Below the pieces are notes generated by a model, which was given only the letters and a program-made list of their open reading frames with translations, did not search any database and had not been told where the DNA came from. This document shows positions 1 to 64,000 of a stretch of 64,000 bases of DNA, one piece after another. This DNA is from an uncultured Bacteroidota bacterium. Lineage in GTDB: Bacteria; Bacteroidota; Bacteroidia; JABEUT01. The translations under genes were made by a program, and so were the position numbers. The DNA lies in the NCBI GenBank assembly GCA_903901055.1, contig CAIUPO010000063.1, forward strand, positions 62,001 through 126,000. Reading direction: 5' to 3'. Position 1 is the stretch's first letter. Every line of letters begins with the position of its first letter.

Positions 1-184
1 CGATTGATTGTGGAGCATCTTCTTCGCCGTTTTGTGTCGAGTTGGTATGAATAGTATCATAATAAGAAATAGGCGGTGGCGGATATACTGAATCCTTTTT
101 ATGGTGGTGCTTTTTTGGGTGAGACTGTGCAAATCCACCATAAAAAGAAACTAAAAAGACAAAAAGGAAACCAATTGATTTCAT
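1..184 (-). CDS. Partial CDS cut by the window edge; secreted His/Lys-rich protein, paralog of the next gene
   Basis: Reading - strand from ATG at 184 gives MKSIGFLFVFLVSFYGGFAQSHPKKHHHKKDSVYPPPP...; signal peptide and HKK-rich stretch like the 193..744 protein. Confidence 0.6.
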   Translation of the reverse strand, partial: MKSIGFLFVFLVSFYGGFAQSHPKKHHHKKDSVYPPPPISYYDTIHTNSTQNGEEDAPQSI

Positions 185-192
185 ACTAAACT

Positions 193-744
193 TTATTGGA
201 GGTGGAAACTTAGCGGCAGGTTATATCCTGTCCTGATTTTTTTATGATTCATTTTGGCAGGAGTCCATTTGGGCATATTTTCTATACACCTTATGGATTC
301 TTTGTTGAACATTTCATTAGCCGATTTAATAATTTTTATGTGTATAACACTTCCTGAAGTGTCAATTATAAAGGATAAATACACTTTACCTTCAATGCCT
401 GCTTCCTTTGCCATTTCGGGATATTTCAGATTCATCCGTATATACCTGTACATTGCTTCCTGCCCTCCCGGAAATTGAGCCTCTTCATCAGGCACCATAA
501 ATTTTATGGCAGATGTATCCCCATTTCCGACAGGGGCATCATCTTTACTTCCCGCAGTTCTGTTCAAAATCGACCTGTCTGTTATTTCCATAGGAGGAGG
601 TACCACATCAGAATCTAAAGCAACAGGTGGAGTTGTAAACCTTATTGTATCGTGCTTTTTATGCGTATGTTTTTTTGTGCTATGAGTTTGGGCCTGCATT
701 CCAATCACAGGTATTATCATTAACACAACAAAATATTTTATCAT
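193..744 (-). CDS. TonB C-terminal-domain protein with signal peptide
   Basis: PGGQEAMYRYIRMNLKYPEMAKEAGIEGKVYLSFIIDTSG...TGYNLPLSF matches the TonB C-terminal domain pattern. Confidence 0.85.
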   Translation of the reverse strand: MIKYFVVLMIIPVIGMQAQTHSTKKHTHKKHDTIRFTTPPVALDSDVVPPPMEITDRSILNRTAGSKDDAPVGNGDTSAIKFMVPDEEAQFPGGQEAMYRYIRMNLKYPEMAKEAGIEGKVYLSFIIDTSGSVIHIKIIKSANEMFNKESIRCIENMPKWTPAKMNHKKIRTGYNLPLSFHLQ

Positions 745-798
745 CGGGATAATTTAAATCCCATCAAAGTAACGAATTTAAAACAGGCTATAAATAAC

Positions 799-822
799 AA
801 ACCCCGGCAAAAACCGGGGTTT
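799..822 (-). terminator. Intrinsic terminator-like hairpin AAACCCCGG-caaaaa-CCGGGGTTT
   Basis: Perfect 9-bp arms downstream of the 892..1578 gene. Confidence 0.75.
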
Positions 823-891
823 GTGAAAAAAGTTTTGTTATCGGCGTTCGACTCTTATTGTGCTCAGCCTAATTGCCTGCTGGGCATCCGC

Positions 892-1578
892 CTAATTGCC
901 TCCGCTCATCTTTTTCTGAATGTCGGCAGACATTTCTTCTGCAGTCATCAGCGCATATCCGCTTGGCACTTTAAAAGCATCCTCAGAAACAGTTTGCTTT
1001 TCAACTTTGGTTGCTGTCATTGAAACAGTCATACCGCGTTGTTTCATGCTATATTCCATAGGAAATCCTTTTAAGCCTTTAAACTGGCCCGAGCCACCTT
1101 CATAATATGGAAGCTCAGTGGTATAATATACGTTGGAGATATAGGACTGTCCATCTTTTCCGGTAACGGTAATGTCAGCTCTTTTGCAAACATACCCTGC
1201 TATTGTTTTGGTGCTATCGACATACTTAATATCCGGAGATTTATCATCCTTCTTGGTCTTGTCGTTTTTAAGTTGGTATTTATTCCCCATCACTTCCACC
1301 AGGATAATCGGATCATCCGGTGTTTTCTTATCGGTAAAATAAATCTGTTTTGACATACCCATATCCACCATGGTCTTGGTTCTGTCGCCTTTAATATAAA
1401 CCTTCACCGAACTGTTCTGCATCATTGCAGCAGCTTGTGGGTTATCTACCGAAACGGAATAAGTAACAACTCCTTCAAACGCATCTGCGTTTGTGGTGGT
1501 AGTTGATTTTGGCGCAACAAATGCCGAAATGGCAAATGCTATTCCAGCTAAAGATGCTGCTAATGCTATTTTTTTCAT
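892..1578 (-). CDS. Secreted DUF4412-like protein
   Basis: Signal peptide MKKIALAASLAGIAFAISAF; FEGVVTYSVSVDN...KTIAGYVCKRADIT...YYTTELPY pattern. Start set to the internal Met (ORF opens at 1602). Confidence 0.6.
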   Translation of the reverse strand: MKKIALAASLAGIAFAISAFVAPKSTTTTNADAFEGVVTYSVSVDNPQAAAMMQNSSVKVYIKGDRTKTMVDMGMSKQIYFTDKKTPDDPIILVEVMGNKYQLKNDKTKKDDKSPDIKYVDSTKTIAGYVCKRADITVTGKDGQSYISNVYYTTELPYYEGGSGQFKGLKGFPMEYSMKQRGMTVSMTATKVEKQTVSEDAFKVPSGYALMTAEEMSADIQKKMSGGN

Positions 1579-1660
1579 TGGTTTGTTTTTTTGATAGCCC
1601 AAAATTAAGCTAAATATTTTAATCTGTGTTTAATACAATTAAAAACCGCACTTTCTATGC

Positions 1661-2359
1661 TTAATTGCTGCTTGCAGACTGCTTCTGCATGTTGCGGTAT
1701 ATTTCTTCAAGGGTTAAAAGTTCATATCCCGCCGGAACTATAAACGTATCATCCGTAACTGATTGCGGCTTAACTTCTGTTGCTATAACATTCATGGTAA
1801 AAGCCCCATCTCCTATGCTATATTCAAGTGGAAAACCTTTCAGACCGCTAAACTGACCTTTTTTGCCATCATAGTTTGGAATTTCATCGGTATAATAAAC
1901 ATCAAATGTGGATGTAGTTACTGAATCGATAACTTTAATAGTAATTGTCATCTTCGCCTTTTTGCATTTATAACCTGCTATTTCTTTTGTCCCTTCAACA
2001 TACTTTATTATTGGCGCCAATTGGCTTATTTTTGATGAATCGGTGTATTTCAACCGAAACTTATTACCCTTCATTTCAATAAGGACAATAGGCTTTTCAA
2101 CAGAATTTGTATCATTTATTTCTGTCCTCACCATTTGTGGTGTATTCCACACAGATTTTGATTTTGAACCTTTGAGATACGTAGTCATACTACAGTTCTT
2201 AAACATAGGAAGCAGCTCTGTATTATCAACCGTCATTGTATAAGTTACCACTCCCTCAAAACCCATGCCGGGCAACTTTACAGATTCAGCAGGAGCAATA
2301 AACGCAGAAATGGCAAAGGCAATTCCGGAGAGTATGGTTGCAATTGCTATTTTTTTCAT
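1661..2359 (-). CDS. Secreted DUF4412-like protein, tandem paralog of the previous gene
   Basis: MKKIAIATILSGIAFAISAFIAP...FEGVVTYTMTVDN...KEIAGYKCKKAKMTI aligns along its length with 892..1578. Confidence 0.6.
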   Translation of the reverse strand: MKKIAIATILSGIAFAISAFIAPAESVKLPGMGFEGVVTYTMTVDNTELLPMFKNCSMTTYLKGSKSKSVWNTPQMVRTEINDTNSVEKPIVLIEMKGNKFRLKYTDSSKISQLAPIIKYVEGTKEIAGYKCKKAKMTITIKVIDSVTTSTFDVYYTDEIPNYDGKKGQFSGLKGFPLEYSIGDGAFTMNVIATEVKPQSVTDDTFIVPAGYELLTLEEIYRNMQKQSASSN

Positions 2360-2379
2360 GGTAAGCTGAGTTAATGTAC

Positions 2380-3651
2380 TCAGTTAATATACTCAAATTT
2401 GGTATAAGGCACCAGCACTTCCGGAATACGGATTCCATTTTCAGTTTGGTTGTTTTCAAGCAAGGCCGCAACAATACGTGGCAATGCCAATGCACTTCCA
2501 TTAAGCGTATGCGCAAAAGTAGGTTTATCTTTGTCCTTTTTATAACGCAATTTCATACGGTTACTTTGGAAGGTTTCAAAATTGGAAACCGAGCTGACCT
2601 CCAGCCAACGTTTTTGTGCACCTGAGAATACTTCAAAATCATAGGTCAATGCCGAGGCGAAACTCATATCACCTCCGCAAAGGCGTAGCACACGGAATGG
2701 CAAATGCAAGCTTCTTAATAATCCTGCCACATGTTCCCGCATTTCATCCAATGCCTGATAGGATTCTTCGGGCATCCTTATCTGCACAATCTCAACTTTA
2801 TCAAACTGGTGAAGACGATTCAAACCTCTCACATCTTTCCCATACGAACCTGCCTCCCTTCGGAAACAAGGTGTATACCCACAATTTTTAATTGGCAGGG
2901 AATTTGCATCCACCACCATATCCCGGTATATATTGGTAATAGGCACTTCCGCAGTTGGAATTAAATACAATTTATCTTCTCCAACAAAATACATCTGTCC
3001 TTCTTTATCGGGCAACTGGCCGGTGCCAAAACCACTATCTTCATTAATTAAAATAGGTGGTTGAATTTCTCCATATCCCGCCTCAAAAGCTTTATCGAGG
3101 AAAAAATTAATCAGTGCTCGTTGTAACTTTGCTCCCTTTCCTTTATAAACAGGAAATCCGGCGCCGGTTATTTTCACGCCTAATTCAAAATCGATGATAT
3201 CATATTTTTTGGTCAACTCCCAATGAGGCTGCGCACTTTCACCTAATTCCGGAATCGCACCTTCGGTATGTACTATTTCATTATCTTCAGGTGTCTTTCC
3301 TTTTGGAACACTTGCATGGGGCGTATTTGGCAACAACACCGCTTTCGATTGCAACTCTGCATCTATCTTTTTTGTCTCTGATTCCAAAACGGTGATATCC
3401 TCTTTCCATTTGCCAGTATTCGCTTTCAGGGCATCTGCTTCCTCTTTCTTACCTGCTTTATATAATTCCCCGATTTCTTTGGATGCTTTATTTAATTGAG
3501 CTAAAATCGCATCCAGGTTTGTCTGGGTAGACCTGCGTTTTTCATCAATTGCAAGTATATCTGCAACGATAGATTTTGCATCAAAATTTTTTGTTGAGAG
3601 CCGTTCAATTACTTCTTCCGGATTGCGGCGTATATAGGAAAGTTCTAACAT
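2380..3651 (-). CDS. serS: Serine--tRNA ligase
   Basis: MLELSYIRRNPEEVIERL...; class II motifs (FRREAGSYGKDVRGLNRLHQFDKVE; NGSALALPRIVAALLENNQ). Confidence 0.97.
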   Translation of the reverse strand: MLELSYIRRNPEEVIERLSTKNFDAKSIVADILAIDEKRRSTQTNLDAILAQLNKASKEIGELYKAGKKEEADALKANTGKWKEDITVLESETKKIDAELQSKAVLLPNTPHASVPKGKTPEDNEIVHTEGAIPELGESAQPHWELTKKYDIIDFELGVKITGAGFPVYKGKGAKLQRALINFFLDKAFEAGYGEIQPPILINEDSGFGTGQLPDKEGQMYFVGEDKLYLIPTAEVPITNIYRDMVVDANSLPIKNCGYTPCFRREAGSYGKDVRGLNRLHQFDKVEIVQIRMPEESYQALDEMREHVAGLLRSLHLPFRVLRLCGGDMSFASALTYDFEVFSGAQKRWLEVSSVSNFETFQSNRMKLRYKKDKDKPTFAHTLNGSALALPRIVAALLENNQTENGIRIPEVLVPYTKFEYIN

Positions 3652-3758
3652 GGGTTATTTAGTTATCAGAGGTCAGTTATCAGCAGTCAGTAATAATTAC
3701 GGGGCAAAATTAAAATAAATAATGTCATTGATTTCCTTCACTAGCAACTGACCATTGA

Positions 3759-4142
3759 TTACTGACCACTTGCCACTGATTTATCATATTTAGTAAAACT
3801 GCTTATCCAGATTATCCTTGACCAGCGGAAGGTGACCGGAAACAACGAGAATACCGGAGTAAGAATAATGAACACCAATACCAACGGCGGCATATCCCAC
3901 CAAAACATATTCAGCGTATATAAAAGAGTAATTAATCCCGTCTGCAAGCCATACGACACATACATTGCTCCATAAAAATAGCCTACCTCTCGCTCAAATT
4001 TCAAGTTGCAATGCGGGCAGCGTTTATTCATCCGTAAACCATTCTTGAAACTGTAGGGATTATTATTTTCAAACACTTGTCCCTGATGGCAGCGCGGGCA
4101 GCGGTTGGCTACTGTATCATGTGCTATATCTATTATCCTCAA
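3759..4142 (-). CDS. DUF983 family membrane protein
   Basis: RCPRCHQGQVFENN...KRCPHCNLKFEREVGYFYGAMYVSYG, typical DUF983 zinc-ribbon/TM pattern. Confidence 0.85.
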   Translation of the reverse strand: MRIIDIAHDTVANRCPRCHQGQVFENNNPYSFKNGLRMNKRCPHCNLKFEREVGYFYGAMYVSYGLQTGLITLLYTLNMFWWDMPPLVLVFIILTPVFSLFPVTFRWSRIIWISSFTKYDKSVASGQ

Positions 4143-4194
4143 AGTGTGTGCTTATTTCTTGAAATTAGAAAGTACAAATATACGCTATGCATTT

Positions 4195-4218
4195 GTAGGG
4201 ACGATTCATTAATCGTCC
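4195..4218. repeat. REP-like palindrome GTAGGGACGATTCATTAATCGTCC (copy 1)
   Basis: Shares core GGACGATTCAT/GnAATCGTCC with copies at 7932, 7983 and 15004. Confidence 0.85.
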
Positions 4219-4266
4219 GTCTATTAACCCTCCACATCATATCCCACCAATGGGTTAGGATAATTG

Positions 4267-7200
4267 TTATCTTATGAGTTGCAGAAACCCTTGTTGTTTG
4301 TAGGTTTTATTGTTGCAAGTACCCGAAATAATGTAATAATAAACTCCGTCAGATGCCTGAGCACCGCCTTCGGTAAGTCCTGCCCAGTAGACATTCGGGC
4401 TGGATGATTTGAACATTTCCTTACCCCATCGGTCATAAATAACAATTGACCATGCTGTCATATTTTCTGTTTTTATATAAAACACATTATTCAATCCGTT
4501 TGGCCCGGGGTAATTTGGTGTGAACACATTGGGCACCCGCAAATCAAAGCAGGGAGCTTCAACTGTAATGGTAACTACTTTCTCAATCTGGCAGCCTAAT
4601 GAGTCGGTCATTGTAATAGTATAGGTAGTTGTAACGGTTGGAGAAACTTTTACTGAATCGCATAGTGGAGGATCCAAACAAACTACGCTTGGTTGCCATA
4701 GATAAGGAGTAGTAGTTTTTCCAACCGCATAAATTATAGTGTCATCGCCCAACAAAATAGTTTTGTCGCAACATCCCGTCAATGTTGGGAAATCAGGTAT
4801 TACGGTAGTTACTTTAGTTGTCAGGCATCCATTGAAAACAGTAACCGTATAGATGGTGGTCGATGTGGGATTCACCGTCATTGTATCTGTTGTTGCGCCG
4901 CCGGGAGTCCACAAATAAGTAAACGGACCTACTCCTGTTGGGCTAACCTGTAACCTGATCTCACTACCAGAACAGGTTACTGCAGGCGGACTAATTATTG
5001 CTGTTGCAGTGCGCAACGAAATAATAAATGTGGTATCCTTTGAACAACCCAACGAGTTTACTGAGGTTACGGTTATTGAAGAATCAGCATTTATCGGACC
5101 CGTTATGTACGAAGTAGAAGTGCTGCCATTACTCCATTTGTATTTACTGCCACCGCTTACAAAAAGGGTATCGGTATTTCCTGCACATTTCCATGGAGTG
5201 CCTGTAATCACAGGCTTTGGCAATGGAACTACGGTTACGGTGATCGCATTTTTCACGCTGTCGCAAACACCATAAACAGTTACCGAATAGGTTGTACTAG
5301 CAGTATCACTTACTTTAATGGCGGAGGTTGTAGCGCCATTGCTCCATTTGTAACTCACCTTCCCTCCCGCACCTATAGCGGTTAATACTACAGTGTCATT
5401 CGGACAAATACTATCTTTTGATGCACTGAAAGAAGCCGTTGTCAATGGAATTATTCGAACTGTTGCTGTTGCAGAATCAGCACAATTCCCTAACGAGGCA
5501 TATAGTGTATATGTAGTGGTAGCAGGCGGTTTCACCCAAATACTCGATGAAGTTTTTCCATTACTCCATTTATATTTCCCGCTTCCGCTTGCTGTAAGTT
5601 GCACGCTATCACCTAAGCAAACCGAATCTTTGGATTTACTGATGGCAGCCGTTATGGTTGTAATCACATGAATTGTAAATGTGGTATCATGCGGGGGACA
5701 ATAACCGTTATAAGCGGTAAGGGTAAAGGTTCTGTCGGTAAGTGGTGACCCGATAATCGTATCTGTCGTAGCGCCATTACTCCACAAATAGGTAACGCCC
5801 CCACTCGCAATTAATGTATCGGAAGAGCCGCTGCATATTGAATCTTTTCCTGTTATGACGGGGTTTGGAGTACCAAGTATCACAATCGTTACCGCAGCCG
5901 ATGCACTACACCCGTTAGAATCTGAGCCTGTAATGGTGTATGTTGTTGTAGCAGTTGGTGTAGCTGTCGGATTAGGACAAGTATAACAACTCAACCCGCT
6001 ATTCGGTGCCCAATTGTAAATGCCTGTATTCAATCCATAAGCATGAAGTGGTTGGCTGCTTACCCCGCAAACACTATCATTATAGGGCGCCACACCAATT
6101 CCCGGTGGAATATAATTTTGAATTTTTGTGGTAACAAAATACACACATCCTGAATTATCAGTCACCGTGCAAGTGTAGCTTCCTGCGCTAAGCCCGGTGG
6201 CTGTTTGGGTTGTTTCGCCATTGTTCCAGTTATAGGTATAAGGAGAAGTTCCGCCTACAGGATAAACAGTGCTTTTACCAAACACACTTTTACAAGACGG
6301 ATTTGTATCCGTCACCGTTGCTGTATACCCCGTTTTCCCGCTTATGATAATGGTTGCACTTGCTTTATGGGGCACGCATTCCGAATCGGAAACAGTCACC
6401 GTATATATCCCGGCACTTAACCCTGTCGCAGTTTGAGTTGTTTGCCCGTTGCTCCACAAATAAACAAAAGGCGAAATACCCGTAACATTAGCTGTTGCGC
6501 TTCCATCTGCTGCCGAGCAGCTACTTGGCGGAGTAGCAGTAACGTTAATAAGTAGTTGATCGAGGTAAACCCCTGCATCAGCTGCCATAGCATCTTCATA
6601 ACCCAGCCCACAGGTGTATGCAACAAACCCCTGACCAGTGGTTGTTAAATTATGCGCGCCAGGCAGAATGGTCAACGAACAATACGAATATGTTGGATTG
6701 GGAATTAAGGTACTGAAAAACGCTCCAATATTTACATTATCCAAAAACACAGAATTTTTATCAGAAGTGCGGGTGACAATTTGTATGTAGGTGCTGTCGA
6801 TATCCGGTGCGCGGCTTACATAAAATGCAATGGTATCTAAATACATTTGCTCGTTTGCATCCACTATAACTTCTGATGGATCTCCTTTGCCTGTTGGGTT
6901 TGTAACGTAGTAATTATTGCATGAACCTGTCCTTAAAAACCTTCCCACCGAAATCGGATTTGTTGCGCTTATATAAACCGGCGCTGAATAATTCACCGTT
7001 GTATCATAGTACTGTCCTGCATTTAGTGTTTGTACATTGTTGCCCGAATTGGTGTGGAATGTAACTACCGTCCCGTTGGTTTCACTCAGAACCCTGCATT
7101 GGTCCTGGGCTTGCGCCGTAGGAAGAAAAACAAAATTTTCGCCCCAGTTACTTGTAGGAAACAATTCCTCATAAAACGGATTGGCTGTTCCGCTGCAATA

Positions 7201-7905
7201 CATGCAGTTCCAGTTAGCGGCAGCAATCACGCCTGTCTCGCTGTGGTTTAGCGACCTTATTCTGCTCCCGGTAAGGTCTCCATTGGCTTGGACCAGCAAC
7301 TCCTGCCCGGGCTGCAATACCTCGGTATAGGGAACATACGCAGGATGCGGCCCACCGACCGTTATATTTTGCGATGGGGTTATCTCTACACTGTCTTTGC
7401 AATCCTGCGCCACAATCAGGAATTCGGAAAAACTCTGACACAGACTAAAGTCCATGATGTAATAATCATTCCCCAATGATGTAACCGGAAGAATGCAGGA
7501 ATTATCGGAACGCTCGCTATATTCTATGGAAGCAAAAACAGAAATATTACTATCGGCAACCACATGCACAGCCTGGTTCACCGGGCCGGTGAAGGTAGTA
7601 ACCATTACATCGGCAGAAGGTAAAACCAACCTAACCGTAGTTGTTGGGGTAGCAGTGAAATTAACCGTATAAGCATATCCCGGAATAGTGAGCGTACCAT
7701 TGGTAGTTTTCAGGGAGTTGATGTACACCACATAACTGGCAGAGGTAAGGTCTTCCGTTTCGGTATACCCAAACCAAAAATCTTTTCCTGAATTCGTATT
7801 TACACTTTGCGCGGAACAAACACAGTTGAGCAAAAGACCTATAAATAAAGCTAAATAACCTCGCCGTAACGTCCAGCAATAATGCTTTTTTGTAACATAC
7901 ATCAT
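4267..7905 (-). CDS. Giant secreted protein: IgGFc-binding-like head, SprB-type repeats, gliding-motility/T9SS type B C-terminal domain
   Basis: GKDFWFGYTETED head; repeats such as LWSNGQTTQTATGLSAGIYTVTVSD; C-terminus VPNVFTPNYPGPNGLNNVFYI...VIYDRWGKEMF...DGVYYYIISG...QGFLQLIR. Confidence 0.85.
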   Translation of the reverse strand: MMYVTKKHYCWTLRRGYLALFIGLLLNCVCSAQSVNTNSGKDFWFGYTETEDLTSASYVVYINSLKTTNGTLTIPGYAYTVNFTATPTTTVRLVLPSADVMVTTFTGPVNQAVHVVADSNISVFASIEYSERSDNSCILPVTSLGNDYYIMDFSLCQSFSEFLIVAQDCKDSVEITPSQNITVGGPHPAYVPYTEVLQPGQELLVQANGDLTGSRIRSLNHSETGVIAAANWNCMYCSGTANPFYEELFPTSNWGENFVFLPTAQAQDQCRVLSETNGTVVTFHTNSGNNVQTLNAGQYYDTTVNYSAPVYISATNPISVGRFLRTGSCNNYYVTNPTGKGDPSEVIVDANEQMYLDTIAFYVSRAPDIDSTYIQIVTRTSDKNSVFLDNVNIGAFFSTLIPNPTYSYCSLTILPGAHNLTTTGQGFVAYTCGLGYEDAMAADAGVYLDQLLINVTATPPSSCSAADGSATANVTGISPFVYLWSNGQTTQTATGLSAGIYTVTVSDSECVPHKASATIIISGKTGYTATVTDTNPSCKSVFGKSTVYPVGGTSPYTYNWNNGETTQTATGLSAGSYTCTVTDNSGCVYFVTTKIQNYIPPGIGVAPYNDSVCGVSSQPLHAYGLNTGIYNWAPNSGLSCYTCPNPTATPTATTTYTITGSDSNGCSASAAVTIVILGTPNPVITGKDSICSGSSDTLIASGGVTYLWSNGATTDTIIGSPLTDRTFTLTAYNGYCPPHDTTFTIHVITTITAAISKSKDSVCLGDSVQLTASGSGKYKWSNGKTSSSIWVKPPATTTYTLYASLGNCADSATATVRIIPLTTASFSASKDSICPNDTVVLTAIGAGGKVSYKWSNGATTSAIKVSDTASTTYSVTVYGVCDSVKNAITVTVVPLPKPVITGTPWKCAGNTDTLFVSGGSKYKWSNGSTSTSYITGPINADSSITVTSVNSLGCSKDTTFIISLRTATAIISPPAVTCSGSEIRLQVSPTGVGPFTYLWTPGGATTDTMTVNPTSTTIYTVTVFNGCLTTKVTTVIPDFPTLTGCCDKTILLGDDTIIYAVGKTTTPYLWQPSVVCLDPPLCDSVKVSPTVTTTYTITMTDSLGCQIEKVVTITVEAPCFDLRVPNVFTPNYPGPNGLNNVFYIKTENMTAWSIVIYDRWGKEMFKSSSPNVYWAGLTEGGAQASDGVYYYIISGTCNNKTYKQQGFLQLIR

Positions 7906-7931
7906 GTTACAAATATACCAAATACCTAAAT

Positions 7932-7955
7932 GTAGGGACGATTCATGAATCGTCC
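7932..7955. repeat. REP-like palindrome GTAGGGACGATTCATGAATCGTCC (copy 2)
   Basis: Same palindromic core as copies 1, 3 and 4. Confidence 0.88.
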
Positions 7956-7982
7956 TATATAATTACTTATTGGTTCTAGGTT

Positions 7983-8006
7983 GGACGATTCATGAATCGT
8001 CCCTAC
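7983..8006. repeat. REP-like palindrome GGACGATTCATGAATCGTCCCTAC (copy 3)
   Basis: Exact reverse complement of copy 2, 27 bp away. Confidence 0.88.
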
Positions 8007-8008
8007 TA

Positions 8009-11000
8009 TTACCTTATCAACTGCAAAAACCCTTGCTTTTTATATTCATTTCCACCGCAGGTGCCTGAGATTATATAGTAATAAACTCCATCAACTGCGT
8101 CGGCTCCGCCTTCGGTTTTACCATCCCAATAAACATTCGGGTTGGTTGTTTTGAACATCTCCTTACCCCAGCGGTCATAAATTAAAGTGGACCAATTGCT
8201 GATACCTTTCGTCTCAATATAAAAGAGGTTATTTGTTCCGCCGTTTGCGCCAACATGGTTTGCCCCATAAGTAGGTGTAATAACATTGGGCACAATAAAA
8301 TCAAAACATTCTATGCTAATGGTAACCGTGTGTACACTCTCACAACCCATTGAATCGGTTGCAATAACTGTATAGGTGGTGGTAACGGTTGGTGTTACTA
8401 CTACTGAATCGCATAATGGAGGGTCTTTACAAACTACGGAAGGTTGCCAGCTATAGGATATTATCCCTGAGCCTTTAGCAACAATGATCGTATCATGCCC
8501 GATTGAAATAACCGCAGGACAACATGCACTCACGTTAGGGATTATCGGTTTAACAGTTATTGTTTTTGTAACAGGGCATCCATCCGAAATTGTAACCGTA
8601 TAAGTAGTGGACGAACTAATTGATACGTCGATTGTATCCGATGTTTGTCCGCCGGGTTTCCATTTATAGGTGAATGGACCGGAACCTGTTCCTGTTGCAG
8701 TAACTACAATCGGGGTATTTGAACAACCTCCTGCATAACTTACACTTCCCGTAGTAACAGGCTTTACTGTTACTTTGTAACGAGTTGTATCGGGGCAATT
8801 GCGGGAGTTATAGGCAACCACGTAAAAACTCGAGTCCTGATTAATGTTTCCGGTAATATAGGTTGTTTTGGTACTTCCGTTATTCCATTTATAGGAAGTG
8901 CCTCCGCTTACGGTAAGTGTATCCCGTATTCCACGACATTTCCATAAAGAGCCTTTAATAACTGGTTTTTGCAATGGTATTACAACAAGCGTTACAATTT
9001 TCTGCGCACTGTCGCATCTTCCATAAACGGTTGCGGTAAAGGTTCTGGTAGCCGTATCGGTAACTGTAATGGAAGAGGTTGTTGCACCGTTGCTCCATTT
9101 GTAAGTAACATTGCCGCCGCTGCCTGTGGCAGTAAATGTTGCAAGTTGATTAGGGCAAATGGTGTCATTCTTGCTTACCGCAATAGTTGATAAAGGGAAA
9201 ATATTTATTTTCTTGGTAGCTGAATCACTGCAAGTGCCTGCTGTGGCATGAAGGGTATAGGTTGTAGTTGTGCTAGGGGTTACCCATATCGTAGTAGATG
9301 TTTTCCCATTACTCCAGACAAATGAGCTTCCTCCGCTCGCGGTAAGCAAAATGCTGTCGCCCTGGCATACCGAATCTTTGGATGCTATAATGGAGGCCGC
9401 CGGAGAAATAACATGTATCGTAATGGTTGTATCATGTGTACAGAGGCCATTTTTGGCAGTAACCGTATACGTGGTTGTAGTGGAAATTACCCTTGTGATA
9501 GAAGTGGTAGTTGCACCCGTACTCCATGTATAGGTTGTACCACCAGTTACTTTCAATGTATCGGTATACCCCGAACAGACAGAGTCCTTCCCTGTTATTA
9601 TGGGTTTAGGCGCTTGAAATACTTTTATAGTAACCGTTGATGAAGCAGTACACCCGTTTGAATCTGCCGCATTTATAGTATAGGTAGTTGTAGCTGTCGG
9701 GCTGGCCGTAGGATTAGGGCAGTTGTAACACGTCAACCCAATATTAGGGGTCCAGTTATAGGTTTTTAATCCGGAAGCCGTAAGGATAATATTGCTTCCA
9801 TTACAAATACTATCATTACCCGGGGCTATTGTAAGGGTTGGTGTTACCGGGTTTACAAGGTTAACTACCACACTGTACCTGCATCCCCCACTGTCGGTTA
9901 TTACACAAATATAAGTTCCGGCAATAAGTCCGGTATCCTTTTGTGTGGTTGCCCCGTTATTCCATAAGAAAGAGTATGGCGATGTTCCACCATAAGGGTA
10001 TACGGTGATATTCCCTTTTGAAAGCGCACAATTAGGATTGGTGTCTTTTATGTTAGCTCCGTAACCGGGCTTACCGCTGATGTTTATAATTGCAGTGTCT
10101 GAATGCGGAGGGCAGGCAGCATCGGTAACTGTTACGGTATATATTCCGGCACATAACCCGGTATCGGTCTGGTCAGTAGAACCATTACTCCAAAGGAATT
10201 TGAAAGGCGCTATCCCGCAGTTGATAGTAACGGATGCAGTTCCGTTGCAAGCTGAACATGAAGTTGGGGAACCGGCCGATCTTGAAATAAGCTTTGCCAG
10301 TGCCGGAACCTGAATAGAGGAAACAAAACCATCGCCGCACAAATACAAAAGATCATTCTGGCCCAAGGCGAGGTCATACACTGTACCGGGCATCTTCAGG
10401 GTTGTATCAACCTTCATGGTAGGTTTAAATACTTTTAAAGAATCCATGGCGCCAAGAAAAATATTATCACAGGCATCTACATCCAAACCACCCCAGTTAA
10501 AGGATAAATTAGTAACGTAAACACTGTCATTAAGCACTCCGGTAGTTTTATTAAACTGTTTAAGCGAGGCACCATCATACATATATAGCCAGTTAGGGCT
10601 TGCTGCCATACCATTCATTCCATTGGCATTTCCGACTGAGTTATTAACATAGGGTACGCTGTTAACCTCTTGAATATTGAAGTAATCGGGCATTATATAT
10701 GTGGTAGGGCTCAGCGTTGGAACAGGCAATTTGCAAATTTCATTACTGAATTTATTTTCTGCCAGCGTATGCGCCGTTGCCACATAACCATAAGCCCCGG
10801 AAGGATCCATGCAAATAAATGCAATGTCGTGGTAGGCAACGGTAGCACTCAATATATTAACAGGGTTGGCAGTTGTCATAGTAGTATCGAGCATACAAGC
10901 CTGGTAAAATGCATTTGTTCCACCAGTACCGATTAAAATATTTCCGTTGCAGGGGTTGTAAACGGCCCTCCACATTTCCTGCAATGAATTATTACCCAAA

Positions 11001-12100
11001 AAAGTTCCTATCAACGATCCCAGGGTATTTATTTTAAAAACTTTTGCTCCGCCAACGTTGTCAAACCCTTCGGTGATATAAGTATTTTGCGAATGGTGGT
11101 CAACCACGATGTCGCCATAATAATAATACGTAAAGGATGTATTATAGGTCCACATTATATTGCCTGTAGGGTCTATTTTAACGCACTGGTAGGGATATTG
11201 TCCGCCTAATGCATATACATTTCCTGAATTATCATAATCAAGATCATAAGCCCTGTCAAGGGTTGTAAATAATGGATCTGTGATCCATGGGTCAATAACC
11301 AGTGTACTTTCCGGATTGTATTTATCAACTTTAAAGGAAACTGTATTGCCATTCAGTTCAAAGCCTACATTAACATTACCGTCGTAATCAAATTGGATAA
11401 GGTCTCCTTTGGGGCTATGGTCCGTAATTTCCCCCACATCACTTTTCATTACCATATTTCCTTCCTTATCAAGCTTCATATCCTTAAGCTCCGGATAATT
11501 CAGCTTTATCATGGAAACATCCCCGCCGGGATGCACAATTATGGAATATTCCAACCCATCCTTATCTTTAGGAAAGGTGTATTCAATATCAATATTCGGG
11601 TAAATATTTTTGTAAGTAATTTTCTTATAAATGTCTGTTTTTATGGTTGAGTTTATTCCTTTTGGGTAGGTATAATAGTAATCCAGCTTCATGGCTTTAT
11701 CAATCGTTACCAAAGGATTTGCGCCAACCCAGCTACAAGCCATAAAATGATCTATAGGCTTTACAAATTCACGTGCATCATCATCCTTATCTCCATCCGA
11801 TGCTGCCGCTGTTTTAGGGAATTCTTTATAACCATAAACAATACCATTGGCAGTAAAGTATGCGAACACTTTACCTAATTGAGCCGCAAAAAACACCTTT
11901 TCATTTCCGGGGATTATTCCGTCAAACTGGCCTTTGTTCTCAATAAAAACCTGATGTTTAAAAGGGTTAATGCTCCATTTCACTTTAAATTGCTTGCCAT
12001 TCTTTCCGGATGCACCTTGGGAATTATTCGTCTGGGAATAGCCAATTGTGCTAAACAGCAAACTAAAGAGGCAAACTAATTTTAAATATTTTTTAATCAT
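8009..12100 (-). CDS. Giant secreted protein, paralog of 4267..7905 with a different (DUF7948/SBBP-like) head; T9SS type B C-terminal domain
   Basis: Head FIENKGQFDGIIPGNEKVFFAAQLGKVFAYFTANGIVYGYKEF; SprB-like repeats; C-terminus IYDRWGKEMFKTTNPNVYWDGKTEGGADAVDGVYYYIISGTCGGNEYKKQGFLQLIR. Confidence 0.85.
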   Translation of the reverse strand: MIKKYLKLVCLFSLLFSTIGYSQTNNSQGASGKNGKQFKVKWSINPFKHQVFIENKGQFDGIIPGNEKVFFAAQLGKVFAYFTANGIVYGYKEFPKTAAASDGDKDDDAREFVKPIDHFMACSWVGANPLVTIDKAMKLDYYYTYPKGINSTIKTDIYKKITYKNIYPNIDIEYTFPKDKDGLEYSIIVHPGGDVSMIKLNYPELKDMKLDKEGNMVMKSDVGEITDHSPKGDLIQFDYDGNVNVGFELNGNTVSFKVDKYNPESTLVIDPWITDPLFTTLDRAYDLDYDNSGNVYALGGQYPYQCVKIDPTGNIMWTYNTSFTYYYYGDIVVDHHSQNTYITEGFDNVGGAKVFKINTLGSLIGTFLGNNSLQEMWRAVYNPCNGNILIGTGGTNAFYQACMLDTTMTTANPVNILSATVAYHDIAFICMDPSGAYGYVATAHTLAENKFSNEICKLPVPTLSPTTYIMPDYFNIQEVNSVPYVNNSVGNANGMNGMAASPNWLYMYDGASLKQFNKTTGVLNDSVYVTNLSFNWGGLDVDACDNIFLGAMDSLKVFKPTMKVDTTLKMPGTVYDLALGQNDLLYLCGDGFVSSIQVPALAKLISRSAGSPTSCSACNGTASVTINCGIAPFKFLWSNGSTDQTDTGLCAGIYTVTVTDAACPPHSDTAIINISGKPGYGANIKDTNPNCALSKGNITVYPYGGTSPYSFLWNNGATTQKDTGLIAGTYICVITDSGGCRYSVVVNLVNPVTPTLTIAPGNDSICNGSNIILTASGLKTYNWTPNIGLTCYNCPNPTASPTATTTYTINAADSNGCTASSTVTIKVFQAPKPIITGKDSVCSGYTDTLKVTGGTTYTWSTGATTTSITRVISTTTTYTVTAKNGLCTHDTTITIHVISPAASIIASKDSVCQGDSILLTASGGSSFVWSNGKTSTTIWVTPSTTTTYTLHATAGTCSDSATKKINIFPLSTIAVSKNDTICPNQLATFTATGSGGNVTYKWSNGATTSSITVTDTATRTFTATVYGRCDSAQKIVTLVVIPLQKPVIKGSLWKCRGIRDTLTVSGGTSYKWNNGSTKTTYITGNINQDSSFYVVAYNSRNCPDTTRYKVTVKPVTTGSVSYAGGCSNTPIVVTATGTGSGPFTYKWKPGGQTSDTIDVSISSSTTYTVTISDGCPVTKTITVKPIIPNVSACCPAVISIGHDTIIVAKGSGIISYSWQPSVVCKDPPLCDSVVVTPTVTTTYTVIATDSMGCESVHTVTISIECFDFIVPNVITPTYGANHVGANGGTNNLFYIETKGISNWSTLIYDRWGKEMFKTTNPNVYWDGKTEGGADAVDGVYYYIISGTCGGNEYKKQGFLQLIR

Positions 12101-12302
12101 GGTAGGTATGGTATGTCAAAAAGCTATGATGAATAATAAGTACTTCCCTAAGGTAATGTCAACAAATTTATGAAATACATTGCCATCAGCAGATGACAAT
12201 TTGCAGGACACTCAAAATAGTTTAGATTTAAGCATGCTTCCCGCCTTTCGCCTAAACTAATACGTCGTTTTCCTAGCACAGGTTGGGTGGTTGTGAAAAT
12301 AA

Positions 12303-13673
12303 TTATTCTTTCACCAGTTTACCCTGATTAATAACACGTCCCGATTCATTTACTATCCTGTAAAAGTAAATTCCGGAAGGTTCAGTGGAGATATTAAGTT
12401 CATTGTCACCCTGAACTTGTTTCAGGGTCGCAACAAAGACTTTTTTTCCAAAAATATCGTATAGCTCAATAATAGGATGGGATGCTGAAACAAGTTCAGC
12501 ATGACTTAGTGTAAATGTAAATTTACCATTGCCAGGGTTCGGATAAACAAGCACATCTTCTACCCTATTTGCTACTTCATTCATTCCTGAAGTATTTACT
12601 TTACCCCAAACAGCAACATCAATAGCATCCGAAGTCCCTGCACGGGTAAATTGTCCTGCCGCATATAATGCAGAGTCGTAAACGGTTAAAGCTGCTAGAT
12701 TATAGTTAATGCCTTGGGTACTTAAAGTATCCCATGCTGTACCATTCCAAGATGCAATACTATTTGCCGTAAGTGCTCCGGCTTTGCTAAACAATCCTCC
12801 AACATAAAGCTTTCCGTTAAAAACCGAGAATGCCTCAACACCAGTTATTCCGGTAACTCCGGCACCTACCGCCGACCAGTTTGCATCGTTCCATTTGGCA
12901 ATAAAATGCGCAGCAACTCCGGCAGTTGTAAAGTTCCCGCCCACATACAACGACCCGCTATAAGCCTGCAATGCGAAAACGGGGGCATTAGTTCCCGTTC
13001 CTACGGTGTCCCATTTTGTACCATCCCAACTCGCAATATTGCTCACGTTCCTTTTTCCGGCACGTGTAAACTGCCCTCCGGCATATAACTTTCCATTATA
13101 TACTGCAAGAGCATTCACGCTGTCGTTAATACCATTTGAAACAGAATCCCATTTTGTTCCATCCCAGCAGGCAATATTTTCCGCCTTTATTCCGCCGGCA
13201 TGGCAAAACGCACCAGCAACATATAATTTACCGTTGTATATAGCCATAGCATCGGCCCAGCCGGTACCGTTGCCACAATATTGCAGCCCTTTGGTTGTAA
13301 CCGTATCCCACTGGCTTCCGTCCCAAACGGCTATATTATTAGTTGGCAAGCCATCGGCCGCAAAAAAAGACCCGCAGGCATATAGCTTTCCCTGATAAAC
13401 ACACATTGCAGCCACATAATTTTGTCCCCCTGTAAGCCCCGACCCTACTCCATTCCAGCTAGTACCATTCCACCGTGCAATATTATTTACAGGCACATTT
13501 CCCGCCTCATAAAACCATTCTCCTCCAACATACAACTCGTTATTATAAGTTGCAGCTGTAAGCAAACCCCAATCGCTTGTAGCACCCGTTCCTAAAGGAC
13601 CCCAAGTTTGTGCAAAACCTGCACTGAAAATTGAAACACTAAAAATAAAAGTGAGTAATCTCTTTTTGTTCAT
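12303..13673 (-). CDS. Secreted Kelch/beta-propeller-like repeat protein with T9SS type A sorting domain
   Basis: Repeated VYNGKLYxGGxFxxAG..NIAxWDGTxWDxV units; C-terminus VYPNPGNGKFTF...GIYFYRIVNESGRVINQGKLVKE. Confidence 0.85.
   Translation of the reverse strand: MNKKRLLTFIFSVSIFSAGFAQTWGPLGTGATSDWGLLTAATYNNELYVGGEWFYEAGNVPVNNIARWNGTSWNGVGSGLTGGQNYVAAMCVYQGKLYACGSFFAADGLPTNNIAVWDGSQWDTVTTKGLQYCGNGTGWADAMAIYNGKLYVAGAFCHAGGIKAENIACWDGTKWDSVSNGINDSVNALAVYNGKLYAGGQFTRAGKRNVSNIASWDGTKWDTVGTGTNAPVFALQAYSGSLYVGGNFTTAGVAAHFIAKWNDANWSAVGAGVTGITGVEAFSVFNGKLYVGGLFSKAGALTANSIASWNGTAWDTLSTQGINYNLAALTVYDSALYAAGQFTRAGTSDAIDVAVWGKVNTSGMNEVANRVEDVLVYPNPGNGKFTFTLSHAELVSASHPIIELYDIFGKKVFVATLKQVQGDNELNISTEPSGIYFYRIVNESGRVINQGKLVKE
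12405..12429. repeat. GTCACCCTGAACTTGTTTCAGGGTC dispersed palindrome, encoding LKQVQGD on the - strand
   Basis: Palindromic element inside the sorting-domain coding region. Confidence 0.85.
12481..12505. repeat. GATGCTGAAACAAGTTCAGCATGAC dispersed palindrome, encoding SHAELVSASHP on the - strand
   Basis: Inverted relative of the 12405 element. Confidence 0.85.
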
Positions 13674-13931
13674 ACTGCTTATTTAATAAATTATCCTTTT
13701 CGGGAGTATTCCTTTTTTAAATTATATGCCTCGTAAAAATACATTTCTATCGTATCAGCAAAAGATTTTTTTTAAACGATCTGAAACCCCGTTGAATTTT
13801 TATGTAAAATTAGGATTAACAAACACAACCGCAAACCAAAAAAAATGCACGTTTCACCAATAATTATGCCGGCTAATAACTTGTGAATAAAAATTTAACA
13901 TGAAATTAGTTTGATGTAAATAAAACTATGC

Positions 13932-13939
13932 TACTTTTG
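13932..13939 (+). promoter_or_regulatory. Bacteroidota -7 promoter motif TACTTTTG
   Basis: Matches TAnnTTTG, 53 bp upstream of the ATG at 13993. Confidence 0.45.
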
Positions 13940-13992
13940 ACCAACATTATACAATTACGCACCTTCATTAAAAACAACTAAACAACAAAAAC

Positions 13993-14331
13993 ATGGAAAA
14001 CACAACACCAACAGCACCTAAATCAGGTGGATGGAAAGTAATGGGAATCATTTCGGTAGTTCTCGGCGGACTTAGCATCATCCTTTCTTTTATCCCTTGT
14101 GTAGGTGGCTTAGCTATTTACTCAGGCATTTTAGCAACCATTCTCAGTATTATTGCTTTAGTAATGGCTAACAGCGCAAAAGCATCAAAAATGATGGCAA
14201 TCGTAGCATTGGTTATTTCAGTTGCTTCTATCGGAGTAGGCTACTGGAGAGCTAAACAATTGGCTGATGCCATTGGTGGTGGGTTAAACCAACTTCAAGA
14301 AAAATTAGATTCTGCTAAAAACGCACATTAA
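13993..14331 (+). CDS. Small DUF4190-like membrane protein
   Basis: Multiple hydrophobic helices (VMGIISVVLGGLSIILSFIPCVGGLAIYSGILATILSIIALVMA). Confidence 0.6.
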   Translation: MENTTPTAPKSGGWKVMGIISVVLGGLSIILSFIPCVGGLAIYSGILATILSIIALVMANSAKASKMMAIVALVISVASIGVGYWRAKQLADAIGGGLNQLQEKLDSAKNAH

Positions 14332-14729
14332 TGCGTAGCAGTTATCTGCTCTTTAATAAAACAATTGCCGCTACATTAGCGGCAATTGTTTTTTATTTTG
14401 GTATCTATCCCATCTTCGGCGATTATGCAGTGCAATGCCAGGTGCTAAAAGCAACGGGCCACCCTTGCATTGGTTGCGGATTAACACGCGGCATTCACGA
14501 AGCCATATTATTCCACTTCGACAAAGCCCTGCTCTGGAATTCCAACTCTATCCTTATTTTATCTTTTTTAGTAATTACTGTTTTATTACGTCTTGTAATA
14601 AACCGCATCATTAAAAAAATGGAGTCTATAGGTAAACTCCGCCTCATTCTATTTATTGACTTAGCCTTTTCAGTTTGCCTTTACCTGTTTTGCTTCTGGC
14701 ATTTTTTCACCAACCAGATTTTTAAGTAA
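14331..14729 (+). CDS. DUF2752 family membrane protein
   Basis: CQVLKATGHPCIGCGLTRGIHEAILFHF motif; ATG overlaps the upstream stop. Confidence 0.8.
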   Translation: MRSSYLLFNKTIAATLAAIVFYFGIYPIFGDYAVQCQVLKATGHPCIGCGLTRGIHEAILFHFDKALLWNSNSILILSFLVITVLLRLVINRIIKKMESIGKLRLILFIDLAFSVCLYLFCFWHFFTNQIFK

Positions 14730-14750
14730 TTCACATTACCCAGTGAGATT

Positions 14751-14777
14751 GTCATCCTGAGTGAAGCGAGGGATCTC
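14751..14777. repeat. Dispersed repeat-like GTCATCCTGAGTGAAGCGAGGGATCTC
   Basis: Resembles a short repeat common in bacterial intergenic DNA (recalled, not searched). Confidence 0.6.
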
Positions 14778-14837
14778 TTTTAACTTACCCTTGCCTATAT
14801 CCATATTTTTCATAAATTTGAATTATAAATTCATTCC

Positions 14838-14966
14838 ATGAATACACTGCTGAAAAATAAAATCCTCGAAATTTTAATAGGAACAGGCAAAGTGATTGCA
14901 GCAATTGTAATTATTATGCTGCTGGGCATTATGTTTTTCTGGCACGGTAATGGGTTCTACAGATAA
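14838..14966 (+). CDS. Putative 42-aa single-TM protein
   Basis: MNTLLKNKILEILIGTGKVIAAIVIIMLLGIMFFWHGNGFYR*; not in the supplied ORF track. Confidence 0.35.
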   Translation: MNTLLKNKILEILIGTGKVIAAIVIIMLLGIMFFWHGNGFYR

Positions 14967-15003
14967 GCGGTTTGAAGGTTATTTCATTACCGGATTGGCC
15001 TTT

Positions 15004-15031
15004 GTAGGGACGATTCACAAATCGTCTCTAC
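15004..15031. repeat. REP-like palindrome GTAGGGACGATTCACAAATCGTCTCTAC (copy 4)
   Basis: Same element as at 4195/7932/7983; adjacent to the end of the MORN-like cluster. Confidence 0.82.
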
Positions 15032-15048
15032 AATATCAACATTGAAAT

Positions 15049-15687
15049 CTATTTGATTTCCTTGCCTTTTTCGTCGTAGTGTATATAACTTTTTGTTTTC
15101 CCACGTTTAAATGTAATCACATCCCTGATTTTCCCATTGGTATACTAAAACTTTTCTACTCCATTTTCTATATCTCTCTTATAAGAGCATTCTCTTTCCA
15201 AAGTGTCTTTTTTATAATACACTCTCTCAATCCCATTTTTTTTTCCATTTACATATGCACACTCACAAATTATTGTTCCATCCTCATTATATTCCTTAAC
15301 AATACCATTCTTTTTCCCATTAATATTTGGAAACTCCTCATGTAAACTTCCATCTGTATAATATATTTTTTCAACCCCATTTTTCTTACCATTTACATAA
15401 GGTGTTTCACAAAATAATTTCCCGCTTTTTCCATAGTATCCTCTGGATATTCCAACCCTCCTTCCTCTGCGATAAATTGCAAGGTTATAGTATTCCTCAC
15501 TTGTATCTGTCGTTTGATAATACATATACCCATCACCATAATAATACTCGATCCACTTGCCTTCTTTACGCCCATGTACCATTTTATTTTCCGCTTCGGC
15601 TTTATTGGTAAATCCTAAACTATCAACTTGGGCAAATGCAGTAATTGCAAAGGACAAGGATAATATGGAAATCAAAAAACACCTCAT
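15049..15687 (-). pseudogene. MORN-repeat/YwqK-like secreted protein interrupted by an in-frame TAG
   Basis: ORF stops at 15145, but the same frame continues YTNGKIRDVITFKRGKTKSYIHYDEKGKEIK* to 15049, matching paralog ends (SYDESGNEIK; EYDELSNKVK). Confidence 0.7.
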
Positions 15688-15690
15688 TTT

Positions 15691-16347
15691 CTATTTGATT
15701 TCATTACCGCTTTCATCATAAGATTTTCCTGATTTAAATACACCATTCTTCAAAATCGTCTGCGACTTAAGTTTGCCATTCTCATAATATTCTTTCAGAA
15801 TTATCTTCTTTCTATATTTACCATACTCCGTAACAATCATCACTTTTCCCGATTTATAAAACATCGTGTCAACCTCATTCCAAGTGCCCTTTACATATCC
15901 TCTTACCTCATTGAGTTCACCGGTAAAATAATATCGTTTCAGAATCCCGTTTTCCTTATCTTGCTGATAGGGTATCTGAACGCGAAGCATTACCTTATCA
16001 GGCTTTCCTCCAATAAAATATTCTTTATATATCCCAGATATAACTCCGTTAATATATGGAGTTTCCCTCCAAAGTTTACCGGTATTAATATTATAATCCC
16101 TCACTATTCCTACAGGTATACCATGCCTATAGATGGCTAATCTATAATAACGAACCTCAAGAACTAATCCATCATCTAAAGGAGAATCATACCCTGAATC
16201 TATACCCTCGCACCATTTCCCTTCCTTCAACCCATTCACCATTTTGTTTTCCGCTTCGGCTTTATTGGTAAAACCTAAACTATCTGCTTGGGCAAATGCA
16301 GCAATGGATAGGGAAAGGGATAATATGAGAATGAGAAAAAATTTCAT
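15691..16347 (-). CDS. MORN-repeat/YwqK-like secreted protein
   Basis: Signal peptide; repeated GxxWRETPYINGVxxGIYKEYF units. Confidence 0.7.
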   Translation of the reverse strand: MKFFLILILSLSLSIAAFAQADSLGFTNKAEAENKMVNGLKEGKWCEGIDSGYDSPLDDGLVLEVRYYRLAIYRHGIPVGIVRDYNINTGKLWRETPYINGVISGIYKEYFIGGKPDKVMLRVQIPYQQDKENGILKRYYFTGELNEVRGYVKGTWNEVDTMFYKSGKVMIVTEYGKYRKKIILKEYYENGKLKSQTILKNGVFKSGKSYDESGNEIK

Positions 16348-16349
16348 CT

Positions 16350-16691
16350 TTATTTATTTTTCTTTTCGTCTTTCTCGGGTAAAATACACAAATAATAAAT
16401 AAACTTTTCATCAGACATTGTAAATGATACGTAAGCGAATGTTGCACCGCACGATGCTGTCATTTTCTTAATCCTCTTTATTTCTCGTTTATTAAGGTCT
16501 TTTAATGAATGTACATTTTGCCGCCTGTTTATCTCGCCTTCCCCATTTGCACCAGCCATAAAGTAGAGCGAGTCGCATTGCATTACAGTTACGTCCTGCC
16601 AATTGACTTTATTGGATAAGCAACTATCATTCTGCCCAAACCCGACAACAGAGTGAGCGAACAACGCTATCATTATCAAAAAATATTTCAT
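16350..16691 (-). CDS. Small secreted protein of unknown function inside the MORN-like operon
   Basis: Signal peptide MKYFLIMIALFAHSVVGFGQ; 2-3 bp from both neighbours. Confidence 0.55.
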   Translation of the reverse strand: MKYFLIMIALFAHSVVGFGQNDSCLSNKVNWQDVTVMQCDSLYFMAGANGEGEINRRQNVHSLKDLNKREIKRIKKMTASCGATFAYVSFTMSDEKFIYYLCILPEKDEKKNK

Positions 16692-16694
16692 CTC

Positions 16695-17459
16695 TTATTT
16701 AACTTTATTGCTTAGCTCATCATATTCCTTTGTCGAATCGAGAACCCCGTATGTATAATATTTTATCGCTTTCAATTTTCCATTTTCAAAATAACAGTTG
16801 GTGATACCGCTTCTTTTATCATTCCTGAAATTCGATTCCTCATTTATTGCACCGTTCTCATAATAACATTTCACTATTCCCGAGGTTACATCATTTATAT
16901 AGGGGTCTTCCTCTTTTAATTTCCCATTCTCATAATACCATTTCAGCATACCAACCCGCTTACCTTTCACATAAGGCGCTTCGTCTTTAATATTTCCATT
17001 TTTGTAATACCCTTTAGCCAACCCATTCCGTTTTCCGAATGTATATGGAATTTCATTCTTTATCGCTCCGCCACTATCATAATATACTTTCACAATACCT
17101 TCTATCCGGCCATTCTTGTGAGGGGCCTCTTCTTTCAAACTTCCGCTTTCGTAATACCATTTTACCAGCCCGTTTATATGCTCATATTTATACGGAATTT
17201 CACCATACAATTTCCCGTCTTTATAATACTGATGTGCCATTCCTACAATTGATCCCATTTGATATGTTTTCAACGAATAATAAGCTGCGTTCGTATCTGA
17301 AGTAACTTCATGAGTTGAATCAATATACTCTATCCACTTTCCAATTTTAAACCAAAGGAAGTGCCTGTTTTTAGCTTCTGCTTTATGGGTGAAACCATTA
17401 TCCGGTGTATTATTGCAGGCACATAAAACGACTACAATCAGAATCAAAAAATATTTCAT
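16695..17459 (-). CDS. MORN-repeat/YwqK-like lipoprotein
   Basis: Lipobox-like VVLCAC; about seven YYENGxLKEExPYxNGxxxGIVK units. Confidence 0.75.
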   Translation of the reverse strand: MKYFLILIVVVLCACNNTPDNGFTHKAEAKNRHFLWFKIGKWIEYIDSTHEVTSDTNAAYYSLKTYQMGSIVGMAHQYYKDGKLYGEIPYKYEHINGLVKWYYESGSLKEEAPHKNGRIEGIVKVYYDSGGAIKNEIPYTFGKRNGLAKGYYKNGNIKDEAPYVKGKRVGMLKWYYENGKLKEEDPYINDVTSGIVKCYYENGAINEESNFRNDKRSGITNCYFENGKLKAIKYYTYGVLDSTKEYDELSNKVK

Positions 17460-17488
17460 GCGTTATTTGATTTCATTAAACCTTGCCA

Positions 17489-18538
17489 TTAATTTTTATT
17501 CTCCTTCCAAAACTGCCCTAGCGGCATATCCCATAAAAAATCGCAAACCTTTTCAAAAGGTGTTATGTCCCAATCATCGTATGTCCTTAGTTTTTTTACT
17601 TTACCATTATCGTAGGTAATAGTTACATAAGTATAGAGAGAATAATCTACACCTTTTATATCCGAATCTTTCCGGTTCGCAAAATCAGAATAGTTAAGCA
17701 TTCCTGTGAGGTAGGCATACTTAACCGAATCAACCGTTGAATAATAAGTTCCCCTCAATTTATATATAAAGTTCATTTTACAGCGCCTACCTTCCTGTAT
17801 ATCATCCCAGTATTCACCGTCCCAATTATAGAAGACTGCCTTTCGGTCTGAGGTAATACTAACGGAAAATCGAGGATAATCCCCGCCCACAGAGTTGGGA
17901 GGAACCGGTATTGTATACTCTATCTTTTCTATTTCATGCGGTTTGCATTGGAGACAACAGGAAGAATACTTGATAAAAACCCCGAACTTAGTTATCATTG
18001 AATCTTTACATACTATTTTCCACTTGTCCATTTTATCCATCCAGTGGGAATTATTCTGATAAATTATAACCACGGCCACATTTCCAATCTTTACAACCTT
18101 GGTAAGTGAAACAAAGCCCAATGTCCCTTCTACAGCGGTCAATTCTTTCGTACCGATTCTATTACAACTATCCATAAATGCATACAGAATTGGTGCCTCA
18201 TCATCTCTTGCTCCTAAAGGATAAGCGTAAACCAATAAGCCTGTATGCCCGTTATTTTCAAAGTCAACTTTTTGCCAAATTTTTAAATTCAATGAATCTA
18301 CCGTTTTATTAAACAAAACAAATCCCGAATCACTCAAGCCTTCTTGTTGGGCAATTTTTTTCAATGATAGAACCCTGAATTCCTTGTCTACCCCATGCTT
18401 ATGAATGAATTTCTCAACATCTCTATCTGATTTTAAATCATCAATTGCGTTATGCAAGGCTTGCCCGGTTGCTATGATATTCAGGGATAGCGATAATATA
18501 AAAAGGAGAAAATATTTCACATTTTTCATCTTATACAA
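17489..18538 (-). CDS. Secreted protein with DUF6438-like C-terminal region
   Basis: PRFSVSITSDRKAVFYNWDGEY...LRGTYYSTVDSVKYAYLTGMLNYSDFANRKDSD...VTITYDNGKVKKLRTYDDW resembles DUF6438. Confidence 0.5.
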   Translation of the reverse strand: MYKMKNVKYFLLFILSLSLNIIATGQALHNAIDDLKSDRDVEKFIHKHGVDKEFRVLSLKKIAQQEGLSDSGFVLFNKTVDSLNLKIWQKVDFENNGHTGLLVYAYPLGARDDEAPILYAFMDSCNRIGTKELTAVEGTLGFVSLTKVVKIGNVAVVIIYQNNSHWMDKMDKWKIVCKDSMITKFGVFIKYSSCCLQCKPHEIEKIEYTIPVPPNSVGGDYPRFSVSITSDRKAVFYNWDGEYWDDIQEGRRCKMNFIYKLRGTYYSTVDSVKYAYLTGMLNYSDFANRKDSDIKGVDYSLYTYVTITYDNGKVKKLRTYDDWDITPFEKVCDFLWDMPLGQFWKENKN

Positions 18539-18587
18539 ATATAAATAAAATCATAATTGCCTCACCACCAATCAGTGTTTATAACAA

Positions 18588-18835
18588 GTCATTGACTTTT
18601 TAAAGAAACAATTTCTGATGATTTAATTTTGCTTTATGAAACATTGCAAATCCATATTTTCATCAAACCTGATAAACAAAATTAAAAATCACTTTTCCTG
18701 TTCCGGCCTGTTAATAACAGGAATCATAATTAACATACTATTGAATTACAGAATGTTAACAAAATTTGATTTTCCTGTTATTTCAGTTATTCTCCCTGTT
18801 ACTTCCCTGTTATGGCTCCTGTTATCTTCCTGTTA
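18588..18835 (+). promoter_or_regulatory. Element A: GTCATTGACTTTT, TAATTTTG motif, palindrome CCTGTTA-A-TAACAGG (18707-18721), 11-bp-periodic CCTGTTA array
   Basis: CCTGTTA at 18707, 18774, 18795, 18806, 18818, 18829; degenerate CAGTTAT near 18784; CCTGTTCC at 18697; TAATTTTG 18624-18631. Confidence 0.8.
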
Positions 18836-18873
18836 TTTATATACATTTTTTAAACCATTTTAACTATTTTATT

Positions 18874-19200
18874 ATGAAATACCAAAAAGGACAAAGCGGC
18901 AATCCTGATGGCCGGCCAAAAGGAACTTACACAAAAGTCAGTTCCAAACAACGAGAGTTTTTACGCGAATTTATTCTCGATAACAAAGAAAAATTCGAAA
19001 CCGAAATCGGAAAATTAGAGGGTAAAGAGTTCCTCCAATTATATCTTTCCCTAATGCAGTACATCCTTCCAAAACCGGCTACAGCCGAGCTTAAGGAAGT
19101 CCCGAAATTGGAGGAATTTATTGCCATGACACCTGAAGAAAGACAGATAGCCATGGAAGAAATAAGGGAATCTATAAATAAAGAAAAAGCCAAACTATGA
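18874..19200 (+). CDS. Small GQSGNPxGRPKG protein (DUF5681-like, putative DNA-binding)
   Basis: MKYQKGQSGNPDGRPKGTYTKVSSKQREFLREFILDNKEKFE; AT-hook-like GRPKG. Start trimmed to the ATG after the array (ORF opens at 18766). Confidence 0.65.
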   Translation: MKYQKGQSGNPDGRPKGTYTKVSSKQREFLREFILDNKEKFETEIGKLEGKEFLQLYLSLMQYILPKPATAELKEVPKLEEFIAMTPEERQIAMEEIRESINKEKAKL

Positions 19201-19538
19201 GAAATGCAGTGAAAAAACGAATGCGGAAATTGGATGAAGAACGCAGGAAAAAGCAAGTGGAGAAGATTGACAATATGCAAGAGACGGAAAATGTTTTGGG
19301 AATGGTTGGCACCGAATTTATAACCAAATATCCTGAAGGCAGTTATATCACATTTACAAGTGACCGGAAAAAGGGTGAAGAAATCACCCAGGTATCCTGT
19401 GCATGGTATGATAAAGAGGGAACCAAGAAAAATTTTGTAAGCAACCCGCCCGAATGGCAAAACATTACCCAGGAAGAGGCCGAAAAAATTGCCAAAAAAT
19501 TCGACCAGTCTATGTTTCTAGGGATGGTATATGTTTAG
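19197..19538 (+). CDS. Unknown protein, translationally coupled to the GRPKG gene
   Basis: ATGA overlap with the upstream stop; basic N-terminus MRNAVKKRMRKLDEERRKKQVEK. Confidence 0.65.
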   Translation: MRNAVKKRMRKLDEERRKKQVEKIDNMQETENVLGMVGTEFITKYPEGSYITFTSDRKKGEEITQVSCAWYDKEGTKKNFVSNPPEWQNITQEEAEKIAKKFDQSMFLGMVYV

Positions 19539-19565
19539 AATAATTAGCAATTCTCCAATCAATTA

Positions 19566-20603
19566 CTAATTATTAGAGAGCGCAGCGAGGTTCGCAATCT
19601 TGTATAGCAGCCTTGCACCTACGTTTGCATCCCATTCATCGTTGCCGGGCGCTACTTCATTAATATCAAACGACACTATTTTTCTTCCTGATTCAACTAC
19701 CTTTTCAATCAGGTAAACCGCTTGGTGGTATTCCAGTCCGCCAGGGACAGGGGTTCCGGTATTGTGGCAGAGTTTAGGGTCTAAGCCATCAATATCAAAA
19801 CTGAGATACACGTTTTGCGGAAGTTGGTCAATAATATTTTTTGTAATCTGTTTCCAGGTAGTGCCCTCATACATGCGCTCCTTCATAGCCTTGTCCGAAA
19901 AGAGCTTCACCCTCCCTTTCGAATCTTGAATCAATTTATTTTCACCTTCCGAAAAGTCACGTATACCAACCTGCACAAGCCTTTCAAGGTTCTTTATCTT
20001 CAATGCATTAAACATAATGGATGCATGAGAGTAAGTGAAGCCCTCGTAGGCATTGCGCAAATCGCAATGTGCATCAATATGTAATATCCCGAAAGATTTA
20101 ACCCTTTCGGAAACCGCTTCCATCAAGCCAAGTGGGGTACTGTGGTCACCTCCTATTAAAGCAACTATTTTGTTCTTCTTCAAAAACCCAAGTGACTTGG
20201 ATTTAACATGTTTCCTGAAGTCATCACACTTCTTGTTCACCTCATCACGTATGGCAAGCATAGGCTTAGTATCGCCCTTGCCTTCTACAAAAGCATCTAA
20301 ATAGGTTTCTACTTTTTTGCGGAGAGTGCCATTTAGCTTCTCAAATTCTTTTGGAAACACATCCATGGCAATGCCCGTCTTCCAGGCATTGGGTATGCTT
20401 TCATCAAACAAATCAACCTGGCAAGATGCGTCCAATATAGCCTTCGGGCCTTTGGAAGCGCCGGTTCTGTATGACACCGTCACATCCCAAGGGACTGGGA
20501 TTGCAACTACACGTGCATTATCAACAGTGTAAGGAAGTCCGTAAAGCGTGCCCACCGCAGCAGGTGCATCCGGATCGAATTGTATAGAAGTTTTTTTGCT
20601 CAT
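19566..20603 (-). CDS. Agmatinase/arginase family protein
   Basis: GGDHSTPLG, HIDAHCDLR and SFDIDGLDP metal-binding motifs. Confidence 0.9.
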   Translation of the reverse strand: MSKKTSIQFDPDAPAAVGTLYGLPYTVDNARVVAIPVPWDVTVSYRTGASKGPKAILDASCQVDLFDESIPNAWKTGIAMDVFPKEFEKLNGTLRKKVETYLDAFVEGKGDTKPMLAIRDEVNKKCDDFRKHVKSKSLGFLKKNKIVALIGGDHSTPLGLMEAVSERVKSFGILHIDAHCDLRNAYEGFTYSHASIMFNALKIKNLERLVQVGIRDFSEGENKLIQDSKGRVKLFSDKAMKERMYEGTTWKQITKNIIDQLPQNVYLSFDIDGLDPKLCHNTGTPVPGGLEYHQAVYLIEKVVESGRKIVSFDINEVAPGNDEWDANVGARLLYKIANLAALSNN

Positions 20604-20628
20604 GGTTTGTTTATTGAAGTCCCAAAAA

Positions 20629-20667
20629 TAAAAAAGTCCCTCCGAAGAGAGACTCTTTTATTTTTTC
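20629..20667 (-). terminator. Terminator-like hairpin AAAAGTCCCTC...GAGAGACTCTTTT
   Basis: Inverted repeat flanked by A/T tracts downstream of the HU gene. Confidence 0.6.
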
Positions 20668-20679
20668 AAAAAAAGTAAA

Positions 20680-20952
20680 TTACTTTACTTTAGATGCTAA
20701 CTCAGCGCCAGCTTTGAATTTTACCACTTTCTTAGCAGCGATCTTGATTGCTTTTCCGGTTTGTGGATTGCGTCCATTACGGGCAGCTCTCTTAGCTACT
20801 GAAAAGGAACCGAAACCTACAAGAGCGATTCTGTCGCCTTTCTTGAGAGCTTTGGTTGCTGAAGAAATAAATCCGTCAACTGCACGTGCAGCATCAGCTT
20901 TGGTGATTTTCGCCTCACCGGAAATGGCATCGATTAATTCTGCTTTGTTCAT
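20680..20952 (-). CDS. HU family DNA-binding protein
   Basis: [29 protein letters not shown]...[38 protein letters not shown]. Confidence 0.97.
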
Positions 20953-21119
20953 TTTGTATAAATTTTATTGGTTAATACTGATGCGAATATATTATACATC
21001 TCAATATGTACGCACGTTCTCAGGTTAAATTACCCCAAAATTGTTGATAAATGGGGTGTTTTGTTAATAACTCACCCCGAAAAGGGCATTATATAAGGGA
21101 TTTTGGATGACAATTTCCA

Positions 21120-22085
21120 TCAGTTAACAATATGCCAGCCCTCCTCCTCCAACCGGAATCCCCTTAGAAAATCGGCTACAGGCATGGTTTTACGGCCTTC
21201 CAGTTGCAATTCTTTCACCTCAATAGCACAATCACTGCATCCTATATATATATGTATACTGTCCTTTATTAGTATCTCTCCCGGAGCTACTACAATATCA
21301 TGACTAACTAATGAGCTATAAATTTTTAACGTAAGCTGTTTACCTTCCTTATTCTCCAATACCGTCCAAGCTGCCGGATAGGGGCTTAATCCACGGATAA
21401 AATTAAAAACTTCATGGGCAGGTCTGTTCCAATTTATTTTACAATCATCCTTAAATATCTTAGGTGCAGGCTTTAGATTATCCGTGCTAAAAGTATCCTG
21501 TGGAACGTCAGCAAAAAGGCCGACTGCGATATAATCAACAGTCTTAACCAACAAGGCAGAGCCGGTATTCATCAGATTATCGTGAACGGTGCCGGCATTA
21601 TCACTTTCAAGAATAGCCACCTTCTCCTGTAATAAAATATTGCCTTTATCAATATCCTGATTAATAAAGAAAGTAGTAACCCCCGTTTGTTTCTCTCCAT
21701 TAATAACAGCCCAGTTAATGGGCGCAGCACCTCTGTATTGAGGCAATAGCGAGGCATGAAGATTAATAGTTCCCAATTTAGGAAGCCTCCAGACCACTTC
21801 TGGCAACATACGGAAAGCCACTACCACAGCTAAGTCTGGAGTCAACTCCTTTAATTGAGAAATGAAGTTTTCATCTTTTAATTTCTCAGGCTGTAATACC
21901 GGCAAGTTATTTTGGATTGCATATTCCTTAACTGCAGATTGCTGCAACTTCAAGCCACGGCTTGCAGGGCGGTCAGGCGCAGTTACAACTGCTACAACCT
22001 GATGCCTGCTTTTAACCAGCGCATCCAGGCTTGCAACTGCAAACTCAGGCGTACCCATAAATACTATACGAAGGCTCTTATCCAT
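21120..22085 (-). CDS. fmt: Methionyl-tRNA formyltransferase
   Basis: FMGTPEFAVASLDAL; HASLLPQYRGAAPINWAVINGEKQTGVT. Confidence 0.97.
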   Translation of the reverse strand: MDKSLRIVFMGTPEFAVASLDALVKSRHQVVAVVTAPDRPASRGLKLQQSAVKEYAIQNNLPVLQPEKLKDENFISQLKELTPDLAVVVAFRMLPEVVWRLPKLGTINLHASLLPQYRGAAPINWAVINGEKQTGVTTFFINQDIDKGNILLQEKVAILESDNAGTVHDNLMNTGSALLVKTVDYIAVGLFADVPQDTFSTDNLKPAPKIFKDDCKINWNRPAHEVFNFIRGLSPYPAAWTVLENKEGKQLTLKIYSSLVSHDIVVAPGEILIKDSIHIYIGCSDCAIEVKELQLEGRKTMPVADFLRGFRLEEEGWHIVN

Positions 22086-22095
22086 TTATTAATTT

Positions 22096-23259
22096 CTATT
22101 GTCTCTTAGTTGGTTCCCACACACCAGTCGAGCCACCGCCAATGGCTTTAAACATTCCGATAAACACTGCAAGGTTAGTGAAAAAGAAATACCTGACGAT
22201 ATGCATAATCCGGAAATGCACACCGATTTTATACATTAAATAATCGATAGGAATTAAAAACAATAAAAAAATCTCCCCCCAGAAAACATAGGCGTAGAAA
22301 GGGATTTGATAAGCAACGGCGAAACTTGAAATAAAAATAGCCAAAAACAAAACAGGGCCAAACCACCGGATGGCTTTATGCGAAAAAAAACAAAAACTTA
22401 TTTTCCCCGGGCGGAAAAGAAGAAAGAAAAATGCAAAAAAATTCTGAAAACTGCCTGTGGCAATCCTGACCTTTCGCTTAAACTCTACCTTGGGCTTATG
22501 CGATACATCTTCATATACCATTGCATTCATTTCACTGATGGCCTTACCGCCTTTTTCGAGAACTCTCATGTTAATATAAAAATCATCGACAAGGAAGCTG
22601 CCCGGCACATTGTGGTAGTAATCCTTTCTTAAAGCATAGCAGCCACCAAACGGGCCCATCATGGAACCCCACAGAACACCTTCCTTGTGTTTTGCAATCA
22701 CCTCCTGCCTTACATAAAAACTCTCGGCAACTGCGGCTCCGGGCTTTCCCGTTCCTTTGTGCATCATGTGCGAATCAACAAGAGCAATCTCTTTATTGGC
22801 AAAATGCTTGAGCAATTCCTGTAAAGTGTTTTCGGCAAACATAACGTTTGCATCAGTTATCACCAGTATTGGATGATTAGAGAGTTCGGTCAATTTGTTA
22901 ATGATTTTCACTTTCCCGGTCCGTTCCAAAAAGGCCTCCAAATGCAGGGTTTTATACTCTTTCGAAAGTTCTTCAATGATTTCATTCGTCTTATCGGTAC
23001 TTGCATCTGACCCGACAAATACTTCTATTTTATCAACCGGATAATTACCCGAATAAATGCTTTCTATTTTTTCTGAAATTACTAATTCCTCGTTGTGAGC
23101 TGCAATCAAAATAGACACGTTGGGCAGTTCTTCATAGGAATAAACTATACTGTTCGATTTCTTAGAACCCGCAAGCAGATTGAGCAATTGCGGATATAAC
23201 AAATAGGAATATATAAGCAACCCGAGCGATATCCAGAAAATGAGTTGAGCGATTATCAT
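22096..23259 (-). CDS. Family 2 glycosyltransferase, membrane-associated
   Basis: VSILIAAHNEE, GSDASTDKT, ITDANVMF; C-terminal TM helices. Confidence 0.88.
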   Translation of the reverse strand: MIIAQLIFWISLGLLIYSYLLYPQLLNLLAGSKKSNSIVYSYEELPNVSILIAAHNEELVISEKIESIYSGNYPVDKIEVFVGSDASTDKTNEIIEELSKEYKTLHLEAFLERTGKVKIINKLTELSNHPILVITDANVMFAENTLQELLKHFANKEIALVDSHMMHKGTGKPGAAVAESFYVRQEVIAKHKEGVLWGSMMGPFGGCYALRKDYYHNVPGSFLVDDFYINMRVLEKGGKAISEMNAMVYEDVSHKPKVEFKRKVRIATGSFQNFFAFFFLLFRPGKISFCFFSHKAIRWFGPVLFLAIFISSFAVAYQIPFYAYVFWGEIFLLFLIPIDYLMYKIGVHFRIMHIVRYFFFTNLAVFIGMFKAIGGGSTGVWEPTKRQ

Positions 23260-24476
23260 TAGGCTGGATTTTGGCTTTTGTCCTTCATTCTGTCTTTATA
23301 AAACCCTATTAAATTATGCGATATTTTTTTTACATCATACTCGCTTTCCACAAGTATCCTTCCGTTCTTTCCAATATTTGCCGCAAGGTTCAAATCCTCC
23401 AATGCACTGCAAACCGCTTCGCAAAAATCCACCGGTTTATCCTTTACCAAAACATCTTTCCCAATATTGCATTCTATCCCTTCTATCCCCATTCTGGTTG
23501 TTACTATTGGCTTAGCCATAGCCATGCCCTCAATAATTTTAACTCGCATTCCGCCTCCAGCAAGCAAAGGTACAATCATGATGTTATACTCTTGCATAAA
23601 TGTTTTCGCATCCTCCACCTCACCATGAAAAACGACTCCTTTGTAAACGCCTTTACGAATACTTTCGGGCATCTTTCTCCCTGCAACATGAAATTTAATA
23701 TGCGGATACCGCGCATGAATATCACCCCAAATAGTTGTAAGAAACCAATCCAGTCCCTGCACATTTGGCAACCAGTCCAGCGCTCCGATAAAAAAAAGCG
23801 AATGCGGATGCTTGCTTTCCTTAGGTGTATATTTAGAAATATCCATTCCAAAAGGAATATTTATCATTGGGGCCTTGCATCCCGTTCGCTTAAAATAATT
23901 GAGGTCTCGATGGGTAATTGTTGCAATGCCGTCAAAATGGTTAACCACATTTTCCTCGTAGTCTTTAAGTTGTTTCGATAAGGTCAATAAGTACTGCTTC
24001 TTTAAACCGCTTTTCTCCTCCTTTGCCAGTTTGTGCCAGATTTTCCACTCCACATTATGTCCCCTGAGAACGATTGGAGCCTTCGAGTTTTTCCTTATAA
24101 GATTTATATAGGGCGCTAGATAAAGGCCCTCCAAATGTATGATATCGAACTTTTCCTTTTGCAATATTTCTGCAAGTTTCTTTCCGAATTTTTCCGATTT
24201 AAATCTCGAAACATTATAAGACCTCCCGGCCAAAAGTGCCACCAATGCATTAATTGGTTTTACCGATGTATCCATTGTAATAGCCTCCAGCTGCCTGTCG
24301 CTTCTGAATTTTTTGGGGATAGATTCCAGATCGATGAAATGCTTTTTGGTATTCATGGCAAGCAGTTTCACCTCCACACCTGCTTGCAGCAAGCCTTCCG
24401 TAATGGCATTAGTGGCCAATGCTCCCCCATCTTTTTCGGGATATGGAATTTTATTACTTAGTTGAAGTACCTTCAT
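23259..24476 (-). CDS. Family 4 (GT-B) glycosyltransferase
   Basis: MKVLQLSNKIPYPEKDGGALATNAI; VPLLAGGGMRVKIIEGMAMAKPIVTT. Confidence 0.88.
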   Translation of the reverse strand: MKVLQLSNKIPYPEKDGGALATNAITEGLLQAGVEVKLLAMNTKKHFIDLESIPKKFRSDRQLEAITMDTSVKPINALVALLAGRSYNVSRFKSEKFGKKLAEILQKEKFDIIHLEGLYLAPYINLIRKNSKAPIVLRGHNVEWKIWHKLAKEEKSGLKKQYLLTLSKQLKDYEENVVNHFDGIATITHRDLNYFKRTGCKAPMINIPFGMDISKYTPKESKHPHSLFFIGALDWLPNVQGLDWFLTTIWGDIHARYPHIKFHVAGRKMPESIRKGVYKGVVFHGEVEDAKTFMQEYNIMIVPLLAGGGMRVKIIEGMAMAKPIVTTRMGIEGIECNIGKDVLVKDKPVDFCEAVCSALEDLNLAANIGKNGRILVESEYDVKKISHNLIGFYKDRMKDKSQNPA

Positions 24477-24506
24477 CAGGGCAGGGTGAAAACCCAAAAT
24501 TAAAAA

Positions 24507-24857
24507 TTATAACTCCACTATAACACTCACTTCGTCCACCTCGCCCCCAATCGGAGGATTCTTCTTTATCACTTCTACCGAAAGAGAAGTGATGCTTGCA
24601 AATGTGTTTTTAAGATTATCTGCAATGCGCTTAGCTACGTGTTCTATTAACTTAGAACGGATACCCATTTCATGTTTCACAATTTTATACACGTCCACGT
24701 AGTCTACCGTTTCATCTAACTTATCATCCGAAGCTGCATTTGCAAAGTCACCTTGCAGCGAAACATTAACCACATAATCCCCGCCAATTACAGCCTCCTC
24801 CTGCAGACAGCCATGGTAGGCATAAATGTGAATTGATCTTATATTAATTGTGTACAC
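24507..24857 (-). CDS. folB: Dihydroneopterin aldolase
   Basis: IRSIHIYAYHGCLQEEAVIGGDYVVNVSL; KKNPPIGGEVDEVSVIVEL. Confidence 0.93.
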   Translation of the reverse strand: MYTINIRSIHIYAYHGCLQEEAVIGGDYVVNVSLQGDFANAASDDKLDETVDYVDVYKIVKHEMGIRSKLIEHVAKRIADNLKNTFASITSLSVEVIKKNPPIGGEVDEVSVIVEL

Positions 24858-24862
24858 CCGTT

Positions 24863-25210
24863 TTATTTTGACACAAAACTAATGATTAATAGAGTCAGCA
24901 CTGCAGCATTAATAAGGATTGTGACAACTGACTTCAGGAATTTCCATATCATGGCACAGTAAATCAGCAAACTGATGGTTGCAATACCAGCTATATAAAA
25001 CGGCCAACTTTCGTGCTTTTCAAATCCAAAATAAGAACATGCCTGAATAGCACCGCAAGTAATCAGTACATGCCCATCCATCAAGAGCCGCAATAGTTCA
25101 CGGTCATATTTCTTCCCATAATCGGAACGAAGCACAAATATGTCATGCAGGATGCCGTTTACAACAGCCCATACGCCCGCCCCAAGAACCACTAAGGATA
25201 AATAACTCAC
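24863..25210 (-). CDS. Small multi-TM protein of unknown function
   Basis: Four hydrophobic helices; overlaps the next gene by 4 bp. Confidence 0.55.
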   Translation of the reverse strand: MSYLSLVVLGAGVWAVVNGILHDIFVLRSDYGKKYDRELLRLLMDGHVLITCGAIQACSYFGFEKHESWPFYIAGIATISLLIYCAMIWKFLKSVVTILINAAVLTLLIISFVSK

Positions 25211-25860
25211 TTCACTATTTTAAAGTTGAAATTAGGGTTGCCAAATTTCATCATCAGTCGCACCCATATTGGTAAAAGCATTTCCATGGTACGGGCGCCG
25301 GTAATGTCGCCCAAATCAATAATCGATTCCCATCCAAAAGACTTTATTATTTCCAATACAGTTGCTTTAGCAGATTCATCGTTACCGCACATGAAAAAAT
25401 CATGGGCACCTGAAGCCACCATAGTGGGGTTTACCATCAGCACGCAGTTCATTGTATTAAATGCTTTCACCACCTTAGCGCCCGGTATAGTTCTCTGAAT
25501 TTCCTCCCCAAGTGAATTAGTATTACTTAATGAAGGTATTAAAGAGGGTGGCATACCTTTGGAAAAATCAAGCGCGTTAGATACATCCACTAATATTTTG
25601 CCGTTCAGATTGTCGGCTCCGGCAGCTTTCACGGCATCTATTGCTCCATCACCTTTGGTGCAATTAAAAATAATTTCACCGAATGCGGATGCATCTGCAA
25701 ATGTGCCTTGCGTGCCATTTGCTCCGGCTTCTTTCACCCACTTAGCCGCCTTTTCATTAGTGGCTGTTCGTGAGCCCATCTTTACCTGATGCCCCAACTG
25801 CACTAACTTAGTGCCTAAGGTAGCACCCACCATTCCTGTTCCTAATATTCCTATTTTCAT
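25207..25860 (-). CDS. NADP oxidoreductase coenzyme F420-dependent-like family
   Basis: MKIGILGTGMVGATLGTKLVQLGHQVKMGSRT Rossmann motif. Confidence 0.85.
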   Translation of the reverse strand: MKIGILGTGMVGATLGTKLVQLGHQVKMGSRTATNEKAAKWVKEAGANGTQGTFADASAFGEIIFNCTKGDGAIDAVKAAGADNLNGKILVDVSNALDFSKGMPPSLIPSLSNTNSLGEEIQRTIPGAKVVKAFNTMNCVLMVNPTMVASGAHDFFMCGNDESAKATVLEIIKSFGWESIIDLGDITGARTMEMLLPIWVRLMMKFGNPNFNFKIVK

Positions 25861-25865
25861 AAAAT

Positions 25866-26474
25866 TTAATTTACTTTTTTATAGATTACCGGGTCTCCCC
25901 AAGGTGAGGAGACAATTAATTCTTTATCATAAAGTTGTAATACTTTATAAATGCTACCGTAATATTCAATTTTAACACCATCGGAATTGCGATATTCGCC
26001 TGGTTCACTTTGCCATAAATTCCAATTGGATGAGCACGCACCATGAATTTCCTTTAGATTTTTGAGCAAACAGAAATTACCCTTAGTCATTTCTTTATCC
26101 CCCCGTTCAAATAAATAGAATCCTGTTCCTTCGTATTCATCCCAATTTATAATTGTATCGGTTAATCTTAGCTCATCAAAAGCCCTAATTGTATCTTTAT
26201 AATAAAACATTATTCCAGCTGCTCTTCCATTTAATAAGTTGTTTCCAAAAAACAAACCAACGTTTGTATCACTCGCACACCGCCATGTCCCATTGAGTTT
26301 TTCCTTTAAAGTAGATTCCGTAAACTCTTGCTTTTGTATCAGCACACATGAATTGGGGTAGAACATTTCTTGTTCTCGGGCCTCATTATTTGCAGCAATA
26401 AAAGGGTATGGCCCCTGCGCCTCGCAATAAATAGAAAACAAAAACGAACTAACTATAAAGAGAAATGATTTCAT
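25866..26474 (-). CDS. Secreted protein of unknown function
   Basis: Signal peptide MKSFLFIVSSFLFSIYCEAQ; long ORF. Confidence 0.5.
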   Translation of the reverse strand: MKSFLFIVSSFLFSIYCEAQGPYPFIAANNEAREQEMFYPNSCVLIQKQEFTESTLKEKLNGTWRCASDTNVGLFFGNNLLNGRAAGIMFYYKDTIRAFDELRLTDTIINWDEYEGTGFYLFERGDKEMTKGNFCLLKNLKEIHGACSSNWNLWQSEPGEYRNSDGVKIEYYGSIYKVLQLYDKELIVSSPWGDPVIYKKVN

Positions 26475-26563
26475 TTAATTTTAAATTCAAATCAAATATA
26501 CAAAATTTTCATTCGACAATCAGGTTCAAACCTCTATATTTAACCTCCACATAACACACCACT

Positions 26564-27550
26564 ATGACTTCGAGAAGAGACTTTATAAAAAAATCAGCAT
26601 TTGCATCTGCATTTGTTGTTACCGGATTACCAAAATTTGGAAAGAGCGCCCAATTGCCGAGCACTTCAGGTACAACCAAACCAATTGTAATTTCCACCTG
26701 GAAGCATGGAATACCGGCCAATGATGCCGCCTGGAAAATATTATCAAGTGGTGGGCGGGCTTTGGATGCAGTAGAGCAGGGTGTAATGGTTCCGGAAGCA
26801 GACCCGAACAATACAAGCGTTGGCTTGGGTGGTAATCCTGACCGTGATGGACATGTAACCCTTGATGCATCTATTATGGATGAAAAAGGTAATGCAGGTT
26901 CGGTTGCGTTTTTAGAGCATATCCTCCACCCTATTTCAGTAGCCAGAATGGTTATGGAAAAAACTCCGCACGTTATGCTGGTTGGCGAAGGAGCGTATCA
27001 GTTTGCGATTGATAATGGCTTCAAACGCTCCGATCAGGGAATGACACCCGAGGTAAAAGCCAACTGGGAAAAATGGAAAGCTGAAAACAAATACAATCCA
27101 AAAATTGATAAAAATAATCACGATACTATTGGAATGGTTGCGCTGGATAATGCCGGAGATGTGTCAGGAGCTTGCACTACCAGTGGCCTTGGAATGAAAA
27201 TGCATGGGCGTGTTGGCGACTCCCCAATTATTGGAGCAGGTATGTTTGCCGATAATGATGTTGGCGCTGCCTGTGCAACCGGCGTTGGTGAAGCAGTAAT
27301 AAAAATTTGTGGTTCTCACCTTATTGTGGAATTAATGCGTAATGGCAAAACACCACAACAAGCTTGTGAGGAAGCTGTAAAAAGGATTGCAAAAAAAGTC
27401 AGTAACTATAAAGATATTCAGGTAGGATTTCTGGCATTGAACAAAGCGGGAGATGTTGGAGCCTATTCAATTGTGAAAGGTTTCAATTATGCAGTTGCTT
27501 GCAATGGCCAGAACAGGCTTTTTGATTCCGATTATTTGGTGAAGGAGTAA
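26564..27550 (+). CDS. N4-(beta-N-acetylglucosaminyl)-L-asparaginase (Ntn hydrolase), twin-arginine-like signal
   Basis: TSRRDFIKKSAFASAFVV; nucleophile region NHDTIGMVALD; GRVGDSPIIGAGMFADNDVGAACATGVGE. Confidence 0.92.
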   Translation: MTSRRDFIKKSAFASAFVVTGLPKFGKSAQLPSTSGTTKPIVISTWKHGIPANDAAWKILSSGGRALDAVEQGVMVPEADPNNTSVGLGGNPDRDGHVTLDASIMDEKGNAGSVAFLEHILHPISVARMVMEKTPHVMLVGEGAYQFAIDNGFKRSDQGMTPEVKANWEKWKAENKYNPKIDKNNHDTIGMVALDNAGDVSGACTTSGLGMKMHGRVGDSPIIGAGMFADNDVGAACATGVGEAVIKICGSHLIVELMRNGKTPQQACEEAVKRIAKKVSNYKDIQVGFLALNKAGDVGAYSIVKGFNYAVACNGQNRLFDSDYLVKE

Positions 27551-27580
27551 AAGACATTGCCACAGATTCACAGATTAGAA

Positions 27581-28087
27581 ATGAAATCTAAGAAATTCAC
27601 AGGAAGGCTTAATAAAATTATTCTTTTCATTAGCCTTTGTATTCTTGCTTTCGGCTGTGGCGAAATAAAAAAAGTCATTGGAGGAAATGTAGAAGTAACC
27701 AGGTATCGGGAAATGAAATGGTTTAATGTAAAGCTATTGAAAAAGATCCAATTTTTTGATAGTACTGAGCAGGTTAATTTGCGAAGGGGGTATATTGACC
27801 TAATCCCATTTTATGTTGATAAGAAACAAGGTTCCGGAATTATTTTATATACCACGAGGGGAGACTACAATAATCGCACTCCCCTATTTGTGAAATATGA
27901 AAATGGCGGTGACCCTTATTGTGTTTTTATAGTTATTCAAAACAAGAAAGTACTCTTATTCAAAAACAATAATTCTGATTCTAACAGGATATTTATGAAT
28001 GAATTAAAAAGTGCCTTACCTACTATACCTGATTCCATAACTAGTCAAAGCTGTATATTGAATAATCTCATCTTTGTAGATGAGTAG
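27581..28087 (+). CDS. Putative lipoprotein of unknown function
   Basis: MKSKKFTGRLNKIILFISLCILAFGCGE lipobox; ORF opens at 27557. Confidence 0.5.
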   Translation: MKSKKFTGRLNKIILFISLCILAFGCGEIKKVIGGNVEVTRYREMKWFNVKLLKKIQFFDSTEQVNLRRGYIDLIPFYVDKKQGSGIILYTTRGDYNNRTPLFVKYENGGDPYCVFIVIQNKKVLLFKNNNSDSNRIFMNELKSALPTIPDSITSQSCILNNLIFVDE

Positions 28088-28182
28088 TAGCTTAGAATAT
28101 GGAATGATGATTTTCACATTTCTCCGTTCATAACTTACTCATAACTTAACATCCAACTATTCTGAAAAAACAGGCTTTGGCG

Positions 28183-28190
28183 TAACTTTG
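28183..28190 (+). promoter_or_regulatory. Promoter motif TAACTTTG upstream of dnaE
   Basis: TAnnTTTG match 34 bp before the ATG at 28225. Confidence 0.5.
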
Positions 28191-28224
28191 CAATCCTTAA
28201 AAAAATTAGGGCGAAAACAGACCT

Positions 28225-31200
28225 ATGCCAGACTTCACACACCTCCACGTACATACTAAATATTCTTTATTAGACGGGGCCTCGCAGGTTCCCCAACTGA
28301 TGAAAAAAGCCAAAGAAAATGGCATGAAAGCTATTGCCATTACCGATCATGGAAATATGCTTGGTGTGCCGGAATTTTGTGCCGAGGCTGAGAAGAATGA
28401 TTTGCTTCCTATAATAGGTTGCGAATTTTACATTGCACCCCGTAGCCGCTTTGAAAAAACGAAGGTTGAAGGCAGTGAAGAGAAGAACTATTACCATCAG
28501 TTACTTCTTGCAAAAAACCCTGCCGGATATAAAAATATCTCCAAGCTTTGTTCCTTCGGTTTTATAGATGGTTACTATTACAAGCCCCGGATTGACCGCG
28601 AACTTATCAAGCAATATAAAGATGGACTCATAGCCACCACATCATGTTTGGCAAGTGAGGTAAACCGTACCATTATTGATAAAGGTGAAGAGGCGGGCGA
28701 GAAAGTATTTTTGGAATGGAGGGAAATTTTCGGGGAAGATTATTACATTGAATTACAACGTCACGGGATTAAGGAGCAGGATATTTGTAATGAAATTCTG
28801 AAGAAGTGGAGTAAAAAGTACAATGTAAAAATCATTGCTACAAACGACGTTCACTATGTAGATTTACAAGATGCCGAAGCTCAGGATATCTTGCTCTGCA
28901 TCCAAACAGGCAAGGATTTCAGCGACCCGAAAAGGATGCGTTTTGATAACGACCAGTTCTTCTTCAAAACCCAGAAAGAAATGGGTTTATTGTTTGAAGA
29001 CACCCCTGAAGCCATTGATAATACAGGAGAAATTGTATCCAAGATTGAAAAGATAAGTTTAAAGAGGAGCCTGCAACTACCGGTTTATAATCTACCTGAA
29101 GGCTTCACCAATGCTGATGAATATTTACGCCATCTTACGTATGAAGGTGCGAAACGAAAATACCAAAGCATAACAGAGGAAGTCCGCAACAGGATTGAGT
29201 TTGAGTTAAGCGAAATAAAGATAACAGGATACGCAGGATACTTTTTAATTGTTCAGGATTTTATCGCTGCCGCGAAAAGATTGGATGTGTGGGTAGGCCC
29301 CGGACGTGGCTCTGCGGCCAGTTCCATTGTTGCATATTGTACCGGCATCACCAATATTGACCCTGTAGGATATAAATTACTCTTTGAGCGTTTCCTCACA
29401 TCAGAGCGAGTTTCCATGCCTGATATAGACATTGACTTTGACGATAAAGGCCGTGAAAAGGTTATCCAATATGTGGTTGATAAATATGGCAGGGAGCGGG
29501 TTGCACAGATTGTTACCATTGGAACTATGGCAGCAAAGAGCGCAGTGAAAGACGTAGCACGCACGCTAAAAGTACCACTTCAGGAAGCTAACCGCCTGAC
29601 AAAAATGATTCCTTTCAACGCTAAAGATTTGGCAGATGCTATTGACAAATCGAAAGAGTTAAGAGAAGTTCTTGCCCAACAAGATACTGACCTTGGAAAA
29701 ACCCTGAGACTTGCAACTGTACTTGACGGAACCGCCCGCCAGACGGGCATTCACGCGGCAGGTATAATAATTGCGCCAGATGATATAAAAGAATTTTTGC
29801 CTGTCCTTACCAACAAAGATTCTGACCTCTACATTACCCAATACGAAGGCCAGTTTGTAGAGAAAGTAGGTATGCTAAAGATGGACTTCCTCGGCCTGAA
29901 AACCCTTACCATCCTTAAAGAAGCCATTGCCTTAATAAAAAAGACAAGAGGCATTGAAATTGATATTGACAAAGTCCCGATTGACGATAAAAAGACCTAC
30001 GAGCTTTTCCAACGTGGAGAAATGGTAGGTATATTTCAGTTTGAGTCGCCGGGAATGCAGGCGTATCTGAAAGACTTAAAGCCCACAAATATTGAGGATC
30101 TTATTGCTATGAATGCTCTTTATCGTCCCGGCCCAATGGACGATATCCCTGCATATATCGCCCGAAAGAATGGTAAAGAAAAGCCATACTATTATGACCC
30201 CTTGGCGGAGGAAATTCTCAAACCAACTTTTGGTGTGATTGTATACCAGGAACAGGTGATGCTTATCTCGCAAGTGATGGCAGATTTTACCCGTGGCCAG
30301 GCAGATATGCTCCGTAAGGCGATGGGTAAAAAAGATATGGCATTGCTGGCACAACAAAAACAAAAGTTTATTGATGGGGCTGTTGCAAAAGGATGTGCTG
30401 AAAAAGTTGCTACTGAATTATTCGACAAGATGGCTAAGTTCGGCGGCTATGGCTTTAACCGTGCACATGCTGCTGCATACTCTGTGCTGGCTTATCAAAC
30501 AGGGTACCTTAAAGCAAACTACCTTGCTGAGTATATGGCATCGGTGCTTACAAACAGTATGGGTGACATTGAAAAGCTCACTTTCTTTATTGATGAGTGC
30601 CGTAAAATGGGCCTTCCTGTGCTTGGACCAGACTTGAATAAGAGCGAGCACATTTTTGCTGTCACTCCAAAAGGGGAAATCAGTTTCGGATTGGGAGCCG
30701 TGAAAGGCGTTGGTGAAGCGGCTGTTGCTGCAATTGTTGCAGAACGTGAAGCGAATGGATTGTTTAAGGATGTTTTCGACCTGATGAGTCGTGTTAACCT
30801 TAGAAGCGCTAACAAAAAAACCTTCGAAAGCCTTATCATGGCTGGTGCTTTCGATGCACTGGGTAATTTCCACCGTGCACAATATTTTGCACAGGAAAAC
30901 GGAAAAATAAGTTTCCTTGAGTCGCTTATTCGCTTTGGCAATGCCGTTCAGGATGCAAGCACACAAGGACAAAATTCCCTTTTTGGAGAGACGTTAGATA
31001 ATTCTGTTTCCAAGCCACAACCTTTGCCGACTGCACCCTGGAGCAGAATTGAGCTAATCAATAAAGAAAAAGAAGTAGCGGGTTTTTATATCTCAGGCCA
31101 TCCGCTTGACGATTATAAATTTGACATTGAGAATTTCTGTACAGTCACGTTAAATGCACTGGAAGACCTTACCCCATTCAAGGGAAAAGAAATCTCCATA

Positions 31201-31686
31201 GCAGGAATTGTTACTGAAGCCGCCCACCGCCTGACACAAAACGGGAAACAGTTTGGCAGCTTTACATTAGAAGATTATCATGGAAAAGTATCCATGATGC
31301 TTTGGCAGGACGACTATCTGAAGTTTAAACATTATCTGGAAAACGGGCAATTCCTCTTCATAAAGGCAAAAGTTAACAACCGCTTTAATACAGAACAACT
31401 GGAATTAAAGGTTATGCAAATTTATTTGTTGAATTCTATCCGCGAAAAGTACTCGAAGAGCCTTACTCTGCAAATTCCCATCAAGGATGTTTCTGCTGAT
31501 ATGGCTAAGTATATTAGCGATATTACCAGCGGATCACCGGGAGCATGCAGCCTTAAAATTTTATTGGTTGACTCGGATACGAACATGAGTGTTGACCTCG
31601 TCTCCAAAAAGATTCGCCTTAACCTCAGCAACGACCTTATTGGGCAGGTGCAAAAGATGAATGGGGTAAGCATGAAGTTGAATTAG
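28225..31686 (+). CDS. dnaE: DNA polymerase III subunit alpha
   Basis: PHP domain FTHLHVHTKYSLLDGASQ; WVGPGRGSAASSIVAYC; PDIDIDFDD; C-terminal OB region. Confidence 0.98.
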   Translation: MPDFTHLHVHTKYSLLDGASQVPQLMKKAKENGMKAIAITDHGNMLGVPEFCAEAEKNDLLPIIGCEFYIAPRSRFEKTKVEGSEEKNYYHQLLLAKNPAGYKNISKLCSFGFIDGYYYKPRIDRELIKQYKDGLIATTSCLASEVNRTIIDKGEEAGEKVFLEWREIFGEDYYIELQRHGIKEQDICNEILKKWSKKYNVKIIATNDVHYVDLQDAEAQDILLCIQTGKDFSDPKRMRFDNDQFFFKTQKEMGLLFEDTPEAIDNTGEIVSKIEKISLKRSLQLPVYNLPEGFTNADEYLRHLTYEGAKRKYQSITEEVRNRIEFELSEIKITGYAGYFLIVQDFIAAAKRLDVWVGPGRGSAASSIVAYCTGITNIDPVGYKLLFERFLTSERVSMPDIDIDFDDKGREKVIQYVVDKYGRERVAQIVTIGTMAAKSAVKDVARTLKVPLQEANRLTKMIPFNAKDLADAIDKSKELREVLAQQDTDLGKTLRLATVLDGTARQTGIHAAGIIIAPDDIKEFLPVLTNKDSDLYITQYEGQFVEKVGMLKMDFLGLKTLTILKEAIALIKKTRGIEIDIDKVPIDDKKTYELFQRGEMVGIFQFESPGMQAYLKDLKPTNIEDLIAMNALYRPGPMDDIPAYIARKNGKEKPYYYDPLAEEILKPTFGVIVYQEQVMLISQVMADFTRGQADMLRKAMGKKDMALLAQQKQKFIDGAVAKGCAEKVATELFDKMAKFGGYGFNRAHAAAYSVLAYQTGYLKANYLAEYMASVLTNSMGDIEKLTFFIDECRKMGLPVLGPDLNKSEHIFAVTPKGEISFGLGAVKGVGEAAVAAIVAEREANGLFKDVFDLMSRVNLRSANKKTFESLIMAGAFDALGNFHRAQYFAQENGKISFLESLIRFGNAVQDASTQGQNSLFGETLDNSVSKPQPLPTAPWSRIELINKEKEVAGFYISGHPLDDYKFDIENFCTVTLNALEDLTPFKGKEISIAGIVTEAAHRLTQNGKQFGSFTLEDYHGKVSMMLWQDDYLKFKHYLENGQFLFIKAKVNNRFNTEQLELKVMQIYLLNSIREKYSKSLTLQIPIKDVSADMAKYISDITSGSPGACSLKILLVDSDTNMSVDLVSKKIRLNLSNDLIGQVQKMNGVSMKLN

Positions 31687-31786
31687 TCACATTTACGAAA
31701 CCTTTTCCGGTTTGTATCGTTCTAAGTTGAGAGCAACCTAAACCTTGGTTATTGATTAAAACCTACTCATTTTTAAATTCAACAAA

Positions 31787-32419
31787 ATGAGAAAATTGGT
31801 TGCAATTCTATTACTAATTCCTTCTTTTCATGCCATAGCCGCCGCCAACACGGGAGACAGCAATCTTATTGGTTGGAATGAAGCTATCATTCAAAAAGCG
31901 AATACAGCAGCAGATGTTAGTTATATGACAGAAAATGAAAAAAAGGTTGTGGAATACATTAACCTTAGCAGAATGCAACCGCAATTATTTGCAAGTACTC
32001 TATTGAAAAACTACCTGAAAGGCTACCCGGCGTTGGAATCAAATGACTATGTATTGAGTTTACAAAGTGATCTCGAATCGGCCACTTCATTAGAGTCTTT
32101 TTTACCTGACACTGAACTTTATTGGTGCGCCGAAAAATGGGCCGATTTTATCGGTACAAATGGAATGGGTGGTCACGGAGACTTTCAAGTACGGGTTCAG
32201 AATTTTCTCGATGAAAATAAAAGGGTTGGTGAAGATATTGATTACGGTTTTAATGATCCACTGACCATAGTGATGAGATTGCTAATTGACAATGGTGTGG
32301 AAGGTGTTGGACACCGTAAAGCCATCCTCAATAATGACTATACTAATATCGGACTTTCTATTAAACCACACATTAATTTTACCTGGGCTTGTGTTATTGA
32401 TTTCGATGGGAAGATGTGA
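31787..32419 (+). CDS. Secreted CAP/SCP-domain protein
   Basis: VVEYINLSRMQPQLFA...MGGHGDFQVRVQNF...VGEDIDYG...GVGHRKAILNNDYTNIGLSI. Confidence 0.78.
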   Translation: MRKLVAILLLIPSFHAIAAANTGDSNLIGWNEAIIQKANTAADVSYMTENEKKVVEYINLSRMQPQLFASTLLKNYLKGYPALESNDYVLSLQSDLESATSLESFLPDTELYWCAEKWADFIGTNGMGGHGDFQVRVQNFLDENKRVGEDIDYGFNDPLTIVMRLLIDNGVEGVGHRKAILNNDYTNIGLSIKPHINFTWACVIDFDGKM

Positions 32420-32540
32420 TTTTGCAGACTGGATTTCATTGCGCAATCAACTATTTTCCGGTGGTTTTTGTAATTTAATTTTATTGGAGTATTGACATTT
32501 AGAAAGCATAAATTGACGGTCACCATAATTTTGACTAATC

Positions 32541-33158
32541 TTGTATACTCAAAACACAAGTGTGGATTCAGGTTCGAACAGGTTAAGAAGCAAAAATAAG
32601 GTTGTATTCGTTGAGAATAATGATTCCTTCTCATGGAACGTAATTGACGCACTCCCTTTTTCACGTTCTGAAATAACTATTATCCAGCATTCCCGCGAAA
32701 GTCAAGCAAATAAAATTCCTGATGATGCAAACTTTGTTGTAATTGGCCCCGGCCCGATGGACCCCATTCGCACCGGACTTACAGATATCGTACTTTTATG
32801 TGCCGAAAAAAAAATCCCCGTGCTCGGAATTTGTCTGGGCTTTCAGGCAATTGGAATGGCTTTCGGGGCAAAGCTTATACGCACAAATCCGGTTCACGGC
32901 AAGCGGAGTAGTATAAACTTTTCTTCTTCCCGCTTCTTCCCTGAATTTTATGGCGATGTGGAAGTGATGCGCTACCACTCACTTTCATTGGAGAATATAA
33001 AATCACCTATAAATACAATTGCGAGTACTTCAGACGACATACCAATGGCACTTGAACATGAAACCTTGCCCATAGCGGGTTTCCAGTTTCATCCTGATTC
33101 ATTTGGAACAAGCAGAGGTACAGAAATGATTCATTCTTTTTTTAAACATGCACTATGA
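32541..33158 (+). CDS. pabA: Glutamine amidotransferase, anthranilate/aminodeoxychorismate synthase component II
   Basis: VENNDSFSWNVIDAL; VIGPGPMDP; VLGICLGFQAIGM; GFQFHPDSFGT. Confidence 0.85.
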   Translation: MYTQNTSVDSGSNRLRSKNKVVFVENNDSFSWNVIDALPFSRSEITIIQHSRESQANKIPDDANFVVIGPGPMDPIRTGLTDIVLLCAEKKIPVLGICLGFQAIGMAFGAKLIRTNPVHGKRSSINFSSSRFFPEFYGDVEVMRYHSLSLENIKSPINTIASTSDDIPMALEHETLPIAGFQFHPDSFGTSRGTEMIHSFFKHAL

Positions 33159-34129
33159 ATCTATCGGAGCTTGAATATATGGATTCATTCGCATTGCTCT
33201 CACCTGGCTTTGGTGACGGGCATTACCTGTTGTGCGAGGAACTGCAACCATCCGGTAAGAATGGAAACCTCGTAGTCCAACCCTTTGAAGGTCCTGCCCA
33301 ATGGTTCATTGCTTCTACCCGGGAAGTTACTCTGAATATGAATGTTCCACAACCAACCATATCCCTTGGTGCTGATGAAAAGGGTTATGTGGAAGGTGTG
33401 GAAACAATCCGTAGTAAAATTGCGGCAGGCGATGTTTATCAGGTAAACCTTACCATGCGAGCCACTATCAATAACGTTTCGGGCGCAGAATTATTTACCT
33501 TGCTTTGCAAAAATGGGGTTCCCCGTTTTGCAGCATGGGTAAGGCTTCCCGATGGAAATGAATTTGTTTCGGCATCACCTGAACTGTTTTTTGAAAAGAC
33601 AGACAATACCCTGCATTGCCAGCCTATGAAGGGAACTTCGCCAAAAGATAAAAAAGAATGGCTGGAAAAAAGTGAAAAAGATATTGCAGAACTTGCTATG
33701 ATTACTGACCTAGTCAGGAACGATATGACTCCGCTTTGCAATCCGCAGAGCGTAAAGGTTGTAAATGAACGCCTGTTGATTGAGTTGCCTTATGTCGTAC
33801 AAGCTGTCAGTGATGTGGAAGGCACACTAATGCAAGATATCTCTATTGGTGAAATACTCAAAGCCCTTCATCCATGCGGATCTATAACAGGTGCGCCAAA
33901 AAATGCGGCGATACACTTAATCAAGTCTCTCGAAAGCTCAGAACGTAAATATTATTGTGGTTCGTTGGGATATATCAATGGGCATAACGCCATATTCAGC
34001 ATACTTATAAGGACAGCGTATAAATCAGGAGACCATTGGATATATGGCACGGGTGGCGGCATTGTCTGGGATTCCGACCCTGAACTTGAGTTGGAAGAGG
34101 CACGAATGAAAATGGGAATTTTAAAATGA
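33155..34129 (+). CDS. pabB: Aminodeoxychorismate synthase component I
   Basis: IAAGDVYQVNLT; GTSPKDKKEW; LVRNDM; HPCGSITGAPKNAAIHLI; 4-bp overlap with pabA. Confidence 0.9.
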   Translation: MNLSELEYMDSFALLSPGFGDGHYLLCEELQPSGKNGNLVVQPFEGPAQWFIASTREVTLNMNVPQPTISLGADEKGYVEGVETIRSKIAAGDVYQVNLTMRATINNVSGAELFTLLCKNGVPRFAAWVRLPDGNEFVSASPELFFEKTDNTLHCQPMKGTSPKDKKEWLEKSEKDIAELAMITDLVRNDMTPLCNPQSVKVVNERLLIELPYVVQAVSDVEGTLMQDISIGEILKALHPCGSITGAPKNAAIHLIKSLESSERKYYCGSLGYINGHNAIFSILIRTAYKSGDHWIYGTGGGIVWDSDPELELEEARMKMGILK

Positions 34130-34746
34130 GTTTTACAACACTTCGGATAAATGATGATGGAGTGTTGCTTTACGCCCTGCATGAAGAAAGATTCCGCAAT
34201 AGTGGTGAAGACGCTATACTTTCATACAGAAAATTTGCATTGGAAGCAAAAGCCGGGGTTTACAACCTTACTTGGGATGGGGAAAATTTATTAGTTAAAG
34301 AACGCGGCGAAAGCAATTTGTTTGATGGAATGCCTGCCAGATATAGGGTTTCACCTATAGCGCATTTAAAAAACCGTATCGATAAACCTGCACCACCAAG
34401 TATCTATTCCAACTTGGTTGAACCAACTATTTCAACGTTGCTTACTTCTGCCGACGGAAAAGAAATTTATGAAAGCTGCAGAGCTTCCATTATTTCGTGG
34501 AACGGGAAAAATATCATTAGAGTCCCAGATAATCGGCCGGCTGTTAAGTCGACTATGGAAAGGCTCTTGAAGGATATGCCTGATGTTATTGAAGAACCAA
34601 TACTAGTAGACTCTGCCTATCCTATCACATTAATAAATGCAGTGAAATGTACCTGTACAATCTCTGTGGAAGGAAGAAACCCTTTTCCTATTGAACAATT
34701 GGAGAAAATCAAGGAAGCGTTTTTGGCAACAGCAAAAAGGCAATAG
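34126..34746 (+). CDS. pabC: Class IV aminotransferase-like protein, probable aminodeoxychorismate lyase
   Basis: 4-bp overlap with pabB; LHEERFRNSGEDAILSYRKFALEA and C-terminal VDSAYPITLINAVK consistent with the family; weaker than its neighbours. Confidence 0.6.
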   Translation: MSFTTLRINDDGVLLYALHEERFRNSGEDAILSYRKFALEAKAGVYNLTWDGENLLVKERGESNLFDGMPARYRVSPIAHLKNRIDKPAPPSIYSNLVEPTISTLLTSADGKEIYESCRASIISWNGKNIIRVPDNRPAVKSTMERLLKDMPDVIEEPILVDSAYPITLINAVKCTCTISVEGRNPFPIEQLEKIKEAFLATAKRQ

Positions 34747-34773
34747 GCAATTTTTACTACTTTTACCTACCTG

Positions 34774-36159
34774 ATGAAATTCACTTTCAACAAAAAAACG
34801 GTATTAATTTACGGTGGATTATTTTTCCTAATCCAGTGTATTTTTGCTATTGTTTTCTACCGCGAACGGTTATTTACAGATTGCTCATATTACTTATTGA
34901 ATACTATTAATAGTGGCTGGTTCTGCATAATGCACCAGCGCTTCATACTTGGCCTTGCAGAGTTACTTCCCTTTATCGGAAGCCATCTCGGACTGCCATT
35001 AAAGGCCTTGTTGATTCTATTCTCCCTAAACAATGTTTTGTTTTTTGGGGTGATGTTTCTCATTATGTTGAAGCGGAATGACCTGCCCGGAGCCTTGGCA
35101 ATGACAGCCCTACTTGCCTTTGCCACGCTCAATCTTTTTGTAGCTCCCATAATCGAAATATGGTATGGCGCAGCGTTTGCCATTTTGCTCTATTCCATTT
35201 TACAGAAAGAACTCTTAACCAAAATGGATTACCTGTGGATTGCCTTGCTTGAGATTACCGTATTGTTCAGCCACCCAGAAAACTTCATTCTTATTGGCTT
35301 CTTCACCCTGCTGGATATTCAGAAAAAGAAAGCATTTACCAGGTTGCATGCAATGATGGTGGTTATTATTATTGCCTGTGGAATATTTAAGTATCTCACC
35401 CTTGATAGTTACGAAGGCGCAAAAGTTGGCTGGGATGTTGGCTTCAACTACCTGAAACAAATAAATGGAAGCTGGCTTGGCAGCATTGGTCTTTTACTCA
35501 TTCACTATTACTGGGTATTACTGCTACTGATCTTCCTCACATGTATCAATTACATCATTACTAAACAATATTTCAGAGGGGTAATTGTATTTTTCACTTT
35601 TGTTGCAATGATTGCATTGGTTAATTCAGTAGAAGCAAATAATGTCTACTCACTTTATGGTTCTGTAATGTACCTGCCTATTGTAAGTATCGCAGTAGTT
35701 CCATTTTTCTACGACACTTTCAGACCTATGAAGGATAAAACAAAAACAATTGCGTTTGTCTTATTTGTATTAGTTATCGGTTATCGGTTTTACAAACAAC
35801 CTAAAGCAATAAGTTCATGGACTGCAAGGGTAGGACAACTTGAGCGGATTATAAGTGCAAGTGATAAAGAACAAGGAAGTAAGTTTATGGTTGATTCAAA
35901 AAAATACGCGAAGTATTATTCAAAAATAGAATGGTCGTACCCTATGGAAACCCTTCTGCTTTCAGCAGAAAGGGGTAACGGTATGGCCCGTTCAATTATT
36001 ACGGACGAGGATAATTCACAAATGAAATCAACCGCAATCTTTTCAGATACGTCAATTGTGGTTTGGAGGCAATTTGATATAAAACACACGAAAGACCTGA
36101 ACCCGAAATATTTCCGTTTGCAAAGCGGGGTCTACAAACCATTAGACTTTAAAGAGTAA
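34774..36159 (+). CDS. Multi-TM protein of unknown function (DUF6056-like)
   Basis: About ten hydrophobic helices; HQRFILGLAELLPFIGSHLGLP loop. Confidence 0.6.
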   Translation: MKFTFNKKTVLIYGGLFFLIQCIFAIVFYRERLFTDCSYYLLNTINSGWFCIMHQRFILGLAELLPFIGSHLGLPLKALLILFSLNNVLFFGVMFLIMLKRNDLPGALAMTALLAFATLNLFVAPIIEIWYGAAFAILLYSILQKELLTKMDYLWIALLEITVLFSHPENFILIGFFTLLDIQKKKAFTRLHAMMVVIIIACGIFKYLTLDSYEGAKVGWDVGFNYLKQINGSWLGSIGLLLIHYYWVLLLLIFLTCINYIITKQYFRGVIVFFTFVAMIALVNSVEANNVYSLYGSVMYLPIVSIAVVPFFYDTFRPMKDKTKTIAFVLFVLVIGYRFYKQPKAISSWTARVGQLERIISASDKEQGSKFMVDSKKYAKYYSKIEWSYPMETLLLSAERGNGMARSIITDEDNSQMKSTAIFSDTSIVVWRQFDIKHTKDLNPKYFRLQSGVYKPLDFKE

Positions 36160-36162
36160 CTT

Positions 36163-37938
36163 TTACCTGGTAAAGTCCGTTTCGTAAACTGTTGTGTTCC
36201 CAACCTCATCACTTACCACCAAACGCAGGTGGTGAGGCCCTTTGGCAACATGGTCGTCGAAAGTATAATAAATCCAATTTTTCTTTGAATCGCTTTCCAT
36301 CAAAATCCATTTACCGTCAATCGTTCCTTTGAAGTATCCGACACCCGAAAGGTTATCTGTAACATCAAATGCCATCACAGTATCCTTGCTCATATCTTTA
36401 TCTTTAAAAACATTTACAGGTTTAATTACCGGGCGATATAGGTCAATTGCAATCATGAATTTGCCAAATATCCGGGGATGCGTTACTAAGTATCCATTAT
36501 CCCATTTGCCGCCTACGCTCACTTTTGACTTGCCTTCCAATCGCACTATTACAGCCTTTTTAAGAAGTGAATCGGGTAAATAGGGGTTTGGCTTCAACAT
36601 GAGTGTATAGTTCGCCGATAAAGGAGTATTCGCATCTTGTATATGGTATACCGGAGAAATTGCAGTATTGCTACTAGTAGTGTCGAGGCTATATCTGAAA
36701 TGCATATTATTGAACAATGCCCCGGCCGGAATTTGTATTTTCATTCCTCCTGATGAATAGGAGAATGGCTTATCCCAACTGGCAACGGCCAGGAATTTGG
36801 CGGTGTCTTTGTAAACCTTAGCCTTTTTTATGTCTCCCTGTATGGTGAATGCAAGCGTAGAAGTATTGCCATTAAAATCGCTTATAAAATATTCCATTGT
36901 GTGATTTTTCTTTGTCCTGCAATAAATACGTCCTTTGTTCACCAGTTTTTTATAGATTCTCAGTTTATCATTATCCTGAAGAAAACTGTACTCTAAGGTA
37001 TCAATCCGATTATGCATTGCCGCATAATCAATGTGCCCGTTAATAAAGTGAATTGTTGAAAAATCCAACACATTCATACGGGTATAATAAATAGTGTCGC
37101 CATTATCCTTCAACACTTTTATGTATGGCCCATTGCGGTTTTCAATGCTATCAGCCATATCAAAACAACTTATGGCAATACCAATACTGCCGTATGCATT
37201 AATATTACTATCAGCGGCAAGAAGGTAGCGGTTATTTACCTTCTCTGCTTTAATGTAAAGGGCTTCATGTTTGTTATTAATTGTACTGGAATCATTTAAC
37301 GGATAAAGCGCTATCCCTTTAATTTTTGGGGCAAGATTATCTACCACTTTATAGCCCGCAAGTAACGGATTAATCGGGTCATCATTCCTTGCATTTCGTA
37401 TTTCGAAATGCAAATGCGGGCCGTCAGCACCGCCAGAACTGCCGCTGAATGCAATGGTGTCTCCTTGTTCCACATTAAACTGTCCGGCCGCAAGGGCTAT
37501 ATCCTGTGTATATTTCTCATCGGCATATTGTTTACTCTTTACATAGTTGGTAATTTTACGGTTGAACTTGCTAAGGTGCCCGTATAAAGATATGTATCCA
37601 TTGGGATGTGTAATGTATAAAGCATTTCCATAACCGTAAGGCGATACAACAATGCGCGAAACGTAACCAGAGGCAACTGCATGAACAACCAGTCCTTCCC
37701 TACCTTCCGTGCGCATGTCAATTCCTGTGTGGTAATGGTCGCTGCGTATTTCTCCGAATGTGCCGGCAAGAGTAACCGGAATATCGAGCGGGTTTATAAA
37801 ATAGTTTTTGGGAAGGGAGTCTTGTGCATTGCTATTAATGGCTAAAAGAAGAGCTATTGCGAAAAGCAATCTGTTTGCTCCACTAAAAAAAAACAAACAC
37901 GGAACAGAAAAATATTTTTTCGTATTAAAGGAATACAT
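36163..37938 (-). CDS. M23 family metallopeptidase
   Basis: HYHTGIDMRTEGREGLVVHAVASGYVSRI...YITHPNGYISLYGHL...HLHFEIRN. Confidence 0.92.
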   Translation of the reverse strand: MYSFNTKKYFSVPCLFFFSGANRLLFAIALLLAINSNAQDSLPKNYFINPLDIPVTLAGTFGEIRSDHYHTGIDMRTEGREGLVVHAVASGYVSRIVVSPYGYGNALYITHPNGYISLYGHLSKFNRKITNYVKSKQYADEKYTQDIALAAGQFNVEQGDTIAFSGSSGGADGPHLHFEIRNARNDDPINPLLAGYKVVDNLAPKIKGIALYPLNDSSTINNKHEALYIKAEKVNNRYLLAADSNINAYGSIGIAISCFDMADSIENRNGPYIKVLKDNGDTIYYTRMNVLDFSTIHFINGHIDYAAMHNRIDTLEYSFLQDNDKLRIYKKLVNKGRIYCRTKKNHTMEYFISDFNGNTSTLAFTIQGDIKKAKVYKDTAKFLAVASWDKPFSYSSGGMKIQIPAGALFNNMHFRYSLDTTSSNTAISPVYHIQDANTPLSANYTLMLKPNPYLPDSLLKKAVIVRLEGKSKVSVGGKWDNGYLVTHPRIFGKFMIAIDLYRPVIKPVNVFKDKDMSKDTVMAFDVTDNLSGVGYFKGTIDGKWILMESDSKKNWIYYTFDDHVAKGPHHLRLVVSDEVGNTTVYETDFTR

Positions 37939-38012
37939 CTATTTGAAAATTGGGATATTGATTTATTTTTGCACAAAATTATTAATGTCCCACTCACCTA
38001 TTCCACTGAGTT

Positions 38013-38978
38013 ATGAACACTAAAAACATTATTGCGCTTTCGCTCACTTTTTGCATTACCACTGCTGCATTTTCTCAAGCTGATAAAAAAATCATAGCAA
38101 AAAAAGATTCAGTAAAAAAGGATACTTCCTGGGAAGTCGGAGGGATTATAAACATTGCGTTTACCCAGATAAGCCTGACAAACTGGGCTGCCGGAGGGCA
38201 AAACTCGATAGGGTTATCTTCCATTGCATCGATGCATGCCAACTACAAAAAAAACAAAATTAGCTGGCTGAACAGTATTGATATGGGGTATGGATTTCAA
38301 CGATTGGATAACACTCCGCTACAAAAAACAACCGATAAAATTGAAGCTACCACTAACATTGGGTATCATGTTTTCGACCACACTATTGCAGGGTTGCTCT
38401 TAAACTTTAAATCGCAGTTTGCGCCGGGATACCAGTCAACCACTGAAGATATTTTACTTTCCAAATTTATGGCTCCGGGATACGCAACAATAGCTGCAGG
38501 ATTGACTTATAACCCTAATAAAAATTTATCCATATTTCTTTCTCCAGCAACGCTTAAATACACGTTCGTAGAAAACCAGATGCTGGCAGATGCAGGTGAT
38601 TATGGCGTTACCCCAGCCGTTTATGATACTGCGGGCCACAAAATTCAGGATGGTAAACAAATCCTGGTACAAGCAGGGGCTTATTTTAAAGGAAACTATT
38701 CGGCAACAGTTTGCAAAGGAATTACGTTAACAACAAACCTTGAACTGTTCTCCAATTACATTAAAGACCCTCAAAACATAGTTGTTGACTGGACCAACCT
38801 TATCCAATTTAAAGTGAATAAATGGATATCAGTTACCATCAATACCGAATTGATTTACGATAACAACATAATGGTTCCTATCTACAATACAATAAATAAC
38901 GTTCCGGTTCTTGTAGGAAAAGGCCCGCGTACGCAATTTAAAGAAGTATCAGGGTTGGGATTAGCTTATAACTTGTAA
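38013..38978 (+). CDS. DUF3078 family protein
   Basis: WEVGGIINIAFTQISLTNWAAGGQNSIGLSSIASMHANYKKNKISWLNSIDMGYGFQ. Confidence 0.85.
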   Translation: MNTKNIIALSLTFCITTAAFSQADKKIIAKKDSVKKDTSWEVGGIINIAFTQISLTNWAAGGQNSIGLSSIASMHANYKKNKISWLNSIDMGYGFQRLDNTPLQKTTDKIEATTNIGYHVFDHTIAGLLLNFKSQFAPGYQSTTEDILLSKFMAPGYATIAAGLTYNPNKNLSIFLSPATLKYTFVENQMLADAGDYGVTPAVYDTAGHKIQDGKQILVQAGAYFKGNYSATVCKGITLTTNLELFSNYIKDPQNIVVDWTNLIQFKVNKWISVTINTELIYDNNIMVPIYNTINNVPVLVGKGPRTQFKEVSGLGLAYNL

Positions 38979-38980
38979 AT

Positions 38981-39805
38981 CTACAATCCGAATTCCCGTA
39001 TTATCCCCAGTTGGATAATATAGTTTTTCACGTTTATAACATTGCCGGATACACGGCTTCCATCCTGATAGCTGACAGCATCAGCAGGAGAAATACTATG
39101 TACATAAAAAGTCACCTTTTCATGGTAATAAAACACATAGTTATAATATGCCCCCACGTAAAAATCCCACTTTGAGCCTCTATACATGAACTCAGCTCCG
39201 GGAGCGACAGAGAAAATATCGTTCACATATTTCACATTTTTAATGCTTGTTCCTACATTAACCCCATCAACAATAAACCCAAGTTGGGTAGTATCGAAAT
39301 AATCGCCATAACTATAAGTCAGATATTGGTAATACACATTCATTGAAAAATTCAAACGCGTAGTTCCTTTTGCATTAAGTGGAATATAATAGCCAGCACC
39401 GGTACCTATATTCCAATTCCATACATTGTGAATATACCCTACCGAGGCGTTAAAAAAATTAAGGGTTAAATGCTTTCCAAGGTTCTCCTCAAGCCCTAAT
39501 CCGATATTATAAAAGTTATTTATTCCACGTACATCCATATCATGGTGAAGGGTGGCAGAATAACCTAAAGGATTGTTCGATACATAATGAAACTGCAAAT
39601 CCTGGTTCAGGCTAGTTGCACCCCAGTCTGCTGCAAAAATCTTTACTCCTACAAAATTTTTAAACATGCCGTGCTCTCCTGTGTCGGCTACAAAAGCATC
39701 CTGGGAAAATCCTTTAACGGAAAATAAAAGCAAAACAAGCACCAGCCATAAGCACTTTTTTGAACTTCGCATCTTTTCTTTTATACCATTTAATTTCATC
39801 AGCAC
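38981..39805 (-). CDS. Outer membrane beta-barrel-like protein
   Basis: Signal peptide and alternating aromatic strands (FYVGAYYNYVFYYHEKVTFYV). Confidence 0.6.
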   Translation of the reverse strand: MLMKLNGIKEKMRSSKKCLWLVLVLLLFSVKGFSQDAFVADTGEHGMFKNFVGVKIFAADWGATSLNQDLQFHYVSNNPLGYSATLHHDMDVRGINNFYNIGLGLEENLGKHLTLNFFNASVGYIHNVWNWNIGTGAGYYIPLNAKGTTRLNFSMNVYYQYLTYSYGDYFDTTQLGFIVDGVNVGTSIKNVKYVNDIFSVAPGAEFMYRGSKWDFYVGAYYNYVFYYHEKVTFYVHSISPADAVSYQDGSRVSGNVINVKNYIIQLGIIREFGL

Positions 39806-39807
39806 TT

Positions 39808-40968
39808 TTATAAATCTTCGGCAAGATACGCCTTTGCCCTGTTACGCAAATTATAATCAAGCGACATACTTTCGGCATACGCACCAGTTGTACGAATTGC
39901 CAAAATATCGCCACGTTTGGTTTCCGGCAAATCCACAGCCTTGCCAAAACAATCGGAAGATTCGCATATAGGGCCGGTTACATCATACTTTAATGACTCT
40001 TTTCTTTTAGCCCCGGTAAGGTTTTCCATTTTGTGGTATGATTGATATAAAGCCGGGCGCAATAACTCAGTCATTCCTGCGTCAAGAATTATAAAGTTTG
40101 TCTGGACTCCTTTCTTCACAAATAAAACTTTTGAGATAAGTGAACCGCACTGTGCTACGATTGCCCTTCCAGGCTCAAGGTGCAGCTTTTGATTAGGTTC
40201 TGTTTTCAGGAACTTCCTGAACAGGCTGAAATAATTTTCAAAATCGGGCACAGGGCTTTTATCAGGATGATAATAATCAACACCAAGACCGCCACCCAAA
40301 TTAATATTCTCAACAAATACATTACGGTTAGCAAACCAGACCAGCATGTCATTTACCTTTAAACAGAGGTTTTTGAAGACCGTTAAGTCAGTTATCTGCG
40401 AACCAATGTGAAAATGTAATCCGATTAGATTTAAAAACTTCGATTTATGAATTGTTTTCAGCGTTTCTTCCAACTCCCATGCATTAATCCCGAATTTATT
40501 TTCTTCAAGTCCTGTTGTGATATAGTGATGGGTATGTGCATTAACATTAGGGTTTATGCGCAATGCTACACGTGCTTTTTTGTTTTCACTTTTCGCAATC
40601 TCATTAATTACTTTCAGTTCATCAATCGATTCACAGTTAAAACAAAATATGTTCTTCTTAATCGCAAACCGGATTTCCGAATCTGATTTGCCAACCCCTG
40701 CAAAAACAATTTTATCAGCCTTAAACCCGCACTCCGAAGCACGTTTTACTTCATTGCCACTAACACAATCGGCACCAAAACCGGCATCCTTTATTAGTTT
40801 TAAAATCTGCTTGTTCGCATTTGCCTTAAGTGCATAGTGCAATTCAATATCATATTTTTTTGCAGCCCTTTGCGCAGAATCTAACGTCTGTCGTAAAAGT
40901 TTCGTATCGTAATAATAGAAAGGGGTTTCAATCCCGTTAAACTTCTTAAGCAATGATGCGTTGAACAT
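39808..40968 (-). CDS. lysA: Diaminopimelate decarboxylase
   Basis: TPFYYYDTKLL; HYALKANAN; LHFHIGSQI; NLGGGLGVDY; LEPGRAIV. Confidence 0.96.
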   Translation of the reverse strand: MFNASLLKKFNGIETPFYYYDTKLLRQTLDSAQRAAKKYDIELHYALKANANKQILKLIKDAGFGADCVSGNEVKRASECGFKADKIVFAGVGKSDSEIRFAIKKNIFCFNCESIDELKVINEIAKSENKKARVALRINPNVNAHTHHYITTGLEENKFGINAWELEETLKTIHKSKFLNLIGLHFHIGSQITDLTVFKNLCLKVNDMLVWFANRNVFVENINLGGGLGVDYYHPDKSPVPDFENYFSLFRKFLKTEPNQKLHLEPGRAIVAQCGSLISKVLFVKKGVQTNFIILDAGMTELLRPALYQSYHKMENLTGAKRKESLKYDVTGPICESSDCFGKAVDLPETKRGDILAIRTTGAYAESMSLDYNLRNRAKAYLAEDL

Positions 40969-40974
40969 AAATGA

Positions 40975-42297
40975 TTATCTTTTTATTTTAAATAATCCTT
41001 CATTCAAAGACAGCAGGGCATCATTTTTGTGCTCAGAGCTAACAAGAATAGATATATTGTTTTTACTTCCGCCATACGAAATCATCCGGATAGGAACATC
41101 TTTCAGCGACTCAAAAATTTGTACCGCATACCCATGTTTATCTGCCAGAAAGTCGCCAACAATGCATATTATAACCTGGTTCAACTCTACATCCACAGTT
41201 CCGTAAGTTTCCAATTCCTTAATTATATCGTCAATATGGCTATTGTCATCAATGGTAAGAGAAACGGCTACCTCCGAAGTCGTAATCATATCGATTGGTG
41301 TTTTATACCTTTCAAATACCTCAAACACACTTTTAAGAAACCCATACGCCATCAACATTCGCGTCGACTTTATTTTAATAACAGTTATCTTACCTTTTGC
41401 CGCAACTGCTTTTATTGAATCGCCCGAAGCATTCCTGCTTATAAGCGTTCCTTTTGCTTCAGGCTGCATTGTATTGAGCAACCTTACAGGCACATTTCTT
41501 TTTTTAGCTGGGCGTATACAATAGGGGTGCAATATTTTCGCACCGAAATAGGCCAACTCAGCAGCTTCATCAAACGAAAGTTCCGCTATTGGAAAGGTTT
41601 TGGGAACAATGCGAGGGTCGTTATTATGCATACCGTCAATGTCTGTCCATATTTGAATTTCGGATGCATTTATGGTAGCCCCAACTAGCGAAGCAGTATA
41701 GTCACTGCCGCCTCTTTTCAGATTGTCCACTTGTCCGAATGGGTTGCGGCAAATGTATCCTTGCGTAATAAACAACTCACTATTCGGATGCTTTGCCAAC
41801 TCCCTTTTCAAATGCTCTTCAATATACGCAAGGTCGGGTTCGCCATCTTTGTCAATACGCATGAAATTGAGCGCCGGCAATAATATAGAAGGTATTTTTT
41901 GTTCTTCGAGATAAAAGTGAAACAAGGCGGTTGATAGTAATTCACCTTCTGCAAGAATCGTTTTTTCTTCATTATGGGTGAACATATCCATTGTAAAGGA
42001 CCTGAGTAAATTAAAATGTTCAAAAATCAACTCCTTTCCCTTGCTTTTATAATCATCCGATTTAAAAAGTTTTTCAACTGTATCCCTGTATTTCGGTTCC
42101 AGTTCTTTAATTAATCGAAATGCCTCATTCAGGTTATGTGCAAAAAGGGCATTGGTAATTTTCACCAATTGGTCAGTTGTACCTGACATGGCTGATAGGA
42201 CAACAATTTTTTTTCCGGGATAATCCACAATTTTGGCAACAGACTTCATACGCTCTGCCGACCCAACTGATGTCCCTCCAAATTTTAAAACCTGCAT
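40975..42297 (-). CDS. lysC: Aspartate kinase
   Basis: MQVLKFGGTSVGSAERM; RGGSDYTASLVGA; WTDIDGMHNNDPRIVPKT; ACT-domain C-terminus. Confidence 0.95.
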   Translation of the reverse strand: MQVLKFGGTSVGSAERMKSVAKIVDYPGKKIVVLSAMSGTTDQLVKITNALFAHNLNEAFRLIKELEPKYRDTVEKLFKSDDYKSKGKELIFEHFNLLRSFTMDMFTHNEEKTILAEGELLSTALFHFYLEEQKIPSILLPALNFMRIDKDGEPDLAYIEEHLKRELAKHPNSELFITQGYICRNPFGQVDNLKRGGSDYTASLVGATINASEIQIWTDIDGMHNNDPRIVPKTFPIAELSFDEAAELAYFGAKILHPYCIRPAKKRNVPVRLLNTMQPEAKGTLISRNASGDSIKAVAAKGKITVIKIKSTRMLMAYGFLKSVFEVFERYKTPIDMITTSEVAVSLTIDDNSHIDDIIKELETYGTVDVELNQVIICIVGDFLADKHGYAVQIFESLKDVPIRMISYGGSKNNISILVSSEHKNDALLSLNEGLFKIKR

Positions 42298-42339
42298 GAA
42301 TAAATAATTAAAGGCTACAAAAGTAAGAAATAGCTTAAG

Positions 42340-43530
42340 TTATTTGTGTACGATTTTTGTAAGCAGTTTTGAAAACACAGGGTTTCCGCTATGCGTTATT
42401 TTTCCGGTTTTATACATGGTTGTAATAGTAGGTTTGTGTTGCATGTACAAACTGTCGCATGGTTCCCGGTAGGTCATAATTATGGCAGAATAGGTTGTAT
42501 AGTCCTTACTTATTGATTCAGTATCCTTGCAATCCTCCAAACATTCATCTCCGCCACATTCTCCCGCAGTTAAATCATTACTGCTTATTATGTCGCCAGT
42601 TTTAGAATAGGTTGTCAGGACTGGATAGTATATTGAGGCTGGGGCAAGCCAAATAACGTGGTAGCAGTTTTCAGTATCCGAAAGCACAATAAAGCACTTT
42701 GCTTCTTTATACATGCTTCGTTCCATAAATTTAGTATCCATGAATAGTGCATTGCCTGGGTCAGACAGGAAATCCGGAAAATCCTCATATCCTTTCCCAT
42801 TAATACTTCCATTATCGGCCAGATTCACTGGTGGTGTTATCACAATAAAATTCTTAAGAAACCTTTGAAAAGCCATTTCTTTTGAATCTGGCATTGTGTC
42901 GGTACTTCCGGCTTGCACCTCAATTTCCTTCAAATCTGAAAATTGTGGCTTGCCGGTGTGCGATAGGATTCCTGTTTTATAGTTAACAGTTATTCTTGGT
43001 TTGCCCGCAATTGGGCGGTTGTAATCATCACAAGGCTCATAAAAATTTGTGTCAGCAGCATAAAAGGTATAATCTTTTTTTAGCACAATTGTTTCGCTGC
43101 AATGAAAACAAGGGTCAGGACCGCATCCACCCACACCTAACCAGTCCTCACTGATTTCTTCGCCTTGTTTGGTGAATGTTACAAGGCATGGTGCATAGGA
43201 AGAAGCAACAGGAGCCAACCAGATTAAATGAACTAAATTATCAGTATCTGGGAGAAAGCCGTAGCATTTTACATAGTTAAATTGGTCTAATTTCCTGAAT
43301 ATAGAATCGAGGAATATAGTATCACCCGGTAGGGTAATAATGTCTTTAAATGTGCCTCCGAGATTTTCATCAAAATCAACATTCTGTGCTACACGCATTG
43401 GAAGATTGATTACCTTAAACTTCTTAACGTAATTGCTAAACGCTGCTTTTTGCAAGTCTGCCTTTGACGGATTGTTACTTGAATTACATGAGAAGAAAAA
43501 AACAACCACCAAGGCCGCTAAGTATTTCAT
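42340..43530 (-). CDS. Lipoprotein with internal tandem duplication, unknown function
   Basis: FFFSCNSS lipobox; the two halves align (CYGFLPDTDNLVHLIWLAP vs CFIVLSDTENCYHVIWLAP). Confidence 0.6.
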   Translation of the reverse strand: MKYLAALVVVFFFSCNSSNNPSKADLQKAAFSNYVKKFKVINLPMRVAQNVDFDENLGGTFKDIITLPGDTIFLDSIFRKLDQFNYVKCYGFLPDTDNLVHLIWLAPVASSYAPCLVTFTKQGEEISEDWLGVGGCGPDPCFHCSETIVLKKDYTFYAADTNFYEPCDDYNRPIAGKPRITVNYKTGILSHTGKPQFSDLKEIEVQAGSTDTMPDSKEMAFQRFLKNFIVITPPVNLADNGSINGKGYEDFPDFLSDPGNALFMDTKFMERSMYKEAKCFIVLSDTENCYHVIWLAPASIYYPVLTTYSKTGDIISSNDLTAGECGGDECLEDCKDTESISKDYTTYSAIIMTYREPCDSLYMQHKPTITTMYKTGKITHSGNPVFSKLLTKIVHK

Positions 43531-43562
43531 TGGTATATTTGGGCATAAATTTAATTGATTCC

Positions 43563-44624
43563 ATGCAACTCAACACAATAATAGATAGTTTTCACGCACT
43601 TGGAGAAGAATTACGTAATTTTCTTGATGGAGAAGCCAATGGGAAGGAGCAATGGGAGAATTCATTATTGCTGGCCGAGCAGGAGAACCCATGGTTTACC
43701 CAGGCAAATATCAGGCTTGCATTAAGGGGAATATTGTCATGGTTAAATAGAGATGCATTAAATAAATGGCTCTCGGCATATCAGAAATTGGGTGAAGAGA
43801 ACAAGAGCCCTAAAACTATTGGAGTAGTAATGGCAGGTAATATTCCATTGGTAGGCTTTCATGATTTTTTTTGTGTATTAATCAGTGGCAACATACTTCA
43901 TGCCAAACTTTCCAGTTCTGATTCAAGACTTCTTCCATTCATTGCCAATAAGCTAATAGCGATTGAACCTCAATTGAAAGATAGAATTCAGTTTGTTGAT
44001 AAACTCAATAGACCACTTGACGCAGTTATTGCAACAGGGAGCAATAACACAGCCCGCCATTTTGAATATTACTTCCGGAATGTACCCCACATTATCCGTA
44101 GAAACCGCAATGGTATTGCCGTATTAGACGGCACCGAAACCCAAGAAGAACTTTTTGAACTTGGGAAGGATATTTTCAGCTATTTCGGGCTCGGTTGCCG
44201 GAATGTTTCCAAGCTTTATGTACCGGCCAATTATAACTTCAACCACTTTTTTGAAGCTATTGAACCTTATAAAGAGGTTATCAACCATAACAAATATCAT
44301 TCCAATTATGTGTATAACCGCACCATTTATTTAATGGATGGAAAAGTATTTACAGATAATGGTTTCCTTGCAGTCATTAATAATACCCACCTCTCCTCTC
44401 CCATTGCAGTGCTTAATTTCGAAGAGTATGAAAGCATTGAAAAGATTGGTGATAAGTTACTGGAAATCCGCGACACCATACAATGTATTGCCGTTTCAAA
44501 AAGCGTAAAGGCAAAACTAACCAACGCCGACTTGCCATTTGTTGGGATCGGTGAAACCCAGCTTCCTTCATTATCCGACTATGCCGATGGTGTTGATGTT
44601 ATTAAATTCTTACTGGATGTTTAA
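43563..44624 (+). CDS. Acyl-CoA reductase (LuxC family)
   Basis: VVMAGNIPLVGFHDFFCVLISGN; IATGSNNTARHFEYYF; FGLGCRNVSKLYVP; start trimmed from 43464. Confidence 0.88.
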   Translation: MQLNTIIDSFHALGEELRNFLDGEANGKEQWENSLLLAEQENPWFTQANIRLALRGILSWLNRDALNKWLSAYQKLGEENKSPKTIGVVMAGNIPLVGFHDFFCVLISGNILHAKLSSSDSRLLPFIANKLIAIEPQLKDRIQFVDKLNRPLDAVIATGSNNTARHFEYYFRNVPHIIRRNRNGIAVLDGTETQEELFELGKDIFSYFGLGCRNVSKLYVPANYNFNHFFEAIEPYKEVINHNKYHSNYVYNRTIYLMDGKVFTDNGFLAVINNTHLSSPIAVLNFEEYESIEKIGDKLLEIRDTIQCIAVSKSVKAKLTNADLPFVGIGETQLPSLSDYADGVDVIKFLLDV

Positions 44625-44701
44625 TCTGATAACCGGCATCTTTCCAAATCATTTATAGTTCGTATCTTCGTCGCAAATCGCTTACAAACTTTTATTCAGT
44701 T

Positions 44702-45442
44702 GTGAAAAGAGGAAATAAGGAATTACTTAAGATTTTTGCTTCAGTAGTATTAGCTGTACTCTTCAACTGTAGCGATACATCCGCAACTTCACCTCTGTTA
44801 TCGAATAACCCTTCCAATATATTCCTATCCGAAGATTACGGACCGGTTAAACCTGCCCAGCATATTGCCGCTTGCATGAATTTCGGGGAAACAACTTATG
44901 GGCATATTACCCTTGGTTTACGAGCAGGACTCTGTACTCTTTTTGATCCATTTCCCGCAATTGGATATGGCTTTGGTGCTGACATGCGAATACGGCTTTC
45001 AAAACATTGGGAACTGGAACCTTATACCGATTATTTTACAACCAGCATTTTGGGCAAAGGATACAGGCACCAAATAATTTTCGGGGGTAATATGCTTTAT
45101 ATATGGATTGAAAGGCCTTTCATACCGGGGCGGCTAACGCCGTTTCTTTTAGGCGGACTTAGTTATGATAATAATGATATCCGTTCCGCTGCGTATTATT
45201 CAGGTGAGTTTCAAAACTGGAGTCCATGGCTCAATTTAGGTTTTGGTGAACATTATTATTTTAATAAGCGGCTTGACTTGACGCTGGAGTTATTTTATTC
45301 TCTTCCACTGGCCACGCATCCAATATCATATTTAACCCCTGTTCCCAAAGGTGAAATATTGAATGTTAAAGATGTTGGAGGATTTCATCCGGGAGGCCTT
45401 TTTTTAATCCTGAGTTTAAATTATACCTTCGGAAATATTTGA
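44702..45442 (+). CDS. Outer membrane beta-barrel-like protein, GTG start
   Basis: Alternating beta pattern; GTG at 44702. Confidence 0.55.
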   Translation: MKRGNKELLKIFASVVLAVLFNCSDTSATSPLLSNNPSNIFLSEDYGPVKPAQHIAACMNFGETTYGHITLGLRAGLCTLFDPFPAIGYGFGADMRIRLSKHWELEPYTDYFTTSILGKGYRHQIIFGGNMLYIWIERPFIPGRLTPFLLGGLSYDNNDIRSAAYYSGEFQNWSPWLNLGFGEHYYFNKRLDLTLELFYSLPLATHPISYLTPVPKGEILNVKDVGGFHPGGLFLILSLNYTFGNI

Positions 45443-45520
45443 TCTTCGGCTGAGATTCATTGTGGACGAATTAATTCGCATTTCCTAAGCAACCCGATTT
45501 TAGTAAGTTTGTAGAAAACT

Positions 45521-46366
45521 ATGCATTCCAGTTCAGAAACAACCCAAGTAGCCAACCTCTATCAGTCCATGACGAATAGTGTATTGGTTATGGGTATTGT
45601 AAACATTACTCCAGATTCATTTTACGATGGGGGAAAATATTTTTCACATCAGGAGGCTATTGCACAATTAGAAAAACTTATTGCCGAAGGGGCTGATATT
45701 ATTGACTTAGGTGCAGCATCTAGCAAGCCCGGGGCAGAAAATATCGGAGCAGATGCAGAACTGGAAAGGCTGATACCGGTATTAGAATATTTAGTAAACA
45801 AGCATAAAAATATACCAGCTTCAATTGACACCTACCATTCTAAAGTAGCCCGCGAAACTGTAAAAAGAGGTGCATCTTTCATAAATGATATTTCCGGAGG
45901 AAGCCTGGACCCTGAAATGTTCAAAACCATTGGAGACTTAAAAGTGCCTTATGTTTTAATGCATATTCAGGGAACGCCAAAAACCATGCAGATTGAGCCC
46001 CATTACACAAATGTAGTGGATGAAGTTTTTGAATATTTCTCAACGAGAATAAAGGAATTAATGCATGCCGGTTCAGAACAGATTATTCTGGACCCCGGGT
46101 TTGGGTTTGGAAAAACTCTTGAACATAACTTCGCTTTACTTAAAAACCTTGAAAGGTTTAAAAGCCTTGGATTTCCAATAATGGCAGGGATTTCACGTAA
46201 ATCAATGATAAATAAAGTACTGAAAACAAAACCTGAAAACGCACTTACCGGTACCATTACACTCAATACAATTGCACTGTTGAATGGTGCCAACATCTTG
46301 CGCGTGCACGACGTTAAAGAAGCAAAACAGGTTGTTGCATTGGTTCAAAAAGTTAAAAGTTCTTAA
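45521..46366 (+). CDS. folP: Dihydropteroate synthase
   Basis: VMGIVNITPDSFYDGGKY; IIDLGAASSKPGA; DPGFGFGKTLEHN; GISRKSMI. Confidence 0.97.
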   Translation: MHSSSETTQVANLYQSMTNSVLVMGIVNITPDSFYDGGKYFSHQEAIAQLEKLIAEGADIIDLGAASSKPGAENIGADAELERLIPVLEYLVNKHKNIPASIDTYHSKVARETVKRGASFINDISGGSLDPEMFKTIGDLKVPYVLMHIQGTPKTMQIEPHYTNVVDEVFEYFSTRIKELMHAGSEQIILDPGFGFGKTLEHNFALLKNLERFKSLGFPIMAGISRKSMINKVLKTKPENALTGTITLNTIALLNGANILRVHDVKEAKQVVALVQKVKSS

Positions 46367-46449
46367 AGAAAGGACTTATATAATGCTCCGATAACTTACA
46401 TTCATTAACTTTATGAACTTTACAAACTTCATGTACCTTTAACTATTAC

Positions 46450-47229
46450 ATGCTAACCCTATTTATAACATTCCGTTTTATCGATGCAGTAGACATTCTG
46501 CTGGTTGCGGTTTTGTTGTATGAACTTTATAACCTTGTAAAAGGAACCACTGCAATCAATATCCTTACAGGAATGGTGCTCCTGTATGTTATCTGGCTTA
46601 TTGTGAAAGCCCTTAACATGACTTTATTCAGCAGCATTTTAGGGGGATTTATAAATGCAGGTATTATTGCAATCATCATCGTATTTCAGCAGGAATTAAG
46701 GAGATTCTTATTATTAATTGGCAAGACGGAATTCTTCAACCGCAGAAACTTCACCAAAAACTTCCTTATGCTTCAGATGAGTGATAAAAAGCCTTTGGAT
46801 GTGCATCCATTGATTAAAGCCTGCCGCAATATGAGTGAAAAAAAGACTGGTGCATTAATTGTAATCGCACACGATTCTGACCTTTCCTTTTATAGTCAAA
46901 CGGGTGATATTATCGATTCGAATATTACGGAATCTATATTGGAAAGCATTTTTTATAAAAACAGCCCATTGCACGATGGGGCTATAATTATTGAGAATAA
47001 TAAAATTCATGCAGTACGCTGTGTTTTGCCAAGTACCGAAAAATCAGAATTCCCCGTTCACCTTGGGATGAGGCACCGTGCCGCTGTTGGAATATCAGAA
47101 AAATCTGATGCCATGGCCATTGTTGTTTCCGAACAAACAGGCTCCATTTCGCTTGCCCATAACGGTGAACTAGAATACGATTTGTCTCCCGAAAAACTAG
47201 CCAACCTGATCCAGGAAAAATCAGGTTGA
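46450..47229 (+). CDS. cdaA: Diadenylate cyclase
   Basis: N-terminal TMs; SPLHDGAIIIENNKIHAVRCVLPST; GMRHRAAVGISEKSDAMAIVVSEQTG. Confidence 0.96.
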   Translation: MLTLFITFRFIDAVDILLVAVLLYELYNLVKGTTAINILTGMVLLYVIWLIVKALNMTLFSSILGGFINAGIIAIIIVFQQELRRFLLLIGKTEFFNRRNFTKNFLMLQMSDKKPLDVHPLIKACRNMSEKKTGALIVIAHDSDLSFYSQTGDIIDSNITESILESIFYKNSPLHDGAIIIENNKIHAVRCVLPSTEKSEFPVHLGMRHRAAVGISEKSDAMAIVVSEQTGSISLAHNGELEYDLSPEKLANLIQEKSG

Positions 47230-47244
47230 TAATAAGTAATACGA

Positions 47245-47694
47245 ATGGCAGTTTTCAGAAAGAATGCTTCTTTCATACTCTTAACACTTTTATTTAGTGT
47301 AGCGGCTTTTGCACAGGATACCTCTGTAAAACCAGTGCCGATTCAGGAATATCGACGGTATACGCCCCAGCCTGTTTTGCCTGAATTTCCGGGGGGCAAA
47401 GACTCGATGGCCATATTCATTAAAAATAATTTGCGATATCCAAAGAAAGCCCGTAAGCACCACATTTCGGGAATTATTCAGGTGAATTTTACCGTTTCAA
47501 CCGATGGAACCCTTAAAAATGCAACAGTTTTTAAATCACTTGGCTATGGATGTGATGAGGAAGCATTAAGAATTGTACATTTGATGCCCAAATGGATACC
47601 CGGGCGTAAAGGCAGGGACCCCATGGAACTGGATTATCATATAAATATACCCTTCGGAAAACAAAAACAAACAACAAAAAACTCTAAAAAATGA
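47245..47694 (+). CDS. TonB C-terminal-domain protein with signal peptide
   Basis: FPGGKDSMAIFIKNNLRYPKKARKHHISGIIQVNFTVSTDGTLKNATVFKSLGYGCDEEALRIVHLMPKWIPG. Confidence 0.85.
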   Translation: MAVFRKNASFILLTLLFSVAAFAQDTSVKPVPIQEYRRYTPQPVLPEFPGGKDSMAIFIKNNLRYPKKARKHHISGIIQVNFTVSTDGTLKNATVFKSLGYGCDEEALRIVHLMPKWIPGRKGRDPMELDYHINIPFGKQKQTTKNSKK

Positions 47695-48323
47695 AAAACA
47701 TTTCGATTGCACTGAACGCTGTCCTTTTAGTATTGGTAATAATTCTTTTTGTAATGGTCAATAATTTGAAAAAAAGTATTGGACAAGATTCAGGAAATTC
47801 AGGCAATGGTAGTTCAGTAGGCAAAAACAAACCCCTGCGCATTGCTTATGTTGATGCGGATTCAATAAACACCAATTATTTATTAATGAAGGATATCAAG
47901 AACCAAATGCAGGCAAAAGAAGCAGAAATACAAAACGAATACGGAGTAAAGCAGAAAAAAGCGCAGGAGGAATATCAGGCATACATGACTAAAAAACAAG
48001 CTGGCAACATTTCCCAGATTGATGATGAAAAGACCCAGCGCGACTTACAGGCTAAGCAAGCTGAACTTGAAGGATTGCAACAACAGCGCGAGGAATTAAT
48101 GAAGGACGCTCAGGACCAAACCCTCGAAATCCAGAAAAAAATTGAGAGATATATTGCCAACTACAACAAAAAAGCAGGTTTTGATTACGTATTATATTAT
48201 GTGAATGTAGGTGGAATGGTTCTTTATGCTAATGACAGCCTGGATATTACAAAACCAATTGTTGGCGGGCTTAATCAAGACTATAAAGACAGCGTTCAAA
48301 AAGCTGCAAGCCCTAAGCACTAG
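47691..48323 (+). CDS. OmpH/Skp-like periplasmic chaperone
   Basis: Signal anchor; RIAYVDADSINTNYLLMKDIKNQMQAKEAEIQNEYG then coiled coil; FDYVLYY. Confidence 0.85.
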   Translation: MKNISIALNAVLLVLVIILFVMVNNLKKSIGQDSGNSGNGSSVGKNKPLRIAYVDADSINTNYLLMKDIKNQMQAKEAEIQNEYGVKQKKAQEEYQAYMTKKQAGNISQIDDEKTQRDLQAKQAELEGLQQQREELMKDAQDQTLEIQKKIERYIANYNKKAGFDYVLYYVNVGGMVLYANDSLDITKPIVGGLNQDYKDSVQKAASPKH

Positions 48324-48969
48324 CAGTGCCTCCGGAAAATACATTGTAGAGTAAAACTCCTCCGCATACGATTAATGCAATCCCCATTATATAGTGGATT
48401 AGCAGCATCAAATTATGGGTTAATATTTTCCTTATCCTGTTTGCAATTAATGCTTTTACAAGGTCAAGAAAAAGTATCATCCCAAGGGTGCCGGCAAAAA
48501 ACTCAAGCACTTCGGTGCGTTGTGTATACACATGATGCACGTTGGCCATCACGCCAATCCACATGAACAAAACCATGGGGTTCAGAAGGTTTAAAGCGAA
48601 TCCCTTAGCAAGCATCAAAGGCAGTTTTTTGTTTTGGTTAAGCTTTGCGGCCATTTCTAGCCCCTTCTTTTCATCTTTTTCATCTTCATGCTTTTGAAGT
48701 AGTGTGAAAATTCCAAATGCAAATAATATGATACTGCCACCAATTCCTTCATATATTTTAACCTTTGGATTACTAAGGAATTGCTCTGCACCAAGGTATG
48801 CGAGGAATACAAAAAATGCATCGCTGATAGCAATCCCCAAAGCCATTGCTGCTGCCTGCCGAAACCCATTTTTAATACTTGTTTGAATTAAAGCAAACAG
48901 GGCAGGCCCGATGAAAATCACCGACATCGAAAATCCTAAAACTCCACCCTTTATTATAGTTGTAAACAT
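48313..48969 (-). CDS. LysE family translocator
   Basis: GGVLGFSMSVIFIGPALFALIQTSIKNGFRQAAAMALGIAISDAFFVFLAYLG. Confidence 0.85.
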   Translation of the reverse strand: MFTTIIKGGVLGFSMSVIFIGPALFALIQTSIKNGFRQAAAMALGIAISDAFFVFLAYLGAEQFLSNPKVKIYEGIGGSIILFAFGIFTLLQKHEDEKDEKKGLEMAAKLNQNKKLPLMLAKGFALNLLNPMVLFMWIGVMANVHHVYTQRTEVLEFFAGTLGMILFLDLVKALIANRIRKILTHNLMLLIHYIMGIALIVCGGVLLYNVFSGGTASA

Positions 48970-49048
48970 GTATTTTGGTTTGCCTCTTTGGGTCTAAAAA
49001 TACGATTTTTAATAACTTCGTAACTTTACATCTTAAAATATAAAAAAA

Positions 49049-49960
49049 ATGTCAGCAAAAAAAAGTAACAAGTCGCAAACTCCCCTTTTTGGAAAAGGTA
49101 CAGGAGTAGCTATAGTAACTCCATTTTTAAAAGATGGAAACGTTGACTTTAAATCTCTCGAAAAAATTGTTAACCACCTGATTAAAGGCAAGGTGGAGTA
49201 TATAGTAGCCATGGGTACTACCGGAGAATCGGTTACCCTTCGTAAGGACGAAAAGGCGGCAGTTACCAAACATATTATCAAAGTATCGGCAGGAAGGGTG
49301 CCTATAGTGCTAGGTATAGGTGGCAATAATACAGCAGAGGTGGTTCATTCACTCGACTCCACTGACTTAGCAGGAATAACAGCCATTCTTTCAGTTTGCC
49401 CGTATTACAATCGCCCAAATCAAGAAGGTTTATACCAGCATTTTAAAGCGGTAGCAGAAGCATCGCCCCTACCGGTAATTCTTTATAATGTTCCTGGCCG
49501 CACGAGTTGCAACCTTTCCGATGAAACTACTTTGCGTTTGGCTAAGGATTTCAATAATATTATTGGAATTAAGGAAGCTTCCGGGAACATGATACAGATT
49601 ATGAACATTATTAAAAACAAGCCAAAAAACTTTTTAGTTATTTCAGGCGATGACCAGATTACACTTCCCATTATTGCCTGTGGCGGAGACGGAGTAATAT
49701 CAGTAGTGGCAAATGCCTACCCGAAGGATTTTTCAGAAATGACCCGCCAGGCGTTGGCAGGCAACTTTGTTGAAGCGCGCAAACTACACTACAAACTTAT
49801 TTCCATTACCAATTTACTTTTCGCTGACGGCAGCCCTGCCGGGGTTAAAGCTGCTTTGGAAATAATGAAATTGTGTTCGGCTTATGTAAGGCTGCCACTA
49901 GTCAATATCAATAAAAGCGTTCAATCAACTCTGGCTAATCAAATGAAAAATTACCGGTAG
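49049..49960 (+). CDS. dapA: 4-hydroxy-tetrahydrodipicolinate synthase
   Basis: GTGVAIVTPFLKDGNVDF; VAMGTTGES; LYNVPGRTSCNL; GIKEASG; ISGDD. Confidence 0.96.
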   Translation: MSAKKSNKSQTPLFGKGTGVAIVTPFLKDGNVDFKSLEKIVNHLIKGKVEYIVAMGTTGESVTLRKDEKAAVTKHIIKVSAGRVPIVLGIGGNNTAEVVHSLDSTDLAGITAILSVCPYYNRPNQEGLYQHFKAVAEASPLPVILYNVPGRTSCNLSDETTLRLAKDFNNIIGIKEASGNMIQIMNIIKNKPKNFLVISGDDQITLPIIACGGDGVISVVANAYPKDFSEMTRQALAGNFVEARKLHYKLISITNLLFADGSPAGVKAALEIMKLCSAYVRLPLVNINKSVQSTLANQMKNYR

Positions 49961-49978
49961 TTTAATTATCGATTTGCA

Positions 49979-50908
49979 ATGGCTCACCAGCACGAACATA
50001 ATTATCACGATCATAACCACCATCATCATGCAGTTCCTTCCGGTGAGCTGAACTCCGCTTTTATAATCGGTATTATTCTCAACTTCACCTTTGTAATTAT
50101 TGAGGTGGTTGTAGGTATCGTAAACAATTCCCTATCTCTGCTCTCCGATGCCGGGCATAACCTTGCAGACGTTGGTACTTTAGCCTTATCACTTCTGGCT
50201 TTCCGCATGATGAAAATAAAATCGAATGAGCGGTTTACCTATGGGTATAAAAAGACTTCGGTGTTTGTAGCGCTTATTAATTCAGTTGTACTGCTGGTTT
50301 CCATAGGAGCAATCGTTTTTGAAGCATTTCAACGCCTGTATAAGCCCGAGCCTACTCAAGGTTCCACCATTGCAATTGTTGCCGGAATCGGCATCATTAT
50401 AAATGGAGTATCGGCCTTGTTGTTTATGCGCAATAAGGAAAAAGATTTGAATATTAAAAGTGCATACCTCCATTTGCTTTCGGATGCAGCAGTTTCATTC
50501 GGGTTAGTGATTGGTGGTATCATTATTATCTATACCGGATGGTATATTATAGACAGTATTTTGAGCCTAGTAATAGCGGGAGTGATTCTCGCCAGCACCT
50601 GGAACTTACTAAGGGATAGCCTCAGACTTTCATTAGATGCGGTACCAACCGGAATAAGCATCGAAAACATCCGGAATATGGCATTAAAAATTAAAGGCGT
50701 AAAAGATTTACACCATATTCATATTTGGGCCATAAGCACTAACGAAAACGCCCTGACCGCTCATCTTGTTTTACCTGAAGGGACAACCAATGCTGAGGAA
50801 GCAGAAATAAAACACATACTGAAACACGAACTGGAGCATAACAACATTCATCACATCACACTCGAATCGGAACATGCCGGAGAGGCATGTAAAGAAGAAA
50901 AGTGCTGA
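49979..50908 (+). CDS. Cation diffusion facilitator transporter
   Basis: His-rich N-terminus; SLLSDAGHNLADVGTLALSLLAFRM; LHLLSDAAVSFGLVIGG. Confidence 0.95.
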   Translation: MAHQHEHNYHDHNHHHHAVPSGELNSAFIIGIILNFTFVIIEVVVGIVNNSLSLLSDAGHNLADVGTLALSLLAFRMMKIKSNERFTYGYKKTSVFVALINSVVLLVSIGAIVFEAFQRLYKPEPTQGSTIAIVAGIGIIINGVSALLFMRNKEKDLNIKSAYLHLLSDAAVSFGLVIGGIIIIYTGWYIIDSILSLVIAGVILASTWNLLRDSLRLSLDAVPTGISIENIRNMALKIKGVKDLHHIHIWAISTNENALTAHLVLPEGTTNAEEAEIKHILKHELEHNNIHHITLESEHAGEACKEEKC

Positions 50909-50921
50909 ACCCCGAAAATAA

Positions 50922-50954
50922 AAAATCCCCCTGATTTTTCAATCAGGAGGATTT
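50922..50954. terminator. Bidirectional terminator AAATCCCCCTGATTTTTCAATCAGGAGGATTT
   Basis: Inverted repeat between convergent genes. Confidence 0.75.
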
Positions 50955-50975
50955 ACCAGATTAACTTTATTATCC

Positions 50976-51518
50976 TTATGCTGCGGTAAATTCAACGTTG
51001 CATTTTATTTCCACATCATTGCTGAGCGCAATGGTTGGAAAATTTCCTCCAAAATTGAAATCAGCACGTTTAACCTCTCCTGTAATCTTAAATCCTGCAA
51101 TGGTAGTAGCCGGGTTCATAGGATGTTGTACCACATTCCCTTTTACATCCAGGTTAACATTTTTGGTAACCCCGTTAAAAGTTAAATCGCCGTTTAAGAC
51201 ATATTTTTTATCGGCAACTTTTACAAATGACTTGCTTTTAAAAGTCAGTTGCGGGTTCTTTTCAGCATGAAAGAAATCGGCTTGCTTTAAATGGTTATCG
51301 CGCATTTCATTAGCAGTATCAATGCTGTTTACTTCAGCGGTTAATTCAATTTCTGCCCCGGTGAAATCTTCACTTGGTGCATTTAATTTAATGTCGAAGT
51401 TCTTGAAAGAACCTTCAATTTCAGATACCAGCATGTGGGTAATACCAAATCCGATTTTTGCATGAGCTTTGTCTAAAGTCCAAACTTTAGCGGTTGTTGT
51501 TTTTTCTGTTGTGTCCAT
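50976..51518 (-). CDS. YceI family protein
   Basis: WTLDKAHAKIGFGITHMLVSEIEGSFKNFD; FHAEKNPQLTFKSKSF; LNGDLTFNGVTKNVNLDV. Confidence 0.93.
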   Translation of the reverse strand: MDTTEKTTTAKVWTLDKAHAKIGFGITHMLVSEIEGSFKNFDIKLNAPSEDFTGAEIELTAEVNSIDTANEMRDNHLKQADFFHAEKNPQLTFKSKSFVKVADKKYVLNGDLTFNGVTKNVNLDVKGNVVQHPMNPATTIAGFKITGEVKRADFNFGGNFPTIALSNDVEIKCNVEFTAA

Positions 51519-51698
51519 TTTTGTTTTTGTTGTTGTTAAATTATTTAAAAAAATATTCAAATTAAATGAGAGTTATTGGGTATTAAATATCTAGAATACA
51601 AAGTTTGTAAAGAGACCTATTTAAAGTATTACATTCAGATTGAAAAAACTTACATCTATTACACTTTGCAGTTATTTTAACACCCTGTGTTCTTTACC

Positions 51699-52100
51699 TT
51701 AATTTCCTTTCGCTGCATCAATACTAACAGGGCCTGCACCGAAATAGGTAATCATTAAAGCACCTCCGATCAAGCCAATGTTTTTCATAAAGAGGGACAT
51801 TGCCATTTGGGCTTGCATTGGGTCAGTAACTGTCCAGAACTTATGCATGGTGAAGGTCACAGGAACCAGGAACAGGACGATAAGCCATGCACCCAATTTA
51901 GCTTTATACCCAAGAATTATGCTTAATGCGCCTAATGTCGCAACAATTCCTGAAATAACTACGAGAGCCATTGGTGCAGGCAAGCCAGCCGAAGCTGCAT
52001 ATGCTGCTGTGCCTGATGCACCTGCTAAGTGGCCCATAAGCCCTGACATCAGGAAAATAAGTGAGAAAAGGATTCTGCCGATAAGAGGAACAAATTTCAT
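51699..52100 (-). CDS. DoxX family membrane protein
   Basis: IGRILFSLIFLMSGLMGHL; LGALSIILGYKAKLGAWLIVLFLVPVTFTMHKFW. Confidence 0.9.
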   Translation of the reverse strand: MKFVPLIGRILFSLIFLMSGLMGHLAGASGTAAYAASAGLPAPMALVVISGIVATLGALSIILGYKAKLGAWLIVLFLVPVTFTMHKFWTVTDPMQAQMAMSLFMKNIGLIGGALMITYFGAGPVSIDAAKGN

Positions 52101-52148
52101 AGTCTTTAGTTTTAATTGGTTTGTGGGTGCAAAGATATCCTATAGTTA

Positions 52149-52188
52149 GTATACAAAAGTTACCACTATACTTTTATATACCGGTATA
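52149..52188. promoter_or_regulatory. Putative HxlR operator region: GTATAC (52149-52154) and palindrome TATACCGGTATA (52177-52188)
   Basis: Palindromes in the doxX/hxlR divergent intergenic region. Confidence 0.5.
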
Positions 52189-52223
52189 CTTAAAGATACT
52201 ACCTATCTTATTTGGAAAATTCC

Positions 52224-52231
52224 TACCTTTG
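52224..52231 (+). promoter_or_regulatory. Promoter motif TACCTTTG for hxlR-like gene
   Basis: TAnnTTTG match 25 bp before the ATG at 52256. Confidence 0.5.
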
Positions 52232-52255
52232 CGATGTGGAATTAATACCCGTAAT

Positions 52256-52654
52256 ATGGCTACAACAATAGAAAAGGAAATAAAAGAGAAGAAGAAAAAG
52301 GGTGCTACAGGCCTTGAACAGCATAGCGAATGCAAGAAAAACCTTCTTCCGGTTAAAGATGCATTAGACATTTTAAGCGGTAAATGGAAACTTCCTATTA
52401 TTGTGGCTCTAACCTTTGATAACAAGCGTTTCAAGGAAATGCAAAGGGAAATAGAGGGTATAACCCCTAAGATGTTATCGAAGGAATTAAAAGAACTGGA
52501 AATAAACCAACTCGTTAAACGTACTGTTTACGATACCCTGCCTGTTACCGTGGAATATGCACTTACGCCCTATGGCAAATCGCTGCATAAGGTAATTGAA
52601 GAATTAAGAACCTGGGGTATCCAACACAGAAAAAGATTACTTTCGAAAAACTAA
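52256..52654 (+). CDS. HxlR family winged-helix regulator
   Basis: CKKNLLPVKDALDILSGKWKLPIIVALTFDNKRFKEMQREIEGITPKMLSKELKELE; start trimmed from 52121. Confidence 0.92.
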   Translation: MATTIEKEIKEKKKKGATGLEQHSECKKNLLPVKDALDILSGKWKLPIIVALTFDNKRFKEMQREIEGITPKMLSKELKELEINQLVKRTVYDTLPVTVEYALTPYGKSLHKVIEELRTWGIQHRKRLLSKN

Positions 52655-52665
52655 ATCTATTATAT

Positions 52666-53043
52666 ATGAAAGCTATTTATACTAAAAATTGTCCTGAACC
52701 TATTGGCCCATATAGCCAGGCTGTGCAGGCGGGTAACTTTGTATTTGTATCGGGACAAGTGGGTAAAGACCCTGTGAGCGGCGCTATGAAAACCGAAAAC
52801 ATTAAAGCGGAAGCTACCCAGGTTATGACCAATATTAAGAACATATTGGAAACCGCAGGGTTAAAAATGTCGAACATTGTTAAGACAACCATCTTCCTCA
52901 GCAACATGGACGATTTCGCCCAGGTGAATGAGGTGTATGGCTCTTATTTTACGGGTAATTTTCCCGCACGAGAAACCGTTCAGGTATCACGCTTACCGCT
53001 CAATGCTAACATTGAGGTTTCAGTGACTGCTACAATAGAATAG
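52666..53043 (+). CDS. RidA family protein
   Basis: PIGPYSQAVQAGNFVFVSGQVGKDP; FPARETVQVSRLPLNANIEVSVTA. Confidence 0.95.
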   Translation: MKAIYTKNCPEPIGPYSQAVQAGNFVFVSGQVGKDPVSGAMKTENIKAEATQVMTNIKNILETAGLKMSNIVKTTIFLSNMDDFAQVNEVYGSYFTGNFPARETVQVSRLPLNANIEVSVTATIE

Positions 53044-53095
53044 TTGGAGCCCGACTGGCATTTATTAAAACCCCTTTATGGGTTTGGGCGTACAA

Positions 53096-54850
53096 CTAAA
53101 AATCCCTTCTGCTCCAAGCCTTGTATGCTTCTTTCTGAGAGGGAGTTGCATCTTTTTTCTTTACTACAAAGAAGGATGGGAGGAACTCTTTTCCTTCCAC
53201 CGGTTTTACATTGGTGTACCTTCTGAAACTTTGTGATACCAGGCTTAATCTAACTTGTTCCTGGCCATAATAGCTGCACCAATCGTGGAAGTTACCTTTT
53301 AAGGAATGTCCGTTTACTAAATCAATTTCGTCGTTTACGCAGATACCTGCCTGCTCAGCCGGTGACGCAGGTACTACGGCGGTCACTTTATATTTACCAT
53401 CATCCTCCACTACTTTCATTCCCCAAAAACGCTCTGAATGCTTTTTAGATGGGGCAGTTTGCATCATTAGGCCGATATAATCCAATGCCGCTACTAATGG
53501 AACGTCAAGGTCTGCGGCTTTGTTTACGTAGTTATCGAATATGTATTTGCAGGATTGTCCTGCCGTTTTTTCAATGATGCTCCAATAGTCAGATTCACTG
53601 TAAGGCTTACCCTGCTTGGCAAAATCGTGGTAGAGTGTGCGCATTACATCATCCAGCGACTTAGCATTGTTGGTATGACTTCTAATAAATGTATCGACAA
53701 TAAAGGCCAGCAGCGCACCTTCGGTATAGATAGATACTTTGCGGTAAGGAGCTCCTTGTATGTAACCATCTAACCAGGTATCGAAAGATGAATCGGCTAC
53801 ACCAAGGTTAAATCTGCCATAGTTATCAAAGTGCTTTTGAATTTGCTGTTGAACTGCTTTCAGGTAGTCAAATTCAGAAAAGACGCCTGACCTAAGCAGA
53901 AGGTAATCGCCATAATAATCGGTAACACCTTCGTAAACGTACCCTAGACGGGAATAATTTTCTTTGGTGTAATCATACGGAAACATCTCGACAGGCCGAA
54001 TAGTCTTAATATTCCAGCAATGGAAAAACTCGTGGCACGATACCCCAAGGAAGTTATTGAAGGGATCGTACTTCATTAAATTGTAGGACGGACCGATAGC
54101 AATGACGGTCGAGCCGAGGTGCTCTACGCCATGATGAAACTTGTAGGGCAAAGCCTGATAAATGAAATGATATTCATCTACCGGGCAGCCGTCCATCATT
54201 TGGATTTGCTCACTAACAAAGGTGCGGAAGTGCATTTTTACTTTCAACCATTCCGGTTTCACCTCCCCTTGGAACCAGATATGAACCTTCAATTTGCCGA
54301 GCACTTCAATCGATTCTACTTGCAGCGTTGGGCTTGCTATTAAAGGGCTGTCGGCCAGTTCATCGTAATTGGAGGCTGAAAGGGTATGTAATATATGGGT
54401 TTCGGTCTTTACCGGTGTACCCATTTTCATGGAACAAGCTATGCGGTAGCCTTCCGGGAGCAGCATCTCCATAGATACAGGCTCGTTGCGGAGTTCAGGC
54501 ACATACATGCAGCAGTTAACCGGGTTCATATAGAGTTGGCGGTCGTCGAGATAAGTTGAGCCTGCATTCAGGTCGGCGGCATAGTAGTTGTAAAACACAT
54601 GCATCTCGCTGCAGTTGGCTGTTTCCACCTCCCACAGGTCTTTGGTTATTTTTTTGAATTGCAGCGCTTCACCTTTTTCATTTATGGCTTTCCAATTGCG
54701 CACATTGCCTGCAAAATTACTGAGTTCATAACGGCCGGGCCTCCATGCGGGGCACTGTACCTGGGTTTTGGCGCCAATTACTTTAATAACTATTTCAATA
54801 TCTATAAAATGATTGTGATGCGGAGCGTAGGAAACGATGTATTTCATCAA
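53096..54850 (-). CDS. M61 family peptidase with PDZ domain
   Basis: GVSCHEFFHCWNIKTIRP (HExxH-like HEFFH); YVYEGVTDYYGDYLLLRSG; C-terminal PDZ region. Confidence 0.92.
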   Translation of the reverse strand: MMKYIVSYAPHHNHFIDIEIVIKVIGAKTQVQCPAWRPGRYELSNFAGNVRNWKAINEKGEALQFKKITKDLWEVETANCSEMHVFYNYYAADLNAGSTYLDDRQLYMNPVNCCMYVPELRNEPVSMEMLLPEGYRIACSMKMGTPVKTETHILHTLSASNYDELADSPLIASPTLQVESIEVLGKLKVHIWFQGEVKPEWLKVKMHFRTFVSEQIQMMDGCPVDEYHFIYQALPYKFHHGVEHLGSTVIAIGPSYNLMKYDPFNNFLGVSCHEFFHCWNIKTIRPVEMFPYDYTKENYSRLGYVYEGVTDYYGDYLLLRSGVFSEFDYLKAVQQQIQKHFDNYGRFNLGVADSSFDTWLDGYIQGAPYRKVSIYTEGALLAFIVDTFIRSHTNNAKSLDDVMRTLYHDFAKQGKPYSESDYWSIIEKTAGQSCKYIFDNYVNKAADLDVPLVAALDYIGLMMQTAPSKKHSERFWGMKVVEDDGKYKVTAVVPASPAEQAGICVNDEIDLVNGHSLKGNFHDWCSYYGQEQVRLSLVSQSFRRYTNVKPVEGKEFLPSFFVVKKKDATPSQKEAYKAWSRRDF

Positions 54851-54998
54851 TTACGAATTAGGAATTACGAATTCCAAAAATAAGTAACCTAGCTATGAGA
54901 TATAAGCTATCAGATATAAGCTATGAACATTGGGATGTTAAATTATACAATTATGAATCAGAAATTGGTGGCGATTTAGCAGGGAAAAAGGGGCAAAA

Positions 54999-55252
54999 TA
55001 ACAACGAAAATAACAATGAACTAACAACGGATAACAACGCAAATAACAACGAATTATCAATGCAATAACAATTAGGGTGAAAAAATAGAATATTGATTAT
55101 CTGATATTTACATGAATATTCGTTGTTAATAACAACGATTAACAATAAAAAAACGAGCACAATTATCCCAACTTTTACTTGCCGGAATGTTGTTTTGTTT
55201 TTCATAAAGTAAAGATACTACATGAAAAAGTATTTTTATAAAAGTCATTGAC
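54999..55252 (-). promoter_or_regulatory. Element B: GTCAATGACTTTT, TATCTTTA motif, palindrome CGTTGTTA-A-TAACAACG (55121-55137), 11-bp-periodic half-site array
   Basis: TAACAACG-type units (plus strand) at 54999, 55011, 55022, 55032, 55044, 55055, 55066; same order and spacing as element A. Confidence 0.8.
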
Positions 55253-55430
55253 CTGTCGGATGCCCGACTTGCAATTATTTATGAACAGTGGTATTTGACA
55301 GTGAAAAACTAAATCCATTTTACCACTAAGGACACAAAGAAAATACACACTAAGTTTCTCAAAGGTGAGAGTGCTTTTTCAAAATAACAATGATAACAAT
55401 GAAAAAAAGACACTAATTAGTGGGACCGAA

Positions 55431-56753
55431 TTAGTGGCTAATAATGCCTTTTATATAAGAGGAGTTTAGCCAATAACACATTTTCTTTTCCATTGTACCA
55501 GCAGGCGTCTCCATTAAATCCCTACTATTAATACCTTTAGGCCTAACATGGCAAATCATGTTATCCGAAATCTTAATAAAGTGCTTAAAATCATTCTTAG
55601 CAATCTTTTTCTTAGTATCAACCCAATATTTATGTGCAACCTCAAGATCTTTGACTGGCATTGTCCAGAACATGACTTTTTTCAATCTAGCTTGTCTTTT
55701 TGCGTCTTTTTGAAATATCACAAAGAAGAATCTCTTGGTTAGGGTATTTAACCAATATGAATCCTCCCAAGTTTCATTAACTATTTCTTTATATTTAATC
55801 TGTGCAAAAGACATGCTTTCTTTTAAAGCATCAGAATATTCAATACGGATTGTTTTCATTTCTATTTCAGCCTTCTCGAATTCTTCAATTTTCTCCTTCT
55901 TAATACCCAATATTGCTTTTGCTATCAAATAAAACCTGCTTTTCGAAACTGATTTAGGTAATTTTAGTTTTTTAATAATCTCACTCTCTGACATACCATA
56001 ATATGGAGCAAAACGCTTTTGAACTAACTCTTCAAATGATTCATCCGTTTTGTATTCTTTTAAATCTTTTACTATTGGTTCCGCCGGAAGACTTTTTCTA
56101 ATAATGAAATTAAGATATTTCGACTTTAATGAGAATGCTCTCTGCATTGCCAATTCTGAAGAAAATGGCTGTTTTCTTAAAGACGATTTATTTGCACCTT
56201 TGGTACATGCACCTAAATATAGCGTATCCCCTTCTGATATTTCATGTGCTTTGCCAGCCTTTATTTTTGTTATTATTTTCACCCAATCATCTTCAATAAT
56301 TTTCAGGTCAGTAGATGGGAACTCCCAAAGCTTAATAATCTTAAAAATAAAATCCAAATCTTCGATGCCCTGTTGATGCAAAAAGAACATCAGCAACAAT
56401 AGTTTATTCTTTATCCAAAAACTACTTGTTTTAAACGTTTTACTATATTCTTCCTCATAATTAATGATATTAAATACAAGTCTTTCCTTTGAGGTTAGAC
56501 CTTTTGTTGTCCTTTTTAAAGGGCTGGTCTTTAATTCTACTCCTGCTTCTACAAAGTCAGGTCCAGATCCAGAATTTGGCTTATACTGAAAATAAAGGTC
56601 CTCAAGAGCCTGCCCTAGTTTACCTTTGCCAAAATATGTCTGTTTGATATGTGAACCTAGTACTTCTCTAATAGATTTATTAAGAAGCCTCTTAGCATAT
56701 GATTCTATTGATTTTGAATCTTTCTTATTGTAAGGTAAATTAAGTTCTGCCAT
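55431..56753 (-). CDS. Sau3AI/MutH-family type II restriction endonuclease
   Basis: SIREVLGSHIKQTYFGKGKLGQALEDLYFQYKPNSGSGPDFVEAGVELKTSPLK (D...ExK core); adjacent to a C5 methyltransferase. Confidence 0.82.
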   Translation of the reverse strand: MAELNLPYNKKDSKSIESYAKRLLNKSIREVLGSHIKQTYFGKGKLGQALEDLYFQYKPNSGSGPDFVEAGVELKTSPLKRTTKGLTSKERLVFNIINYEEEYSKTFKTSSFWIKNKLLLLMFFLHQQGIEDLDFIFKIIKLWEFPSTDLKIIEDDWVKIITKIKAGKAHEISEGDTLYLGACTKGANKSSLRKQPFSSELAMQRAFSLKSKYLNFIIRKSLPAEPIVKDLKEYKTDESFEELVQKRFAPYYGMSESEIIKKLKLPKSVSKSRFYLIAKAILGIKKEKIEEFEKAEIEMKTIRIEYSDALKESMSFAQIKYKEIVNETWEDSYWLNTLTKRFFFVIFQKDAKRQARLKKVMFWTMPVKDLEVAHKYWVDTKKKIAKNDFKHFIKISDNMICHVRPKGINSRDLMETPAGTMEKKMCYWLNSSYIKGIISH

Positions 56754-56758
56754 TTCAA

Positions 56759-58012
56759 TTAAATTCTATTTGATAATGACCTTCCAATTTTCTCAATTAT
56801 ACCTATTACAAGTGCGTTCCCCATCATGAAGGCTCTTTTATTATCAGATAATCCTGCAGTATGCTCATCAGGGAACATATTTAAACGTTCAAGTTCTAAA
56901 GGCATCAGGCGCCTTAGTCTTCCATCTCTCGTTCTGATAACATGTTTAAAACGTGATGGTGATGATCCACCTTCCCCTGTAATAATTGTTCTCGATGGCT
57001 TATCTAGTGGGTCAGGGAATACCATGGAACCTTCGCTGTAATTATAGTTGAAACCTCCTGCCTTATTAGTACGGACCTCATTCTTTGCACCTTTCAAATA
57101 ACTCCACTTATCCAAACTATCTTCATCTATATAATAATCATTTGGCACTTTTCCATTCAATAAAATAAACTGCCCAAGAGTTTCGTAAGGTCCTTGATAA
57201 TCCGGCAATGTCTTTATAGTGTGAATAATTCCATCAATCATAATACCAGTATTTTCAAAAGGGCTGTCAGAGCCTTCCTTATTGAATTTTCCACTTACCT
57301 CAGAAACATTCTTCTCAATAGTGAATGGCAGTTTTAACAGTTGGAGTTCTGGCGTTTTAACCGGAAAAGCCTCAGCAATAGGGCCATTTTCCAGTATCCA
57401 ATCAAATGGTGATTTTAATTTATTGATTTGTTTGTAGATAGCAGATGAATTGTGGTAAGCAAGAAAGAAAACTCTTCTCCTTCTCTGAGGCATTCCATAA
57501 TCCGCAGCATTGATTACTCTCCATTCAACAATATATCCAAGATTTGAAAGTGAAGCAAGCATAACGGCAAAATCCCTTCCCCTTTGTTTTGAAGGAGATT
57601 TTAATAATCTATCTACATTCTCTAAAAATAGATATTTCGGTTTCTTCTTTTTCTCATCAAGTATTCGATGTATTTCCCACCATAATACTCCCTTTTTTCC
57701 GTGCAACCCTTTAGCATTTTTCAATGTAGTTGCAACAGAATAATCCTGACATGGAAATCCTCCAACAAGCATATCAAAGTCAGGAATCTCATTTATAGCC
57801 ACTGCAGCAATATCTTTATTAGAGTGTCCTTCGAATCCGAAATGCTTCACATAAATTTCGGAAGCATCTTGTCTTTTTGTAGATGGTTCCCATTGATTGC
57901 TCCACACAATTTTATAATTCTTTGCCGCTCTTTCCAAGCCAATTCGAAAACCACCAACGCCAGCAAATAGTTCAATTACTTTTATGTTATTGCTTTTCGG
58001 AGTTGCTATCAT
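56759..58012 (-). CDS. DNA (cytosine-5-)-methyltransferase
   Basis: FAGVGGFRIGLERA; GGFPCQDYSVA; FLENVDRLL; YGMPQRRRRVFFLAY; MGNALVIGI. Confidence 0.96.
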   Translation of the reverse strand: MIATPKSNNIKVIELFAGVGGFRIGLERAAKNYKIVWSNQWEPSTKRQDASEIYVKHFGFEGHSNKDIAAVAINEIPDFDMLVGGFPCQDYSVATTLKNAKGLHGKKGVLWWEIHRILDEKKKKPKYLFLENVDRLLKSPSKQRGRDFAVMLASLSNLGYIVEWRVINAADYGMPQRRRRVFFLAYHNSSAIYKQINKLKSPFDWILENGPIAEAFPVKTPELQLLKLPFTIEKNVSEVSGKFNKEGSDSPFENTGIMIDGIIHTIKTLPDYQGPYETLGQFILLNGKVPNDYYIDEDSLDKWSYLKGAKNEVRTNKAGGFNYNYSEGSMVFPDPLDKPSRTIITGEGGSSPSRFKHVIRTRDGRLRRLMPLELERLNMFPDEHTAGLSDNKRAFMMGNALVIGIIEKIGRSLSNRI

Positions 58013-58145
58013 GCAATTATTATTATTACCTTAAAATTGTATACTTCAAAATTACGAAAACTTTCTAACCTCATTTCTAAACTTCACTAAACATTTTTTT
58101 TCGTTATTGGTATCGTAATGCATTCTGCTTCTTCTGCTACCCCTA

Positions 58146-58204
58146 CCCCTCCGGCGGAGGGGATTTAGCCATTTCTGAGGGCAGTCCCCCCCGGGGCCGC
58201 CCTC
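58146..58204. repeat. GC-rich hairpins: CCCCTCCG-G-CGGAGGGG and GAGGGC...GCCCTC
   Basis: Perfect inverted repeats in the intergenic region upstream of the MTase and the S24 repressor. Confidence 0.7.
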
Positions 58205-58332
58205 ATTATGACTGGTTTACCAACATGGACATATTGGCTAACCTCTGACAGAAACTAAGAAAGAAACCTGCGAATTTTTCTTATTTCATAAAATAAAAAC
58301 ATCAACGATGCAAAGGAACTAATAATTTTAGT

Positions 58333-58354
58333 TATATTTGCCTACAAATTGTAG
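58333..58354 (+). promoter_or_regulatory. Promoter TATATTTG (58333-58340) and operator-like palindrome CTACAA-A-TTGTAG (58342-58354)
   Basis: TAnnTTTG match followed at once by a perfect 6+1+6 palindrome, just before the ATG at 58359. Confidence 0.6.
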
Positions 58355-58358
58355 ATAT

Positions 58359-59129
58359 ATGTCTAAGATAGCAAAAAACATCCGCCACCTGAGGGATTTA
58401 AAGAACCTCACACAACAAGAACTGGCTAATAAACTGAACGTTACGAAGGCCCGCATTGGTTCGTACGAAGAAAGCCGCAGTGAACCATCAGCCGAAATGC
58501 TGATAAAGTTCTCCAACTATTTCCACATCGCTATTGATGCCTTGCTGCGTGGAGACCTTACCAAAACCAACCTGGACGGGCTTATGAAGATAGGCAACAA
58601 CCGCCTGCTCTTCCCGGTAATACTGAATGAGGAGAACAACGAGGAGATAGAACTTATCTCGATGAAAGCCTCAGCCGGATACCTGAATGGCTACGCCGAC
58701 CCGGAATATGTGGAGCGGCTGCAACGCATTAAACTTCCATTTCTGCCGGCAGGCAAACACCGTGCCTTCCCTATTAAAGGCGACTCGATGCCTCCACTGC
58801 GCGATGGCAGCTTTGTGGTATGCAAGTATGTAGAGTCCTATAGCGATATAAAAGATGGGGCTACTTATGTGCTCCTCACCAAATCGGAGGGGATAGTATA
58901 TAAGCGGCTCTTTAAGCATCCTAAAAAGAAGGATTTGCTTACCCTCGTGTCCGACAACAAAACCTACCAGCCCTATGAAGTAAAAGCCGCCGATATACTG
59001 GAGGTGTGGGAATATGTTTGTTCGCTTAATATAGGAGCCTATAAAGAGGAAGAACTGAACTACACCAGCATTATGAATATGCTGAAAGGTTTGCAGGTGG
59101 AAATGAAATCGATAGGGCAAGGGAAATAG
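58359..59129 (+). CDS. XRE-family LexA/CI-like repressor with S24 peptidase domain
   Basis: HTH IRHLRDLKNLTQQELANKLNVTKARIGSYEESRSEPSAEML; S24 AFPIKGDSMPPLRDGSFVVCKYV; start trimmed from 58338. Confidence 0.88.
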   Translation: MSKIAKNIRHLRDLKNLTQQELANKLNVTKARIGSYEESRSEPSAEMLIKFSNYFHIAIDALLRGDLTKTNLDGLMKIGNNRLLFPVILNEENNEEIELISMKASAGYLNGYADPEYVERLQRIKLPFLPAGKHRAFPIKGDSMPPLRDGSFVVCKYVESYSDIKDGATYVLLTKSEGIVYKRLFKHPKKKDLLTLVSDNKTYQPYEVKAADILEVWEYVCSLNIGAYKEEELNYTSIMNMLKGLQVEMKSIGQGK

Positions 59130-59143
59130 GATATTCCGATGTA

Positions 59144-59270
59144 GTGCATGCGTGAGGGATAGTAGCGGAAAGCCCTGATGCTGACGGTCAGGGTGAAACC
59201 CGCACCGGAAGCAAAGGCTTGCAGCGGATAGCCCGACCCTTGCAAAGCTTGGGGCACGCCCTAAAAAAAA
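59144..59270. repeat. Structured intergenic element with AGCGGAAAGCCC / AGCGGATAGCCCGACCC sub-repeats
   Basis: Internal repeats plus CCCTGA(59173-59178)...TCAGGG(59188-59193) hairpin. Confidence 0.55.
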
Positions 59271-59300
59271 TTACTATTTTCGCACTTCAATACAATATAT

Positions 59301-60686
59301 ATGACATACGACTTGATAGTAATAGGTAGCGGCCCGGGCGGATATGTAGCTGCTATAAGAGCATCGCAACTGGGAATGAAGGTAGCAATTGTGGAACGCT
59401 CGGAGTTGGGGGGTATTTGCCTCAACTGGGGATGTATTCCTACCAAGGCCCTCCTGAAGAGCGCACAGGTATTTGAATATTTGAAACATGCAGCCGACTA
59501 CGGCATAAAGGTTAATGGCGGCGAAGCTGACTTTGGCGCTGTGGTAAAACGCAGCCGTGGCGTAGCCGATGGTATGAGCAAGGGGGTTCAGTTTTTGATG
59601 CGCAAAAATAAAATTGAAGTCATTAAAGGAACAGGAAAACTGAAAGCCGGAAAAAAAGTTGCTGTTACTGCCGATGGAAAAACTACCGACTACGAAGCCA
59701 AGAATATTATTGTCGCAGTTGGAGCCCGTTCCCGCGAACTACCTAACCTGAAAATTGATGGAAAGAAAATTATTGGTTACCGCGAAGCTATGGTGCTGCC
59801 AACACTTCCAAAATCGATGGTGATAGTAGGCTCGGGAGCTATTGGCTCGGAGTTTGCATACTTTTATGCTACTATGGGTACCAAGGTAACCCTGGTGGAG
59901 ATGCTACCAAACATTGTTCCGGTGGAGGATGAAGAAGTATCGAAAACATTAATGAAATCATTTGCCAAATTAGGTATAGATGTAAGGCTGGAAGCGGCTG
60001 TTCAGAGTGTGGATATTAGCGGTGCAGGTTGCAAAGTAAAAATAAAAGATGCCAAAGCAGAAACCGTGGTAGACTGCGATGTGGTTCTATCGGCTGTGGG
60101 TATTGCATCTAACCTCGAAAACATTGGCCTGGAAGATTTGGGCGTTATTACCGACAAAGGAAAAATTGTTGTAAATGGATACTACCAAACCAACATACCG
60201 GGCATTCATGCCATTGGTGATTGCGTTCCCGGACAAGCATTGGCTCACGTTGCAAGTGCCGAAGGAATTATTTGCGTAGAAAAAATGGCAGGGCAAAATC
60301 CGGAGCCGCTCAACTACAACAACATTCCGGGATGTACCTATTGCCAACCGGAAATTGCATCAGTTGGATTTACTGAAAAGGCTGCCAAGGCTGCCGGATA
60401 TGAATTAAAGATTGGAAAATTCCCATTCTCAGCATCGGGTAAAGCAAGTGCTGCCGGTGCAAAAGATGGTTTTGTGAAACTGATTTTTGATGCGAAGTAT
60501 GGTGAGCTTTTAGGGGCACACATGATAGGAATGAATGTTACCGAAATGATTGCCGAATGCGTGGTAGCCCGCAAATTGGAAACCACCGGACATGAAATAA
60601 TCAAAGCGGTACACCCCCACCCTACTATGAGTGAAGCTATTATGGAAGCCGCAGCTGCTGCTTATGGAGAGGTAATACATTTATAA
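59301..60686 (+). CDS. lpdA: Dihydrolipoyl dehydrogenase
   Basis: DLIVIGSGPGGYVAAIRASQLG; GGICLNWGCIPTKALL; HAIGDCVPGQALAHVASAEG; HPHPTMSEAIMEAAAAAYGE. Confidence 0.97.
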   Translation: MTYDLIVIGSGPGGYVAAIRASQLGMKVAIVERSELGGICLNWGCIPTKALLKSAQVFEYLKHAADYGIKVNGGEADFGAVVKRSRGVADGMSKGVQFLMRKNKIEVIKGTGKLKAGKKVAVTADGKTTDYEAKNIIVAVGARSRELPNLKIDGKKIIGYREAMVLPTLPKSMVIVGSGAIGSEFAYFYATMGTKVTLVEMLPNIVPVEDEEVSKTLMKSFAKLGIDVRLEAAVQSVDISGAGCKVKIKDAKAETVVDCDVVLSAVGIASNLENIGLEDLGVITDKGKIVVNGYYQTNIPGIHAIGDCVPGQALAHVASAEGIICVEKMAGQNPEPLNYNNIPGCTYCQPEIASVGFTEKAAKAAGYELKIGKFPFSASGKASAAGAKDGFVKLIFDAKYGELLGAHMIGMNVTEMIAECVVARKLETTGHEIIKAVHPHPTMSEAIMEAAAAAYGEVIHL

Positions 60687-60687
60687 A

Positions 60688-61461
60688 ATGAAAACGAAGT
60701 CGAAAATATTTTTATCTTTCATACTTCTATTTTCGATTGCATCGATTAATGGATATGGTCAGACTGCAGCACTCTATAAAAAGGCTGTAGAACTACGTCA
60801 ACAAGGGAAATTTCATGATGCGCTGGCTATTTTCAGATTATTATTAAGTAAAGATTCCAACAATACGGCATACCTCGACTATGTTGCGGTACTAACATGC
60901 AAATCACTGCATGATGATACCAAACCTGATAATCCTCCAATCGATGCATATAAGCACATGGAGTATCTTGCTAAAAAATCTTTAAAACTGGACTCAAACA
61001 ATGCTGAATCGCACTATGCGTATGCCTTTTCAATTGCTGTGATAAGTGAATATGCAAACAAAAAACAGCAAATTGCCATTGCAGGTATCATGAAAAAGGA
61101 ATTGGATAAAACGATTAAATTAAGTCCGCACCATGCCGGGGCATATCACCTGCTAGGGCGCTGGTTTGATAAACTGGCCGGATTTAATTCAGTTGAAAAA
61201 TTGGCTGTGAAGGTTCTTTATGGTACATCTCTGCCAGAAGGAACTTATGCACAAGCAGCAGCATCTTACGAAAAAGCGGTTCTCTACGAACCTGACTATA
61301 TTCTTCATCAATACGAACTGGCGGCAGTTTATCATGAAATGAAAAAGGATGCCGATGCAAAAGTATGGCTGCAAAATGCAATTGATGCCAAATATTCCGG
61401 GGACGATTCAGAGCAAGTGAAAAACAGTTGTAAGAAACTGCTGGCTAAGATAAATAATTAG
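60688..61461 (+). CDS. Secreted tetratricopeptide-repeat-like protein
   Basis: Signal peptide; helical repeats such as ALYKKAVELRQQGKFHDALAIFRLLLSKDSNN. Confidence 0.7.
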   Translation: MKTKSKIFLSFILLFSIASINGYGQTAALYKKAVELRQQGKFHDALAIFRLLLSKDSNNTAYLDYVAVLTCKSLHDDTKPDNPPIDAYKHMEYLAKKSLKLDSNNAESHYAYAFSIAVISEYANKKQQIAIAGIMKKELDKTIKLSPHHAGAYHLLGRWFDKLAGFNSVEKLAVKVLYGTSLPEGTYAQAAASYEKAVLYEPDYILHQYELAAVYHEMKKDADAKVWLQNAIDAKYSGDDSEQVKNSCKKLLAKINN

Positions 61462-61466
61462 AAAAA

Positions 61467-62870
61467 TTACCGGTTCTTCATTACCTCACTGATGTCGTGC
61501 ATCAGTTTTTCGGCGAGGTTGTCGGCGGTAGTGCGGGAAGCGCCTTCAGCAATAATACGGATAATAGGTTCGGTATTTGAACGGCGAAGGTGAATCCAGT
61601 CTTTATCGAATTCCAATTTTATTCCATCGCGGGTATCGACAATATATTTTTTGTATTTGTCCTTGATACCTATTAAAACCTTATCCACATTAAGGTCTGG
61701 GGACAGCTCAATTTTATTTTTTGAAATATGATAGTTCGGATATTGAGAACGAAGCATTGAACAACTCTTGCCAAATTTTGCAAGATGAGTCAGGAATAAA
61801 GCAATACCCACAAGCGCATCACGACCGTAGTGCAGGTCAGGGTAAATTATTCCGCCATTACCTTCTCCGCCAATTACAGCGTTATTCTTTTTCATCGCTT
61901 CCACTACATTCACCTCACCAACAGCGGATGGGAAATATTCACCACCGGCTTTAAGTGTAACATCTTTAAGTGCACGTGTAGACGACAGATTGGAAACTGT
62001 ATTCCCTTTTTTATTTTTCAGGATATAATCTGCAACAGCAACAAGGGTATATTCTTCGCCGAACATTTCTCCATCTTCGCAAACAAGCGCCAGTCTGTCT
62101 ACATCCGGATCAACAGCAATACCCAGGTGGGCATTTTTGCGTTCCACGGTTTTGGACAACTCGGTTAAGTTTTCCGGCAGCGGTTCAGCTTCATGTTTAA
62201 AATCTCCGGTAGGTTCACAGAAAATTGGAATGATTTCTTCTACACCTAATTGCTTTAATAAGGTAGGAACAATTATTCCACCAACAGAATTTACCGCATC
62301 TAAAACAACTCTGAATTTCTTTGCCTTGATAGCTTTTACATCTACCAATGGCAGATTCAGAATAAGGTCAATATGTTTTTGAAGATAGGAATCATCCAGT
62401 TTTATTTCTCCAAGTGAGTTCACATTTGCAAATTCAAACTGGCCTATTCGAGATATATTAAGTACATCTTTTCCTTCAGCTTCAGAAATAAATTCTCCTT
62501 TGGAATTAAGGAGTTTAAGTGCATTCCAATTTTTAGGATTGTGGCTGGCAGTAATAATAATTCCGCCATCCGCATTTTCACCGGTAACAGCTAATTCAAC
62601 TGTGGGTGTTGACGAAAGGCCTAAATCGGTTACATCAATGCCTAATCCCTGAAGAGTTCCGACAATAATGTTCCGCACAAATAATCCCGACATGCGGGCA
62701 TCACGTCCAATAACAACACGTGGCTTCTTTTTGGTCTTGTCTTTCTGGTTTCTTTTCACCCAGGTTCCATACCCTGCCGTAAACTTTACAATTTCGGTTG
62801 GGGACAAACCACCATCACCATTGCTGCCAATGGTGCCTCTGATACCGGAAATAGATTTAATAAGAGTCAC
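61467..62870 (-). CDS. glmM: Phosphoglucosamine mutase-like phosphohexomutase
   Basis: SISGIRGTIG; IIITASHNPKNWNALKLL; DPDVDRLALV; GEGNGG; RRSNTEPIIRII. GTG start at 62870 proposed (VTLIKSISGIRG). Confidence 0.9.
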   Translation of the reverse strand: MTLIKSISGIRGTIGSNGDGGLSPTEIVKFTAGYGTWVKRNQKDKTKKKPRVVIGRDARMSGLFVRNIIVGTLQGLGIDVTDLGLSSTPTVELAVTGENADGGIIITASHNPKNWNALKLLNSKGEFISEAEGKDVLNISRIGQFEFANVNSLGEIKLDDSYLQKHIDLILNLPLVDVKAIKAKKFRVVLDAVNSVGGIIVPTLLKQLGVEEIIPIFCEPTGDFKHEAEPLPENLTELSKTVERKNAHLGIAVDPDVDRLALVCEDGEMFGEEYTLVAVADYILKNKKGNTVSNLSSTRALKDVTLKAGGEYFPSAVGEVNVVEAMKKNNAVIGGEGNGGIIYPDLHYGRDALVGIALFLTHLAKFGKSCSMLRSQYPNYHISKNKIELSPDLNVDKVLIGIKDKYKKYIVDTRDGIKLEFDKDWIHLRRSNTEPIIRIIAEGASRTTADNLAEKLMHDISEVMKNR

Positions 62871-62998
62871 AGGTTTTTTAATTCGGGACGCAAATGTAAA
62901 ATTTTTGGTTAGACTGTGGCATAGCAAATTCCATCTCTGAAAAATATTTATAATTATTCCCGTACTTTTACATTTAATTTCCCGACAATCTATATTTT

Positions 62999-63715
62999 AT
63001 GGCTTCATTCTATCCTATTCATAGCACAGAAAGAAAAATTTCAACTGAAATTATTGAATGCATAAACTCTTTACCAACAAAGGGAAAACGTTATGCAGCC
63101 TTTGATTTGGACAACACCTTATTGATTGGTGATATCGGCGAAACTGTTTTTGCATTGCTGGTTAAAAAGAAACTAATCAAAGGGTTTGGATGGCAAGACT
63201 ATATCAATCTCGTCGAAAGTGACAAGCTAAAAGCATACAAGCTTATTATTGATTTAATGGCAGGTTTACCACTTACGAAGCTTGAGGAAGTAACGAATGA
63301 AGTGATTGCATATAAATCGCTCTCTATTAGCATTGAAGGCTGTAAACTTCAAGTCCCAAAACCGAATCCACTGATGAAATCTGTTTTAGGTTTATTAAGA
63401 AATAAGGGATTACGCATATATATAGTAACTGCAAGCAATGAAGTTTCTGCACGGATTATCTGCAAAAAATACTTCAATATTCCACCATCTGATATTATTG
63501 GTGCACAGGTTGCAAGGAATAAAAAAGAGATTATTAAAATTGGCAAAAAAGAATTTCCTTTTGGAGAGGGGAAAGTAACTATACTTAAAAAGAGATTCAA
63601 AACAAAACCTTTAGTTACCGGAGGAGACAGCCCCGGAGATAGGTTTTTGCTCAATTATACCCAAAAAAGCGGAATACAATTCTGGTTAGGGAAGGATGAA
63701 TATCATAGTACTTAA
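62999..63715 (+). CDS. HAD-superfamily hydrolase
   Basis: YAAFDLDNTLLIGDIGE motif I; IYIVTASNEVSARII motif II; GGDSPGDRFLL. Confidence 0.85.
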   Translation: MASFYPIHSTERKISTEIIECINSLPTKGKRYAAFDLDNTLLIGDIGETVFALLVKKKLIKGFGWQDYINLVESDKLKAYKLIIDLMAGLPLTKLEEVTNEVIAYKSLSISIEGCKLQVPKPNPLMKSVLGLLRNKGLRIYIVTASNEVSARIICKKYFNIPPSDIIGAQVARNKKEIIKIGKKEFPFGEGKVTILKKRFKTKPLVTGGDSPGDRFLLNYTQKSGIQFWLGKDEYHST

Positions 63716-63862
63716 AGACTATAACTTTTTCAAATACCTTTCGTAAAAGATATAAGCAAGAATAAAACTGTTGATAAAGATTGAAAAATAGTAAGGATGC
63801 TTAATCTTAATTTTTCTTAGTTTCGAATTGCCTTAGTTCTTAAAAAGTTCCATTATTCTGCG

Positions 63863-64000
63863 CATGAAGAAAATTACTCTACTTGCATTTCTTATCTCTC
63901 CTGCAATAGCATTCGCGCAAATTGATTTTGGCGGACCTACCGCTACTGCCAGAGGAGGCTCTGTAACAGCCACTGCGCAAGATTGGGAAGCAATAGGTAT
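63863..64000 (+). CDS. Partial CDS cut by the window edge; secreted protein, possibly outer membrane
   Basis: MKKITLLAFLISPAIAFAQIDFGGPTATARGGSVTATAQDWEAIG... Confidence 0.55.

Follow-up and report, generated by a model that had tools for sequence, protein, structure and literature searches.

What does a perfect palindrome followed by an array of direct repeats do in the leader of a small gene? This question is raised by Element A (18588-18863, + strand), which lies in the window, i.e., the whole 64-kb stretch of DNA analysed here, and which combines a phage-type promoter module, a 75-aa reading frame, a 7+1+7 palindrome and an array with a period of ~11 bp. An initial annotation had read this array as a nucleation-and-spreading binding site within an untranslated leader, perhaps for the DUF5681-like protein (GRPKG protein) encoded just downstream. 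We studied the element in the window, in the window's own genome (G000; 3.8 Mb in 146 contigs, about 94% complete) and in congeners (G002, G006, G008 and others).

Anatomy of Element A and of a second copy in the window

A direct sequence check of the window finds all motifs named for Element A in the initial annotation (palindrome, half-site, CCTGTTA copies, promoter boxes, ATG at 18874) exactly where they had been placed. The phage-type promoter module covers 44 bp (18588-18631, + strand), as judged from its genome copies, its sharing with phage operons and the information content of its columns. It starts with box 1 (GTCATTGAC, 18588-18596, +) and ends with the -7 box (TAATTTTG, TAnnTTTG-type, 18624-18631, +). 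Just before the promoter lies the motif CAATCAGTGTTTATAAC (18569-18585, +), and similar motifs precede the promoter at loci L020, L022, L053, L054, L061 and L163, i.e., at GRPKG and HTH cassettes.

The leader reading frame (75 aa, 18636-18863, +) starts with an ATG 5 nt past the -7 box, stops 10 nt before the GRPKG start codon and spans both palindrome and array. The leader had been regarded as an untranslated transcript, which is wrong given these 75 codons and the family-wide stop depletion in the same frame (see below). A partial half-site CCTGTTCC starts at 18697, followed by the strandless palindrome CCTGTTA-A-TAACAGG (18707-18721), whose right arm reads as an array unit in reverse complement. 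The array itself (18774-18835, +) provides CCTGTTA units at 18774, 18795, 18806, 18818 and 18829, while a degenerate CAGTTAT fills the gap. The 64-kb window contains 18 CCTGTTA copies in total, compared to a mean of 7.9 in shuffled sequence (18 reached by 1/100 shuffles), and 7/18 are packed within 129 bp.

The GRPKG gene (18874-19200, +) encodes 108 aa and shows a DUF5681 (PF18932) N-terminus; the respective Pfam match (E=3.6e-7, 31.1 bits) is above the curated cut-off of 27.5. It is followed by a second cassette gene (113 aa, 19197-19538, +) and an agmatinase-like ORF. The 113-aa protein recurs in 2 further cassettes of G000 and in 1 of a congener, and nothing credible was found for it in a PHROG/Pfam scan. 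In G006, the region corresponding to ~14730-19560 of the window is missing, and the agmatinase gene is located directly 3' of the orthologs of the 13993-14729 genes.

Element A is not unique. A second, solitary and gene-less copy is found on the minus strand of the same window (Element B, 54951-55252), recognised by sequence, ORF and word class. Here, the promoter (55252-55209) is followed by an ATG at 55205, which opens an 84-aa ORF (54951-55205) covering the palindrome CGTTGTTA-T-TAACAACG (55137-55121) and a TTGTTA-type array (~55073-54994). Element B sits upstream of an M61-type peptidase gene; it was not found upstream of the orthologous peptidase gene in the congener G002, and the upstream region of Element B is rearranged. 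A separate dispersed palindromic repeat, i.e., GACACTAATTAGGTCCCACTAATTAGTGTC followed by two CTGTTA-like words, is located at ~55366-55440 (-) of the window. It is also present near L028, L029, L031, L033, L036, L045, L056, L063 and L127, often 80-210 bp upstream of elements.

A dispersed family that shares a promoter with phage operons

Beyond the initial annotation, the genome-wide view reveals dispersed and mostly gene-less copies, a promoter that is common to phage structural operons, and a repeat word that varies by copy. The 286-bp query of Element A has 71 matching stretches in its own genome, distributed over roughly 40 places. The promoter pattern GTCAWTGACTT...TWNNTTTG is found 57 times in G000 (0 in its reversed control) as well as 41, 13 and 10 times in G002, G006 and G008, respectively, while outside the genus only scattered matches with irregular spacing are observed. 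Family units are about 265-300 bp long, and most promoter copies in G000 and G002 carry palindrome and array. At least 3 exact 6-mers in ~11-bp register follow 76/116 promoter copies (G000 and congeners) compared to 7/386 control stretches from the same flanks. The pattern TGTTA-N4-6-CTGTTA-N4-6-CTGTTA yields 34 matches in G000, 30 in one congener, 1 in another and 0 in reversed controls. In the limited collections that were searched, members of the family were confined to the genus.

With regard to their genomic context, the orientation of gene-less copies is independent of the strand of the neighbouring gene (17 -/-, 14 +/+, 10 -/+ and 9 +/-), which rules out that they are leaders of neighbouring host genes. 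Alignments of recent paralogs start at the first base of GTCA and end shortly after the array, and the sequences on either side are unrelated; identities are 87.5% over 264 bp for L018/L026 and 90.5% over 274 bp for L036/L043. The L049 copy is missing from the same intergenic gap in two congeners (G002 and G006), where the empty sites are too diverged for reading junctions or a target duplication. Other copies are common to G000 and G002 at orthologous loci, as recognised by their flanks. At some of these (L036/L043), the body is nearer to a paralog from the same genome than to the ortholog, which suggests replacement or conversion. Copies may have spread via transposition; no transposase, movement enzyme, terminal inverted repeat or target duplication was found for the family units. 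L041 is a tandem pair of palindrome-array blocks with different words (ATTGTAA, then ATTATTA). Another dispersed palindrome, GCCAGTCGGGCTCCGACT, occurs at L220, L225, L021 and L046, and a variant replaces the GTCATTGAC box in L220 and L225.

Some promoter copies lack the array and stand before other genes. The same 44-bp module opens phage structural operons (head-maturation protease, tail sheath), and we therefore consider the promoter to be phage-type. Respective structural clusters are L166 (G008:C30), L165 and L170 (G006:C35), and L025 (G000:C52). The module is also found before a DUF6291 gene and before solo small-terminase-like HTH genes (L053, L061, L067, L136, L144, L153, L169). The latter have no adjoining large-terminase gene where examined, and solo genes behind this promoter match PHROG small terminases weakly. 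Small hairpins are inserted between -7 box and ATG in L140, L141, L149, L040, L032, L157, L016 and L074; these inserts are of the types CCGCC...AAGGAGG and TTGAAGGAGAACAAGTACCCTTCAAG and can supply a Shine-Dalgarno-like sequence.

Covariation of palindrome, array and GRPKG protein

The array words observed are CCTGTTA, TTGTTA, ATAGTTA or ATGGTTA, ATTGCTA, ATTATTA and ATTGTA. We scored the class of each palindrome blind to its array and found both classes to be identical in 58/62 copies (10,000 permutations: mean 22, maximum 34). Among the discordant copies, 3/4 are one base step apart (TTGTT palindrome, CTGTT array). Palindrome and array thus change in step from copy to copy, which is unexpected. 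Adjacent units are spaced by 10-12 bp in 185/224 cases, and the distance from palindrome to first unit clusters at 57.5-58.5 and 67.5-69.5 bp, i.e., one unit apart; the latter cluster may simply consist of copies with a decayed first unit. Both the anatomy of the element and the covariation of its words are secure. With regard to spacing, the proposed ~11-bp-phased array that behaves like a protein-binding site is thereby supported.

The word is not bound to one sequence context. CCTGTTA and TTGTTA are each found in two different element bodies, and orthologous loci differ in their word: the ortholog pair of Element A shows CCTGTTA vs. TTGTTA (G000/G002), and L070 shows TTGTTA where its ortholog L137, alignable throughout, has ATAGTTA. 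Such swaps at orthologous loci together with the recurrence of words across bodies are as expected if trans-acting proteins set the word. We rejected that a companion upstream repeat (GACACTAATT...AGTGTC...CCTGTTA) belongs to the covarying word, as it remains CCTGTTA-like next to the TTGTTA element L056.

The protein linked to the array belongs to a GRPKG subfamily with 6 paralogs in G000, 4 in G002 and 1 in G008. The initial annotation had asked whether the array is absent upstream of homologous GRPKG genes; within the subfamily it is present upstream of 11/11 genes from these three genomes, while the more distant GRPKG genes of the genus, found in G004, G005 and G009, have other leaders. Among the 12 genus genomes searched, CTGTTA arrays occur only in G000, G002 and G008, i.e., in genomes with this subfamily, and none are present in the other 9. 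The leader of L081, a distant GRPKG gene from G009, contains inverted and direct AACCT repeats with 6-nt phasing, a possible analogous array.

We also compared the distance between words with the distance between proteins. Based on 11 proteins and several segments tried, word distance correlates with the distance of the first 35 residues (Mantel r=0.44, p=0.003), while the remainder of the protein shows no significant correlation. Within these 11 proteins, Tyr3 is found only in the two CCTGTTA proteins, which are non-sister in a weakly supported tree, Pro2 accompanies AT- words and Ser2 accompanies TTGTTA words. That the N-terminus tracks the array word is suggestive, given 11 proteins, several segments and 96 columns with uncorrected single-column p-values. 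The link to the DUF5681 protein suggested by the initial annotation is thus supported by co-occurrence and by N-terminal covariation with the word, both of which are likewise unexpected. No same-class GRPKG gene was found for the ATTGC word in G000 and the ATAGT word in G002, both of which are incomplete MAGs. No HTH is detectable in the GRPKG protein, its AlphaFold model is of low confidence (pLDDT 61), and no solved structure of a GRPKG relative was found.

In Leptospira phage LE4, a DUF5681-like gene extends into the start of the large-terminase gene, and in phage phiPMW such a gene is located three genes upstream of the large-terminase gene. It is possible that the GRPKG protein is a relative of phage small terminases. 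The shared promoter together with this link of DUF5681 to terminases suggests that the module descends from a phage unit of packaging site and small terminase. The subfamily itself was not found in the viral collection, and the phage collection gave weak partial matches only. We rejected a viral origin by direct sequence match, since the viral collection contains neither a GRPKG relative nor a promoter match, and its CTGTTA and CATTGC arrays lack the architecture seen here. Viral contigs L237, L238, L242 and L244 carry unrelated short CTGTTAC direct-repeat arrays.

The leader frame and candidate functions

We scored stops in the frame set by the first ATG close to the -7 box. Within the leader, they account for 0.5% of the codons in this frame, compared to 8.6% and 7.1% in the two alternative frames, and they are depleted in spacer and array as well. 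This depletion is observed in each of four groups (about 0.8-2% vs. 5-8.5% stops per codon), namely gene-less G000 copies, gene-less congener copies, copies with 5' insert and GRPKG leaders. Between copies, mismatches show no preference for any codon position and pN/pS amounts to about 0.8-1.1; moreover, many paralogs are shifted in frame relative to each other. These three observations do not favour a conserved small protein. That is, the frame is kept open without conservation of amino acids, which is unexpected. Therefore, it seems to matter either that the element is translated throughout or that any open hydrophobic peptide is made.

The best supported reading, which we hold tentatively and with slightly less than even confidence, is that palindrome and array form a composite, helix-phased binding site of the cognate GRPKG protein. 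The protein would nucleate on the palindrome and line up along the array. For Element A, this would result in autogenous control by its own GRPKG protein, since only a short gap separates the array from the GRPKG start, and the stop of the leader ORF lies 10 nt ahead of that start; once bound, the protein could block transcription or translationally coupled expression. GRPKG paralogs would read different words, probably via the N-terminal arm and the AT-hook-like GRPKG region, and each solitary copy, having no gene of its own, would depend on the GRPKG protein of its word class, which would bind it in trans. The dispersed units are probably docking sites of a fast-diversifying family of DNA-binding proteins. 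From the original idea of a nucleating array, helix phasing and the DUF5681 link are retained, while the untranslated leader is not. A function as operator only leaves the open, unconserved ORF of the gene-less copies unexplained.

Other readings account for parts of these data. Base pairing rather than a protein might keep the words matched, i.e., the 3' arm of the hairpin (anti-unit) would pair with its own 5' arm or any array unit and form a translation-sensitive attenuator or RNA switch. We consider this quite unlikely: anti-unit and units do covary, the palindromes are compatible with stems that enclose loops of a few nucleotides and the segment is translated as in attenuators, but such pairing needs neither 11-bp phasing nor a fixed palindrome-array distance, and 5-7 matching units are superfluous for one anti-unit. 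Furthermore, there is little folding beyond the hairpin (mean MFE z-score -0.8, only 20% below -2) and no credible Rfam match, such that strong RNA structure in the units finds no support. The stop depletion in all four groups would also be in accordance with a small-protein gene, i.e., a hydrophobic peptide under a phage promoter (holin- or type I toxin-like, perhaps for abortive infection) that is constrained only to an open, membrane-inserting frame and silenced by a repressor at the array. Shine-Dalgarno-like sequences precede the ATG in copies with 5' insert and the product is partly hydrophobic (median maximum 19-residue Kyte-Doolittle value 1.9-2.3); however, hydrophobic codons are to be expected in every frame of the T-rich array, some copies break off at the palindrome, and the codon statistics and frame shifts given above argue against it, which renders this reading rather improbable.

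Replication slippage and quasi-palindrome correction are known mutational processes, which might homogenise the repeats by neutral concerted evolution with no trans-acting reader. The mixed-word intermediates L132, L139, L151 and L159 fit such a process, but units stay identical while linkers vary, one small set of words is shared across different bodies and between the two genomes, N-terminal GRPKG residues follow the word, and promoter, spacing and ORF openness are retained as well; we thus regard it as very unlikely. Finally, the arrays might be pac-like sites of a satellite or packaging system, where GRPKG acts as an orphan small terminase that steers helper-phage packaging to host DNA near arrays. 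The promoter of phage structural operons, its solo small-terminase-like genes, the DUF5681-like genes near large-terminase genes and the similar layout of the SPP1 pac site point in this direction. In contrast, no helper phage with matching arrays was found, the system is absent from the viral collection and packaging alone does not explain sharp-ended insertion, so that we deem this explanation doubtful and improbable on balance.

The composite binding site can be compared to known systems. REPIN/RAYT, for which a long-term co-evolution of repeat and protein was proposed (PMC3116915), similarly shows many short, gene-less intergenic palindrome copies and word classes, each tied to a single-copy gene of a diverged family. 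However, units here are about 265-300 bp long and carry promoter, ORF and a phased direct-repeat array, and the linked protein is DUF5681, with no similarity to the Y1 (HUH) RAYT transposase in Pfam. In the SPP1 pac site, direct repeats extend over promoters and the first part of the small-terminase gene (PMC4737164). Such SPP1/SF6-type units also combine promoter, direct repeats and the start of a gene for a small DNA-binding protein (binding being predicted here) within one short stretch, but our family lacks a large terminase next to it, comprises dozens of mostly gene-less copies on the chromosome, and shows a word that differs per copy and no HTH. REPIN/RAYT is thus nearest for population structure and pac/small terminase for anatomy, and the family belongs to neither.

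Iterons and ParR-type centromeres resemble the family in that direct repeats of ~11 bp face one side of the helix, which suits cooperative binding; here, in contrast, the word varies and a matching palindrome is present. Unlike a ParR-type centromere, the family has dozens of copies with diverse neighbours and no partition or replication genes seen alongside, and unlike plasmid iterons, many chromosomal copies lie among ordinary host genes with no credible initiator match in the cassette. RptR-type operators (PMC12255303) also place a short direct-repeat array just upstream of a gene, with RptR being a small repressor bound to its own, whereas the array here is located downstream of the promoter inside a translated ORF, with 5-7 units, a palindrome and many gene-less copies. 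MITEs are likewise dispersed, short and devoid of genes, have sharp ends and are present or absent at a given site, but the family shows no evident terminal inverted repeats, no target-site duplication was seen (empty sites being too diverged for reading one), and its units have their own promoter and ORF. It is conceivable, though unlikely, that we face an undescribed class of chromosomal elements, i.e., a helix-phased address inside a translated, unconserved frame under a phage promoter that diversifies with the DUF5681 family. Such elements would form several orthogonal pairs per genome plus dozens of gene-less copies and act as minimal phage satellites or packaging addresses.

Within one genome, the family pairs a set of naturally occurring DNA addresses with matching candidate binders, which suits the study of co-evolution between a protein family and its multi-site target. 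It would also assign a testable function to the phage-associated DUF5681 domain, whose function is unknown, and confronts us with the rare puzzle of a reading frame that is held open without sequence conservation.

Follow-up and report, generated by a model that had tools for sequence, protein, structure and literature searches.

Elements A and B, which lie on opposite strands of the window (the 64-kb stretch of DNA from an uncultured Bacteroidota bacterium analyzed here), proved on sequence comparison to belong to a genus-level family of dispersed short genes that share one layout, an open reading frame, co-variation of their sites and linkage to genes encoding DUF5681 proteins. Elements with a DUF5681 gene directly downstream, the N-terminus of whose product co-varies with the half-site, stand out in the same comparison as the master copies. 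Our leading interpretation, to which we give about an even chance, is that DUF5681 proteins read arrays of their own half-site type, which would form a dispersed circuit switched together with phage-like genes.

Anatomy of elements B and A

Element B is encoded on the minus strand and element A on the plus strand, with an identical plan in both. The original prediction, which had both elements read on the minus strand, was thus correct regarding the common layout, but its strand assignment fits B alone. The promoter of B is an activator-site-like GTCA-n-TGAC palindrome (GTCAATGACTTTT, 55252-55240, minus strand), followed by a -7 box (TATCTTTA, 55217-55210, minus strand; family consensus TATCTTTG) with the ATG 4 nt downstream. 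The start, CTTTATGAAA, has its ATG at 55205 on the minus strand, 47 nt from the G of GTCA, and opens a short hydrophobic ORF of 84 aa (54951..55205, minus strand) that spans the palindrome and the array. The forward-forward-reverse (F-F-R) block (55120..55146, minus strand) consists of a forward half-site TTGTTA at 55145-55140, 10 bp before a perfect odd palindrome, TCGTTGTTA-A-TAACAACGA (55120-55138), centered at 55129, which is +76; on the minus strand this palindrome reads CGTTGTTA-t-TAACAACG, and its 9-bp arms make it the longest odd-centered palindrome of the window. The array contains seven direct half-sites of the CGTTGTTA type, 10-12 bp apart (54999..55073, minus strand), whose units start on the plus strand at 54999, 55011, 55022, 55032, 55044, 55055 and 55066, the one at 55055 being degenerate (TATCAATG). 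Promoter, box, ATG, half-site, palindrome and array of B all lie exactly where they had been predicted. Two further reverse half-sites (AATAACAATGATAACAATG, 55383-55400) are present about 130 bp upstream of the B promoter, and the neighboring genes (55431-59129) encode a MutH-like endonuclease, a C5 cytosine methylase and an HTH/S24 regulator.

The promoter of element A (GTCATTGAC ... TAATTTTG, 18588..18631, plus strand) precedes a short hydrophobic ORF of 75 aa with its ATG at 18636 (18636..18863, plus strand), an F-F-R block CCTGTT..CCTGTTA-A-TAACAGG (18698..18721, plus strand; center 18714, at +78) and an array of direct CCTGTTA half-sites at about 18774..18835 on the same strand. Downstream lie the gene for a DUF5681 protein of 108 aa (MKYQKGQSGNPDGRPKG..., 18874..19200, plus strand), the candidate reader of CCTGTTA-type arrays, and ORF2 (113 aa, 19197..19538, plus strand). 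No confident family match was obtained for ORF2; frames homologous to it follow the DUF5681 gene at the C35 and C78 element loci, and one is visible also behind the C123 copy.

Copy number and controls

The genome that contains the window (G000) comprises 3.81 Mb in 146 contigs, and was compared with a sister genome of the same genus (G002). The array pattern TGTTAN{4,8}TGTTAN{4,8}TGTTA returned 56 matches in G000 versus 3 for the reversed pattern, and inspection of these places revealed that nearly all are complete elements with one plan; the 81 matches in G002 were elements of the same kind. The promoter pattern GTCAWTGACTTN{18,32}TANNTTTG is present in 55 copies in G000 versus 0 reversed, and elsewhere in the genus in 40 (G002), 10 (G008), 8 (G006) and 2 (G003) copies, with 0-1 for the reversed control. 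Roughly 90-100 array-bearing elements under this one promoter were collected from G000 and G002. The exact GTCAnTGAC..CTTTATGAAA pair was found genome-wide only in A and B, which were also the only places detected by a motif-free search of the 64 kb for 6-mers recurring every 10-12 bp; the same search found none in 20 Markov-shuffled windows. These counts (56 versus 3, 55 versus 0) and the empty shuffled windows rule out chance repeats in AT-rich DNA. The proposal that A and B were two members of one family was therefore right about the family and understated its number, since the genome search that it had called for exposed dozens of copies per genome, far above the reversed controls. It had also missed the promoter shared with phage-like structural genes, the selection acting on the short ORF, and the candidate reader encoded immediately behind the array of A.

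Outside the genus, the only CCTGTTA arrays in a 396-genome sample of the class were period-12 tandem repeats in one genome, and the array pattern had many raw matches in viral contigs. Dispersed intergenic CCTGTTA arrays with a spacing of exactly 11 bp are present in Pedobacter and one Sphingobacterium genome (L128, L131, L133, L135, L140-L142, L148, L152, L161, L163, L169 and L170, and further L172, L175, L178, L182, L185, L190, L193 and L196); in many of them, reverse half-sites located upstream fall on that 11-bp grid as well, and arrays occur at matching loci in different species (L131/L152, L133/L135). No DUF5681 gene was found at those of these loci that were retrieved. Sphingomonas sp. 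ERG5 (L132, L149) has CCTGTTATCGACCTGTTATCGA... arrays at 11 bp with a terminal CCTGTTAT..ATAACAGG palindrome, and a sister form in G004 and G009 (L107-L111), dispersed and without the GTCAwTGAC promoter, consists of a CATTGTTATTAACAATG-type palindrome plus three units.

Common plan and helical phase of the arrays

Throughout the family, GTCAwTGAC is followed after ~27 nt by a TAnnTTTG box, usually 4 nt later by the ATG, which there coincides with the predicted start of the transcript, after ~75 nt by the block F(-11), F, R, and after ~57 nt (or 68, 80) by 4-8 direct F units. An ATG at +4 from the box is by far the commonest offset (50 elements). In many elements a short palindromic insert of one of two kinds (CCGCC..GGCGG-like or TTGAAGG..CCCTTCAAGATAAA) separates the -7 box from an ATG that is kept behind it (L088, L089, L102, L103, L106, L569, L571, L584, L590; L042, L044, L566, L572).

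The units are spaced by 10, 11 and 12 bp in 49, 241 and 105 instances, respectively, with a mean of 11.15 bp. Successive spacings are anti-correlated (lag-1 correlation -0.34), and sums of four spacings have a variance of 0.71 versus 1.50 expected under independence, implying that the cumulative helical phase is held, which favors reading of the array as a double helix; as the elements share ancestry, these spacing statistics and those of arm-array agreement are inflated.

At least seven half-site types exist in the family, among them those that the TGTTA search had missed and the promoter-based search exposed (CATGGTTA, CATAGTTA, CATTGCTA, CATTGTA and CATTATTA). That the sites have co-varied within elements, as originally proposed from A and B, was supported by comparing the array consensus with the best reverse arm in 92 elements, which gave 583 matches within elements versus 524 expected (permutation p<=1e-4), with related elements carrying full weight (relatedness not removed). 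Mismatches between arm and units were unequal, T facing an arm G in 10.7% and A facing an arm C in 1.1%, an asymmetry that pairing in RNA could generate as well and that is confounded by motif position.

Linked DUF5681 proteins track the half-site

The sole Pfam match of the A-linked protein was PF18932 (DUF5681; E=3.6e-7, residues 2-31), and for one relative DUF5681 was likewise alone above the cut-off. A genus-wide search for close homologues identified 6 in G000, 4 in G002 and 1 in G008, and 11/11 of these clade genes sit 10-80 nt downstream of an element, while no DUF5681 gene of the A-linked clade was found in genus genomes without such elements. The pairs comprise the CCTGTTA type at C63 (= A) and C78, TTGTTA at C11 and C122, CATTGC at C39, C75 and in G008, and single pairs of the types CATAGTT (C3), CATGGTT (C35), CATTGTA (C36) and CATTATT (C123). 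Solo elements of the CATTGC type in G000 and of the CATAGTT type in G002 had no DUF5681 gene of matching type in these incomplete assemblies.

A correlation between half-site and linked protein, suggested as a test when the two elements were first described, was detected for residues 1-34 of the protein (Mantel r=0.43, p=0.003) but was absent from the remainder (r=-0.24, p=0.90); the test covered n=11 pairs, with the half-sites placed by eye in a shared 8-mer register. The N-terminal signal persisted in a partial Mantel test (r=0.40, p=0.011), was stable for cuts at 24-40 residues, and weakened to p=0.10 after dropping three related entries. Among individual residues, CATTGC-type proteins lack the P of GRPKG and have [NH]YK, and CCTGTTA-type proteins have Y3 where all other types have F3. 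Four more distant DUF5681 genes, from G004 and G005, have an upstream CATTGT F-F-R palindrome without the GTCAwTGAC promoter, which suggests from sequence that the link between site and protein predates the promoter.

DUF5681 homologues in other families had no array upstream, and none were found in viral contigs. The AlphaFold model of the window DUF5681 protein was poor (pLDDT 59), its PHROGs matches are of unknown function, and the literature consulted yielded one paper that names DUF5681, as a protein in a Salmonella phage proteome, with no function assigned. The domain is also found in Escherichia, Salmonella, Leptospira and Pseudomonas phages. In Leptospira phage LE4 the large terminase gene is immediately preceded, with an overlap, by a DUF5681-like gene, the only case seen of a small-terminase position, whereas in Felixounavirus the DUF5681 gene precedes the gene for an RNA-binding protein instead.

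These results bear on an unlikely alternative that we nevertheless regard as the strongest competitor, according to which the array would act in RNA, as part of a multicopy sRNA or leaderless mRNA in which the repeated units form pairs with the one reverse arm or, like a sponge, capture an RNA-binding protein. All sites lie inside the transcript defined by the promoter, but the unit spacing keeps a constant helical phase. Arm-unit complementarity is kept through at least seven sequence types, and at the matching class T.G mismatches, which wobble would allow, are more frequent than A.C; single-nucleotide palindrome centers, on the other hand, make poor RNA hairpins, predicted folding was no better than that of shuffled sequences (z mostly -1.7 to +1), and no Rfam match was obtained at the gathering threshold. 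A 14-member sRNA family is known from Bacteroides (PMC11697453), but here the half-site is tracked by the DUF5681 N-terminus, though DUF5681 could itself bind RNA. A structured non-coding RNA was rejected for the missing stable fold and Rfam match and for an ATG frame that is stop-free, unlike the other frames.

An open frame with a weakly conserved peptide

In 46 elements, stop codons before the array numbered 11 in the ATG frame versus 183 and 167 in the other frames, and the ATG frame was fully open in 39/46 versus 2 and 0. When all types were included, the frame was open in 56/69 TGTTA elements (other frames, 4 and 0) and in 11/22 elements of other types (0 and 1); the ORF of several CATGGTTA/CATAGTTA elements stops at the palindrome after ~33 codons. 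The peptides are hydrophobic and weakly conserved, and four of them had no Pfam match. Selection for a particular peptide sequence was rejected, because dN/dS values scatter around 1 and the frame in which the palindrome is read differs among elements; taken together with the open frame, these features make it seem that translation itself, or hydrophobicity, is maintained rather than a given sequence.

Stability at chromosomal loci

At several loci an element is shared by G000 and G002. At the gltX locus (L028/L101) the element cores are about 88% identical, and at three other shared loci (L033/L094, L041/L097 and L036/L090) the half-site type differs, as if it had been swapped in place. The elements of shared loci have often diverged further than the genes that flank them. 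At the gltX and pbpC loci the element is present in G000 and G002 and absent in other members of the genus, where synteny is broken, and at the B locus G002 has neither the element nor the adjacent restriction-modification genes. A role as leader of the next gene was rejected, since downstream genes are often convergent and unrelated.

A promoter shared with phage-like genes

In G006, G008 and G003 the family promoter is found before portal-cluster, head maturation protease, head-tail adaptor and baseplate wedge-like genes, and host genes are interspersed in this phage-like cluster, such as an aldo/keto reductase beside it in two species. In G000, related phage-like genes with the family promoter are located on contig C52; solo terminase-small-like genes have it on contigs C28 and C15. 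No arrays were found in the phage-like contigs L555-L560 and L564, and G006 has the phage-like cluster without arrays and without a DUF5681 gene of the A-linked clade. Free phages were rejected as carriers of the promoter after 10 IMG/VR matches, one per contig, that were taken as chance, and no convincing form of it was found in free viral contigs. Its presence on phage-like clusters and the want of a convincing form in free viruses indicate that the elements probably use a promoter that belongs to a phage-like system, either domesticated or resident. The phage-like set itself (portal, capsid protease, head-tail adaptor, baseplate, endolysin-like) is split by host genes in several species, with many blocks under a GTCAwTGAC promoter of their own (L555/L556, G006:C35; L557/L558, G008; L559, G003; L564, G000:C52), and constitutes, from its gene content, a candidate gene-transfer-agent-like or domesticated particle in Bacteroidota.

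In another reading, which we consider improbable, the elements would be host genes triggered by phage, with membrane-active peptides that halt phage production when fired by a phage activator and are silenced by DUF5681 and the arrays. A stop-free hydrophobic ORF in many copies would suit that function, but the peptide is weakly conserved, with dN/dS around 1, its frame relative to the palindrome varies, and the four peptides searched lack a Pfam match. Elements at shared loci often diverge more than their flanks and differ in half-site type, in line with such genes, and so is the occurrence of the promoter before phage-like structural genes in a relative that lacks arrays; this last observation makes capture from phage the simpler direction.

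To a packaging function we assign a lower probability still. DUF5681 would then be small-terminase-like, the arrays would be pac-like starts at dozens of chromosomal places, and the elements minimal hitchhikers. The pac site of phage SPP1 covers direct repeats together with the promoters and the beginning of the small terminase gene (PMC4737164), a layout that the elements recall, but the phage-like clusters are without such arrays, and G006 combines a cluster with neither arrays nor DUF5681 of the A-linked clade. Elements and capsid-cluster genes have a promoter in common, and solo terminase-small-like genes stand under it too; no large terminase, however, was found beside the A or C11 DUF5681 genes, the two surroundings read. 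The LE4 gene order, with a DUF5681-like gene directly before that for the large terminase, is offset by Felixounavirus, where an RNA-binding protein gene takes that place.

Proposed circuit and comparison with known systems

Under the preferred reading of the arrays by DUF5681 proteins, several DUF5681 subunits, lined up along one face of the helix, would bind each array as double-stranded DNA, with the KGQSGNPxGRPKG N-terminus as the specificity region. Firing of the activator of the phage-like structural genes would switch on masters and solos together, and DUF5681 would then occupy every array of the matching type, that in its own transcribed leader among them, resulting in feedback and in the marking of dozens of chromosomal sites. 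The reader of A would be the adjoining DUF5681 protein, and that of B the TTGTTA-type protein of contig C11.

REPIN-RAYT systems are dispersed palindromic repeats with one cognate protein gene, the RAYT being a Y1/HUH transposase. The present family resembles them in having many solos, few protein-linked copies, several types, a type that tracks the protein, and mostly fixed loci; it differs in that the protein matches DUF5681 alone, with no HUH/Y1 transposase, and in that the elements, unlike REPIN hairpin pairs, carry a promoter, an ORF and an 11-bp direct array. Judged by their organization, the elements work like REPIN-RAYT without being a member. CarH operators and plasmid parC sites have direct repeats near 11 bp that place successive protein domains on one DNA face, adjoin the gene for their binder, and number one or few per genome or plasmid. 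The tandem direct repeats, with their mean of 11.15 bp and compensated helical phase, are shared with CarH/ParR-type sites, whereas the linked protein is DUF5681 and not MerR-type or ParR, and there are dozens of sites, of at least seven half-site types, inside a transcribed ORF. As in SPP1/SF6 pac, direct repeats surround a promoter and the start of a gene for a (here putative) DNA-reading protein with phage-type expression; unlike pac, the elements exist in dozens of chromosomal copies, none in the phage-like clusters, with no adjoining large terminase seen. FopS and other Bacteroides multicopy sRNAs (PMC11697453) are similar as paralogous dispersed short units with Bacteroidota-type promoters, and dissimilar in that our elements have no stable RNA fold, keep an open frame, and carry a direct-repeat array and DUF5681.

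The literature consulted contains no description of such elements, and no described family was found to fit. Arrays of sites with cognate readers are a known kind, within which the present family has the look of a system, so far undescribed, of dispersed sites matched by readers of their own. More tentatively, and in a form that we consider possible but doubtful, the elements would be scattered DNA addresses of multiple specificities which, with their cognate DUF5681 readers, are housed in translated leaderless mini-genes under a domesticated-phage activator, so that upon one trigger each protein would mark those of the dozens of sites that match it, perhaps to serve packaging or protection, with GNPxGRPKG as an unrecognized DNA-binding motif.

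If DUF5681 proteins do read these arrays, a protein family without a function would gain a testable role as a sequence-specific reader, and the natural pairs of site and protein described here could serve to derive its recognition rules. A multicopy chromosomal element tied to scattered phage-like genes in Bacteroidota would, in addition, bear on how hosts capture phage promoters.
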